The translations under genes were made by a program, and so were the position numbers. From Eubacteriales bacterium (GTDB lineage: Bacteria > Bacillota > Clostridia > Christensenellales > MB2-83): a stretch of DNA of 32,868 nt. Positions 1-32,868 of this stretch are shown here, piece after piece. The DNA is taken from positions 1 through 32,868 of the forward strand of contig JAHAZM010000014.1 of the NCBI GenBank assembly GCA_018385275.1, written 5' to 3'. The notes beneath the pieces are model-generated. The model was not told the origin of the DNA, did no database searches, and saw only the letters and a list, made by a program, of their open reading frames with translations. Each line of letters starts with the position of its first letter. Position 1 is the stretch's first letter.

Positions 1-1380
1 GCTCTGTATTTCGGAAACAGAGGTTTCTTCCCCGAAAGCCTGATCGCCAGCGCGCGTGAAGAGGTCTGCCAGGCCGTGACCGACGCGGGATTCGATTACA
101 TCATTCCGCCGGCGGAAATGACGCGCTACGGCGCCGTGGAAGGCAAGCGCGAGGGCGAAATCTACGCCGCGTGGCTCAAATCCCACGAGGGCGAATACAG
201 CGGCGTAATCATGAGCCTGCCGAATTTCAGCGATGAGAACGGCGCGATCGCCGCGGTGCGCGATTGCGGGACCCCGATTTTTATCCAGGCTTATCCGGAC
301 GAGATCGGCAAAATGGATTTTGAACACAGACGGGATTCCTATTGCGGAAAATTCTCGATCTGCGACGTTTTCCATCAATATCAGCTGCCGTTCACGATCT
401 TTGAGCCGCACGTGGTACATCCGCTGACGCCGGAATTCCGCGCCAATCTGCTGGATTTCGCGGCGGTGTGCCGTGTCGTCAACGGCATGAGACGGTTCAC
501 CATCGGCGTCATCGGCGCGCGCACGACCAAATTCAAGACCGTGCGTTTCGACGAGATCACGCTGCAGAAATACGGCATCACCTGCGATACGTTCGATTTG
601 TCCGAGCTGATCTGGCGCGTCGGCAAATACGACGACGCCGATCCGAAGATCGTCGCGCGGCGGAAGGAACTGGAGGACTACACCAACTGCTCCTGCGTGC
701 CGGAAAACAAAATGAACACGCTGGCTAAGGTTTCCGTCGTCATCGACGATATGATCGAGCAGTATCAGCTGGACTGCGTGACCCTGCGCTGCTGGGAAGA
801 ACTGCAGCCGATCCTGGGGATCGCGCCGTGCGTGCTGCTGTCTTTCCTCAACGACCGCGGCACCGTCGCCGCCTGCGAGATCGACCTTTGCTCGGCGATC
901 AACATGTACGCCATGCAGCTGGCGTCCGGACATCCGGCCGCCTGCCTCGACTGGAACAACAACTACGGAACGGCGAAGGATAAGGTCATCCTGTTCCACT
1001 GCGGGCCCGTGGCGCAGAGCCTGATGGCCGGCAAAGGCACCGTCACCGATCACAAGATGTTCGCCAAAAGCAATCCGGGCTGCGGCTGGGGCAGCAATGA
1101 GGGCCGTATCGCGGCGTTCGATTTCACCTACTCCAACTGCAAGACCGAAAACGGCAAGCTGACCGTCTACGCCGACGAAGGACGCTTCACGGGCGAGCCT
1201 ATCGAAAAAGAATTCTTCGGCTGCGGCGGCGTGGCGGAGATCCCGGACCTCGAGCGCAAGGTACGCCGTCTGGCCAAGGATGGATTCCGTCACCACACGG
1301 CCGTAGGCGTAGGCCATATGGCCGAGATCCTGCGCGAAGCCATGGTGACCTATCTGGGGTATGATTTCATCGAGCTGTAA
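1..1380 (+). CDS. L-fucose/L-arabinose isomerase-family protein, 5'-truncated by the window edge
   Basis: Frame 1 is open from the first base, so the gene begins upstream and only about 459 C-terminal codons are seen. The first visible residues (ALYFGNRGFFPESLIASARE) are typical of the N-terminal region of the L-fucose/L-arabinose isomerase superfamily, so little is missing. The GTG at position 76 is internal and not a credible start. The C-terminal part has GWGSNEGRIAAFDFTYSN and a final RHHTAVGVGH segment resembling the metal/substrate-binding region of this fold. Family members interconvert aldoses and ketoses with a divalent metal, but the substrate cannot be read from sequence and many members are uncharacterised. 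A strong terminator follows 23 bp after the stop, so it ends its transcription unit. The family call is good; the specific sugar is unknown. Confidence 0.8.
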   Translation, partial: ALYFGNRGFFPESLIASAREEVCQAVTDAGFDYIIPPAEMTRYGAVEGKREGEIYAAWLKSHEGEYSGVIMSLPNFSDENGAIAAVRDCGTPIFIQAYPDEIGKMDFEHRRDSYCGKFSICDVFHQYQLPFTIFEPHVVHPLTPEFRANLLDFAAVCRVVNGMRRFTIGVIGARTTKFKTVRFDEITLQKYGITCDTFDLSELIWRVGKYDDADPKIVARRKELEDYTNCSCVPENKMNTLAKVSVVIDDMIEQYQLDCVTLRCWEELQPILGIAPCVLLSFLNDRGTVAACEIDLCSAINMYAMQLASGHPAACLDWNNNYGTAKDKVILFHCGPVAQSLMAGKGTVTDHKMFAKSNPGCGWGSNEGRIAAFDFTYSNCKTENGKLTVYADEGRFTGEPIEKEFFGCGGVAEIPDLERKVRRLAKDGFRHHTAVGVGHMAEILREAMVTYLGYDFIEL

Positions 1381-1402
1381 GCGACTGCTTCAAAAAAGCA
1401 AT

Positions 1403-1442
1403 AACGCCTCCGTCCCGGTTGGACGGAGGCGTTCCCTTTTTC
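1403..1442 (+). terminator. Rho-independent terminator after the sugar isomerase
   Basis: Perfect 13-bp stem (1403-1415 with 1421-1433) around the 5-nt loop CGGTT, followed by CCCTTTTT. It ends the isomerase transcript before the promoter of the next gene. Confidence 0.9.
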
Positions 1443-1531
1443 CGAAGGGACAAACGTGTGAAACGGAAGAGAGGCCGGTCCGCGACGGGAGGGACGCGGC
1501 AAAGGGGGAACGGTTTTTCCCGGGAAGCGCA

Positions 1532-1560
1532 TTGACGGGGCGACGGTTTCTTACTATAAT
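1532..1560 (+). promoter_or_regulatory. Sigma-A-type promoter of the alpha/beta hydrolase gene
   Basis: TTGACG at 1532-1537, a 17-bp spacer and a perfect TATAAT at 1555-1560. The predicted transcription start is near 1567, giving a very short leader with the Shine-Dalgarno GGAAGGAAGG (1566-1575) almost at the 5' end of the mRNA. Confidence 0.8.
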
Positions 1561-1583
1561 AAACAGGAAGGAAGGTGAAACTG

Positions 1584-2519
1584 ATGGAGATTGTCTGGAT
1601 CATAACGGGGGGACTGGTCGTACTGTTTCTCGGTTTGTCTTTCTTCTTTACCCGATACGCCTACCGGCTGACCTTTCTCAACGGGAAAAAGAAAGACATC
1701 ACGTCGATCCCGGAAGGAGAAGGCTTTGCCCGCTACGCAGACGAGATCCACGAGCTGATCGGGGCGCTGGCCGACGCGCCGTTTGAACCCGTCGAGATCC
1801 GCAGCCGGGACGGACTGCTCCTGAAAGGGCGGTATTATCACCGCCGGGACGGCGCGCCCGTGGTGCTGATGGCGCACGGATACCGTTCGAGCGGCGTACG
1901 CGACAGCGGAGGCGGATACCGGCTTTCGGGGGAAATGGGCCTCAACGTTCTCCTCATCGAACAGCGCGCCAACGGGATCAGCGAAGGGAAGACCGTGACT
2001 TTTGGCGCGATGGAAAAGTTGGACTGCCGCGACTGGGCCGCTTATCTGGCGCGACGTTTCCCCGGCGTGCCGATCATCCTCTACGGCGCTTCTCTCGGCG
2101 CGGCGACGGTCCTGCTGGCGACGGAAACGGGTCTGCCGGACGAAGTGCGCTGCGTGCTGGCCGACAGCGGATATACTTCCGGAGAGGCGATCATCTCCAA
2201 AGTATGCCGCGATCTGCGTCTGCCGGTCGGACTGACGATGTTCTTCGTCCGGCTGTCCGCGCGGCTGTGGGGGCATTTCTCCCTGCGTGACGCGGACGTG
2301 ACCGAGGCGATGCGGCGCTGCCGGATCCCGGTCCTGTTTCTGCACGGAGAAGCCGACGGGATCGTGCCCTGCGAAATGAGCCGCGTCAATTACGACGCCT
2401 GCGCGAGCGCGGACAAGGAGATCCTGACCATCCCCGGCGCGGATCACGTCATGGGCTATTTTGCCGACAATGAAACATATTGTCGGACCGTGAAAGACTT
2501 TATCCGAAAACACCTGTAA
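1584..2519 (+). CDS. Membrane-anchored alpha/beta hydrolase (serine hydrolase), 311 aa
   Basis: An alpha/beta-hydrolase-fold protein with one N-terminal membrane segment (about residues 4-23, then basic residues), so the catalytic domain is probably held at the membrane. The catalytic triad is readable: nucleophile Ser170 in GASLGA, Asp258 in HGEADGIVP and His288 in GADHVMGY. The HGYRSSG segment (98-104) fits the oxyanion-hole strand. It resembles the YqkD/BAAT-like clostridial family of exported or anchored esterases and peptidases; the substrate is unknown. The ATG at 1584 is preferred over the GTG at 1575 because the Shine-Dalgarno runs up to 1575 and leaves 8 nt before the ATG. It has its own promoter and a terminator directly after the stop, so it is monocistronic. 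Confidence 0.85.
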   Translation: MEIVWIITGGLVVLFLGLSFFFTRYAYRLTFLNGKKKDITSIPEGEGFARYADEIHELIGALADAPFEPVEIRSRDGLLLKGRYYHRRDGAPVVLMAHGYRSSGVRDSGGGYRLSGEMGLNVLLIEQRANGISEGKTVTFGAMEKLDCRDWAAYLARRFPGVPIILYGASLGAATVLLATETGLPDEVRCVLADSGYTSGEAIISKVCRDLRLPVGLTMFFVRLSARLWGHFSLRDADVTEAMRRCRIPVLFLHGEADGIVPCEMSRVNYDACASADKEILTIPGADHVMGYFADNETYCRTVKDFIRKHL

Positions 2520-2524
2520 AAAAT

Positions 2525-2560
2525 CCCGGGACAAACGTCGGTTTGTCCCGGGCCTTTTTT
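2525..2560. terminator. Bidirectional terminator between convergent genes
   Basis: 12-bp perfect stem (2525-2536 with 2541-2552), loop GTCG. Plus-strand T-tract from 2555. On the minus strand the stem is followed by ATTTTTT, complementary to 2518-2524. It ends both the hydrolase gene and the convergent PTS-like gene. Confidence 0.9.
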
Positions 2561-2566
2561 CTTTTT

Positions 2567-3652
2567 TTACAGGTCGAGCTTCATGTCGCCGTACTTGATC
2601 CAGCCGAGTTTGCGCATGATCTCGCTGAACAGGAGCGTCAGGCCCGCCGGCAGGACGATATGCAGCAGGAGCATATACAGGATGACGGTGAGCGGATCTC
2701 CGCCACCCTGCACGACCATGGATTCATAGGTGCCGAACTGGCCGACCAGGCCGCTCGTGCCCATGCCCGCGCCGCTGGGGATGTTGGTCATTTTGAACAC
2801 CAGCGTCGACAGCGGGCCGAGAATGGCGCTCGTCAGGATCGCCGGCGCCCAGATCTGCGGACGGCGGACGATATTGGGCACCTGCAGCATGGGCGTCCCG
2901 ACGCCCTGCGCGATCAAGCCGCCCCATTTGTTTTCACGGAAACTCGCCACGGCAAAGCCGATCATATTGGCGCAGCAGCCCACGGTCGCCGCGCCGGCCG
3001 CCAGCGCGCTGCCCTCTCCCGCGCCCGCGGCGCCGAGGCCGATGGCAATAGCGATGGCCGCGCTGCTGATCGGAGCGGTGAGCAGCATACCCATGGCGAC
3101 GGAAACGACCACGCCCATCGTGAACGGCGCGATCCGCGTAGCGGAACCGATCAGGGCGTTCAGCCCGCTCATCAGCGCCGCCACGCCCGGTCCGACAAGC
3201 AGCGCGATCAAACCGCCGGACAGGATCGTGACCGAGGGCACCAGGATGATGTCGACCTTGGTGCGGCCGGCGATCAGACCGCCGATCTCCGCGCCGACCA
3301 GAGCCGCCACATAAGCGCCCAGCGGGCCGCCGCCGCCGTACATATAGCCGATGGCGCCGGTGACGATGCTGGAAAATATCACAAGCGGCTTATGCTTGAG
3401 GCCGTAGGCGATCGCCGCGCCGATGCCCGCGCCGATCAAGGGCGAGGTGGACGCCAGAAGGGAATTCGACGTGCCGCCGGACAGGATCGTATTGAGAAAG
3501 TCAAGTCCCGGGATCCTGGCGATCTGAGAAAGGATCAGACCGATGATGAGCGTGGCAAAAAGGCCGAGCGCCATAGAGCCGGTGGCGTCGATAAAATAGC
3601 GCTTGGCATATTTTTTGACGGTCGCCCAGACCTTTTCTTTGGTAATCTTCAC
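2567..3652 (-). CDS. PTS IIC-type membrane protein (PTS_EIIC_2 family), orphan, 361 aa
   Basis: A very hydrophobic, Gly/Ala-rich protein with roughly 8-10 membrane segments. A cytoplasmic basic N-terminus (residues 1-18) leads into a first helix around 24-42. Motifs such as GGGGPLGAYVAALVGAEIGG and the Gly/Ala-rich segment near LGAAGAGEGSALAAGAA match the PTS_EIIC_2 family of transporter-like proteins. No IIA, IIB, HPr or sugar enzyme lies nearby, and whether this family carries out phosphotransfer transport is doubtful, so no substrate is assigned. The start is GTG at 3652, chosen for the strong GGAGGTG site (3661-3667) with 9-10 nt spacing. It is divergent from cca, with 110 bp holding both promoters. 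Confidence 0.8.
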   Translation of the reverse strand: MKITKEKVWATVKKYAKRYFIDATGSMALGLFATLIIGLILSQIARIPGLDFLNTILSGGTSNSLLASTSPLIGAGIGAAIAYGLKHKPLVIFSSIVTGAIGYMYGGGGPLGAYVAALVGAEIGGLIAGRTKVDIILVPSVTILSGGLIALLVGPGVAALMSGLNALIGSATRIAPFTMGVVVSVAMGMLLTAPISSAAIAIAIGLGAAGAGEGSALAAGAATVGCCANMIGFAVASFRENKWGGLIAQGVGTPMLQVPNIVRRPQIWAPAILTSAILGPLSTLVFKMTNIPSGAGMGTSGLVGQFGTYESMVVQGGGDPLTVILYMLLLHIVLPAGLTLLFSEIMRKLGWIKYGDMKLDL

Positions 3653-3688
3653 AACTTTCGCACCTCCGTGCCGGATGATTTTGCTTAT

Positions 3689-3716
3689 ATTTTAACACAA
3701 CCCCCGGAAAAGACAA
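3689..3716 (-). promoter_or_regulatory. Probable promoter of the PTS IIC-like gene
   Basis: On the minus strand: TTGTCT (3711-3716), a 16-bp spacer and TAAAAT (3689-3694). The match is moderate and the position before the Shine-Dalgarno is right. Confidence 0.5.
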
Positions 3717-3727
3717 CTATATTTTTA

Positions 3728-3756
3728 TTGATTTTTAGCGGGTTTTCGCTTACAAT
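3728..3756 (+). promoter_or_regulatory. Sigma-A-type promoter of cca, placing +1 at the start codon
   Basis: TTGATT (3728-3733), a 17-bp spacer and TACAAT (3751-3756). The expected transcription start, 7 nt after the -10 box, is 3763, the A of the cca ATG. No Shine-Dalgarno of usable spacing exists (only AGGG at 3757-3760). Confidence 0.65.
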
Positions 3757-3762
3757 AGGGTT

Positions 3763-5145
3763 ATGAAAATCCATCTTGACGCCAAAACTTCTCATATCCT
3801 GGAGACGCTGAACCGCGCCGGCTTCGAGGCCTACGCGGTAGGCGGTCATGTGCGCGATTCTATCCTCGGAAAAGAGTCGTTTGACGTCGATATATGCACA
3901 TCTGCTCAACCGTTTCAGGTAAAAAAACTGTTCGATACGGTCCTGCCCACCGGGGAAAAACACGGTACCATGACGGTATTGATTCAGGGGACGCCGTTTG
4001 AGATCACGACCTTCCGTCTGGACGGTTCCTATCGCGACGCCCGGCACCCGGACAGCGTGCGCTTTTCCACCGATCTGAGGGGCGACTGCGCGCGGCGCGA
4101 TTTCACCGTCAACGCCATGGCGGCCGATCTTGACGGACAGGTGTACGATTTCTACAACGGTCAGCAGGATCTGCGCGACGGCGTCATCCGCTGCGTGGGC
4201 AAGCCGGAGGTGCGATTCCGGGAGGACGCGCTGCGCATCCTGCGGGCGCTGCGTTTTGCGGCGACGCTGGATTTCAGCATCGAGCCGGAAACGGACGCGG
4301 CGATCCGGCGCCTTTATCCGCGTCTGAGGGCGGTCAGCGCCGAACGCATCCTGGCCGAGCTCAAGAAACTGCTGTGCGGGCGCGGCGTGAGACGGGTCCT
4401 GCTGGCGTATCCGGAGATCGTGTGCTTTCTGATCCCGGAAATGAAAAAATGCGTGGGTCTGTCCCAGCACAACCCACATCACATCTATGACGTATACGAG
4501 CATATCGTCCGCTCGGTGGAAGCCACTCCGGCCGATTGGATGCTGCGCATGACCATGCTGCTGCACGACATCGGCAAAGGCGAATGCTTCTCGCTCGATG
4601 AAAACGGGGTCGGACATTTTTACGGACACGCCGCCGTGGGCGTTCATATCGCGCGCGCCGTTCTGGACCGTCTGCGCTGCGACACGGCGACGCGCGACCG
4701 GATCCTGCGGCTCATCAAACTCCACGACGTGCCGTATGAAACCACGCCGCGCTCGGCGCGGCGGCTCCTCAACCGGTTGGGCAAAGAAGACGCTCTGGCG
4801 CTCATCGCCGTCAAACGCGCCGACGACGCGGCCCACGCGCCGGAGAACAACCGCCTCCCCGTCGTCGACGCGCTGGAACGCGAGATCCTCGCGCAGTCGG
4901 AAGCCGACGCCTGCTTTTCTCTGCGGCGGCTGGCGGTAAACGGCGAGGATATAAAACGTATCGGATGGTACGGCAAAGACATCGGCACGGAGCTGACCCG
5001 GCTGCTCTACGCCGTCATTGACGACGTTTTACCCAACGACAAAGCGGCTCTGCTGGCGGATTCAAAAAAACAGTTTGAGAAGAAGCCGCAGCACGGCGTA
5101 CAGACCGACGGCAAACGCTACGGTCGACGCAACGGTAATCTTTAA
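3763..5145 (+). CDS. cca: CCA tRNA nucleotidyltransferase with HD domain, 460 aa
   Basis: Class II nucleotidyltransferase that adds or repairs the 3' CCA end of tRNAs using CTP and ATP; the related poly(A) polymerases share the fold. Visible in order: VGGHVRD (26-32), the metal-binding DVD (41-43), RRDFTVNAMA (111-120), the head/neck motif EDALRILRALRFA (154-166), and an HD-type domain with HH at 239-240 and HDIGKG (268-273). Length and layout match Firmicutes CCA enzymes carrying an HD domain. The ATG at 3763 begins a typical N-terminus; no ribosome binding site precedes it and the promoter puts +1 there, so the mRNA is probably leaderless. The last 84 bp overlap the 3' end of the convergent J-domain gene. 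The basic C-terminal tail beyond about residue 435 is poorly conserved. Confidence 0.93.
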   Translation: MKIHLDAKTSHILETLNRAGFEAYAVGGHVRDSILGKESFDVDICTSAQPFQVKKLFDTVLPTGEKHGTMTVLIQGTPFEITTFRLDGSYRDARHPDSVRFSTDLRGDCARRDFTVNAMAADLDGQVYDFYNGQQDLRDGVIRCVGKPEVRFREDALRILRALRFAATLDFSIEPETDAAIRRLYPRLRAVSAERILAELKKLLCGRGVRRVLLAYPEIVCFLIPEMKKCVGLSQHNPHHIYDVYEHIVRSVEATPADWMLRMTMLLHDIGKGECFSLDENGVGHFYGHAAVGVHIARAVLDRLRCDTATRDRILRLIKLHDVPYETTPRSARRLLNRLGKEDALALIAVKRADDAAHAPENNRLPVVDALEREILAQSEADACFSLRRLAVNGEDIKRIGWYGKDIGTELTRLLYAVIDDVLPNDKAALLADSKKQFEKKPQHGVQTDGKRYGRRNGNL

Positions 5146-5367
5146 GGGACGACGGGTCCGCGGGGTGATGTCCACCTCCGGCAGTCGTTCCTTTTTTTCA
5201 CGGTCGCGTCGAATATTGTCGTAAGCGGTGTTGATGCGTTTGAGCGCCTCCTCGTCACCCATCTCTCCGCCGTCGGGGTGATAGCGCCGCGCCAGGCGGA
5301 TATAAGCGGAGCGCACCTGCCGATCCGAACTCTCCGGCGTGACGCCGAGTTCGCGGTAATCATCCAT
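5062..5367 (-). CDS. Small J-domain (DnaJ-like) protein with C-terminal membrane anchor, 101 aa
   Basis: Residues 1-55 form a J-domain: DDYRELGV at the start, the diagnostic HPD within YHPDGG around residues 29-34, and an EALKRINTAYDNIR helix IV. A short charged linker precedes one hydrophobic segment (about 72-98) ending LLLKLFF at the very C-terminus, so it looks tail-anchored with the J-domain in the cytoplasm. J-domains stimulate the ATPase of an Hsp70 (DnaK); there are no zinc-finger or substrate-binding domains, so this is not DnaJ itself. The ATG at 5367 is chosen over the GTG at 5376 because GAGG sits 8 nt upstream of the ATG. The membrane-segment coding region overlaps the end of cca antisense over 84 bp. 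Confidence 0.8.
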   Translation of the reverse strand: MDDYRELGVTPESSDRQVRSAYIRLARRYHPDGGEMGDEEALKRINTAYDNIRRDREKKERLPEVDITPRTRRPLKITVASTVAFAVGLYAVLRLLLKLFF

Positions 5368-5403
5368 TTTTCTCACCTCTCCCCTATTCTATGCGGGAAA
5401 GCG

Positions 5404-5444
5404 AAAAAACAGACGAAAACCCCCGGTCATAAGACCGGGGGTTT
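5404..5444 (-). terminator. Terminator of the thrC operon
   Basis: 12-bp perfect stem (5417-5428 with 5433-5444), loop of 4. On the minus strand it is followed by T-rich sequence including TTTTTT complementary to 5404-5409. It separates thrC from the downstream J-domain gene. Confidence 0.85.
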
Positions 5445-5466
5445 CAAAAAATCGGACGGAAAATGG

Positions 5467-6939
5467 TTATTTGACAAAGCGCAGCATATCGTCCTTGTCA
5501 CACACGGCGGTATGACGCACGGGCAGGTCTTTCAGCTCGCGGATACGGGCCGGAACGGGCGTACCGGTCAGAGCCGACAGTCTCTCCCAGCGAGCGAACT
5601 CGTCGCCGGAGGGGATTTCTCCCAAAGCGGTCAAAACCGCGTCGGTGAACTTATACGCGCTGGCGGTCGAAACGATGACGGTGGGAGTCCGGTCGCCGGT
5701 ACGGGCGACGTAACGGTCGTATACGCTCTGCGCCACAGCCGTATGCGTGTCCATCAGATAACCGTAATCGGCAAACATCCGGCCGATGGCCTCCAGCGTC
5801 TGGCTTTCGTCGGCGTAATCAGCCTCCATCCAGTCGAGAGACAGGGCTTCGGGGCAAAGATAGGAGCCGCCGGCGGCCAGGCTCTTCATCTGTTCGGCGG
5901 TACGCGCCGCGTCGCGGTCGTTGAGTTCAAAAACGAGGCGCTCGAGATTGGAGCTGATCAGAATATCCATCGAGGGGGAAACCGTTTTATGGAACGGGCG
6001 GCGCGCGTCGTAGGAGCCGGTGCGGAAGAAATCCGTCAGGACGTTGTTGCAGTTGGAGGCGCAGATGAATTTCGCGACGGGCAGACCCATCCGGCGCGCG
6101 TAGATACCGGCCAGGATATTTCCGAAGTTGCCGGTGGGGACGACGAAATTGATCTTGTCCCCGCAGCGGATGCGGCCGGAGGCGACCAACTCGGCGTAGG
6201 CGTGAAAATAATAAACGATCTGCGGAACGAGCCGGCCCCAATTGATGGAATTGGCGCTTGAGAGCGAGACGCCCTGCGCGTTCAGGCGCGCGCACGCCTC
6301 CGCGTCGCGGAAGATCCGTTTGACGCCGGTCTGCGTGTCATCGAAATTGCCGCGGACCGCGACGACGTTGGTATTGGAGCCGCCGGTGGTGACCATCTGC
6401 AGCTTTTGCGCGCCGCTGACGCCGTCGAGCGGATAAAACACGGTGATACTGACGCCGTCGACGTCGCGGAAGCCCTCGAGAGCGGCTTTGCCCGTGTCAC
6501 CCGAGGTAGCGACCAGGATCGTGATCTTGTTGCGGAAACCCGTGACGCGGCGGGCTTTGGCCATCAAACGGGGCAGCAGCTGCAGCGCCATGTCTTTGAA
6601 AGCCAGCGTAGGCCCGTGCCAGAGTTCCATGACGTATTCGCCCTCCTCGCCGATGCAGGAGATCGGCACGACGGCGGGGTCGTCGAAGCGCGTGCCATAC
6701 GCGCCGTCGACCGCGTCGGCGACGTCCTCGGCGGTCAGATCGGTCAGGTACAGCGGCAGGATGGCTTTGGCTCTCTCGGCGTAGGTCTCCATGCGGCTCA
6801 ATTCTTCGATTTGGGTCAGCGACAGCGTCGGGAAAGACTGCGGGACGTACAGACCGCCGTCCGGCGCGAGCCCGCGCAGGATCGCTTCGGAGGACGTGAC
6901 TGTTTCGCGCGTCGCGGCGCGAGTGGAAAGATACTTCAT
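5467..6939 (-). CDS. thrC: Threonine synthase, 490 aa
   Basis: PLP-dependent conversion of O-phosphohomoserine to threonine and phosphate, the last step of threonine synthesis. The N-terminus (STRAA, LRGLAPDGGLYVP at 21-33) and the PLP-lysine motif HGPTLAFKDMALQ with Lys115 are typical of the long fungal/Gram-negative type of threonine synthase. LVATSGDTGKAALEGF binds the cofactor phosphate, and NSINWGR plus PTGNFGN are also present. At 490 residues it is full length. The ATG overlaps the stop of the upstream pfkB-type gene as ATGA (6936-6939), so translation is probably coupled. No thrB or hom gene is in the window. No T-box-like leader is seen before the operon. Confidence 0.95.
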   Translation of the reverse strand: MKYLSTRAATRETVTSSEAILRGLAPDGGLYVPQSFPTLSLTQIEELSRMETYAERAKAILPLYLTDLTAEDVADAVDGAYGTRFDDPAVVPISCIGEEGEYVMELWHGPTLAFKDMALQLLPRLMAKARRVTGFRNKITILVATSGDTGKAALEGFRDVDGVSITVFYPLDGVSGAQKLQMVTTGGSNTNVVAVRGNFDDTQTGVKRIFRDAEACARLNAQGVSLSSANSINWGRLVPQIVYYFHAYAELVASGRIRCGDKINFVVPTGNFGNILAGIYARRMGLPVAKFICASNCNNVLTDFFRTGSYDARRPFHKTVSPSMDILISSNLERLVFELNDRDAARTAEQMKSLAAGGSYLCPEALSLDWMEADYADESQTLEAIGRMFADYGYLMDTHTAVAQSVYDRYVARTGDRTPTVIVSTASAYKFTDAVLTALGEIPSGDEFARWERLSALTGTPVPARIRELKDLPVRHTAVCDKDDMLRFVK

Positions 6940-7889
6940 AATTCTATGATCTGCCTTTCTTCCAACTTACGGAGCAGGTTTTCATAATCGGAAAGCTGTA
7001 ACAATTCTGTGCCGCGCGCCAGACAGGACGCGCTGCCCGCGGCGACCGCGCGGCGCAGGATCCCGGACGGGCGTTCGCCCTCCAAATAAGCCAGCAGAGC
7101 CGAAACGGCCAGCGAGTCGCCCGCGCCCGTCGTCGTGATCGCCTCGATTTTCGGCGCGGGGCAAAAGTACGCGTTCGTCCGGTCGATATAATACGCGCCG
7201 CGGCTCCCGTCGGAAACAAGGACGGCGCCGGCGTTCAGATCCCGGGCGGCCTGTACGATCCCGGCCTGCGTCGGCAGAGAACGGCCCACGAGGCCCTCGA
7301 GCTCCGCGACGTTGGGTTTGATCAGATCGGGACGGACTTCCAGACCCCTGCGCAGCGCCTCGCCGTCGCAGTCGAGCAGCGCGGGGATCCCGTGCCGATG
7401 CGCCAGTGCGATCAGTTCGGCGTAAATATCCGGGGACAGACCCGGCGGGATGCTGCCAGAGAGACAAAGCGCCCGCGTCTGGCCGCAGAGCGCGTCGGCT
7501 TCCTTCATCAAGGCGGCGCGAGCTTCGGCGCTGACGGGGATCCCGGGCGAATTGATCTCGGTAAAGGCCGCGGGCTCGGCCGTCTCATACAGTTTGATGT
7601 TGGTGCGCACCTCGCCGGGACAAACGACCCAGCGCGGCGTCACATGCTCGCGGGCGAGCCTTTCGGCATAGATCCCGGCGTGGACCGAACCCATAAAACC
7701 TGTCAGAACGGAATCCGAGCCGGAAAGGCGCGCTGCGACGATGGCGGCATTGACGCCCTTGCCCGAATAATCGAAGCGCACGTCGCGGGCCCGCGTCAGT
7801 TTGCCGCGCTCCGCCCTGGGGACGCGCACGGTCATATCGATACAGGGATTGAGGCACACGGCCCCGATGGGGTATTGCTGAGCACTCAT
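6936..7889 (-). CDS. PfkB-family hexose-phosphate kinase (1-phosphofructokinase/tagatose-6-phosphate kinase type), 317 aa
   Basis: A ribokinase-fold sugar kinase. LNPCIDMTVRV (13-23) and SGKGVN (42-47) match the PfkB signature 1 region of FruK/LacC-type enzymes, with Ser where GGKGVN is usual. KPNVAELEGLVG (191-202) and the ATP/anion-hole signature TTTGAGDSL (252-260) with catalytic Asp258 are intact. It should phosphorylate a phosphorylated ketohexose; the exact substrate is unclear. The ATG at 7889 is chosen because the family N-terminus begins there and GAGG lies 11 nt upstream; the frame stays open further upstream but is not protein-like. It is linked by ATGA overlaps to a small membrane ORF upstream and to thrC downstream. 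Pairing with thrC is unusual (see findings). Confidence 0.88.
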   Translation of the reverse strand: MSAQQYPIGAVCLNPCIDMTVRVPRAERGKLTRARDVRFDYSGKGVNAAIVAARLSGSDSVLTGFMGSVHAGIYAERLAREHVTPRWVVCPGEVRTNIKLYETAEPAAFTEINSPGIPVSAEARAALMKEADALCGQTRALCLSGSIPPGLSPDIYAELIALAHRHGIPALLDCDGEALRRGLEVRPDLIKPNVAELEGLVGRSLPTQAGIVQAARDLNAGAVLVSDGSRGAYYIDRTNAYFCPAPKIEAITTTGAGDSLAVSALLAYLEGERPSGILRRAVAAGSASCLARGTELLQLSDYENLLRKLEERQIIEL

Positions 7890-8005
7890 TGTTTTTTCAA
7901 CCTCAGAACGATCAGCCAGATCGCCAGAACCAGCACCGCGATCCCGAGCATGATCCATTGATCCGTACTGACGACAGGGGCGCTTTCCAGCATGAAAAAA
8001 TGCAT
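7886..8005 (-). CDS. 39-aa single-pass membrane peptide, first gene of the pfkB-thrC operon
   Basis: A short ORF starting MHFFMLES. A hydrophobic helix runs from about residue 17 to 34 and the end is basic (RLKKQ), predicting an outside-N, inside-C single-pass peptide. Support for its being real: an excellent AAGGAGG six nt before the ATG at 8005, a consensus promoter just upstream, and a stop codon overlapping the pfkB ATG (ATGA, 7886-7889). I recognise no family. It may be a functional membrane peptide or chiefly a translational leader for the kinase gene. Confidence 0.65.
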   Translation of the reverse strand: MHFFMLESAPVVSTDQWIMLGIAVLVLAIWLIVLRLKKQ

Positions 8006-8033
8006 GAGGAGCCTCCTTCGTTTTGCTTCCCAT

Positions 8034-8062
8034 ATTATACTATACGACACAGTATCGCGCAA
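8034..8062 (-). promoter_or_regulatory. Promoter of the small ORF-pfkB-thrC operon
   Basis: Minus strand: TTGCGC (8057-8062), a 17-bp spacer and perfect TATAAT (8034-8039). Predicted start near 8027, just before the AAGGAGG of the 39-aa ORF. Confidence 0.75.
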
Positions 8063-8143
8063 ATCTTTTTTCACACCCCGGAGGGCCGCCGCGTATGATA
8101 AAGTACGGTGCTTTTTCTCCCGAGTACCCGGAAAAACGCAGGA

Positions 8144-8171
8144 ACGCAAGCCGGGCGTTTTTCATATAATA
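8144..8171 (+). promoter_or_regulatory. Possible promoter (sigma-K-like or weak sigma-A) before the Cys-containing protein gene
   Basis: TATAAT at 8165-8170 has no recognisable TTGnnn at the correct distance. The same bases fit the mother-cell sigma-K pattern CATAnnnTA (8163-8171) with AC 17 nt upstream (8144-8145). The information content is low, so the sigma assignment is only a suggestion that fits a possible spore-coat role. Confidence 0.35.
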
Positions 8172-8201
8172 TACCAGAAAAGCAAACAAGGAGGCATAAC
8201 C

Positions 8202-8861
8202 ATGTCGTTTTATTCATACCGCAACTGCGAAAACGAGCTTTGCCCCGGCCGGATCAACGGCGACGCGGGCAAGGGCTTGTGCGAGCGGGTCGCCGTACAG
8301 GTAAGAAGGATCTACGACTCCTGTATGCAGCAGGAGCAATTGGAGAATATCCCCGTTTCCCTGACCGGAGTCGTCGGGGATTTCACCGCGCCGCTGACCT
8401 ATCAGGGTATGCGCAGCAACTCGACCGCCGGCGTTCTGACCGATCTGTCCGTGACGCGTCTGCCGGACCGGCCGCACTGCTGCCGCGTCACAGCCACGGT
8501 CGCCATCCCGATCACGGTATCCTTCACGGACGCGAACAACCGGGCCGGATCCGGCGCGGCAACGATTTCCGTCAAAAAAGACGTCATTCTCTACGTACCG
8601 GACGACTCGATCATCCCCTACAGCATCGACAGCATCGTCAGCGCCGCCGGTATCAACGGCGCCTACGTCAGCAATTATTCCTTCATCATCGACGCCTGTG
8701 TCACCGTCATACTTAAAGTCGGCGCCGACGTGGATCTGCTGCTGCCCTGCTACGGGCTGTGCCGGATCCCGCCGTGCGAGGAATTCTCCAGCGAAGTCTG
8801 CGACGATTTCTTCAATCTGCCGATCTTCCCGGTGCAGACTTACGATACCGGCTCCTGCTGA
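8202..8861 (+). CDS. Cys-containing clostridial protein of unknown function, possible spore surface component, 219 aa
   Basis: No enzyme motif, signal peptide or membrane segment is visible. The protein has 12 Cys (9, 14, 27, 41, 93, 94, 166, 183, 187, 192, 200, 219), clustered near both ends; the middle is beta-rich and Val/Ile/Thr-rich (VTATVAIPITVSFTD, DVILYVPDDSIIPY). The N-terminal CENELCPGRINGDAGKGLC and the C-terminal LPCYGLCRIPPCEEF look like conserved blocks that I associate with uncharacterised clostridial proteins. Paired Cys and a beta-rich core suit a cross-linked coat or exosporium protein, but that is inference. The ATG at 8202 is fixed by AAGGAGGC at 8188-8195. It is monocistronic, followed 18 bp later by a terminator. 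Upstream in-frame codons are not part of it. Confidence 0.7.
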   Translation: MSFYSYRNCENELCPGRINGDAGKGLCERVAVQVRRIYDSCMQQEQLENIPVSLTGVVGDFTAPLTYQGMRSNSTAGVLTDLSVTRLPDRPHCCRVTATVAIPITVSFTDANNRAGSGAATISVKKDVILYVPDDSIIPYSIDSIVSAAGINGAYVSNYSFIIDACVTVILKVGADVDLLLPCYGLCRIPPCEEFSSEVCDDFFNLPIFPVQTYDTGSC

Positions 8862-8879
8862 AGCGGCGCGCCAAAAAAA

Positions 8880-8907
8880 CTCCTGTCTGACGACAGGAGC
8901 TTTTTTT
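8880..8907. terminator. Terminator between convergent genes
   Basis: 8-bp perfect stem (8880-8887 with 8892-8899), loop TGAC, then a run of seven T on the plus strand. A7 before the stem (8873-8879) gives a T-tract on the minus strand as well, so it can end the beta-helix gene too. Confidence 0.85.
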
Positions 8908-8924
8908 GAAAGAAACGCGGGATT

Positions 8925-10868
8925 TCAGCGCCGGGCGCCCGCCGCCGCACGGATGGCGGCGACAGCTTGCTCGTCCCATTGATAATTGTTGCGGAAGGAA
9001 CGATGGACGTCCTGCTCGTCGAGCGGTTCCCACATAAACAGATCGGGCTCGCGGGCCGTGTTGGCCGTCGTATAATTGTCCTCACAATAATTGTAATCGC
9101 CCTTGAGGATATAATTGCGCCAGCAGTCGGCCAGCACGTTGCCCGTGACGGTAAAACCGACGCTGCCGCCGTCGAGATAGACGCCGCCGTAATCGTTGTG
9201 CACGCCGGAGATGTCGTTGCCGGCGATCACGCTCGCGTCGTTGCGGCCCAGCGTATAGATCCCGCCGCCGTCGTGCAGTTCTTTCATCACGTCCGTGATG
9301 CGGTTATATGAAATCGAGTTTTCCGAAAAAAGGGAACGGCCGTTCTCGTCCGTATAATATGTGCCGGCCAGTTCCTGCCCTCCGAAACCCCAGCCCCAGC
9401 CGAAACTGATGCCCGAATACGGCATATCGGAGATGGTGTTGTATTCGACGCGCGTGCGCGCCGCGTAACCGACGACGATACCGACGCCGCCGCGATAGAC
9501 CGTCGCGCAGCGGGTGATGACGTTGTCCTCGATCCGGTTATCCGAGGAAACGTGCTTCATTTCCCCGCGGATCAGCGACGCGGGCAGCGATTTGGCGAAA
9601 GGATGATGATCAAAGAAGGAGAAACCGCCGAGCGTAACGGCGTTGCCGGCCACGTCCGTAAACGTATTGCCGGTGACGGCGGCGTTTTTAGTCGCGCGGC
9701 CCAGATGGAGGGCCCCGCCGCCGAGCTCGGTAAAGGTATTGTCCGTAAAGGAAACGCCGTCGGTATAGCATCCGTAGACCGCGTGGAGCGAATCGATCCA
9801 GAGGTCGTTGTTCCACACCGTATCGCCCGTCATGCCTTCGCCGCGATATACGTTGGCCTGAATGCAGATAAAGCCGGCGTTCGTGTGCGTCTGACGCCAT
9901 GTGGTATGGCGGAACGAAAGCGCGTCAAAGCGGAGCGCGCGGACCGGAGCGTCGGGCGTGCCGTTCAGGCAGACCAACTGCTCCAGTACGCCGAGCACGG
10001 CATGGAACGGGCCCGCCTGCCAGGGGCGCAGAACGATATCGCCGGAGGCGGCGTCCCGGCACCATTCGCCGGGTTCGTCAAGAAAACAGCGCGAGCCGCA
10101 GGCATATTGGATCTGATCGGCCCGAAGCGTGGCGCCGATGGAGAATTGCGTCGTGACGTAGGTCGTCCACGCCGGCTGACGCATCCGTACGAACACGACG
10201 CCGTCGGAGAGCGGTTCGATCGCGTCGACCGGGATATAAGAGTACGTCCAGTCGTTCTTGAGTGCGATCTCCACGTCGGACACATCTGTCACGGCAGCCA
10301 GCTCCGCGCTCCGCACCGTAAAGCCCGCATCGTCGACGGTCAGAGCTGTCAGGGGTTTGCTTTCAGCCAGAACGGCGCGGCGGCCGTCCACATACAGATC
10401 GCGGCTCCAGGGGCCGTCGAAACGCGAAGAAAAAGTGCCGTCGCCGTTGTCCGTCCAGTTTTCCAGAACCTGTCCGCCGCTGAGGACCGCCTGTTCTCCC
10501 GTCCAGATCACCGTGTGACCGTCGGTGCCGCCGTCGCGGGCGTCAAAGGTCAGCGTTTCGCTCAGAACATACGTACCCGGCAAAAGCGTAACGACGATAT
10601 CGCCGTCGGCTTCCCGGTTTGCGCGGACCGCCTGCCGGGCCCGTTCCGGTGTGCGGAAGGGCGTACTCCGGCTTCGGCCGTCGGCATCGTCGTCGCCGTC
10701 GGGCGAAACGTAAAAGCGCAGAGCGGCGGCGAATTTTTCCGAAGCAGGCTCCTCTGAAGGAGCCGGGGACGGCAGCGCCAGCCGCGCTTCGATATGAAGG
10801 ATGAGCGTGACGCAGCAAAGCACGAGCGCGCACATCCAGATGGCCACGATCCATTTACTCTTTTTCAT
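8925..10868 (-). CDS. Exported/anchored right-handed parallel beta-helix protein, 647 aa
   Basis: The N-terminus (KKSK, then a hydrophobic stretch 8-27) is an uncleaved anchor or signal; a Pro/Glu linker follows. FYVSPDGDDDADG (52-64) with TPFRTPERARQAVR is the usual opening of clostridial pectate-lyase-like beta-helix proteins. From about residue 300 onwards there are many NxF/NxI turns typical of beta-helix coils (SFTDNTFTELGGGALHLG, AAVTGNTFTDVAGNAV, NRIEDNVITR, NTISDMPYSGISFGWGWGFG). The family acts outside the cell on polysaccharides, as lyases or glycosidases; no substrate can be assigned and catalytic residues are not clear to me. ATG at 10868 with AGGAG 6 nt upstream and its own promoter. 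Monocistronic. Confidence 0.85.
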   Translation of the reverse strand: MKKSKWIVAIWMCALVLCCVTLILHIEARLALPSPAPSEEPASEKFAAALRFYVSPDGDDDADGRSRSTPFRTPERARQAVRANREADGDIVVTLLPGTYVLSETLTFDARDGGTDGHTVIWTGEQAVLSGGQVLENWTDNGDGTFSSRFDGPWSRDLYVDGRRAVLAESKPLTALTVDDAGFTVRSAELAAVTDVSDVEIALKNDWTYSYIPVDAIEPLSDGVVFVRMRQPAWTTYVTTQFSIGATLRADQIQYACGSRCFLDEPGEWCRDAASGDIVLRPWQAGPFHAVLGVLEQLVCLNGTPDAPVRALRFDALSFRHTTWRQTHTNAGFICIQANVYRGEGMTGDTVWNNDLWIDSLHAVYGCYTDGVSFTDNTFTELGGGALHLGRATKNAAVTGNTFTDVAGNAVTLGGFSFFDHHPFAKSLPASLIRGEMKHVSSDNRIEDNVITRCATVYRGGVGIVVGYAARTRVEYNTISDMPYSGISFGWGWGFGGQELAGTYYTDENGRSLFSENSISYNRITDVMKELHDGGGIYTLGRNDASVIAGNDISGVHNDYGGVYLDGGSVGFTVTGNVLADCWRNYILKGDYNYCEDNYTTANTAREPDLFMWEPLDEQDVHRSFRNNYQWDEQAVAAIRAAAGARR

Positions 10869-10895
10869 AAACAGCTCCTGTCAGAGAGTATCATC

Positions 10896-10924
10896 ATTGT
10901 ACCACGCGGGAAGATGAAAAACAA
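10896..10924 (-). promoter_or_regulatory. Promoter of the beta-helix gene
   Basis: Minus strand: TTGTTT (10919-10924), a 17-bp spacer and TACAAT (10896-10901), 27 bp before the start codon. It lies just downstream of the terminator of the lysA operon. Confidence 0.65.
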
Positions 10925-10935
10925 GAGGTCTTGAC

Positions 10936-10970
10936 AAAAAAAAGACCGGTCAAGGCTGACTTGACCGGTC
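10936..10970 (-). terminator. Terminator of the lysA-deacetylase operon
   Basis: 11-bp perfect stem (10944-10954 with 10960-10970), 5-nt loop, followed on the minus strand by eight T (complement of 10936-10943). Confidence 0.9.
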
Positions 10971-10975
10971 GGTTT

Positions 10976-12199
10976 TCATGCGTCGAGGAGCGAAGGCTCA
11001 TAACCGGCGGAGCGCATGGCGTCGATGATCCTGGGCAGCGCCTCGGTGTTGCTCGAGCTGACGGCGTGAAGGAGCAGGATCGAGCCGTTGTGGATATGCT
11101 TCATGACCTTGTCGTAGGCATAATCGGCGCCGGGCTGTTTGCTTCTGTCCCAGTCCTGATAGGCAAAATCCCAAAGGATGGTCTTCATCCCCAGCATTTG
11201 AGTAGCCGCCAGCGACCGGGGACTGAACACGCCCTCCGGCGGACGAAAATAGGTCATCTCATAACCGCAGGTCTCGCGTATCAGGTCGTTGAGCTTGACG
11301 ATCTCGTCTGTGAACTGCCGGTAACTCAGTTTCGTCATGTTCGGATGGGTCCAGCTGTGGTTGCCCACGATATGTCCCTCGTCGATCATCCGCCGGACGA
11401 GCGCGGCGTTGGATTTGAAATAATCGTGCGTGATGAAGAAGACCGCCTTGCAGTTCTTCTCTTTCAGCGTGTCAAGGATGCGCCCCGTATAGCCGGCTTC
11501 ATATCCGCAGTCGAACGTGAGATAGACGCGCGGAGACGTCGTGTCCATCTGACAGAATGCGCCGTAAGCTTTGAACAGGCGCGCCGTCCGGCTGGGTACG
11601 ACCGGGATTTTGCCTCCGGTCTCCATGGGGATGCCCCAGCCCTGCGCGGTATTGTCCAAGCCGTCGAGAACGGCGGTATCGAGGACGCCGTTATAGGTCG
11701 GGATCGGCGTGGAAGGACCGCCCAGCTTGATATAGTCGGCCGACGCATACCCGATCAAATCGCAGTACTGCACCCGATACCAGTCCGGATCGCCGGCGTC
11801 GAGAACGTCGAAAGCGTCTCCCTCGGGGATCGAACCCAGGATCGCAAAAGACGTGCCTTTGCCAGCGCGGATCCTCAGACTGCCCGTCCCGGGCTTCAGA
11901 AGAGCGGTACGGCTTTGGCCCGCGGAAACCGTCACAAAGGGTGGAGCCGTCGGAGACGGAGACGCCGTAGGCGCAGACGTGGGCGTCGCGGTAGGATCGG
12001 CGGCCGCAGCGGTGATTTCCGGCGTCGGAGTCGACGCAGGCCCGGCGGTCGGTTCAACCGTCGGCGTCGGAGCCGGCGTGTCGGTGATTTCCGGCGTGGC
12101 CGTGAAAGAATAGATCGGGGTCGGGCTTGGAGCGGCCGTACAGCCGACAAGAAGCAAGGCGGATAAAACGATCGCCGGGATCGCCGTGTTTTTCTTCAA
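10976..12199 (-). CDS. PdaA-like polysaccharide deacetylase lipoprotein with SH3-like domain, 407 aa
   Basis: A lipoprotein signal ends in the lipobox LLVGC with Cys20. Residues 21-88 are a Thr/Pro/Ala-rich linker. An SH3b-type domain follows (about 95-160: LRIRAGKGTSFAILGSIPEG and GYASADYIKL), then a NodB-fold deacetylase (about 185-405). The deacetylase is closest in motif pattern to PdaA, which removes the N-acetyl group from MurNAc during muramic-delta-lactam formation in spore cortex: TFDCGYE (228-234, Asp230), metal ligands His281 and His285 in HSWTH, RPPEG (319-323) and LLLH (375-378). PdaA usually has TFDNGYE; here the variable position is Cys. The start is TTG at 12199, supported by AGGAG 8 nt upstream. 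It lies 13 bp after lysA, whose stop codon overlaps this Shine-Dalgarno region. Peptidoglycan is the likely substrate; a strict sporulation role is inferred. Confidence 0.85.
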   Translation of the reverse strand: MKKNTAIPAIVLSALLLVGCTAAPSPTPIYSFTATPEITDTPAPTPTVEPTAGPASTPTPEITAAAADPTATPTSAPTASPSPTAPPFVTVSAGQSRTALLKPGTGSLRIRAGKGTSFAILGSIPEGDAFDVLDAGDPDWYRVQYCDLIGYASADYIKLGGPSTPIPTYNGVLDTAVLDGLDNTAQGWGIPMETGGKIPVVPSRTARLFKAYGAFCQMDTTSPRVYLTFDCGYEAGYTGRILDTLKEKNCKAVFFITHDYFKSNAALVRRMIDEGHIVGNHSWTHPNMTKLSYRQFTDEIVKLNDLIRETCGYEMTYFRPPEGVFSPRSLAATQMLGMKTILWDFAYQDWDRSKQPGADYAYDKVMKHIHNGSILLLHAVSSSNTEALPRIIDAMRSAGYEPSLLDA

Positions 12200-12212
12200 A
12201 TCGAGGTCTCCT

Positions 12213-13520
12213 TTACTTCAGCCATTCGGGGATACGGTCGCGGGCGCACAGATCGTCAAAGCTCTCCCGCTCGACCATGACCGCGCTTTCTCCGCCGCGT
12301 ACGAGGACGACGGCGGGACGCGGGTTCCGATTATAATTGGACGCCATGGAATAATTATACGCGCCGGTGGAAAACACCGCCACAACGTCGCCGCGGCGCG
12401 CTTCCTGCAGGGGCATGTCCACGCCGATCAGATCGCCGCTCTCACAGCATTTACCCGCCAGCGTGATCGGACCGGCCGGTTTTTCGTCCGCGCGATCGAC
12501 GACGACGGTCTCATAGCGCGCTTTGTAGAGGGCATAACGGGGGTTGTCCCCCATGCCGCCGTCGATGCTGACGTAACGGCGAACGCCGGGGATGTCTTTG
12601 ACGACGCCGACGGTGTAGAGCGTGACGCCAGCCTCTCCGACAATGGAACGACCCGGCTCCAGGATCAGCGCAGGAGTCGAGAGTCCGCGCGCGGCAAAGA
12701 CTTTCCGCAAATGAGCGCCGATGACGCGAACGCACTCACTCGGTTCCGTCGGGCAATCCCCGTCTACGTACCGGATGCCGAAGCCGCCGCCCAAATCGAG
12801 GATCCCGAGCGAGAGCCCGAAAGTTTCCCGGACGCGCACAAACATATCCGACATGATCTCCGTCGCGCGAAGGAAGGCCTCCATGTCGAATATCTGAGAG
12901 CCGATATGGCAATGCAGACCGTCGAGAACGACGCTCTCCTCCCGGATCGCAAGACGCAGCGCTTCCATGCCCTCTCCGTCAAAGGCCATACCGAATTTGG
13001 AATCGGTCGAGGCGGTGCGGATATAGGCGTGCGTTTCGGCCTCGATGCCGGGATTCATTCGCAGCAGTATATGTGCACGCTTGTTCATTTCTGCACATAT
13101 GGCGCATAACAGCTGTAATTCGCTGAGAGAATCAACTACAATATGTCCGACGCCGAAATCGAGCGCCATACGCAGTTCAGCCGGCGTTTTGTTGGAGCCG
13201 TGGAAAAAGACCTTTTCCATCGGGAACCCGGCTTTGTGAGCCGTATACAGTTCACCGCCGGAACCCAGGTCGGCGCCGAGTCCCTCCCCGGCGACGATAT
13301 GATACATCGCCAGGCAGGAGAAGGCTTTTGACGCGAAAATAACGCCGCCGGCCAGCGATTCCTGCTTGAACGCTTCCGTAAACGACCGGCACATGCGGCG
13401 AATATACGCTTCGTCCATCACATAGAGCGGCGTGCCGTAACGACGCGCCAATTCGCCCGCGTCGCACCCGCCGATTTTCAGACGACCGTCCTGCACAAAT
13501 AAAGTATCCCTCGTTCTCAT
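12213..13520 (-). CDS. lysA: Diaminopimelate decarboxylase, 435 aa
   Basis: PLP enzyme converting meso-diaminopimelate to L-lysine and CO2. A fold-III decarboxylase barrel with the PLP lysine in FASKAFSC (Lys65), HCHIGSQI, the phosphate-binding LDLGGGFGIRY, EPGRSIVGEAG, and the C-terminal CCESGD motif whose Cys contributes to the partner active site; YNYSMASNYN binds substrate. ATG at 13520 with GGGAG about 10 nt upstream. The consensus promoter lies only about 40 bp before the start, so there is no room for a lysine riboswitch. Cotranscribed with the PdaA-like gene, so a lysine-making and a peptidoglycan-modifying enzyme share one mRNA. Confidence 0.96.
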   Translation of the reverse strand: MRTRDTLFVQDGRLKIGGCDAGELARRYGTPLYVMDEAYIRRMCRSFTEAFKQESLAGGVIFASKAFSCLAMYHIVAGEGLGADLGSGGELYTAHKAGFPMEKVFFHGSNKTPAELRMALDFGVGHIVVDSLSELQLLCAICAEMNKRAHILLRMNPGIEAETHAYIRTASTDSKFGMAFDGEGMEALRLAIREESVVLDGLHCHIGSQIFDMEAFLRATEIMSDMFVRVRETFGLSLGILDLGGGFGIRYVDGDCPTEPSECVRVIGAHLRKVFAARGLSTPALILEPGRSIVGEAGVTLYTVGVVKDIPGVRRYVSIDGGMGDNPRYALYKARYETVVVDRADEKPAGPITLAGKCCESGDLIGVDMPLQEARRGDVVAVFSTGAYNYSMASNYNRNPRPAVVLVRGGESAVMVERESFDDLCARDRIPEWLK

Positions 13521-13559
13521 GGATTCTATTCTCCCGTATTTCCGTCAATCTTTGGGGAG

Positions 13560-13588
13560 ATTATAGCATTGAATGACACCTTCGTCAA
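13560..13588 (-). promoter_or_regulatory. Sigma-A-type promoter of lysA
   Basis: Minus strand: TTGACG (13583-13588), a 17-bp spacer and perfect TATAAT (13560-13565). Predicted start near 13553. Confidence 0.85.
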
Positions 13589-13648
13589 ATTCTTAAATAG
13601 AATCGTCCGGAAAACGAACGGGTCGCCGTCAGGAACGAGGGTAAAACG

Positions 13649-14830
13649 TCACGCCCGACCAAGCCAGCCGCGGGCGGCGCGGCGGATCGCGTCGCCGTAA
13701 GCGGCGGCCGGCACGGATTCGGCCAGTACGACGTCGCTTTGAGCCGTGACGCGTCCGTCAAGGCTCACGGTCAGTTTCCCGACCACCGCGCCGGCTTCGA
13801 GAGGCGCGCGCAGATCGGACCGCCATTCGACGGAGACCTTCGGTTCAGGGGAAGTTCCTTTCCGGCTGATGAGAAAAACGTCGGAGGCCAGCACCGTGCG
13901 GACCGTACGCGAAGCGGCGCCGGTAATGCGAAGATCGTTTTTTACCTCGCTGCCGAGCGCGTAAAGCTTCGTACGCGCACAGGAAGCGAAGCCGTAATTG
14001 AGAAGACCCTTTGCCGTTTCGAAGCGGGTTTCACTGCTGGGACTGCCCAGCACGACGGCAATGAAGCGCATCCCGCCGCGCTGAGCAGAGGCGGCCAGAC
14101 AATGCCCGGCTTTGGAGGTATATCCGGTCTTGACGCCGTCGGCGCCGCTGTAAAAGCGAACGAGTTTATTGGTATTGGTCAGCTCCGTCACGCGTCCGCT
14201 CGGATGAACGAGCGTATCGGTCCAGATCCGGCTGTAATCGAAATAATGTTCAAACCCGAGCAGGACTCGCGCCATGACGGCGATATCCCGGGCGGAAGAA
14301 TAATGATCCTGATCGGCCAGTCCCGTGCAATCGGCAAAATGCGTGTGCGTAAGGCCGAGTTGCGCGGCCTTGGCGTTCATCAGCGCGACGAAATCGCTTT
14401 CGCTGCCGCCGATATGCTCCGCCAGCGCGACGCTGGAATCGTTGGCCGATACGACGATCACGGTACGCAGCAGATCGGAAACGGTATACTCGGCGTTATA
14501 ATCAAGGAAGGCTTCCGAACCCGTCATATCCGCCGCGGTCCGGCTGACGCGGATCTTTTCGGCGAGCGAGATCTCTCCGTTTTCCTCCGCTTCCAGCACG
14601 AGGATCAGAGTCATGATCTTGGTAACGCTGGCCATCGGCAGAGGCGTGTCGGCGTTATGCTCGAAAAACACCTCGCCCGAATCGTATTCGACAAGGATCG
14701 CCGCTTTGGCGTCGGAAGCCGCCGGCAGGGCCGCCACGTCGTCGTACATCGGCTCGGCGACGCCGTCGGCGCGGGCGGTCACGCCGCCGAAAAGCAGGCA
14801 AAGGCAAAGAAGAATCGCGATTTTTTTCAT
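13649..14830 (-). CDS. dacF: D-alanyl-D-alanine carboxypeptidase (DacF/DacB type), 393 aa
   Basis: Class C low-molecular-mass penicillin-binding protein (peptidase S11) that trims the terminal D-Ala of peptidoglycan stem peptides. Signal peptide at residues 1-22 (cleavage near ARA-DG). Active site: SVTK (Ser68, Lys71), SAN (128-130), KTG (234-236) with the following YTSKAGHC. A C-terminal beta domain (about 290-375) and an amphipathic tail (AIRRAARGWLG) suit membrane association. ATG at 14830 with GGGAGG 7 nt upstream; the longer open frame upstream is not protein-like. It follows spoIIM; in Bacillus subtilis dacF and spoIIM also lie in one neighbourhood, separated by xerD, drm and pupG, so a sporulation role is favoured over vegetative DacA. 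No clear terminator is seen downstream (13521-13648 holds only the lysA promoter). Confidence 0.88.
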   Translation of the reverse strand: MKKIAILLCLCLLFGGVTARADGVAEPMYDDVAALPAASDAKAAILVEYDSGEVFFEHNADTPLPMASVTKIMTLILVLEAEENGEISLAEKIRVSRTAADMTGSEAFLDYNAEYTVSDLLRTVIVVSANDSSVALAEHIGGSESDFVALMNAKAAQLGLTHTHFADCTGLADQDHYSSARDIAVMARVLLGFEHYFDYSRIWTDTLVHPSGRVTELTNTNKLVRFYSGADGVKTGYTSKAGHCLAASAQRGGMRFIAVVLGSPSSETRFETAKGLLNYGFASCARTKLYALGSEVKNDLRITGAASRTVRTVLASDVFLISRKGTSPEPKVSVEWRSDLRAPLEAGAVVGKLTVSLDGRVTAQSDVVLAESVPAAAYGDAIRRAARGWLGRA

Positions 14831-14835
14831 GAAAA

Positions 14836-14888
14836 ATCCTCCCGTCCGGGTGTATCCCTTTTTAGAATACGCCGCCGGACGGGAGGAT
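14836..14888 (-). promoter_or_regulatory. Long hairpin between spoIIM and dacF that contains the dacF Shine-Dalgarno
   Basis: A perfect 14-bp inverted repeat (14836-14849 with 14875-14888) around a 25-nt loop. On the minus-strand RNA the 3' arm holds GGGAGG, the dacF ribosome binding site, and is followed by TTTTTC and then the ATG. It can be read as an intrinsic terminator after spoIIM or as a structure that hides the dacF ribosome binding site. Confidence 0.7.
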
Positions 14889-14901
14889 ATGCCCCCGAAT
14901 C

Positions 14902-15498
14902 CTATCCGATCATACCGCCGAAAACGCCGAAAACCGCCGGCGTGAAATACGCGTCCAGAAAACTGACGCCCAGCATGCCGAGCCAGAGCAAGGCGTAGCG
15001 CCGCAGATAAGCCGTTTCCGGCGGCTTGGCGCCGTGAGCATAGGCGAAATCCAGCACGGCTTTGCGAGTCGAAGCGGCAGACGCCGACGCCAGCAAACAC
15101 AGGCTCAGAGCGGCCGGGATCAGCACGGCGACGCCGGCGCCGATATAACCGAGAAATCCGAAGCGGCGCGCGATACAGCCGTAAGTAAAAAAGGCGCATA
15201 TCGTGCGGAACATCGTCAGTCCGTAATTGAACGGAAGCCCGACGAGACTGAAGCCGCTGAGAAAAAGCAGCAGGAGGATCTGGGTATTCTGGATCAGCGC
15301 GTGAAAAAAGATATAGACCCGGTCGGTCTGCCCGTCGCCGGTCACGGCGTACAGGTACCCGTCCAGGCCGGTGCTGACGCGGGAAAGCGCGACCGGTCCG
15401 AGTTTTTCGCTCATCGTCATCCCGATCGCGGCGCCGGCGATCACCGCCAGCAGCAGCAGGATATCGGCCCGGCGATGTAAGAATCTATCGACAGCCAT
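14902..15498 (-). CDS. spoIIM: SpoIIM-like integral membrane protein, 198 aa
   Basis: A SpoIIM/DUF95-type protein with about five membrane helices: about 14-28, 64-88 (FFHALIQNTQILLLLFLSGFS), 90-112, 114-135 and 170-190. In the family, SpoIIM forms the DMP complex with SpoIID and SpoIIP and drives peptidoglycan thinning during forespore engulfment. The GFSLVGLPFN turn and the C-terminal aromatic helix fit the family; the similarity is structural more than motif-based, hence moderate certainty. ATG at 15498, placed by AGGAGG 10 nt upstream; it overlaps the end of the Spo0A-C gene by 14 bp in another frame, implying coupled translation. Neighbouring dacF strengthens the assignment. Confidence 0.72.
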   Translation of the reverse strand: MAVDRFLHRRADILLLLAVIAGAAIGMTMSEKLGPVALSRVSTGLDGYLYAVTGDGQTDRVYIFFHALIQNTQILLLLFLSGFSLVGLPFNYGLTMFRTICAFFTYGCIARRFGFLGYIGAGVAVLIPAALSLCLLASASAASTRKAVLDFAYAHGAKPPETAYLRRYALLWLGMLGVSFLDAYFTPAVFGVFGGMIG

Positions 15499-15856
15499 CC
15501 TCTTCCATCCTCCTGCAGATCGTGGTGATGAACTGTCCGGCCGTCGGTTTGGCGCGATTCGGATCGACGATACCGGCAAAGACCCGCTCGATCTCATCCA
15601 GATCGCCGGTCGTCCAGGCCGTTTCGATCGCGGTACGGATCGCCCGTTCCACGCAATGAGGCTGTTTGCCGGCTCTGGCGGCGATCGGCGCGTACAATCC
15701 GGTCTGGATATTGCCCACCCCGCCGCTGATCATCGCCAAACAAATCGCCTCGCGCAGATACCGGTATCCATCCAGATTGGCGCGCACGCCCAGCGCCGTC
15801 ATCCGGCGGCCCGCCTCGGCATACAGGCGGCGGCAGATCTCTTCATCTACATACAC
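15485..15856 (-). CDS. Stand-alone Spo0A C-terminal (DNA-binding) domain protein, 123 aa
   Basis: The whole protein corresponds to the effector domain of Spo0A. GYRYLREAICLAM parallels the GYxYLREAI segment, CVERAIRTAIETAW parallels the RVERAIRHAIEVAW recognition-helix region, and the tail AKPTAGQFITTICRRME parallels KPTNSEFIAMVADKL. No receiver domain precedes it: the GTG start at 15856 is set by AAGGAG 9 nt upstream, and a promoter lies immediately before that. In Spo0A the effector domain binds 0A boxes once the receiver is phosphorylated; a protein without the receiver would not be under phosphorelay control. Its targets are unknown. First gene of the unit with spoIIM and dacF. The frame stays open further upstream but is not protein-like and would start before the promoter. 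Confidence 0.85.
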   Translation of the reverse strand: MYVDEEICRRLYAEAGRRMTALGVRANLDGYRYLREAICLAMISGGVGNIQTGLYAPIAARAGKQPHCVERAIRTAIETAWTTGDLDEIERVFAGIVDPNRAKPTAGQFITTICRRMEEDGCR

Positions 15857-15883
15857 GGTCTCCAGCTCCTTCCTTTTATTTCC

Positions 15884-15912
15884 ATTATAACGGGAGGACG
15901 AAAAGGTTTCAA
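15884..15912 (-). promoter_or_regulatory. Sigma-A-type promoter of the Spo0A-C/spoIIM/dacF unit
   Basis: Minus strand: TTGAAA (15907-15912), a 17-bp spacer and perfect TATAAT (15884-15889). A vegetative-type promoter for sporulation-type genes. Confidence 0.8.
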
Positions 15913-15955
15913 GCGCGAAGAATGGGGAATAAAAAGAAAAGGCGGCTGAAAGCAT

Positions 15956-15986
15956 AAAAACAAAAACCGCACGCGCGGTGCGGTTT
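15956..15986 (-). terminator. Terminator of the MBL-fold hydrolase gene
   Basis: 9-bp stem (15964-15972 with 15978-15986), 5-nt loop, followed on the minus strand by a T-rich tract ending in five T (complement of 15956-15960). Confidence 0.85.
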
Positions 15987-16002
15987 CGGATTCCGGATAA
16001 GG

Positions 16003-16722
16003 CTACAGGACGATCTCCAGCCCGTCGTGCGCCTCGCCGAGTTCATAGGGATGCGGCAAACGCATCTGAGCAGCGAGATCGGGCGCCCAGTAGCTGTTGA
16101 TATGCGTATGCAGAACGCGCTTGACTTTCGCCCGGTCGTAAACGGGAATGCATTCGGCCGGAGAAAAATGCGCGGTTTCGCAGATGATCAGATCGAGTTC
16201 CGTCTGAAACGCGATCTCGGGGAAATCCACGGTCGGGCTCAGCAGATCGCCCGTGACCAGCAGCTTTTTTCCCTCCGCTTCGATGAAAAACGCGTACGAG
16301 AGCCGGCAATGACGCGTCGGGATCGCGGTCAGGCGCAGGTTTTCGTCCTCGTAGATGACGCCCTCATGAAAGACCTCGATCCGCAGGTCCTCGCGCGGCG
16401 GGCCTCCTGTCAGCGACAGCCACGTCTTCAGCGATTGGGCAAGCTCTTCGCTCGGCAGCAGGATCGCGGGATCCGCCTCCTTGATCCACAGATTGATCGG
16501 CATAGCAAACGAAAACAGTCCGCTGGTATGATCCCCGTGCTGATGCGTGCAGGCAACGAGACGGACTTTGGTCAGATCGATGCCGCGGCAGCGCAGGTCT
16601 TCGATCACCTGCGTCCCCATGTCGATCAGATAATAACTGCCGTTGACCTCCAGAATTGAAGCGGAACAGCGGCGATGCGGTTCATTCGAACCGGCCGCGG
16701 TACCGATAAAGATCCATCTCAT
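16003..16722 (-). CDS. MBL-fold metallo-hydrolase (RNase Z/PhnP-like), 239 aa
   Basis: Metallo-beta-lactamase fold. The metal motif THQHGDHTSG supplies His60, His62, Asp64 and His65; later ligands are likely in PTRHCRL (His about 137), VTGDLLS (Asp about 158) and HTHIN (His about 211). Size and the N-terminal IGTAAGSNEPHRRCSAS loop match the RNase Z/PhnP/LACTB2-like group that cleaves phosphodiesters or related esters; the long tRNA-clamping exosite arm of tRNase Z is not evident, so I do not call it RNase Z. ATG at 16722 with AAGGAGG 5 nt upstream. It lies directly downstream of rnpB and its terminator. No good promoter of its own is obvious, so it may depend on readthrough from rnpB. Confidence 0.85.
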   Translation of the reverse strand: MRWIFIGTAAGSNEPHRRCSASILEVNGSYYLIDMGTQVIEDLRCRGIDLTKVRLVACTHQHGDHTSGLFSFAMPINLWIKEADPAILLPSEELAQSLKTWLSLTGGPPREDLRIEVFHEGVIYEDENLRLTAIPTRHCRLSYAFFIEAEGKKLLVTGDLLSPTVDFPEIAFQTELDLIICETAHFSPAECIPVYDRAKVKRVLHTHINSYWAPDLAAQMRLPHPYELGEAHDGLEIVL

Positions 16723-16769
16723 GACAACCTCCTTATCAAGATCGTTTGCTATACGGTTTCGACGTCAAT

Positions 16770-16801
16770 AAAAAGCGGGAACCCGAGAAAAAACCCGGGT
16801 T
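16770..16801 (-). terminator. Terminator of rnpB
   Basis: 8-bp stem including one G-U pair (16780-16787 with 16794-16801), six-nt loop. On the minus strand it is followed by CCCGC and a run of five T (complement of 16770-16774). Confidence 0.75.
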
Positions 16802-16813
16802 TGGACAAAAAGA

Positions 16814-17157
16814 ATGCGAGACACGCCTGTAAGCCGAGTTCTGTCGGGGATGACCATCTATCTACGCCTTTCGTTGCCGAAAGGCTCCAGCGATTACCCG
16901 AAAGCGTGACGGGCCGCCACATCTGCTTTCCTATCAATCTTGCATCAAGCGGGGTTTACATGGACGCGTCGGATCTCTCCGCCGCCGGTGAGCTCTTACC
17001 TCGCCTTTTCACCCTTACCCGTAAACGGGCGGTATATTTCTGTTGCACTTTCCTTGGAGTCGCCTCCACCGGGCGTTACCCGGCGCTCTGCCCTATGATG
17101 CTCGGACTTTCCTCGTCCGGTCTTGCGACCGTCCGCGGCCATCCAGCGTGCTCGCAT
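16814..17157 (-). ncRNA. rnpB: RNase P RNA, bacterial type A, about 344 nt
   Basis: The catalytic RNA that removes 5' leaders from pre-tRNAs. The universal P4 strands are visible on the minus strand: GAGGAAAGTCCGAGC (complement of 17100-17114) and ACAGAACTCGGCTTAC (complement of 16829-16844). The ends pair as helix P1: 17157-17146 with 16826-16814, twelve pairs with one bulged base, which fixes the boundaries. A TTGACA-17-TATGAT promoter places the start at about 17157 and a terminator follows the 3' end. Its location after the dnaG-sigA block is common in Clostridia. No ORF in this interval is credible. Confidence 0.95.
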
Positions 17158-17162
17158 CGTGT

Positions 17163-17191
17163 ATCATACCGCAAAAAAACGGTTTTGTCAA
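17163..17191 (-). promoter_or_regulatory. Strong promoter of rnpB, overlapping the stop of the zinc-ribbon gene
   Basis: Minus strand: perfect TTGACA (17186-17191), a 17-bp spacer and TATGAT (17163-17168). The predicted +1 falls about at the 5' base of helix P1. The -35 box overlaps the stop codon of the upstream coding sequence. Confidence 0.85.
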
Positions 17192-17892
17192 AGAACGATC
17201 AAAATACGACCGCAGTTTTCGCACTCGACGAGGCTTTCGCCGGCGGCGACCTCCTTGGCCACCTTGGGCGGAAGCTCCATATTGCATCCCGTGCAGCGGT
17301 TGCCGTTCATCGGCGCCAGCGGATTGGGCTTGGCTTTCTTGATGCGGCGATACTCTTTCATCTGCTCCGGGTCCACGTCCTTCTCAATCGCTTTGAGCCG
17401 CTCGATCACGCCGCGGGCTTCCTCGTCGACAGCGGCTTTTATCTCGTCGTAGCGGACCTTGACCTCGTCGTATTCCTTGCGTTTCTTGGCGCCGCCGCCG
17501 GCATACATGGAATACTTTTTCTTCAGGTTGTCCGCCGTGTTCATCAAATCGCGGACGTTTTTCTCAATGCCCGCGGCATTGTCCATCAAATACTGAATCT
17601 CGCGGCGAAGACGGTCGATCTGCTCGCCCTCTTCCGCATCCTCGGTGAATTTCTCGGAAAGATCCTTGAGCTTGGCCATGAGCAGTTTATGTTCGCTTTC
17701 CAGACGCTCCATCTCGGCGATCAGCCGGTCCGCCTGCTCCTCGATGCGGTTCATGTTCTCCTTGGCGTCGATGATGTAGGCTTTGGCCTCGGAAAGCAGT
17801 TTGCGCTCCGCGCTCTTACGAAGCTTGGCGTTGATGGCGTCCAGCTCGGCGTCCACCTGCTGATACTGCCACAGTTTTTTCAAATCACCCAT
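17188..17892 (-). CDS. Coiled-coil protein with C-terminal C4 zinc ribbon (DUF164/CT398-like), 234 aa
   Basis: Residues about 10-175 are highly charged, heptad-like helix (a coiled-coil hairpin). The end carries a zinc ribbon, CTGC (about 200-203) and CENC (about 224-227), spaced about 20 residues with MELPP after the first pair. This is the conserved layout of the C4-type zinc-ribbon family found next to the Nif3-like gene in many Firmicutes. Its biochemical role is not settled; nucleic-acid or flagellar-type roles have been proposed for relatives. ATG at 17892 with AAGGAGG 8 nt upstream; it follows the Nif3-like gene by 16 bp, so it is in the same operon. No terminator separates it from rnpB. 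Confidence 0.88.
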   Translation of the reverse strand: MGDLKKLWQYQQVDAELDAINAKLRKSAERKLLSEAKAYIIDAKENMNRIEEQADRLIAEMERLESEHKLLMAKLKDLSEKFTEDAEEGEQIDRLRREIQYLMDNAAGIEKNVRDLMNTADNLKKKYSMYAGGGAKKRKEYDEVKVRYDEIKAAVDEEARGVIERLKAIEKDVDPEQMKEYRRIKKAKPNPLAPMNGNRCTGCNMELPPKVAKEVAAGESLVECENCGRILIVL

Positions 17893-17908
17893 GAATATCT
17901 CCTCCTTG

Positions 17909-19027
17909 TTATGTAAAGGATACGAACGGTTCCGTATCCGTCGAAGACTCGAACACCTCGACGCTGTACTGCAGCGCGTCGATCGCCTCGGTCAGTTTTT
18001 TGACCAGGACCGGAACGATCACGCGTTCGCTGGCGTAATGCCCCGCGTCCACCAGCTGCAGTCCGTAATGACGGGCTTCCAGCGCGTGATGATGCTTGAC
18101 GTCAGCCGTCAGGAATACCTGCGCGCCGGCGTTGATGGCCAACGGGAAATAATCCGAGCCGGAGCCGCCCACCACCGCGATGCGTTTGACCGGCAGATCA
18201 GGCTGTCCGGCCACGCGCAGCGTTTTGGTTTCCAGCGCGTCGGCCACCTTATTGACAAAATCGTTGAAAGTCATCGATTCCTCCAGATCGCCTACCCGGC
18301 CCGTGCCGTATACGGTACGCGGGGCTTTCATCTCAAAGACGTCGATGATGGGTTCCTCGTACGGGTGCATCTGGCGGATTGCCTCGCAGACCTCGTCGAT
18401 CCGGTCGACCGCCACCGTCGCTTCGATGCGGGTCTCCTCGGTGCGCGTCAGTTCGCCGACCTCGCTGAAGCCCTCGTCCTCCTCGGTGCCGGTATACGTT
18501 CCGGTGCCGGCGGTGCGGAACGTGCAGTCGGTGTATTTCCCGACCGTGCCGGCGCCGGCTTCGCACATGGCTTCTGCCACGGCATCCTCATAAGCCGTCG
18601 GCACGTACGTCACGAGCTTCCGGTACGGATAAACGTAAGCAGGCTCGAGAACGGTGACGTTGCGCAGTCCCAGCGCCTCGCACAGCGCGTCGTTGACGCC
18701 GCCGGCGACCCTGTCCAGGTTCGTGTGAGCGCTGTACAGAGCGATATTGTACTTGATGAGTTTACGGAAAAGTTCGCCCGTATAGGTGTCGGACGTGACC
18801 TTGCCGATCTTCTCGATCGTCAGCGGATGATGGGAAACGATCATATTGATCCCCAGATCCACCGCTTCCTCGATCACGTCGTCGTTGACGTCAAGCGTGA
18901 CCATGACGTTTTTGACGCGATCCGCGCGGTCGCCGCAAAGAAGGCCCGCATTGTCCCATTCCTCCGCCATGCCGGTCGGCGCGAGACTCTCCAGAATGCC
19001 GATGATATCGTTTACCGTGCAAACCAT
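17909..19027 (-). CDS. Nif3-like dinuclear metal-centre protein (YqfO type), 372 aa
   Basis: NIF3/DUF34 family. Metal ligands are visible in SHHPL (His66, His67), AHTNLD (His101, Asp105), and the C-terminal KHHHALEA and DAGHYASE motifs. Between about residues 125 and 235 is the CutA1/PII-like insert found in the long YqfO/YqfO-like forms (VPTAYEDAVAEAMCEAGAG, YTDCTFRTAGTGTY). Members form hexamers with a di-metal site; GTP cyclohydrolase I-like annotations exist but the cellular role is not established. ATG at 19027 with GAGGAGG 10 nt upstream, overlapping the end of trmK by 16 bp. Gene order sigA-trmK-nif3 is typical of Firmicutes. Confidence 0.93.
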   Translation of the reverse strand: MVCTVNDIIGILESLAPTGMAEEWDNAGLLCGDRADRVKNVMVTLDVNDDVIEEAVDLGINMIVSHHPLTIEKIGKVTSDTYTGELFRKLIKYNIALYSAHTNLDRVAGGVNDALCEALGLRNVTVLEPAYVYPYRKLVTYVPTAYEDAVAEAMCEAGAGTVGKYTDCTFRTAGTGTYTGTEEDEGFSEVGELTRTEETRIEATVAVDRIDEVCEAIRQMHPYEEPIIDVFEMKAPRTVYGTGRVGDLEESMTFNDFVNKVADALETKTLRVAGQPDLPVKRIAVVGGSGSDYFPLAINAGAQVFLTADVKHHHALEARHYGLQLVDAGHYASERVIVPVLVKKLTEAIDALQYSVEVFESSTDTEPFVSFT

Positions 19028-19665
19028 TTCGATTTGACCTCCTCGTAATATTGTAACAGGGGATCCAGTTCCCGCGTCCGGCCGCTGTGACGGCGAAACC
19101 GGGTCAGTTCCCGATCCAGAAAACGGAGCAGCTCGGGATCGCGCGCCCGCAGCAGGCAGGGACCGAAGGCCGCCTCCTCATCCGACAGGTCCGCGTATCC
19201 GCGGCCCGCCTCCGCCCGGATAATGAAATAGAAACGTCTTCCCTCGCAAACGAGCTTTTCGGCCGTAACGCCGTAACCAAGCGCCCCCAGCGTCCGGCGG
19301 ACCCTGTCGACGTACCCCATGGGTTGGAGCACGAGCACGGGAACGGAAGCGCTGCCGGCGCGCAGGATCTCCGCAAGCGTGTTCCCTCCGACGCCGGCGA
19401 TGACGGCCGCGTCGCATTCGCCCGCGGCGATGCGCGCAAACCCGTCCGAAAGACGCGTTTCTATCTGTTCATATGCGCAGGTGTTGATTTGTGCCCGACG
19501 AAGAGCGGATACACTGACGTCGGAGGCGATCACGCGATCGACCTGACGAGTTTCGATCAAATAGATCGGAAGATACCCGTGATCCGTCCCGATATCAGCC
19601 ACGCAGCGGCAGCGCCCCAGCAGGTCCGCGACGGCCTGCAGCCTGGCTTCCAGCGGACGCATCAC
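19012..19665 (-). CDS. trmK: tRNA (adenine(22)-N1)-methyltransferase TrmK, about 217 aa
   Basis: Class I SAM methyltransferase for m1A22 in tRNA (YqfN/TrmK). The SAM-binding motif I is [15 protein letters not shown] (about 22-36); VIASDVS and [16 protein letters not shown] follow, both typical of TrmK. The C-terminal half is the family's helical region. Two starts are possible: GTG at 19665 (AAGGA 9 nt upstream) or ATG at 19662, which overlaps the sigA stop as TGATG. Either way the gene is translationally coupled to sigA. Length matches the family. Confidence 0.92.
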
Positions 19666-20741
19666 TCGAGATATTCCTTCAGGCGTTTGGAGCGACTCGG
19701 GTGACGCAGCTTGCGCAGGGCTTTGGCCTCGATCTGGCGGATGCGCTCACGGGTGACGTTGAATTTTCTACCGACCTCCTCCAGCGTGCGGGCGCGGCCG
19801 TCGTCCAGACCGTAACGCAGGCGAAGTACCTTTTCTTCTCTCGGGGTAAGAGTGTCGAGCACCTTCGTGAGCTGCTCTTTCATCATCATATACGTCGCCA
19901 CGTCCGACGGAGCGGGCACGTCGTCATCGGGGAGGAAATCGCCCAGATGACTGTCCTCCTCCTCGCCGATGGGGGTTTCCAGGGAAACGGGCTCCTGCGA
20001 GATTTTGATGATTTCGCGCACTTTATCCTCGGGGATATCCATTTCCGCGGCGATCTCCTCGGGCAGGGGCTCGCGGCCCAGCTCCTGAGAGAGCTGGCGC
20101 GTGACGCGGACGAGTTTATTGATGGTCTCCACCATATGTACGGGGATACGGATCGTACGGGCCTGATCGGCAATGGCGCGGGTGATGGCCTGACGGATCC
20201 ACCAGGTGGCGTAAGTGGAAAATTTGTAACCCTTGCGGTAATCGAACTTGTCCACGGCTTTGATCAAACCCAGATTGCCCTCCTGGATCAGATCCAAAAA
20301 CAGCATGCCGCGGCCGCCGTAGCGTTTGGCGATGCTGACGACGAGACGAAGGTTCGCTTCGATAAGCGCCTGTTTGGCCTCCTCGTCGCCCTCCTCCATT
20401 TTCTGCGCCAGCTCGGTTTCGCGTTCAGCCGTCAGCAGCGGGACTTTACCGATCTCCTTGAGATACATCCGCACGTGATCGTCCACGCTGACGCCGTCGC
20501 CGATAATATCCGCGTCGTCAGCCTGAGCGTCGCTTTCGGCCTTCATCCGTTCCATCATGACCGCATCGGAAACGACCTCGACGCCCACGTTTTCCAACGC
20601 TTCATAGACCTTCTCGATCTCTTCGGGCGTCAACTCCAGACTTTCAAGCTGATCCATGACCTCGGTATAGGTGATGACCCCTTTGGATTTCCCGATCTCG
20701 AGGACCTTTTTGATCTCTTCCACTCTGTCGTTTGTTTCCAT
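19662..20741 (-). CDS. sigA: Primary sigma factor SigA/RpoD, 359 aa
   Basis: Housekeeping sigma factor. Region 1.1-like acidic N-terminus (1-75), region 1.2 ([17 protein letters not shown]), regions 2.1-2.4 ([17 protein letters not shown] through [20 protein letters not shown]) that bind core enzyme and the -10 box, region 3 ([11 protein letters not shown]), and region 4.2 with helix-turn-helix ([20 protein letters not shown]) for the -35 box. The short form without a large spacer is typical of Gram-positives. ATG at 20741; the G-rich GGGGGG Shine-Dalgarno-like site lies in the last codons of dnaG, 7 bp before this start region. The consensus promoters elsewhere in the window agree with this sigma type. 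Confidence 0.97.
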
Positions 20742-20748
20742 CTGTTTC

Positions 20749-22536
20749 TTATCCCCCCTGCCTTTTCAGGCTTTGCAGTTTCTGATTCAGTTCTTGCAGC
20801 TCGGCCGCGACGGCGCGCACCGTTTCCGGATCGCGTTCCGTCGTCAGCCGTTCTTTCGCACGCGCGATCCGGTCGGTCAGCCGGTTCTGCCGTAGGCTCC
20901 GGCCGCAGTCGGCGTACAATCGGGCCTTGTTGGCGGTCTCGACGTTTTCCACGAGGACGCGGCTCAGCAGAAGATTCTGCTCTTCCGTCAGCTTCAGCGC
21001 CAGAGAAGCCGCTTCGACGTCTTCTCCGTCCGGCTCGGCGCAGATCAGCTCGAAAAGCTCGCGGTTCGCCTTGTCGGCGAAAAGATCGCCCCAGCCGTCC
21101 TGTTTCATGCGGACGCGATAGTTCTTGTCGTCGACGGCCAAAGCCAGCGCCGTCGCCTCCGCGGCGGCGGACGAAGCCGCGGCATGTTGTCGGCTCGGTT
21201 CGCCCGGCACGAACGGCGGATTGGCCCGGCCCTGAAAAGCCGTGCGTTTCGCGCCCATCTGATCGTAAAGCGTATCGAGCGTATAGCCTGTCCGGTCCGA
21301 AATCAGTTTAAGACCGGTTTCGCGCATGATCGGATCGGCGATCCTGGCCACGGAAGCCACCGCCTCGGCGGCGAAATCCGCGTAGACCGACGGATCTTTC
21401 AGATCGTAGTGAAGACCGGCGCGTTCCACCCGGTACTGCGCTTCGTTGAGCGCGCCGCGCAGGAGAGCGCGCATGGCGTCGGCGCCTCTTTTTTTGACAA
21501 AATCATCCGGGTCCATCCCGTCCGGATAAACGATGACGCGCGCCTTCAGATCCTCGGCGGCCAAAATGGCCAGCGCGCGCTCGGTGGCTTTCTGTCCCGC
21601 GTTATCGCCGTCGTAGGACAGGTAAACGTTCTGCGTGAAGCGTTTGATCAGGCGGGCCTGTTCGGCCGTAAAAGCGGTGCCGAGCGAAGCGACGGCCGTG
21701 TCGAAACCGGCGTTGTGCAGACTGATGACGTCGATATAACCCTCGCAGAGGATGACGTAGTCGATCTTGCCTTTTTTCTTGACGAGATTGATCGCGTAGA
21801 GATTCCGGCCCTTATCAAAAACCGGGCTCTCGGGCGAATTGAGGTATTTCGGCTCTCCCTTGCCCATGATCCGGCCACCGAAGCCGATGCAGTGCGAATA
21901 CGAATCGATAATGGGGAACATCACGCGATTGCGGAACGCATCGTAGACCGTGCCGCTCTCGGCTTTTTTGGCCAGGCCCGCTTCGATCATTTCTTCCACG
22001 GTATAACCCGCCCGGGTCAGGGCGTCGGTCAGCGCGTTCCATTCATCCGGCGCGAATCCGAGGCCGAAGCGACGGGCCACGGCGCCGCCGATATGACGAC
22101 CGGTAAGATATTCGCGCGCGGGCGCGCCTTTGGGCGAAACGAGCGTGTCGTAATAAAAACGGGCGGCGTCGCGGTTAAGCGCCCGGAGACGGTCTCTTTT
22201 CTGCTGGCGGCGATGCAGCTCCGCTTCGTCTATATCGCTTTTGGGAAGAGGCAGATTCACGCGGCGCGCGAGAAACTCCACCGCTTCGTGAAAAGACATA
22301 TGCTCGCATTCCATGACGAGCTGAATGACGGTGCCGCCTTTTCCGCAGCCGAAACAATAAAAAAGCTGCTTGTCCGCGTCGATATTGAACGAAGGGGTCT
22401 TTTCGCCGTGGATGGGACAAAGACCCACGTATTTGCGTCCGTTCTGCTTGAGAACGGTATACTGGGACGCGACGTCGACGATGCTGTTTCTGCTTCTCAG
22501 CTCATCGAGCCATCGGTCCGTATAAGCTCCTGCCAT
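20749..22536 (-). CDS. dnaG: DNA primase, 595 aa
   Basis: Synthesises RNA primers at the replication fork with the DnaB/DnaC helicase. Zinc-binding CHC2 domain with Cys40, His43, Cys61 and Cys64 ([22 protein letters not shown]), the DnaG catalytic core with TOPRIM motifs ([12 protein letters not shown] with the catalytic Glu, [11 protein letters not shown] with the DGD acidic pair), and a C-terminal helicase-interaction region (from about 450) that is less conserved. ATG at 22536 with AAAGGAGG 10 nt upstream. 68 bp separate it from dgt and only 7 bp from sigA, so dnaG and sigA are one transcription unit. Confidence 0.97.
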
Positions 22537-22564
22537 CGGCGCGTCGCCTCCTTTCCGAACGGGT

Positions 22565-22591
22565 ACGGATCGTATATTCGCCGCGATCCGT
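22565..22591. repeat. 8-bp inverted repeat between dgt and dnaG
   Basis: ACGGATCG (22565-22572) and CGATCCGT (22584-22591), perfect, with an 11-nt spacer. On the minus-strand mRNA no T-tract follows, so it is not a standard terminator. It could be an operator or an RNA-processing stem. A TTGACG lies just upstream (minus strand) but no -10 box fits. Confidence 0.4.
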
Positions 22592-22604
22592 CAAATTTCT
22601 TTTT

Positions 22605-23618
22605 TTATTTTGAAAAAGCGTCGCTCTGCCAGGATTTCGGGATAAAGAGCGTCACGAAACGGTTGACCGCGTAACGGTCCGTCATGCCCGCCAGATAATC
22701 GCAGACGGCCGTCTGCTCGCCGTAGAGAGCGCAGGCGCGGTACGGCTCCTCGGGCAGGCGTTTCGGGTCGGCCATATAATAAGCGTAAAGGCTCTTGAGG
22801 ATCTCCTCGGCTTTCCCCTCCTCCTGCTTGGCGGCTGAGTCGATGTAGACTTTTTCAAACATGAAAGCGCGCAGCTCCATCATGGAAGAATAAATCTCCT
22901 GCGACATCATAATGTCGTTGGCGGTGCAGCTCGTCGAAACAATGTCGCAGATCATGGTATTGATGCGCTCGGAATGCGTCTGCCCCAGTTTGCGCACGCA
23001 TTCGATCGGCAGGTCTTCCTGCCGGATGATGCCGGCGCGGAGCGCGTCGTCGATATCGTGATTGATGTAGGCGATCCGGTCGGCGAATTTGATGATACGG
23101 CCCTCGGGCGTGCCGGCCACGCCGTTGCCCGTGTGATTGACGATGCCGTCGCGCACTTCCCACGTGAGATTGAGGCCCTTGCCGTTGTTTTCCAGCTTCT
23201 CCACGACGCGCAGGCTTTGCTCATTATGGCAGAACCGGCCGTCGGTCAGCTCGCGCAGGGCTCTTTCTCCCGCGTGGCCGAAAGGCGTATGGCCCAGATC
23301 GTGACCCAGCGCCGCCGCCTCCGTCAGGTCCTCGTTGAGGCGCAGACAGCGGGCGATCGTGCGGCTGATCTGCGCGACCTCCAGCGTATGCGTCAAACGC
23401 GTGCGGTAATGATCGCCCTCCGGCGAATAGAAAACCTGAGTCTTGTGCTTCAGGCGGCGGAAGGATTTGCTGTGCAGGATACGATCGCGGTCCCTCATGT
23501 ACTCGGTCCGAAGCGGACATTTCTCGATCGGTATATCGCGGCCTTTTGTCTGATCGGCAAACGAAGCCATCGGAGAAAGGATCGTGTGCTCAAGTTTTTC
23601 AAGATCTTCCCGTATCAA
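22605..23618 (-). CDS. dgt: dGTPase-like HD-domain deoxynucleotide triphosphohydrolase, 337 aa
   Basis: HD-superfamily enzyme that hydrolyses dNTPs to the nucleoside and triphosphate. FRRLKHKTQVFYSPEGDHYR, TRLTHTLEVAQI and GHDLGHTPFGHAGE give the His/His-Asp metal site. The family is regularly found upstream of dnaG in Clostridia. Start choice: the minus-strand sequence GAGAGGTGAT is a strong Shine-Dalgarno, so TTG at 23618 (7 nt after GAGG) is preferred; the GTG at 23627 lies inside that Shine-Dalgarno. Substrate preference among dNTPs cannot be read. The upstream region is AT-rich and no clear promoter was identified. Confidence 0.92.
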   Translation of the reverse strand: MIREDLEKLEHTILSPMASFADQTKGRDIPIEKCPLRTEYMRDRDRILHSKSFRRLKHKTQVFYSPEGDHYRTRLTHTLEVAQISRTIARCLRLNEDLTEAAALGHDLGHTPFGHAGERALRELTDGRFCHNEQSLRVVEKLENNGKGLNLTWEVRDGIVNHTGNGVAGTPEGRIIKFADRIAYINHDIDDALRAGIIRQEDLPIECVRKLGQTHSERINTMICDIVSTSCTANDIMMSQEIYSSMMELRAFMFEKVYIDSAAKQEEGKAEEILKSLYAYYMADPKRLPEEPYRACALYGEQTAVCDYLAGMTDRYAVNRFVTLFIPKSWQSDAFSK

Positions 23619-23677
23619 ATCGATCACCTCTCTATTTTTATTCTTCTTTTATAGGAAAAATCCTTTATTTTTTTCTG

Positions 23678-23706
23678 TTGCTTTTTTTATTCCCTTATGA
23701 TAAGAT
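23678..23706 (+). promoter_or_regulatory. Probable promoter of the tRNA-Leu locus
   Basis: TTGCTT (23678-23683), a 17-bp spacer and TAAGAT (23701-23706). Predicted +1 near 23713, just before the first, broken tRNA copy, so the transcript would include the broken copy and then the intact tRNA. Confidence 0.5.
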
Positions 23707-23718
23707 AAACAGCGGTAT

Positions 23719-23846
23719 GCCGGTGTGATGGAATTGGCAGGTCTCGCCTGCGGACTCGGTCACGCGACGGCTCTGACAGTCCACCGGACTGTCATTCACT
23801 GCCGTCGCGCAGCTTCGCTTCGCTGCGCCGCGTGCTGGACTCAAAA
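23719..23846 (+). pseudogene. Broken tRNA-Leu copy interrupted by a hairpin-rich insertion
   Basis: Bases 23719-23740 are identical to the first 22 nt of the intact tRNA-Leu at 23875, covering the acceptor 5' strand and most of the D-arm. The next 90 bp (23741-23830) are foreign and made of consecutive hairpins: GCAGG/CCTGC at the start, element A in the middle, and CGCAGC/GCTGCG at the end. Then 23831-23846 match 16 nt of the intact gene through the anticodon (23898-23913), so only one tRNA base is missing at the junction. From 23847 to 23874 the sequence no longer matches: the 3' half of the anticodon stem, variable arm, T-arm and acceptor 3' strand are absent. It cannot make a normal tRNA. 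Confidence 0.75.
23763..23809 (-). repeat. Structured palindromic element, copy A (minus orientation)
   Basis: Outer stem of 9 bp (23763-23771 with 23801-23809) and inner stem of 8 bp (23775-23782 with 23786-23793) with a 3-nt loop. Read on the minus strand: outer arm, AGTGAAT, GACAGTCC, loop GGT, GGACTGTC, AGA, outer arm. It shares architecture and fixed bases with element B at 24021-24061. I know no name for this family. Confidence 0.7.
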
Positions 23847-23874
23847 CCAAGAGGCATATCAAAACGGAATATTC

Positions 23875-23961
23875 GCCGGTGTGATGGAATTGGCAGACGT
23901 GCTGGACTCAAAATCCAGTCCTGGCAACAGGGTGCGGGTTCGACCCCCGCCACCGGCACCA
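23875..23961 (+). tRNA. tRNA-Leu(CAA), class II, CCA encoded
   Basis: A complete 87-nt class II tRNA. The acceptor stem GCCGGTG (23875-23881) pairs with CACCGGC (23951-23957), then A and encoded CCA (23959-23961). The anticodon stem CTGGA/TCCAG encloses loop CTCAAAA, anticodon CAA (reads UUG). Long variable arm with CCTG/CAGG stem. T-arm GCGGG-TTCGACC-CCCGC is perfect. It is followed directly by a terminator and is the only intact tRNA gene in the window. Confidence 0.95.
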
Positions 23962-23998
23962 CGAAAAAAAGCAGGTCAACATGCCTGCTTTTTTCTCT
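23939..23998 (+). repeat. Direct repeat, copy 1: tRNA-Leu 3' end plus terminator
   Basis: 60 bp beginning in the T-loop and running through CCA and the terminator. It recurs at 24095-24154 with 2 mismatches (58/60). Confidence 0.9.
23965..23994 (+). terminator. Terminator of tRNA-Leu
   Basis: AAAAAAGCAGG (23965-23975) pairs with CCTGCTTTTTT (23984-23994), loop of 8; the T-tract is part of the stem. Confidence 0.85.
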
Positions 23999-24020
23999 GC
24001 TTAAAGGGGGGGCGAACAGA

Positions 24021-24061
24021 GGCGGAAATGAATGACGTGCCGGTGGCACGTCAGAACCGCC
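24021..24061 (+). repeat. Structured palindromic element, copy B (plus orientation)
   Basis: Outer stem GGCGG/CCGCC (24021-24025 with 24057-24061) and inner stem GACGTGCC/GGCACGTC (24034-24041 with 24045-24052), loop GGT. It shares with element A the TGAATGAC entry, the CCGGTGG apex and GTCAGA, while three successive inner base pairs differ and are all compensated. Further hairpins follow (24056-24062 with 24072-24078, and CACG/CGTG at 24080-24091). Confidence 0.7.
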
Positions 24062-24094
24062 GGCGACCAAACGGCGGTCACGCCGCCGTGCGAA

Positions 24095-24154
24095 TTCGAC
24101 CCCCGCCACCGGCACCACGAAAAAAAGCGGGTCAACAGGCCTGCTTTTTTCTCT
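24095..24154 (+). repeat. Direct repeat, copy 2: orphan tRNA-Leu 3' end plus terminator
   Basis: Duplicate of 23939-23998 with 2 mismatches, including CCA and a working-looking terminator (24121-24150, GCGGG/CCTGC with one G-U pair and six T). No tRNA 5' half precedes it: element B and other hairpins do. The T-stem 5' strand is GCGAA instead of GCGGG and would not pair, so this is a remnant. Confidence 0.85.
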
Positions 24155-24205
24155 ACTCAGAAGAATAATAAACCCGGGAAAAACCGCGCGGAAGCGTGTC
24201 CCTCG

Positions 24206-24457
24206 TTATTCGGGATCGCCGTCCAGTCCTCGGAAGAATTCCTCATAGGAACAACCGTAAAATTTGCGCAGCTCAATCAGGACGCTGGCTCGGATATTCA
24301 GCTCGCCGGATTCGTATTTCTCATAGGTCGTGCGGCCTATATCGCAGCCCCGTCGCTGCAGTTCCGCGCAGACTTTTTCCTGTGAAAGACGAGCATCTTT
24401 CCGCAGTCGGCGCAGATTTTCTCCCATATTCCGATCACGTCGTATTTTCTGTTCCAC
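24206..24457 (-). CDS. XRE-family helix-turn-helix regulator, 83 aa
   Basis: Cro/C1-type DNA-binding domain covering about residues 11-75: NLRRLRKDARLSQEKVCAEL, then the recognition region GRTTYEKYESGELNI and a closing helix VLIELRKFYGCSYEEFF. No sensor domain is attached. The start is uncertain: GTG at 24457 has only a weak GGCGGTG upstream, and ATG at 24427 begins at MGENLRR with no good ribosome binding site. It is divergent from the SLOG-protein gene, and the 107-bp space holds palindromic repeats, so it probably represses that promoter and possibly its own. No clear promoter was found on its own strand. Confidence 0.85.
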   Translation of the reverse strand: MEQKIRRDRNMGENLRRLRKDARLSQEKVCAELQRRGCDIGRTTYEKYESGELNIRASVLIELRKFYGCSYEEFFRGLDGDPE

Positions 24458-24472
24458 TTTTTACACCGCCGG

Positions 24473-24548
24473 TTTGACCAGTATTGGTTGCAACTACTGA
24501 CAGTTTATGCTATAATAACCGCAAATATTGACCGCTATACTGGTCAAA
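24473..24548. promoter_or_regulatory. Operator-like inverted repeats between XRE and SLOG genes
   Basis: A 12-bp perfect inverted repeat, TTTGACCAGTAT (24473-24484) and ATACTGGTCAAA (24537-24548), brackets the whole SLOG promoter with 52 bp between. The right part is itself a palindrome, TTGACC-8-GGTCAA (24528-24547), downstream of +1. The left site runs up to the -35 box. This is the arrangement expected for binding of a dimeric XRE repressor at two sites, perhaps with looping. Confidence 0.65.
24488..24516 (+). promoter_or_regulatory. Sigma-A-type promoter of the SLOG-protein gene
   Basis: TTGCAA (24488-24493), a 17-bp spacer and TATAAT (24511-24516) with an extended -10 TGC. Predicted +1 near 24523; leader of about 42 nt containing the right-hand palindrome. 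Confidence 0.8.
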
Positions 24549-24564
24549 ATAAGGAAACCGGAAA

Positions 24565-25020
24565 ATGATTGTGACATTCTGTGGGCACAGGGAGGTCTCT
24601 CAAGAGGAAACTGTTTCAGCGCATCTTGAAAGAATCATCGAGGACCTGATCTCGGAAGGAGCGGTTCTGTTTCTGCTCGGCGGTTACGGACGGTTCGACG
24701 CGCTGGCGGCACGGGCGACCCGTAAAGCGCAGGCGCGTCATCCTGAGATCCAGTCCGTTTTGGTCGTTCCGTATCCCGACCGGAAATACGACGAGACGCT
24801 GTACGACCGGACCGTTTATCCGCCGCTCGAAGCGGTACCGCGGCGATTTGCCATTTCCAAACGAAACGAATACATGGTCGACAAGGCGGACGCCGTGGTC
24901 GCTTACGTCGAGCACGCCTGGGGCGGCGCGGCGAAAACGGCGGCATACGCCGCGCGCAGAAAAAAACGAGTGATCCTCCTTTCCGCGGGCAATTCTGCGC
25001 GCATGGATGAATCCCTTTGA
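24565..25020 (+). CDS. SLOG-family (LOG/DprA-like Rossmann) protein, 151 aa
   Basis: A single Rossmann-like domain. An N-terminal strand MIVTFCGHRE, the nucleotide-binding loop LLGGYGRFDALAARA (37-51), VVPYPDR (67-73), ISKRNEYMVDKADAVVAYV (97-115) and WGGAAKTAAYAARRKKRVI (119-137) are the conserved parts of the YpsA/DUF1273-like SLOG group. SLOG proteins bind nucleotide-derived ligands and some act in stress or phage-defence systems; this one's ligand is unknown and no effector domain is fused. ATG at 24565 with AAGGAA 8 nt upstream. It is controlled from the operator-rich space shared with the XRE gene. Confidence 0.82.
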   Translation: MIVTFCGHREVSQEETVSAHLERIIEDLISEGAVLFLLGGYGRFDALAARATRKAQARHPEIQSVLVVPYPDRKYDETLYDRTVYPPLEAVPRRFAISKRNEYMVDKADAVVAYVEHAWGGAAKTAAYAARRKKRVILLSAGNSARMDESL

Positions 25021-25083
25021 GATCGAAAACGGGAACGCCTTTTCCGCGGAAAAGCGGACGGCCCAAACGGGAAAAGGTAAAAT

Positions 25084-25109
25084 AAAACCGCCGGATACGG
25101 CGGTTTTTC
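25084..25109. terminator. Bidirectional terminator between the SLOG gene and the beta-galactosidase gene
   Basis: 10-bp perfect stem (25084-25093 with 25098-25107), loop GATA, T-tract on the plus strand and TTTTATTTT on the minus strand. Confidence 0.85.
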
Positions 25110-25110
25110 G

Positions 25111-27972
25111 TTATTTCTTGTTGGGACAGTCAAAGCGGCGAAACAGAAGCCGAAGACTCCCCTCGCCTTTGGCCGGGACCCGGTAGGCCTCGCCCGGCAG
25201 GGGGCCGCAGGCGCCCGAACCCACGCCCGTCACCGCGTGATCCAGACTGAGCCACGTCGCACCGGAAGGTTTCAGCTCGTCGGCGTGCGCCGCGGCGGCC
25301 AGTTCGGCGGCCGAAAACGGCAGCGCAGAGAACGACTCCATGCCTTCGACGCGGATCGCGCTCGTTCCGTTGCCGATCTCGACGTAATCGGGGCGGTAAT
25401 GGCTCCCGTTTTCCTGCGGTCTGGCATAGGGATAGTATTGAGAGGCGACGTCGGAGACGTAATCGTCCTTAACGGCGTACTCGTAGAGGTCGGGATAGGT
25501 CTCGCCCGGCCCGTAAGCGCGGTATTTCAGACGATCGAACGACCCGTCGAGGCGCATCGTCCAGCCGACGCGCGGCAAAAACGCCCAGCGGCGGAACGGG
25601 CCCTCCGCCTGCCGGTACGACGTTGAAAGCGTGACGCCCTCTTCAAAGAAAGCGTAGGTTACGTCGGCCCACAGGACGGGCGCGCGGCGCGCCGCGCCGA
25701 CGCGCAGGGAAAAACGCAGGACGCCGTTTTCCGTCCGCCAATCGGTGACGTCGGGAACCGAGCGGCTCAGCAGCGCTTCGTCCCATTGCCGGGCGACGTC
25801 ACGGTCATTGTCGATCGGCGCGCGCCAAAGGTTCAGGGATAAGCCGGGGTATTCGACGCCGTCGAAGGTCAGGCCGAGAAGCTCGCCGCTGAGCAGGCTG
25901 AAGCGATACCGGGCGCGCCCGGCGCGGACGCGCATCACGGAGCGATCCTTTTCAAAAGCAGCCGCGGTCGGCGTCATGGGCGTCGGACAGAAGTCGTCGA
26001 CGTAAAACTGCTCATAGGCCGTACAGGAACCGTCCGGCGCGTAAAGCCCGGCCAGCAGAGTCGATCCGTCCTTCCACGGGACGAAGACCTCGCCGCGCGG
26101 CGGGATACGGACCTCCGTCCGCGTTTCGGCGGCGCCGCCGCGAAGAACGAGCGTGCCGGTCAAAGGCGCGAAATAATTCCGGTTCCGGACCGTAACGCCG
26201 GTTTGCGAACGGAAAAAAGCCACGGGCTGATACGTCTTCTTCATCTGCAGGGAACCGGCCTTGAGCTTCCGGTCAGCTGTCACGATCCCGTCGAGACAGA
26301 AATTGCCGTCGTGGGGGCATTCGCCGAAATCGCCGCCGTAGCGGAACGAGCCGCCGGGTACGGCGATGCCATGATCGGCCCATTCCCAGATAAAGCCGCC
26401 CATGAGACGTTCGGACGAGTCGAACGCTTCCCAATACTCCCGCAGGCCGCCCGGGCCGTTGCCCATGGCGTGGGCATATTCGCACAGGACCAGGGGACGG
26501 CGTTCTTTTTCGTCGCGCAGATAACCGTCCGTGATCCACTCGGCGGGCGGATACATGCGGCTGATGACGTCCAACCCCGCCTCGTAGAAAGCGTCGGGGC
26601 CGGCGGTCTCACGATCGATGAACTGGATGCCCTCGTAGTGGACGGGGCGGTCGTCGCAGGCTTTGACGGTGCGGAGCGCGGCAATCAAATTAGGGCCCCA
26701 GCCGCTTTCGTTGCCCAGCGACCACAGCACGACGCAGGCGCGGTTCTTGAAAGTCTCGACGTTCTGCTTCTGGCGCTCGCAAACGCTGTGAGTAAACAGC
26801 GGATTGCCCGCCATGCTGTCGAACCCTCTTTCATAAGGCAGTCCGCTCCCGTCGGCTACGCTGCCGTGGGTCTCGACGTCGCTTTCGCTCACGACGTAGA
26901 TCCCGTATTCGTCGCACAGCTCGTAAAGCAGCGGAGAAGCCGGATAATGCGACGTGCGCAGCGCGTTGACGTGGAGGGATTTCATCAGCCGGATATCGGC
27001 CAGCATATCTTCGTAGGACACGGCGGCGCCTTTTTCGGGGTGAAAATCATGGCGGTTGACCCCGTAAAATTTGACGGGCCGGCCGTTGAGGCGGTACACG
27101 CCGTCGCGCACTTCGGTCGTTCTGACGCCGACGCGCTCGAGAATGCGCTCGCCGTTGGCCGAAAGCATCACGTCGTACAGCGCCGGGCTTTCCGCGCTCC
27201 AGAAGCGCGCGCGCCGGATCCGAAACGAAACGCTCTGTCCGGCGGCGGCGCGCCGGCTCTCCCCCTCGACCTGAACGTCGACAGAGAGCGGGCTGCGGTT
27301 TTCAAACACGATCACGCCGTCGGGCCCCTCGATCCGCGTGACGACGCGGTAGTCGACGATATGCTCCGCCGGGCGCGTCAACAGATAGACGCTGCGGAAG
27401 ATCCCCGTCCAGCGCCATTTATCCTGATCCTCGAGATAACTGCCGAAGCACCATTTGACGACGAGCACGTCGAGCTTGTTTTCCCCGTCAAGGAGAGCCT
27501 CCGTCGCGTCGAACTCGCTGATCCGGTGAGAACCCTGCGAAAATCCGACGAATACGCCGTTAAGGTATAAATAAAAACAGCTGTCGACGCCCTCGAAAAC
27601 CAGGTAATACTTCCTGCCCTCTTCCTTGCGCAGGGTCAGTCTGCGGGAATAATGGAAGCAGGGATTTTTCTTCGGGACGCGCGGCGGATCGAAGGGAAAC
27701 GGATAGGCGTAATTGGTATACTGGAAGCGATCGAAACCCGCCGTCTGCACGCAGGAAGGAACGGCAATCTCATATTGCCCTTTGCGCGTCCAGAAGCCGT
27801 CCGCGTCCGCCACGCACTCATAGGGCGTGAGACGCCAGGTCCCGTCGAGCGACAAAAAGCGATCGCTTGCACGGCGATCACGGGAAAACGCGGCATCGCC
27901 GAACGGGATATAATAAGCGCGCGGCGGGAGCACGTTGACGGAAAGATCGGTTTCAAAACAGTTCTCGATCAT
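25111..27972 (-). CDS. lacZ: GH2 beta-galactosidase, 953 aa
   Basis: Glycoside hydrolase family 2, LacZ type. Domains in order: sugar-binding jelly roll (about 35-200, with GTWRLTPY and the DQDKWRWTGIFRSVYL signature), Ig-like domain (200-290), TIM barrel (295-590), second Ig-like domain and the C-terminal beta-galactosidase small-chain domain (about 690-950). The acid/base Glu422 is in WSLGNESGWG and the nucleophile Glu498 in VLCEYAHAMGN; the metal-site ESDVETHG (363-370) matches the E. coli Glu416/His418 region. No signal peptide, so it acts on lactose or other beta-galactosides in the cytoplasm. It starts 42 bp after the DUF1667 gene with only a weak AGGA ribosome binding site and no promoter I can see, so it may be the last gene of the glycerol-3-phosphate operon. 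No lactose permease is nearby. Other GH2 specificities cannot be excluded. Confidence 0.9.
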   Translation of the reverse strand: MIENCFETDLSVNVLPPRAYYIPFGDAAFSRDRRASDRFLSLDGTWRLTPYECVADADGFWTRKGQYEIAVPSCVQTAGFDRFQYTNYAYPFPFDPPRVPKKNPCFHYSRRLTLRKEEGRKYYLVFEGVDSCFYLYLNGVFVGFSQGSHRISEFDATEALLDGENKLDVLVVKWCFGSYLEDQDKWRWTGIFRSVYLLTRPAEHIVDYRVVTRIEGPDGVIVFENRSPLSVDVQVEGESRRAAAGQSVSFRIRRARFWSAESPALYDVMLSANGERILERVGVRTTEVRDGVYRLNGRPVKFYGVNRHDFHPEKGAAVSYEDMLADIRLMKSLHVNALRTSHYPASPLLYELCDEYGIYVVSESDVETHGSVADGSGLPYERGFDSMAGNPLFTHSVCERQKQNVETFKNRACVVLWSLGNESGWGPNLIAALRTVKACDDRPVHYEGIQFIDRETAGPDAFYEAGLDVISRMYPPAEWITDGYLRDEKERRPLVLCEYAHAMGNGPGGLREYWEAFDSSERLMGGFIWEWADHGIAVPGGSFRYGGDFGECPHDGNFCLDGIVTADRKLKAGSLQMKKTYQPVAFFRSQTGVTVRNRNYFAPLTGTLVLRGGAAETRTEVRIPPRGEVFVPWKDGSTLLAGLYAPDGSCTAYEQFYVDDFCPTPMTPTAAAFEKDRSVMRVRAGRARYRFSLLSGELLGLTFDGVEYPGLSLNLWRAPIDNDRDVARQWDEALLSRSVPDVTDWRTENGVLRFSLRVGAARRAPVLWADVTYAFFEEGVTLSTSYRQAEGPFRRWAFLPRVGWTMRLDGSFDRLKYRAYGPGETYPDLYEYAVKDDYVSDVASQYYPYARPQENGSHYRPDYVEIGNGTSAIRVEGMESFSALPFSAAELAAAAHADELKPSGATWLSLDHAVTGVGSGACGPLPGEAYRVPAKGEGSLRLLFRRFDCPNKK

Positions 27973-28014
27973 GTTGGAATCCTATCTGCGGAAAACCGCG
28001 TGAAAAGGCGCCGC

Positions 28015-28380
28015 TCAGCCGCGGCGAAGGACGGTTTTGGTCGCGATGACGTCGACGCCCGTGCCCGCCGCGTCGGTCACGATCACGTCGCCGGAATACA
28101 CCGGCGCCGTCACGACGGCGCAGCGGATCGCGCGCATCACCTCGAGAACCTTTCCCTTGGCGACGTCGGAGGCGGTTTTGACCGAAACGCGCGCGATGAC
28201 GCCTCCGGTCACGGGAACGGTGCTCGTCACCGTGCGGGTCGGAGCCGTCACTTCTTTTTCTCCGTAAATCGCGCCGCGGGGGCAGGTATTGCCCGTCACG
28301 GCGACGGTTTGACCATCGACGGTCACGCTCAGCGGGCAGCCGATGGGGCACTGGATACAAGTCAGTTCATATTTCTCCAT
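28015..28380 (-). CDS. DUF1667 four-Cys protein, partner of the glycerol-3-phosphate flavoproteins, 121 aa
   Basis: The N-terminal CIQCPIGCPL (Cys8, Cys11, Cys15) and NTCPRG (Cys33) give four conserved Cys, a pattern suggesting an Fe-S cluster or zinc site. The remaining 85 residues are a beta-rich domain (TRTVTSTVPVTGG...VIATKTV). DUF1667 proteins are regularly encoded next to GlpA-like dehydrogenase and FAD-dependent oxidoreductase genes in Clostridia, as here. A role as small electron-transfer subunit of an anaerobic glycerol-3-phosphate dehydrogenase is inferred, not shown. ATG at 28380, GGAGG 9 nt upstream, only 4 bp after the preceding gene. Confidence 0.88.
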   Translation of the reverse strand: MEKYELTCIQCPIGCPLSVTVDGQTVAVTGNTCPRGAIYGEKEVTAPTRTVTSTVPVTGGVIARVSVKTASDVAKGKVLEVMRAIRCAVVTAPVYSGDVIVTDAAGTGVDVIATKTVLRRG

Positions 28381-28384
28381 ACGT

Positions 28385-29644
28385 TCAATCCTCCAGTCCG
28401 ACGCGGATCTCCGCGCCCGCTTCCAGACCGGCCAGAACGGCCGCCGGGAGCGTCAGTTCGCCCATTTCGCCGGGAGTCAGGATACGCTTTTTTACGCGGC
28501 GGAGTTCCCTCTCTCCCGCGCGGACCACAAGAGAGCGGTCACGGTAAACGTCCCCGACGCGGAAACGGAGCGTGACCGGTTCGGGCTCGTCGGTCATATT
28601 CAGGCGTTGAGGGACGGTGTAACGCACGCCGTTTTCGGCGCGGATCGTCACCGTGCGGCCCTGTCGGGCCGACGTGCCGCCGACGTAAGCCGCCGCCTGA
28701 CGGCCGGCCCGGGCGGCTTCCTCAGAAACGAAATCAACCAGATCGTGGACGTGAAGAACGTTGCCGCAGGCGAAAACGCCGGCGACGGAGGTTTCGAGAC
28801 TGTCGTCGACCTCGGGCCCGCCCGTCACGCGGCTGAGACGAACGCCGGCTTTTTTGGAGAGCTCGTTTTCCGGCAGCAAGCCGCATGAAAGCAGGAGCGT
28901 ATCGCAGGTATAGGTCTCTTCCGTCCCCGGGATGGGGCGGCGCGCCTCGTCCACGGCGGCAATCGTCACGGCCTCGACGCGCTCTTTGCCATGGATCCGC
29001 GTCACGGTATGACTGAGCCGCAGCGGGATGCCGTAATCGTCGAGGCACTGCACGATATTGCGCTTGAGGCCGCCGGAATACGGCATGAGTTCGGCGACGA
29101 GCTTGACCGTGGCGCCCTCGAGCGTCATGCGGCGCGCCATAATCAGGCCGATGTCGCCCGAACCAAGGATCACGACTTCTTTTCCGACCCGGCAGCCCTC
29201 GATATTCATGAGCCGCTGAGCCGTGCCGGCGGTATAAACGCCGGCCGGACGGAACCCGGGTAATCCGAGCGCCCCGCGGGGACGTTCCCGGCAGCCCATC
29301 GCCAGGATCACGGCGCCGGCGCGCACCGAAACGGCGCCCTCCTCGCTGTTGACGTACAGAACGTCGCGCTCCGGAGAGACGTCGGCTACGATGGTGCGGA
29401 GTTTATACGGGATCCCCCGTTCCTCGACCTGACGGACGAAGCGGTCCGCGTATTCGGGGCCGGTCAGTTCTTCTTTGAAGGTATGCAGGCCGAAGCCGTT
29501 ATGGATGCATTGATTGAGGATGCCGCCGAGGCTGTCGTCGCGCTCGAGGATCAGGACGTCCCGTACGCCGGCGTCCCACGCGGCTACCGCCGCGGCCAGT
29601 CCCGCCGGTCCGCCGCCGATGATCACGATGTCATGCTGTTTCAT
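28385..29644 (-). CDS. FAD/NAD(P)-dependent oxidoreductase of the glp operon, 419 aa
   Basis: Pyridine-nucleotide disulfide reductase-like fold. The FAD-binding DIVIIGGGPAGLAAA is at the N-terminus, the second Rossmann motif VVILGSGDIGLIMARR around residues 160-175, and the FAD-closing VAGVFACGNVLHVHDLVD around 300-320. LGGILNQCIHNGFG (about 40-53) holds a Cys, but there is no CxxC redox-active pair. This family is the usual middle partner between the GlpA-like and DUF1667 proteins and probably links glycerol-3-phosphate oxidation to NAD(P) or another carrier. The ATG at 29644 (AAAGGAG 11 nt upstream) is preferred to GTG at 29656, which abuts that Shine-Dalgarno. Confidence 0.9.
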   Translation of the reverse strand: MKQHDIVIIGGGPAGLAAAVAAWDAGVRDVLILERDDSLGGILNQCIHNGFGLHTFKEELTGPEYADRFVRQVEERGIPYKLRTIVADVSPERDVLYVNSEEGAVSVRAGAVILAMGCRERPRGALGLPGFRPAGVYTAGTAQRLMNIEGCRVGKEVVILGSGDIGLIMARRMTLEGATVKLVAELMPYSGGLKRNIVQCLDDYGIPLRLSHTVTRIHGKERVEAVTIAAVDEARRPIPGTEETYTCDTLLLSCGLLPENELSKKAGVRLSRVTGGPEVDDSLETSVAGVFACGNVLHVHDLVDFVSEEAARAGRQAAAYVGGTSARQGRTVTIRAENGVRYTVPQRLNMTDEPEPVTLRFRVGDVYRDRSLVVRAGERELRRVKKRILTPGEMGELTLPAAVLAGLEAGAEIRVGLED

Positions 29645-29652
29645 TTTTCCGC

Positions 29653-31083
29653 TCACTCCTTTATCAGTTCGGATCCGGGTCTGTTCTTGGTGACCTTTTC
29701 AAGCGGGATATGAAGGTGCTCGGCGAGCAGTTCCATTGTTCGCGGCGTACAGAAGCCGGCCTGACAGCGGCCCATGCCCTGCCGGACGCGGCGCTTGACG
29801 CCGTCCATGCTTCTGGCGCCCAGGGTGCGTTCGATCGCGTCGACGATCTCGCCCTCGGAAACGCTCTCGCACCGGCAGACGATCCTGCCGTAATCCGGGC
29901 GGCGGGCGATCAGCGCCGCGCGCTCCTCGGGCGGCAATTTCGCCACCTCCGGGATGCCCTTCCGCACAGCGAGGAAATCCTCCTTTTTTCGGGCGCCCGC
30001 GCGTTCTGCGATCAGTCCGGCGAGGTACTCGCCGATGGCCGGAGCCGAGGTCAGCCCCGGGGATTCAATGGCGGCCGCGTCGAAAAAGCCCGGCGCGTCC
30101 TCGACTTCTCCGAGGATAAAATCGCCTGTCGTGCCGTGAGCGCGCAAGCCGGAAAATCCGGTGATCACGCGATTGAGCGGAAGATCCGGAACGCTGAGAC
30201 GGGCGCGGCGGGCGATCTCGTCCGTGCCGGCGCGGGTCGTCTCGGTGTCCTCTTTGTCGTCAATGCTTTCGGCGTTGGGGCCGATCATCAGATTGCCGTG
30301 AACGGTCGGCGTGACAAGCACGCCCTTGCCCTGTTTGCCGGGCATCTGAAAGATCGTGGCCGAAACAAGTCCTCCGACCTCCTGATCGAAGATCATGTAT
30401 TCGCCGCGGCGCGGGGTGACGCTGATTTTATGAGCGGAAACGAGATTATGGATCGTATCGGAGTAAAGACCGGCGGCGTTGACGACGAAGCGGGCGCGCA
30501 CGGGGCCGCGATTCGTCTGCAGGCAATATCCCTCTCCGTCGCGCGCGATCCCCGTGACCTCGGTGAGAAAACGGAAGACCGCGCCGTTGTCGGCGGCGTT
30601 TTCGGCAAACGCCAGCGTCATGCCGAACGGACAGACGATGCCCGAGGTGGGCGCGTACAGAGCCGCGCATACCTGCTCAGAAAGCGCCGGTTCCAGTCGA
30701 CGCGCTTCCTCTCCTGTGATGAGACGCAGGTCGCTCACGCCGTTGCGCAGTCCCCGTTCATAGAGGGCCCGCAGAGCCGGGATTTCTTCCTCGTCAAAGC
30801 AAAGGACAAGCGCGCCGTTCTGACGATAAGCAAAATCCAACGGACCGCAAAGCTCACGGATCAGTTCAGCGCCGCGCACGTTCAGGCGCGCCATCCATGA
30901 ATCCGTTTCCGGATCGAAACCCGCGTGCGCGATGCCGGAATTGGCCTTTGACGTCCCGGAACAAACGTCTTCTTCCTTTTCCAGTACGCAAAGCCTCAAA
31001 TCGTATCGGGAGAGTTCCCGGGCCGTCGCCGCGCCGACCACACCGGCGCCGACGACGCAAACATCAAAGTCGTATCGTTCCAT
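29653..31083 (-). CDS. GlpA-like FAD-dependent glycerol-3-phosphate dehydrogenase with C-terminal Fe-S (BFD-like) domain, 476 aa
   Basis: DAO-family flavoprotein. Dinucleotide-binding VVGAGVVGAATARELSRY (10-27), substrate-side GTSKANSGIAHAGFD (43-57) as in GlpO/GlpA-type enzymes, GFSGLRA near 309-315 and the FAD-closing segment AIESPGLTSAPAIGEYLA (338-355). The C-terminal domain has four Cys, CRC (403, 405) and CQAGFC (440, 445), the BFD-like [2Fe-2S] pattern of GlpA and related dehydrogenases. Expected reaction: sn-glycerol-3-phosphate to dihydroxyacetone phosphate, electrons leaving by the Fe-S centre to the next two gene products. 53 bp after glpK. The only strong Shine-Dalgarno lies 27 nt before the ATG, with a hairpin between; an in-frame ATT at 31101 is an alternative start (see findings). 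Confidence 0.88.
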   Translation of the reverse strand: MERYDFDVCVVGAGVVGAATARELSRYDLRLCVLEKEEDVCSGTSKANSGIAHAGFDPETDSWMARLNVRGAELIRELCGPLDFAYRQNGALVLCFDEEEIPALRALYERGLRNGVSDLRLITGEEARRLEPALSEQVCAALYAPTSGIVCPFGMTLAFAENAADNGAVFRFLTEVTGIARDGEGYCLQTNRGPVRARFVVNAAGLYSDTIHNLVSAHKISVTPRRGEYMIFDQEVGGLVSATIFQMPGKQGKGVLVTPTVHGNLMIGPNAESIDDKEDTETTRAGTDEIARRARLSVPDLPLNRVITGFSGLRAHGTTGDFILGEVEDAPGFFDAAAIESPGLTSAPAIGEYLAGLIAERAGARKKEDFLAVRKGIPEVAKLPPEERAALIARRPDYGRIVCRCESVSEGEIVDAIERTLGARSMDGVKRRVRQGMGRCQAGFCTPRTMELLAEHLHIPLEKVTKNRPGSELIKE

Positions 31084-31091
31084 TCTTTTCA

Positions 31092-31116
31092 GGCGAAAAA
31101 TCTCCGCCGACCTCCT
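31092..31116 (-). promoter_or_regulatory. Shine-Dalgarno separated from the glpA-like ATG by a small hairpin
   Basis: AGGAGG (complement of 31111-31116), then a 6-bp hairpin with a 5-nt loop (31092-31108). Linear distance to the ATG is 27 nt; with the hairpin folded, 2 + 8 nt remain. Confidence 0.5.
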
Positions 31117-31136
31117 GTTTCAGTATTCTAAGGCCG

Positions 31137-32639
31137 TTATGCGTTTTCGTCGTCCGCCCAGCTCACGGCGCAGCGAACGGCACGGCGCCAGCCCTTCAGT
31201 AAACGCCGACGCGTTTCTTCATCGATAAGAGGAGCGAACTCGCGGCCGCAGAGCCAGTTGCTCTCAAACTCCTGTCTGTCGCGCCAGTAGCCCACGGCCA
31301 GTCCCGCCAATCCCGCGGCGCCCAGCGCCGTGGTTTCAACGAAAGCGGGACGCCGGATCCGGACATGAGAAATATCGGCCTGAAACTGCATCAGGAAGTC
31401 GTTGGCGCAGGCGCCGCCGTCGACCCTCAGGCTGTCCAGCGGCAGACCGGATTCCTCCTGCATGACCGTCAGCAGATCGTGCGTCTGATAAGCCATGGAT
31501 TCCACGGTGGCGCGGATAAAGTGCTCCTTGGAAACGCCGCGGGTCAGGCCCACGATCGTGCCGCGCGCATATTGTTTCCAGTACGGCGCGCCCATCCCGG
31601 AAAAAGCCGGGACGACGTAAACGCCGTTGGTATCCGGCACGGCGCGGCAATACTCTTCGCTCTGCGCGCTGGTTTTCAGCATCCGCATCTCGTCGCGGAG
31701 CCACTGGATCGCCGCGCCGGCGATAAAGACGCTGCCCTCCAGCGCGTAACGGACCCGGTCCTCTGTTCCGGCGGCGATGGTCGTCAGCAGTCCCTTATGA
31801 GAAAGCACCGCTTTTTCTCCGGTGTTCATCAGCATAAAGCCGCCGGTGCCGTAGGTGTTTTTCACCTCGCCGGGACGGAAGCAGCACTGCCCGAACAGGG
31901 CGGCCTGCTGATCGCCCGCCGCGCCCGCGATCGGGATCGCGCCGCCGAATTTCGACGTCACGCCGAAAACGCAGCTCGAGGGTTTCACCTCCGGCAGCAT
32001 CGAGCGCGGGATCCGGAAATAGCGCAGGATCTCCTCGTCCCAGTCCAAACGATGGATATCGAACAGCATGGTGCGCGAGGCGTTGGTATAATCCGTAGCG
32101 TGCGTCTGTCCGTCGGTCAGGTTCCAGATCAGCCAACTGTCGACGGTGCCGAAGCGCAGTTCGCCGCGCTCTGCTCTCTCCCGCGCGCCCGGAACGTGAT
32201 CGAGGATCCAGGCAATTTTGCCGGCGGAAAAATAGGCGTCCGGAATCAGGCCCGTTCTCCGGCGGACAGGCTCCGTCCACCCCTCGCTTTTCATCCGTTC
32301 GATCATATCCGCGGTGCGGCGGCACTGCCATACGACGGCGTTATAGATCGGGCGGCCCGTGGCGGCTTCCCACACGACCGTCGTTTCCCGCTGATTGGTA
32401 ATACCGATGGCGGCGATCTCCTCCGCGCGGGCGTCGATGCGCTGCATGGCTTCCATCGTGACGCCCATCTGAGTCGACCAGATGTCCCACGGATCATGCT
32501 CGACCCAGCCCGGCTGAGGATAATGCTGCGCGAATTCGCGTTGGGCGACGCTCACGATCCGGCCGTTCCGGTCAAACAGGATGGCGCGGGAGCTGGTTGT
32601 GCCCTGGTCCATGGCGATGACGTATTTTTTCTCATTCAT
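31137..32639 (-). CDS. glpK: Glycerol kinase, 500 aa
   Basis: FGGY-family kinase, glycerol + ATP to sn-glycerol-3-phosphate. The N-terminal phosphate loop [11 protein letters not shown] (10-20), glycerol-binding NQRET (82-86), [44 protein letters not shown] and the FGGY C-terminal block [13 protein letters not shown] are all present. Full length. The segment [16 protein letters not shown] lacks the His-bearing loop that HPr phosphorylates in enterococcal-type glycerol kinases, so PTS activation by that route looks absent. ATG at 32639; AAGGAG lies 13 nt upstream, slightly far. First gene of the glp operon with its own promoter; no glycerol facilitator gene (glpF) is in view. Confidence 0.97.
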
Positions 32640-32714
32640 AAAATCCGTCCGACTCCTTCCGATGCCTTTTTCGATCGTCTTTCCCGCCGCCGCGAGAACG
32701 CGTCGGCTGTTATA

Positions 32715-32742
32715 ATTATATCATTTTATCAAAAAGAATCAA
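32715..32742 (-). promoter_or_regulatory. Promoter of glpK in an AT-rich island
   Basis: Minus strand: TTGATT (32737-32742), a 16-bp spacer and TATAAT (32715-32720) with an extended -10 TGA. Leader of about 70 nt. A 7-bp inverted repeat AAGATAT/ATATCTT (32741-32747 and 32766-32772) overlaps and lies upstream of the -35 box and could bind a regulator. The stretch 32705-32800 is strikingly AT-rich for this region. Confidence 0.65.
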
Positions 32743-32815
32743 GATATAAAAACCATATATAACTAATATCTTTTTATAAAGAAAATATATCAAAGGCACT
32801 TTGTCAAGGGGGTAT

Positions 32816-32850
32816 AAAAGCACAGCCGACTTCAGACGGCTGTGCTTTTT
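32816..32850. terminator. Terminator at the window's right end
   Basis: 13-bp perfect stem (32816-32828 with 32837-32849), loop of 8, with T5 on the plus strand and CTTTTAT on the minus strand. It most likely ends a minus-strand gene lying beyond the window. No gene was found between here and glpK. Confidence 0.8.
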
Positions 32851-32868
32851 CGTTGCATCCTGTTGGTA

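Follow-up and report, generated by a model that had tools for sequence, protein, structure and literature searches.

Within the 32,868-nt stretch of DNA analysed here (the window), an intact tRNA-Leu(CAA) lies between two hairpin elements, A on the minus strand and B on the plus strand (Table 1). A preliminary description had placed two such hairpins on either side of an intact tRNA, and their positions, their opposite strands and their common plan were all confirmed: an outer stem, a TGAAT bulge, GAC-nnn-CC, a GGT loop, GG-nnn-GTC, AGA and again the outer stem. The three inner pairs are AGT/ACT in A and GTG/CAC in B, and their changes are indeed compensated. When the window was searched for the pattern TGAATGACNNNCCNNNGGNNNGTCAGA with up to three mismatches, two matches were found, both with 0 mismatches, against an expectation of 0.02 in shuffled windows. 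No other place with the core at up to two mismatches was found in the window genome (1.64 Mb, 87% complete). Both hairpins also adjoin tRNA fragments that are direct repeats, as had been described: a 5' fragment at A, and at B a 3' fragment together with the terminator, which are repeated behind B with 93% identity over 70 nt at a spacing of 156. Elsewhere in the window, positions 16813-17154 of the minus strand match the class A RNase P RNA (295.8 bits).

Table 1. Features of the tRNA-Leu(CAA) locus in the window. Fold z-scores are relative to shuffled sequences; R1 is a covariance model of the element.
Feature	Position	Strand	Basis
Partial tRNA-Leu copy, 5' fragment (acceptor 5' strand and D-arm), 22 nt	23719..23740	+	Direct repeat; identical to 23875-23896
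Element A, second hairpin P3 (TGACCGAGTCCGCAGGCGAGAC, minus strand) and right end GAGAC	23741..23762	-	Many copies with the same GACCGAG..CGAGA end
Element A, core hairpin P2	23763..23809	-	Fold z -6.0; model R1 match 66.5 bits
Element A, small hairpin P0 (CGCAGCGAAGCGAAGCTGCG), at the place of T' in tRNA-tail copies	23808..23827	-	Sequence and fold; P0 hairpins variable in alignment
Remainder of partial tRNA-Leu copy (CGTGCTGGACTCAAAACC), anticodon-arm fragment, about 21 nt	23831..23848	+	Direct repeat; same arrangement in L119
Intact tRNA-Leu(CAA)	23875..23961	+	ARAGORN; Rfam tRNA 51.7 bits
Terminator-like hairpin H1 with T run	23964..23995	+	Sequence; repeated at about 24120-24151
T', decayed inverted tRNA-Leu tail (GGGGGGGCGAAC)	24006..24017	+	Sequence; relatives with intact inverted tails, e.g., L150
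Element B, core hairpin P2	24021..24061	+	Fold z -4.9; model R1 match 60.4 bits
Element B, second hairpin P3 (GACCAA-ACGGCGGTCACGCCGCCGT)	24065..24089	+	Arm also present at two tRNA-Ala loci elsewhere in the genome; fold
Second tRNA-Leu tail copy (TTCGACCCCCGCCACCGGCACCA)	24095..24117	+	Direct repeat; duplicated target by comparison with filled and empty sites elsewhere
Second terminator copy	24120..24151	+	Direct repeat D1, 93%

We distinguish two forms of the element. The tRNA form consists, in order, of T (the tRNA tail), H1 (a terminator-like hairpin), T' (the tail of the same tRNA, inverted), the core hairpin P2, a second hairpin P3 and again T. In the second form (P0-P2-P3), T' gives way to the small hairpin P0, and GACCGAG-hairpin-CGAGA(C) forms the right end. 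Element B, behind tRNA-Leu(CAA), represents the tRNA form and has a T' that has decayed; by analogy, its insert would extend from 23962 to 24117 (156 bp). Element A belongs to the second form, lies on the minus strand and interrupts an incomplete 5' copy of tRNA-Leu(CAA) in the region of the D-arm. A and B represent two forms of one family and probably arose in separate events rather than as one inverted pair. Their inverted orientation, as first described, is real, but their birth as a single inverted pair was rejected: the two forms differ and so do their flank settings. At another locus (L119:3142-3375), a tRNA-Leu(CAA) is accompanied by the element and partial 5' copy that occur in the window (254 bp, 83%), and the two neighbourhoods have no protein genes in common. 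Since the arrangement is shared and the neighbouring protein genes are not, the explanation is either movement of the entire tRNA module or a hot spot at this site. A partial 5' tRNA copy like the host of A, without the core hairpin, was also observed upstream of tRNA-Ser(CGA) in the window genome (L355, G000:C11).

An exact-pattern scan identified the core motif at 120 places or more in GTDB genomes. Among the matches listed, the carriers were gut Clostridia/Oscillospiraceae except for one Pseudohongiella record (L079), which was rejected as a member from outside Clostridia; its arms are unpaired, and it is a chance match. The core was found in 19 of 2.9 million IMG/VR contigs, and searches of known phages and plasmids gave no match at E 0.01. 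The preliminary description had proposed a covariance model as a means of finding further copies, and model R1 found many in relatives: 17 of the 297 genomes of the window's order and 11 of the 391 of the class had matches, as did all 12 genomes of the genus g53, in which copy number ranged from 5 to 20. Overall, genomes carried 1-20 copies, a range in which weak copies may have been missed by the first-look filter. One carrier, Ruminococcaceae bacterium HV4-5-B5C (L060), is a 477-kb contig of high coverage without a MAG label, which suggests that the element is probably no artefact of binning.

Two readings had been offered for the compensated changes, namely that selection acts on the structure or that the palindromes form a mobile family reliant on its fold, and the copies in relatives, their own compensated changes and the filled and empty insertion sites described below are all in line with this proposal. 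Across 56 sequences, both partners had changed in 114 cells and a single side in none, and the covariation score reached 0.387 compared to 0.085 in shuffles. We also collected 237 distinct elements with a pattern that left the stem free and used TGAAT and AGA as anchors. In this set, 55 different 8-bp stems stay paired and the unpaired TGAAT/AGA bulge is constant, in part because these letters served as anchors. Other bulges occur, such as TACAGA/GA at tRNA-Ala. Over the 237 elements, the mismatches of the 8-bp stem amounted to six G.T and ten A.C. A constraint at the level of RNA should favour G.U over A.C. Because G.T was not the commoner of the two, it looks from these sequences as if the constraint on structure acts on DNA rather than on RNA. 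Copies of the same locus in different species were slightly more alike than copies of other loci (0.72 vs 0.66). Concerted evolution within genomes was rejected, as similarity was 0.655 within the same genome and 0.660 between different genomes.

The tRNA form is strongly tied to its target gene. A same-strand tRNA ends 40-130 nt upstream of 35 of the 128 exact copies, whereas placement at random within these loci would give 0.49; the preference for tRNA neighbourhoods, suggested as a check in the preliminary description, is therefore about 70-fold. Downstream of tRNAs, 36 copies are on the same strand and one is on the opposite strand. When all loci are considered, 109 elements lie behind tRNAs of 30 anticodons, most of them at 66-81 nt. 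Their left flank scored 12.6 against the inverted tail of their own tRNA and 7.7 against those of other tRNAs, with the own tRNA giving the best match in 70 of 109 cases; for the right flank and the direct tail, the corresponding scores were 17.1 and 7.4 (95 of 109). At L150, the inverted tail is a perfect 23 nt that extends from the T-loop through the CC of CCA, and CCA is retained in 46 of 65 right tail copies. Each unit contains two long palindromes, T-H1-T' and T'-P2-P3-T, and tandem units are spaced at about 137-160 nt. The occupied tRNAs of g53 mostly have anticodons beginning with C (CAC, CTG, CAG, CGC, CTC, CCA, CTT, CGG, CGA and CCT).

We compared filled and empty sites between congeneric genomes. 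At tRNA-Arg(CCT), G213 presents a 151-bp insert in which H1, T', P2 and P3 are followed by a further tail of 22 bp; the congeners G676 and G080 have another terminator directly after the tRNA. The flank to the right of the G213 insert aligns with the post-tRNA flank of the empty site in G676 (76/95), and no alignment with this flank was found for the G213 sequence that follows the first CCA. This indicates that H1 came in with the insert and that the right-hand tail and terminator predate it; H1 differs from the original terminator at this site. The tRNA thus stays whole and gains a new terminator when the tRNA form inserts. That congeners differ by a 151-bp insert, with 22 bp of the tRNA tail duplicated around it, implies that the family is mobile, a conclusion drawn from one clean filled/empty locus that was worked out, in a collection where most genomes are MAGs. 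At tRNA-Arg(ACG), the unit is missing from one congener (G669) and present as a remnant in another (G672).

These comparisons also bear on the idea of a selected structured RNA, a tRNA 3' trailer or a small RNA for tRNA processing or regulation. Such an RNA would fit the covariation, the strand shared with the tRNA in nearly all tRNA-form copies and the frequent retention of CCA, but the element lies behind the tRNA terminator and is present or absent at the same tRNA in congeners. Its stems show no excess of G.U, its distribution in the order is patchy, the second form is found away from tRNAs, and a search of Rfam with the elements of four loci gave no family, even at E values up to 5. We regard this explanation as improbable.

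In the second form the right end is precise (GAGA or GAGAC), and its copies sit in other palindromic sequences or in tRNA sequences. Many copies are inserted in CTCCCCT..AGGGG repeats, and filled and empty host repeats were found on one contig (L129). A frequent host is the double-hairpin repeat GGCTCCCCT..AGGGGAGCTGTC..TGACTGAGGGG, which is abundant in L129, L125, L022, L172 and others from gut Clostridia and may itself constitute a separate mobile family. The left half of one copy (L057:103-129) lies in a CTCCCCT repeat and the right half in a tail of tRNA-Glu, as at L003; either the two forms have recombined here or the assembly is chimeric. A near-threshold match to the Gut-1 RNA was observed at L022:4213-4287 (42.1 bits, cut-off 50).

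We then searched for candidate enzymes. The 151-bp insert holds no ORF and hence encodes no site-specific recombinase. All-against-all comparison of the ORFs near 138 loci revealed no mobile-gene family and no recurrent neighbour gene, and the largest clusters consisted of ORFs read through the repeats themselves. A reverse transcriptase was rejected as a partner, PF00078 being present in two of the 12 genomes of g53, all of which carry the element. A Y1/REP-type transposase, which the preliminary description had suggested looking for, does not track the element either: no Y1 (PF01797) RAYT was found in G000 (the window genome), G213, G060 or G122, of which G213 and G060 are complete and copy-rich, and just two of the 12 element-positive genomes of g53 have one.

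Like REP/REPIN sequences and their RAYTs (PMC3116915, PMC3733652), the element is a short, non-coding and likely mobile palindrome with a bulge, located in intergenic regions. GTAG or GGAG stands before TGAAT in 53 of 89 non-redundant copies, and this adjoining motif could be seen as the tag of a REP/REPIN-type element moved by a Y1 RAYT. That reading is highly improbable in view of the distribution of Y1, the location of GTAG inside the outer stem rather than at the end of the element, the low copy number, and the placement at tRNA tails with inverted repeats that match the target. The element thus departs from REP/RAYT systems on two or more counts. The survey of REP sequences (PMC3733652) makes no mention of Clostridia or Firmicutes.

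With moderate confidence, we consider A and B to be members of one non-coding palindromic mobile family, with a tRNA form and a second form, that would move as a folded single strand. T would pair with T' to form a double-stranded copy of the target tRNA tail, and this duplex would be capped by H1 on one side and by P2 and P3 on the other. The folded form would then be inserted or copied into a tRNA tail by a host enzyme or an unlinked one. The unpaired TGAAT/AGA may act as the recognition feature, in which case the stems need only pair.

Plain site-specific recombination offers no reason why T' should correspond to every newly occupied tRNA. Copying by fold-back at the terminator and at the P2/P3 hairpins would account for this correspondence but not for the arrival of the core at a new locus, and both processes may be at work. 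Our best guess is that T' originates from a fold-back single-strand intermediate. More specifically, and only tentatively, this intermediate could be a closed, dumbbell-like single strand with T and T' paired and with H1 and P2+P3 as caps, whose T' is re-copied from the recipient tRNA at each site by fold-back synthesis. If so, the element would adapt its inverted repeats to each host gene by rewriting them, and rolling copying would yield exactly the T-H1-T'-P2-P3 arrays that are seen.

Alternatively, no dedicated enzyme may be needed if both the inverted and the direct tail copies result from slippage during replication and from template switches, at P2/P3 and at the hairpin of the terminator. 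The elements would then be by-products of fold-back synthesis and would spread through recombination between T-loops, which are conserved. The two palindromes of each unit are what snap-back copying would give, no gene is linked to the element, and hairpin-templated correction would leave G.T and A.C mismatches equally rare, as observed. Pure slippage, however, carries no fixed sequence to new loci, and here one core with the same unpaired TGAAT/AGA is found at 30 anticodons and at other sites. Neither the precise right end of the second form nor the difference between H1 and the original terminator at the filled/empty site is expected from this process, which appears rather unlikely.

The family resembles several known systems in part. 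Prophages, ICEs and IMEs that integrate in tRNAs share the insertion at the tRNA tail, the direct duplication of the tail, the restored tRNA function and the tandem accretion; in keeping with them, a direct duplication of the 3' end surrounds the insert and the tRNA is intact. In contrast to them, the element is about 150 bp long, free of genes, present at 30 anticodons and carries the inverted tail of each tRNA that it occupies. Integron attC sites (PMC4792948) and the folded attP of filamentous phages are alike by analogy only, through variable stems, conserved unpaired bases and the folding of one strand into a double-stranded copy of the target. The match of the element is to tRNA tails instead, and no attC boxes or dif-like site were seen by eye in the element alignment. 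Fungal and sponge mitochondria contain double-hairpin and repetitive hairpin elements (PMC4478555, PMC2800124), which are also gene-free mobile hairpins whose mobilising enzyme is unknown. These elements are organellar, and we know of no target-derived inverted tRNA tail among them. Rickettsia palindromic elements and bacterial MITEs are likewise short palindromic insertions without a gene. MITEs share their terminal inverted repeats with a parent transposon; the inverted repeats of the element come from the target tRNA, and the ORFs near its loci yielded no candidate parent.

A literature search by topic and by motif letters returned nothing relevant, which is weak evidence of absence given that few subscription papers were covered. 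Together with the lack of an Rfam match, this agrees with the earlier remark that no named element with such a consensus is known. We seemingly have a very short, undescribed mobile family of gut Clostridia, which we file as a variant among gene-free palindromic mobile elements. If this is right, tRNA genes of many gut Clostridia carry about 150 bp of gene-free mobile DNA that spares its target by providing a new tail and terminator, and its inverted repeats are copied from the recipient gene, which is unusual for a transposable element. This would pose a clear question about single-strand DNA mobility, and the congeneric pairs of filled and empty sites make the mechanism testable. Many copies lie near contig ends, which suggests that tandem copies of the element at tRNA genes may break or confuse assemblies and annotation.

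Finally, three more units of the same architecture but with other core hairpins were found at tRNA-Ala genes of the window genome. Two are in tandem at tRNA-Ala(GGC) (L333, G000:C7), where a different terminator comes after the last tail; the third, whose core is unrelated, is at tRNA-Ala(CGC) (L331, G000:C58). These units share the P3 arm of element B, which indicates that the architecture is wider than the TGAAT core. At tRNA-Arg(CCT) of G669 (L370), the same plan apparently holds another cargo: a terminator and an inverted tail precede a hairpin insert of entirely different sequence, after which the tail is repeated.

Follow-up and report, generated by a model that had tools for sequence, protein, structure and literature searches.

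The segment upstream of the tRNA-Leu(CAA) gene in the analysed DNA is probably a non-functional tRNA relic carrying a repeat insertion, formed by an integration event and a later insertion of the repeat, and not an interrupted working gene. It occupies positions 23719-23874 of the window (the whole 32,868-nt stretch that was analysed) and contains, within a partial copy of tRNA-Leu, a 90-nt insertion termed E1, which belongs to a family of folded repeats (E) with members in other genomes. A second member, E2, is located on the other side of the intact gene. The locus is composed of the following elements:

23719-23740, plus strand: bases 1-22 of the tRNA-Leu(CAA) 5' half, read as displaced; exact match to 23875-23896
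23741-23830, minus strand: 90-nt insertion E1, with the family core at 23742-23808, then an extra hairpin; model R2, 83.0 bits, E-value 1.9e-17
23831-23846, plus strand: bases 24-39 of the same 5' half, which stops within the anticodon loop; exact match
23847-23874, strand not given: 28-nt spacer that separates the relic from the intact tRNA, from the sequence
23875-23961, plus strand: intact tRNA-Leu(CAA), from ARAGORN; Rfam tRNA, 51.7 bits
23965-23994, plus strand: terminator-like hairpin 3' of the intact tRNA-Leu, an inverted repeat with a T-run in the sequence
24005-24018, strand not given: short stretch rich in G, similar to an inverted T-arm but only weakly so in this copy (5-nt match), from sequence and flank comparison
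24019-24093, plus strand: second family member E2; model R2, 44.3 bits, E-value 1.8e-8
24095-24157, plus strand: copy of tRNA-Leu bases 65-87 and a second terminator copy; exact tRNA match at 24095-24117

The intact gene is the single tRNA-Leu(CAA) gene among the 38 tRNA genes listed for this genome. An earlier, sequence-only reading had described 22 nt of tRNA-Leu, a 90-nt insert and a further 16 nt, with one tRNA base lost at the joint, and the exact matches confirm this description: base 23 is absent, nt 23741-23830 separate the two matches, and the 22- and 16-nt matches are collinear. As had been stated, the upstream copy lacks a 3' half, and a match search of the window found no bases 40-87 after position 23846. 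Because of this absence and of the intact gene farther on, an interrupted gene in use is excluded and the label of an interrupted tRNA gene had to be given up. In 200 Markov-1 resamplings of the window, the longest match to tRNA-Leu(CAA) was 14 nt (mean 10.5); therefore, chance does not account for the matches of 22 and 23 nt, while one more match of 13 nt, at 6243-6255, is of the size expected by chance. Since the insert also belongs to a family found independently in other genomes, a chance origin of the relic similarity is very unlikely.

The 3' fragment at 24095-24117 with its terminator is additional to what had been observed before. It forms part of a stretch (24088-24157) that is 93% identical over 70 nt to 23932-24001. 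The hairpin at 23965-23994 failed a simple terminator scan, and the 28-nt spacer matched no element end. Relative to the intact gene, the 5' copy (from 23719) and the 3' copy (from 24095) are each shifted by exactly 156 nt, with different sequences filling the intervals. These equal distances and the close likeness of the two terminators would be expected if the tRNA-Leu region had been duplicated in tandem in 156-nt steps, the outer copies subsequently decaying and receiving repeats while no integrating element took part. Such an origin is rather unlikely, as the filling sequences are unrelated and equal offsets would thus need coincidentally equal lengths. Moreover, the 5' copy breaks off at the anticodon loop, as it does in four relatives with integrated elements, and the 3' copy begins at the T-loop behind E2, as observed at other tRNAs. 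The identical offsets of the two copies may be a coincidence.

Folding of nt 23719-23874 yielded -73.3 kcal/mol (z = -5.38; 0 of 200 shuffles equally good), in agreement with the earlier description of a strongly structured insert in the D-arm of a partial tRNA-Leu copy. The same reading had placed the insert downstream of the locus promoter. No promoter passed a consensus scan, and the claim rests on a weak match recognized by eye (TTGCTT at 23678-23683, 17 nt, TAAGAT at 23701-23706). The high stability of the predicted RNA and the position of E1 between this promoter-like site and the intact tRNA are what an interrupted leader RNA would call for, which would be transcribed and then removed from the intact tRNA by a nuclease such as RNase P. 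A leader of this kind is nevertheless quite improbable, given the outcome of the promoter scan. It is not needed to account for the relation to the tRNA 5' half and, though compatible with the relic interpretation, would add one extra claim.

The remaining tRNA sequence points to integration. According to the review PMC8371274, the anticodon loop and the T-loop are standard integration regions at which the tRNA is restored, and bacterial integration at the 5' half of a tRNA is rare. In four relatives (G060, G080, G010 and G098), displaced 5' halves of tRNA-Leu(CAA) were identified, each followed by an intact tRNA-Leu; the window copy breaks after base 39, and the breaks in all four relatives lie within two bases of this position. 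Beside the intact tRNA-Leu, G010 carries a tyrosine integrase and G080 a large serine recombinase; in G080, the matching tRNA-Leu 3' half, followed by an E, is found ~33 kb away. The recombinase-accompanied tRNA-Leu loci cover L408 1800-3900 and L412 1750-3450. Within the window's own genome, tRNA-Ser(CGA) (L410, 1-760) shows a displaced 5' fragment (bases 8-41) together with a tyrosine-integrase-like frame at the contig end. Because the relatives and tRNA-Ser(CGA) show a like arrangement, the 5' half in the window is read as an integration relic, most likely a half displaced by anticodon-loop integration and later struck by E1. It had been proposed that the locus is unlike phage integration; since the lone 5' half is best read as a displaced half, with the same breakpoint region in four relatives, integration at tRNA genes does have a bearing on the locus. 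The window itself exhibits the break in the loop and the adjacent intact tRNA. No adjacent integrase was seen in a by-eye reading of the neighboring frames, and neither an element body nor an anticodon-side 3' half remains in the window, so an element once present at this tRNA-Leu would have been lost since.

The following course of events is proposed as a model. A mobile element would have entered the anticodon loop of tRNA-Leu(CAA), bringing its own complete tRNA-Leu. The displaced 5' half would be what remained of the original gene, its first 39 bases, and the body of the element would have disappeared later. E1, which now lies antisense between bases 22 and 24 of the dead half, would then have been inserted there. 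E2 lies on the 3' side of the intact tRNA, ahead of the copy of the tRNA 3' end and terminator, which is the usual habitat of the family. Observations that run against this model are the absence of an element body, integrase and anticodon-side 3' half from the window, the lack of a match between the spacer and any element end, the odd placement of E1, and the equal 156-nt offset, which tandem duplication would also predict.

The insert is not unique: family members were found in other genomes. Members share a fold of two stems with a conserved AGTGAAT / AGAG internal loop, which is present in E1 and E2. Two models were used: R1 was built from 11 sequences, of which five came from the window's genome and six from other genomes, where they lie dispersed or close to tRNAs or tmRNA; the 22 sequences used for R2 originate from viral contigs or other genomes, with none from the window's genome. 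The R1 alignment shows covariation. For R2, 83 cells were changed on both sides, compared to 21.3 in shuffles (0 of 500 as high), while one of five covariation measures, the number of further pair types, was not above the shuffles (154 of 500 as high). The fold of the E family is backed by covariation. E1 and E2 are the two R2 matches in the window. E2 sits 3' of the intact tRNA, and a 26-nt copy of the 3' end of that tRNA comes after it; E1 is atypical, as it lies antisense in the D-arm of a 5' half and is without the T-arm copies that mark the usual sites of the family.

Elsewhere in the window's genome (80 contigs, 87% complete), E-like hairpins were found behind tRNA-Ala(GGC), where two stand in tandem, tRNA-Ala(CGC) and tRNA-Tyr. 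The tRNA-Ala and tRNA-Tyr copies were detected by R1 or blastn and are missed by R2. Near-identical dispersed copies of E1 were not found in this genome. Five weak blastn matches to E1 were rejected, as they are without tRNAs and the three of them that were read lie in coding-like DNA; an 11-mer of the E core has one other occurrence, in unrelated sequence. An Rfam gathering search of the window matched tRNA and RNase P alone and returned no family for the 90-nt insert; the RNase P hit is a bacterial class A RNA at 16813-17154 on the minus strand (295.8 bits). No paper describing such a family was found in searches of an open-access library. Judging from this one Rfam search and the literature searches of open-access papers, the E family appears to be undescribed. 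Phage and plasmid records did not match the window stretch or one dispersed E member, and one tRNA-Trp unit matched only phage tRNA genes (best 10 of 109 records). The window's genome is the only one of its family among those compared, and the best named matches of the neighboring dgt-like protein are Clostridia with at most 62% identity. Among named genomes, E was absent from 80 loci near dgt and no near sister was found.

A search of the order with R1, scoring at most 13 candidates per genome, matched 23 of 396 genomes. For a census of habitats, 92 of 96 matches were entered (two were the window again, one lay at a contig end and one was weak, with 30.7 bits), and removal of one exact duplicate left 91 distinct members, drawn from the window's genome and the order search; the sample is not independent, as several rows represent sister species. 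A tRNA or tmRNA gene on the same strand was found upstream of 68 of the 91 members in the fetched stretch, at a distance of less than 100 nt in 47 cases (median 63 nt), of 100-400 nt in 19 and farther in two. To the right of E, a direct copy of the 3' end of the respective gene extends over at least 10 nt in 62 of the 68 cases and at least 12 nt in 57; to the left, the same 3' end is found inverted over at least 8 nt in 54 and at least 11 nt in 41. Shuffled controls gave a mean of 5.0 with maxima of 11 and 10. Twenty kinds of tRNA/tmRNA host E, and copies at tRNA-Cys start at the acceptor stem instead of the T-arm. E2 fits this usual habitat of an upstream same-strand tRNA or tmRNA and a 3'-end copy behind; E1, antisense in a 5' half, does not. 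The remaining 23 members have no tRNA or tmRNA in reach: judged by eye, some lie at contig ends or carry T-arm-like flanks, and about seven (in G122) are dispersed.

In the wider class, R2 matched nine of 341 genomes including that of the window, and the other eight genomes contain 14 matches, four with a tRNA upstream and four that were not re-found by a simple pattern. Viral contigs contributed 10 members in seven of 42 loci, one being a tmRNA array beside phage-like genes and the rest dispersed (two are the same stretch). Fragments of tRNA genes also occur near their own source, as five of the 38 tRNA genes in the window's genome have a fragment of themselves nearby. At tRNA-Ser(GCT) (L082, 1597-1880), a 14-nt 3'-side piece lies 265 nt downstream after hairpins and may be a chance match. 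In G063, a second copy of the promoter region and of the first 26 bases of tRNA-Leu(UAA) (L042, 1-460) lies upstream of this gene, with unrelated hairpins after it, and a short 3' fragment lies downstream of the gene. The hairpins at both genes were rejected as E members, as the E model did not match them.

Behind tRNA and tmRNA genes, E units stand in arrays whose order differs between sister species. Typical units are about 135-220 nt long and gene-less. The tmRNA array of G080 comprises units A, B and a longer C, that of G060 unit B, then A; between the two, unit A is identical at 128 of 128 positions, unit B at 144/150, the distal flank at 161/170 and the tmRNA end at 119/120. The two orders could also derive from an A-B-A ancestor through loss and recombination; therefore, they show exchange of modules and leave excision unproven. 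Genes occur within two units. The tmRNA and E of G366 are 2.65 kb apart, with a MerR-type regulator and a membrane-like protein (DUF6560/DUF6585) encoded in between, and in G222, two E copies at the tmRNA enclose 0.94 kb encoding a DUF6442 protein and an HTH_3 protein; these gene-bearing units are located at L319 (oriented 6620-9691) and L332 (oriented 1-1035). Units behave like exchangeable modules. We tentatively consider a cassette system, a possibility below even chances, in which tRNA/tmRNA genes would serve as a fixed platform and units consisting of a host gene 3' end, a terminator, optional genes and the folded recombination site E would integrate into the T-loop while regenerating the tRNA, and would stack in arrays and reorder through a putative recombinase. 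The window would then contain one unit (E2) and a stray site (E1) in a tRNA relic. The data allow this mobile-cassette reading, which is unproven.

Searches for an enzyme did not identify one that mobilizes E, among integron integrase and HUH transposase. No integron integrase (TIGR02249) exceeded the curated cut-off in 25 genomes, which included 20 of the 23 member-bearing genomes of the order search, and E was absent from the 19 recombinase-like loci found in the integrase search. No recombinase was found in the small E units. These negative results are consistent with E repeats being passive palindromes of the REP/MITE type, which would tolerate tRNA flanks; the direct and inverted tRNA copies would then stem from slippage during replication and from template switching at hairpins instead of recombination of units. 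Members in intergenic DNA away from tRNAs, in G122 and in six of the seven member-bearing viral-contig loci, and a GNNG tetranucleotide seen by eye before the E hairpin, which we take to resemble REP, also fit this possible, if doubtful, explanation. However, the HUH (Y1) transposase PF01797 does not track the family, being present in 8 of 20 genomes with E members and 7 of 20 without and not found in the window's genome (87% complete), and gene-bearing units and the changed order at tmRNA are unexpected from slippage alone. If units are passive, E still accounts for many tRNA fragments that resemble broken or intron-bearing tRNA genes. If they are mobile, essential tRNA and tmRNA genes would be entry points for small gene modules across a whole bacterial class, by means of a folded site without a name in Rfam (window search).

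Among known systems, tRNA introns share with the window the position of an insert within tRNA sequence. A tRNA intron was rejected, as bases 40-87 are absent after 23846, the intact gene is separate and the insert lies in the D-arm. REP/BIME and MITE repeats are, like E, short, hairpin-forming, dispersed and non-coding, whereas E strongly prefers the 3' sides of tRNA/tmRNA genes with gene-specific flanks, and HUH transposase does not follow its distribution. Integron cassettes resemble E units in the structured palindromic site (attC) at the unit end, the tandem units behind a fixed site, the varying order and the presence of genes in some units, but differ in that E units each carry a tRNA/tmRNA 3' end and no integron integrase passed the cut-off in the 25 genomes. 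The boxes of attC sites read RYYYAAC...GTTRRRY; the ends of E, compared by eye with this consensus, read TCGAAC...(G/A)TTCGA, do not correspond to it and are set by the tRNA T-loop. Finally, elements that use tRNA sites through tyrosine recombinases have, according to PMC8371274, T-loop or anticodon-loop sites and a restored tRNA, and the 3' fragment pattern fits them. In contrast to these elements, typical E units are small and gene-less, and their folded core is common to many different tRNAs.
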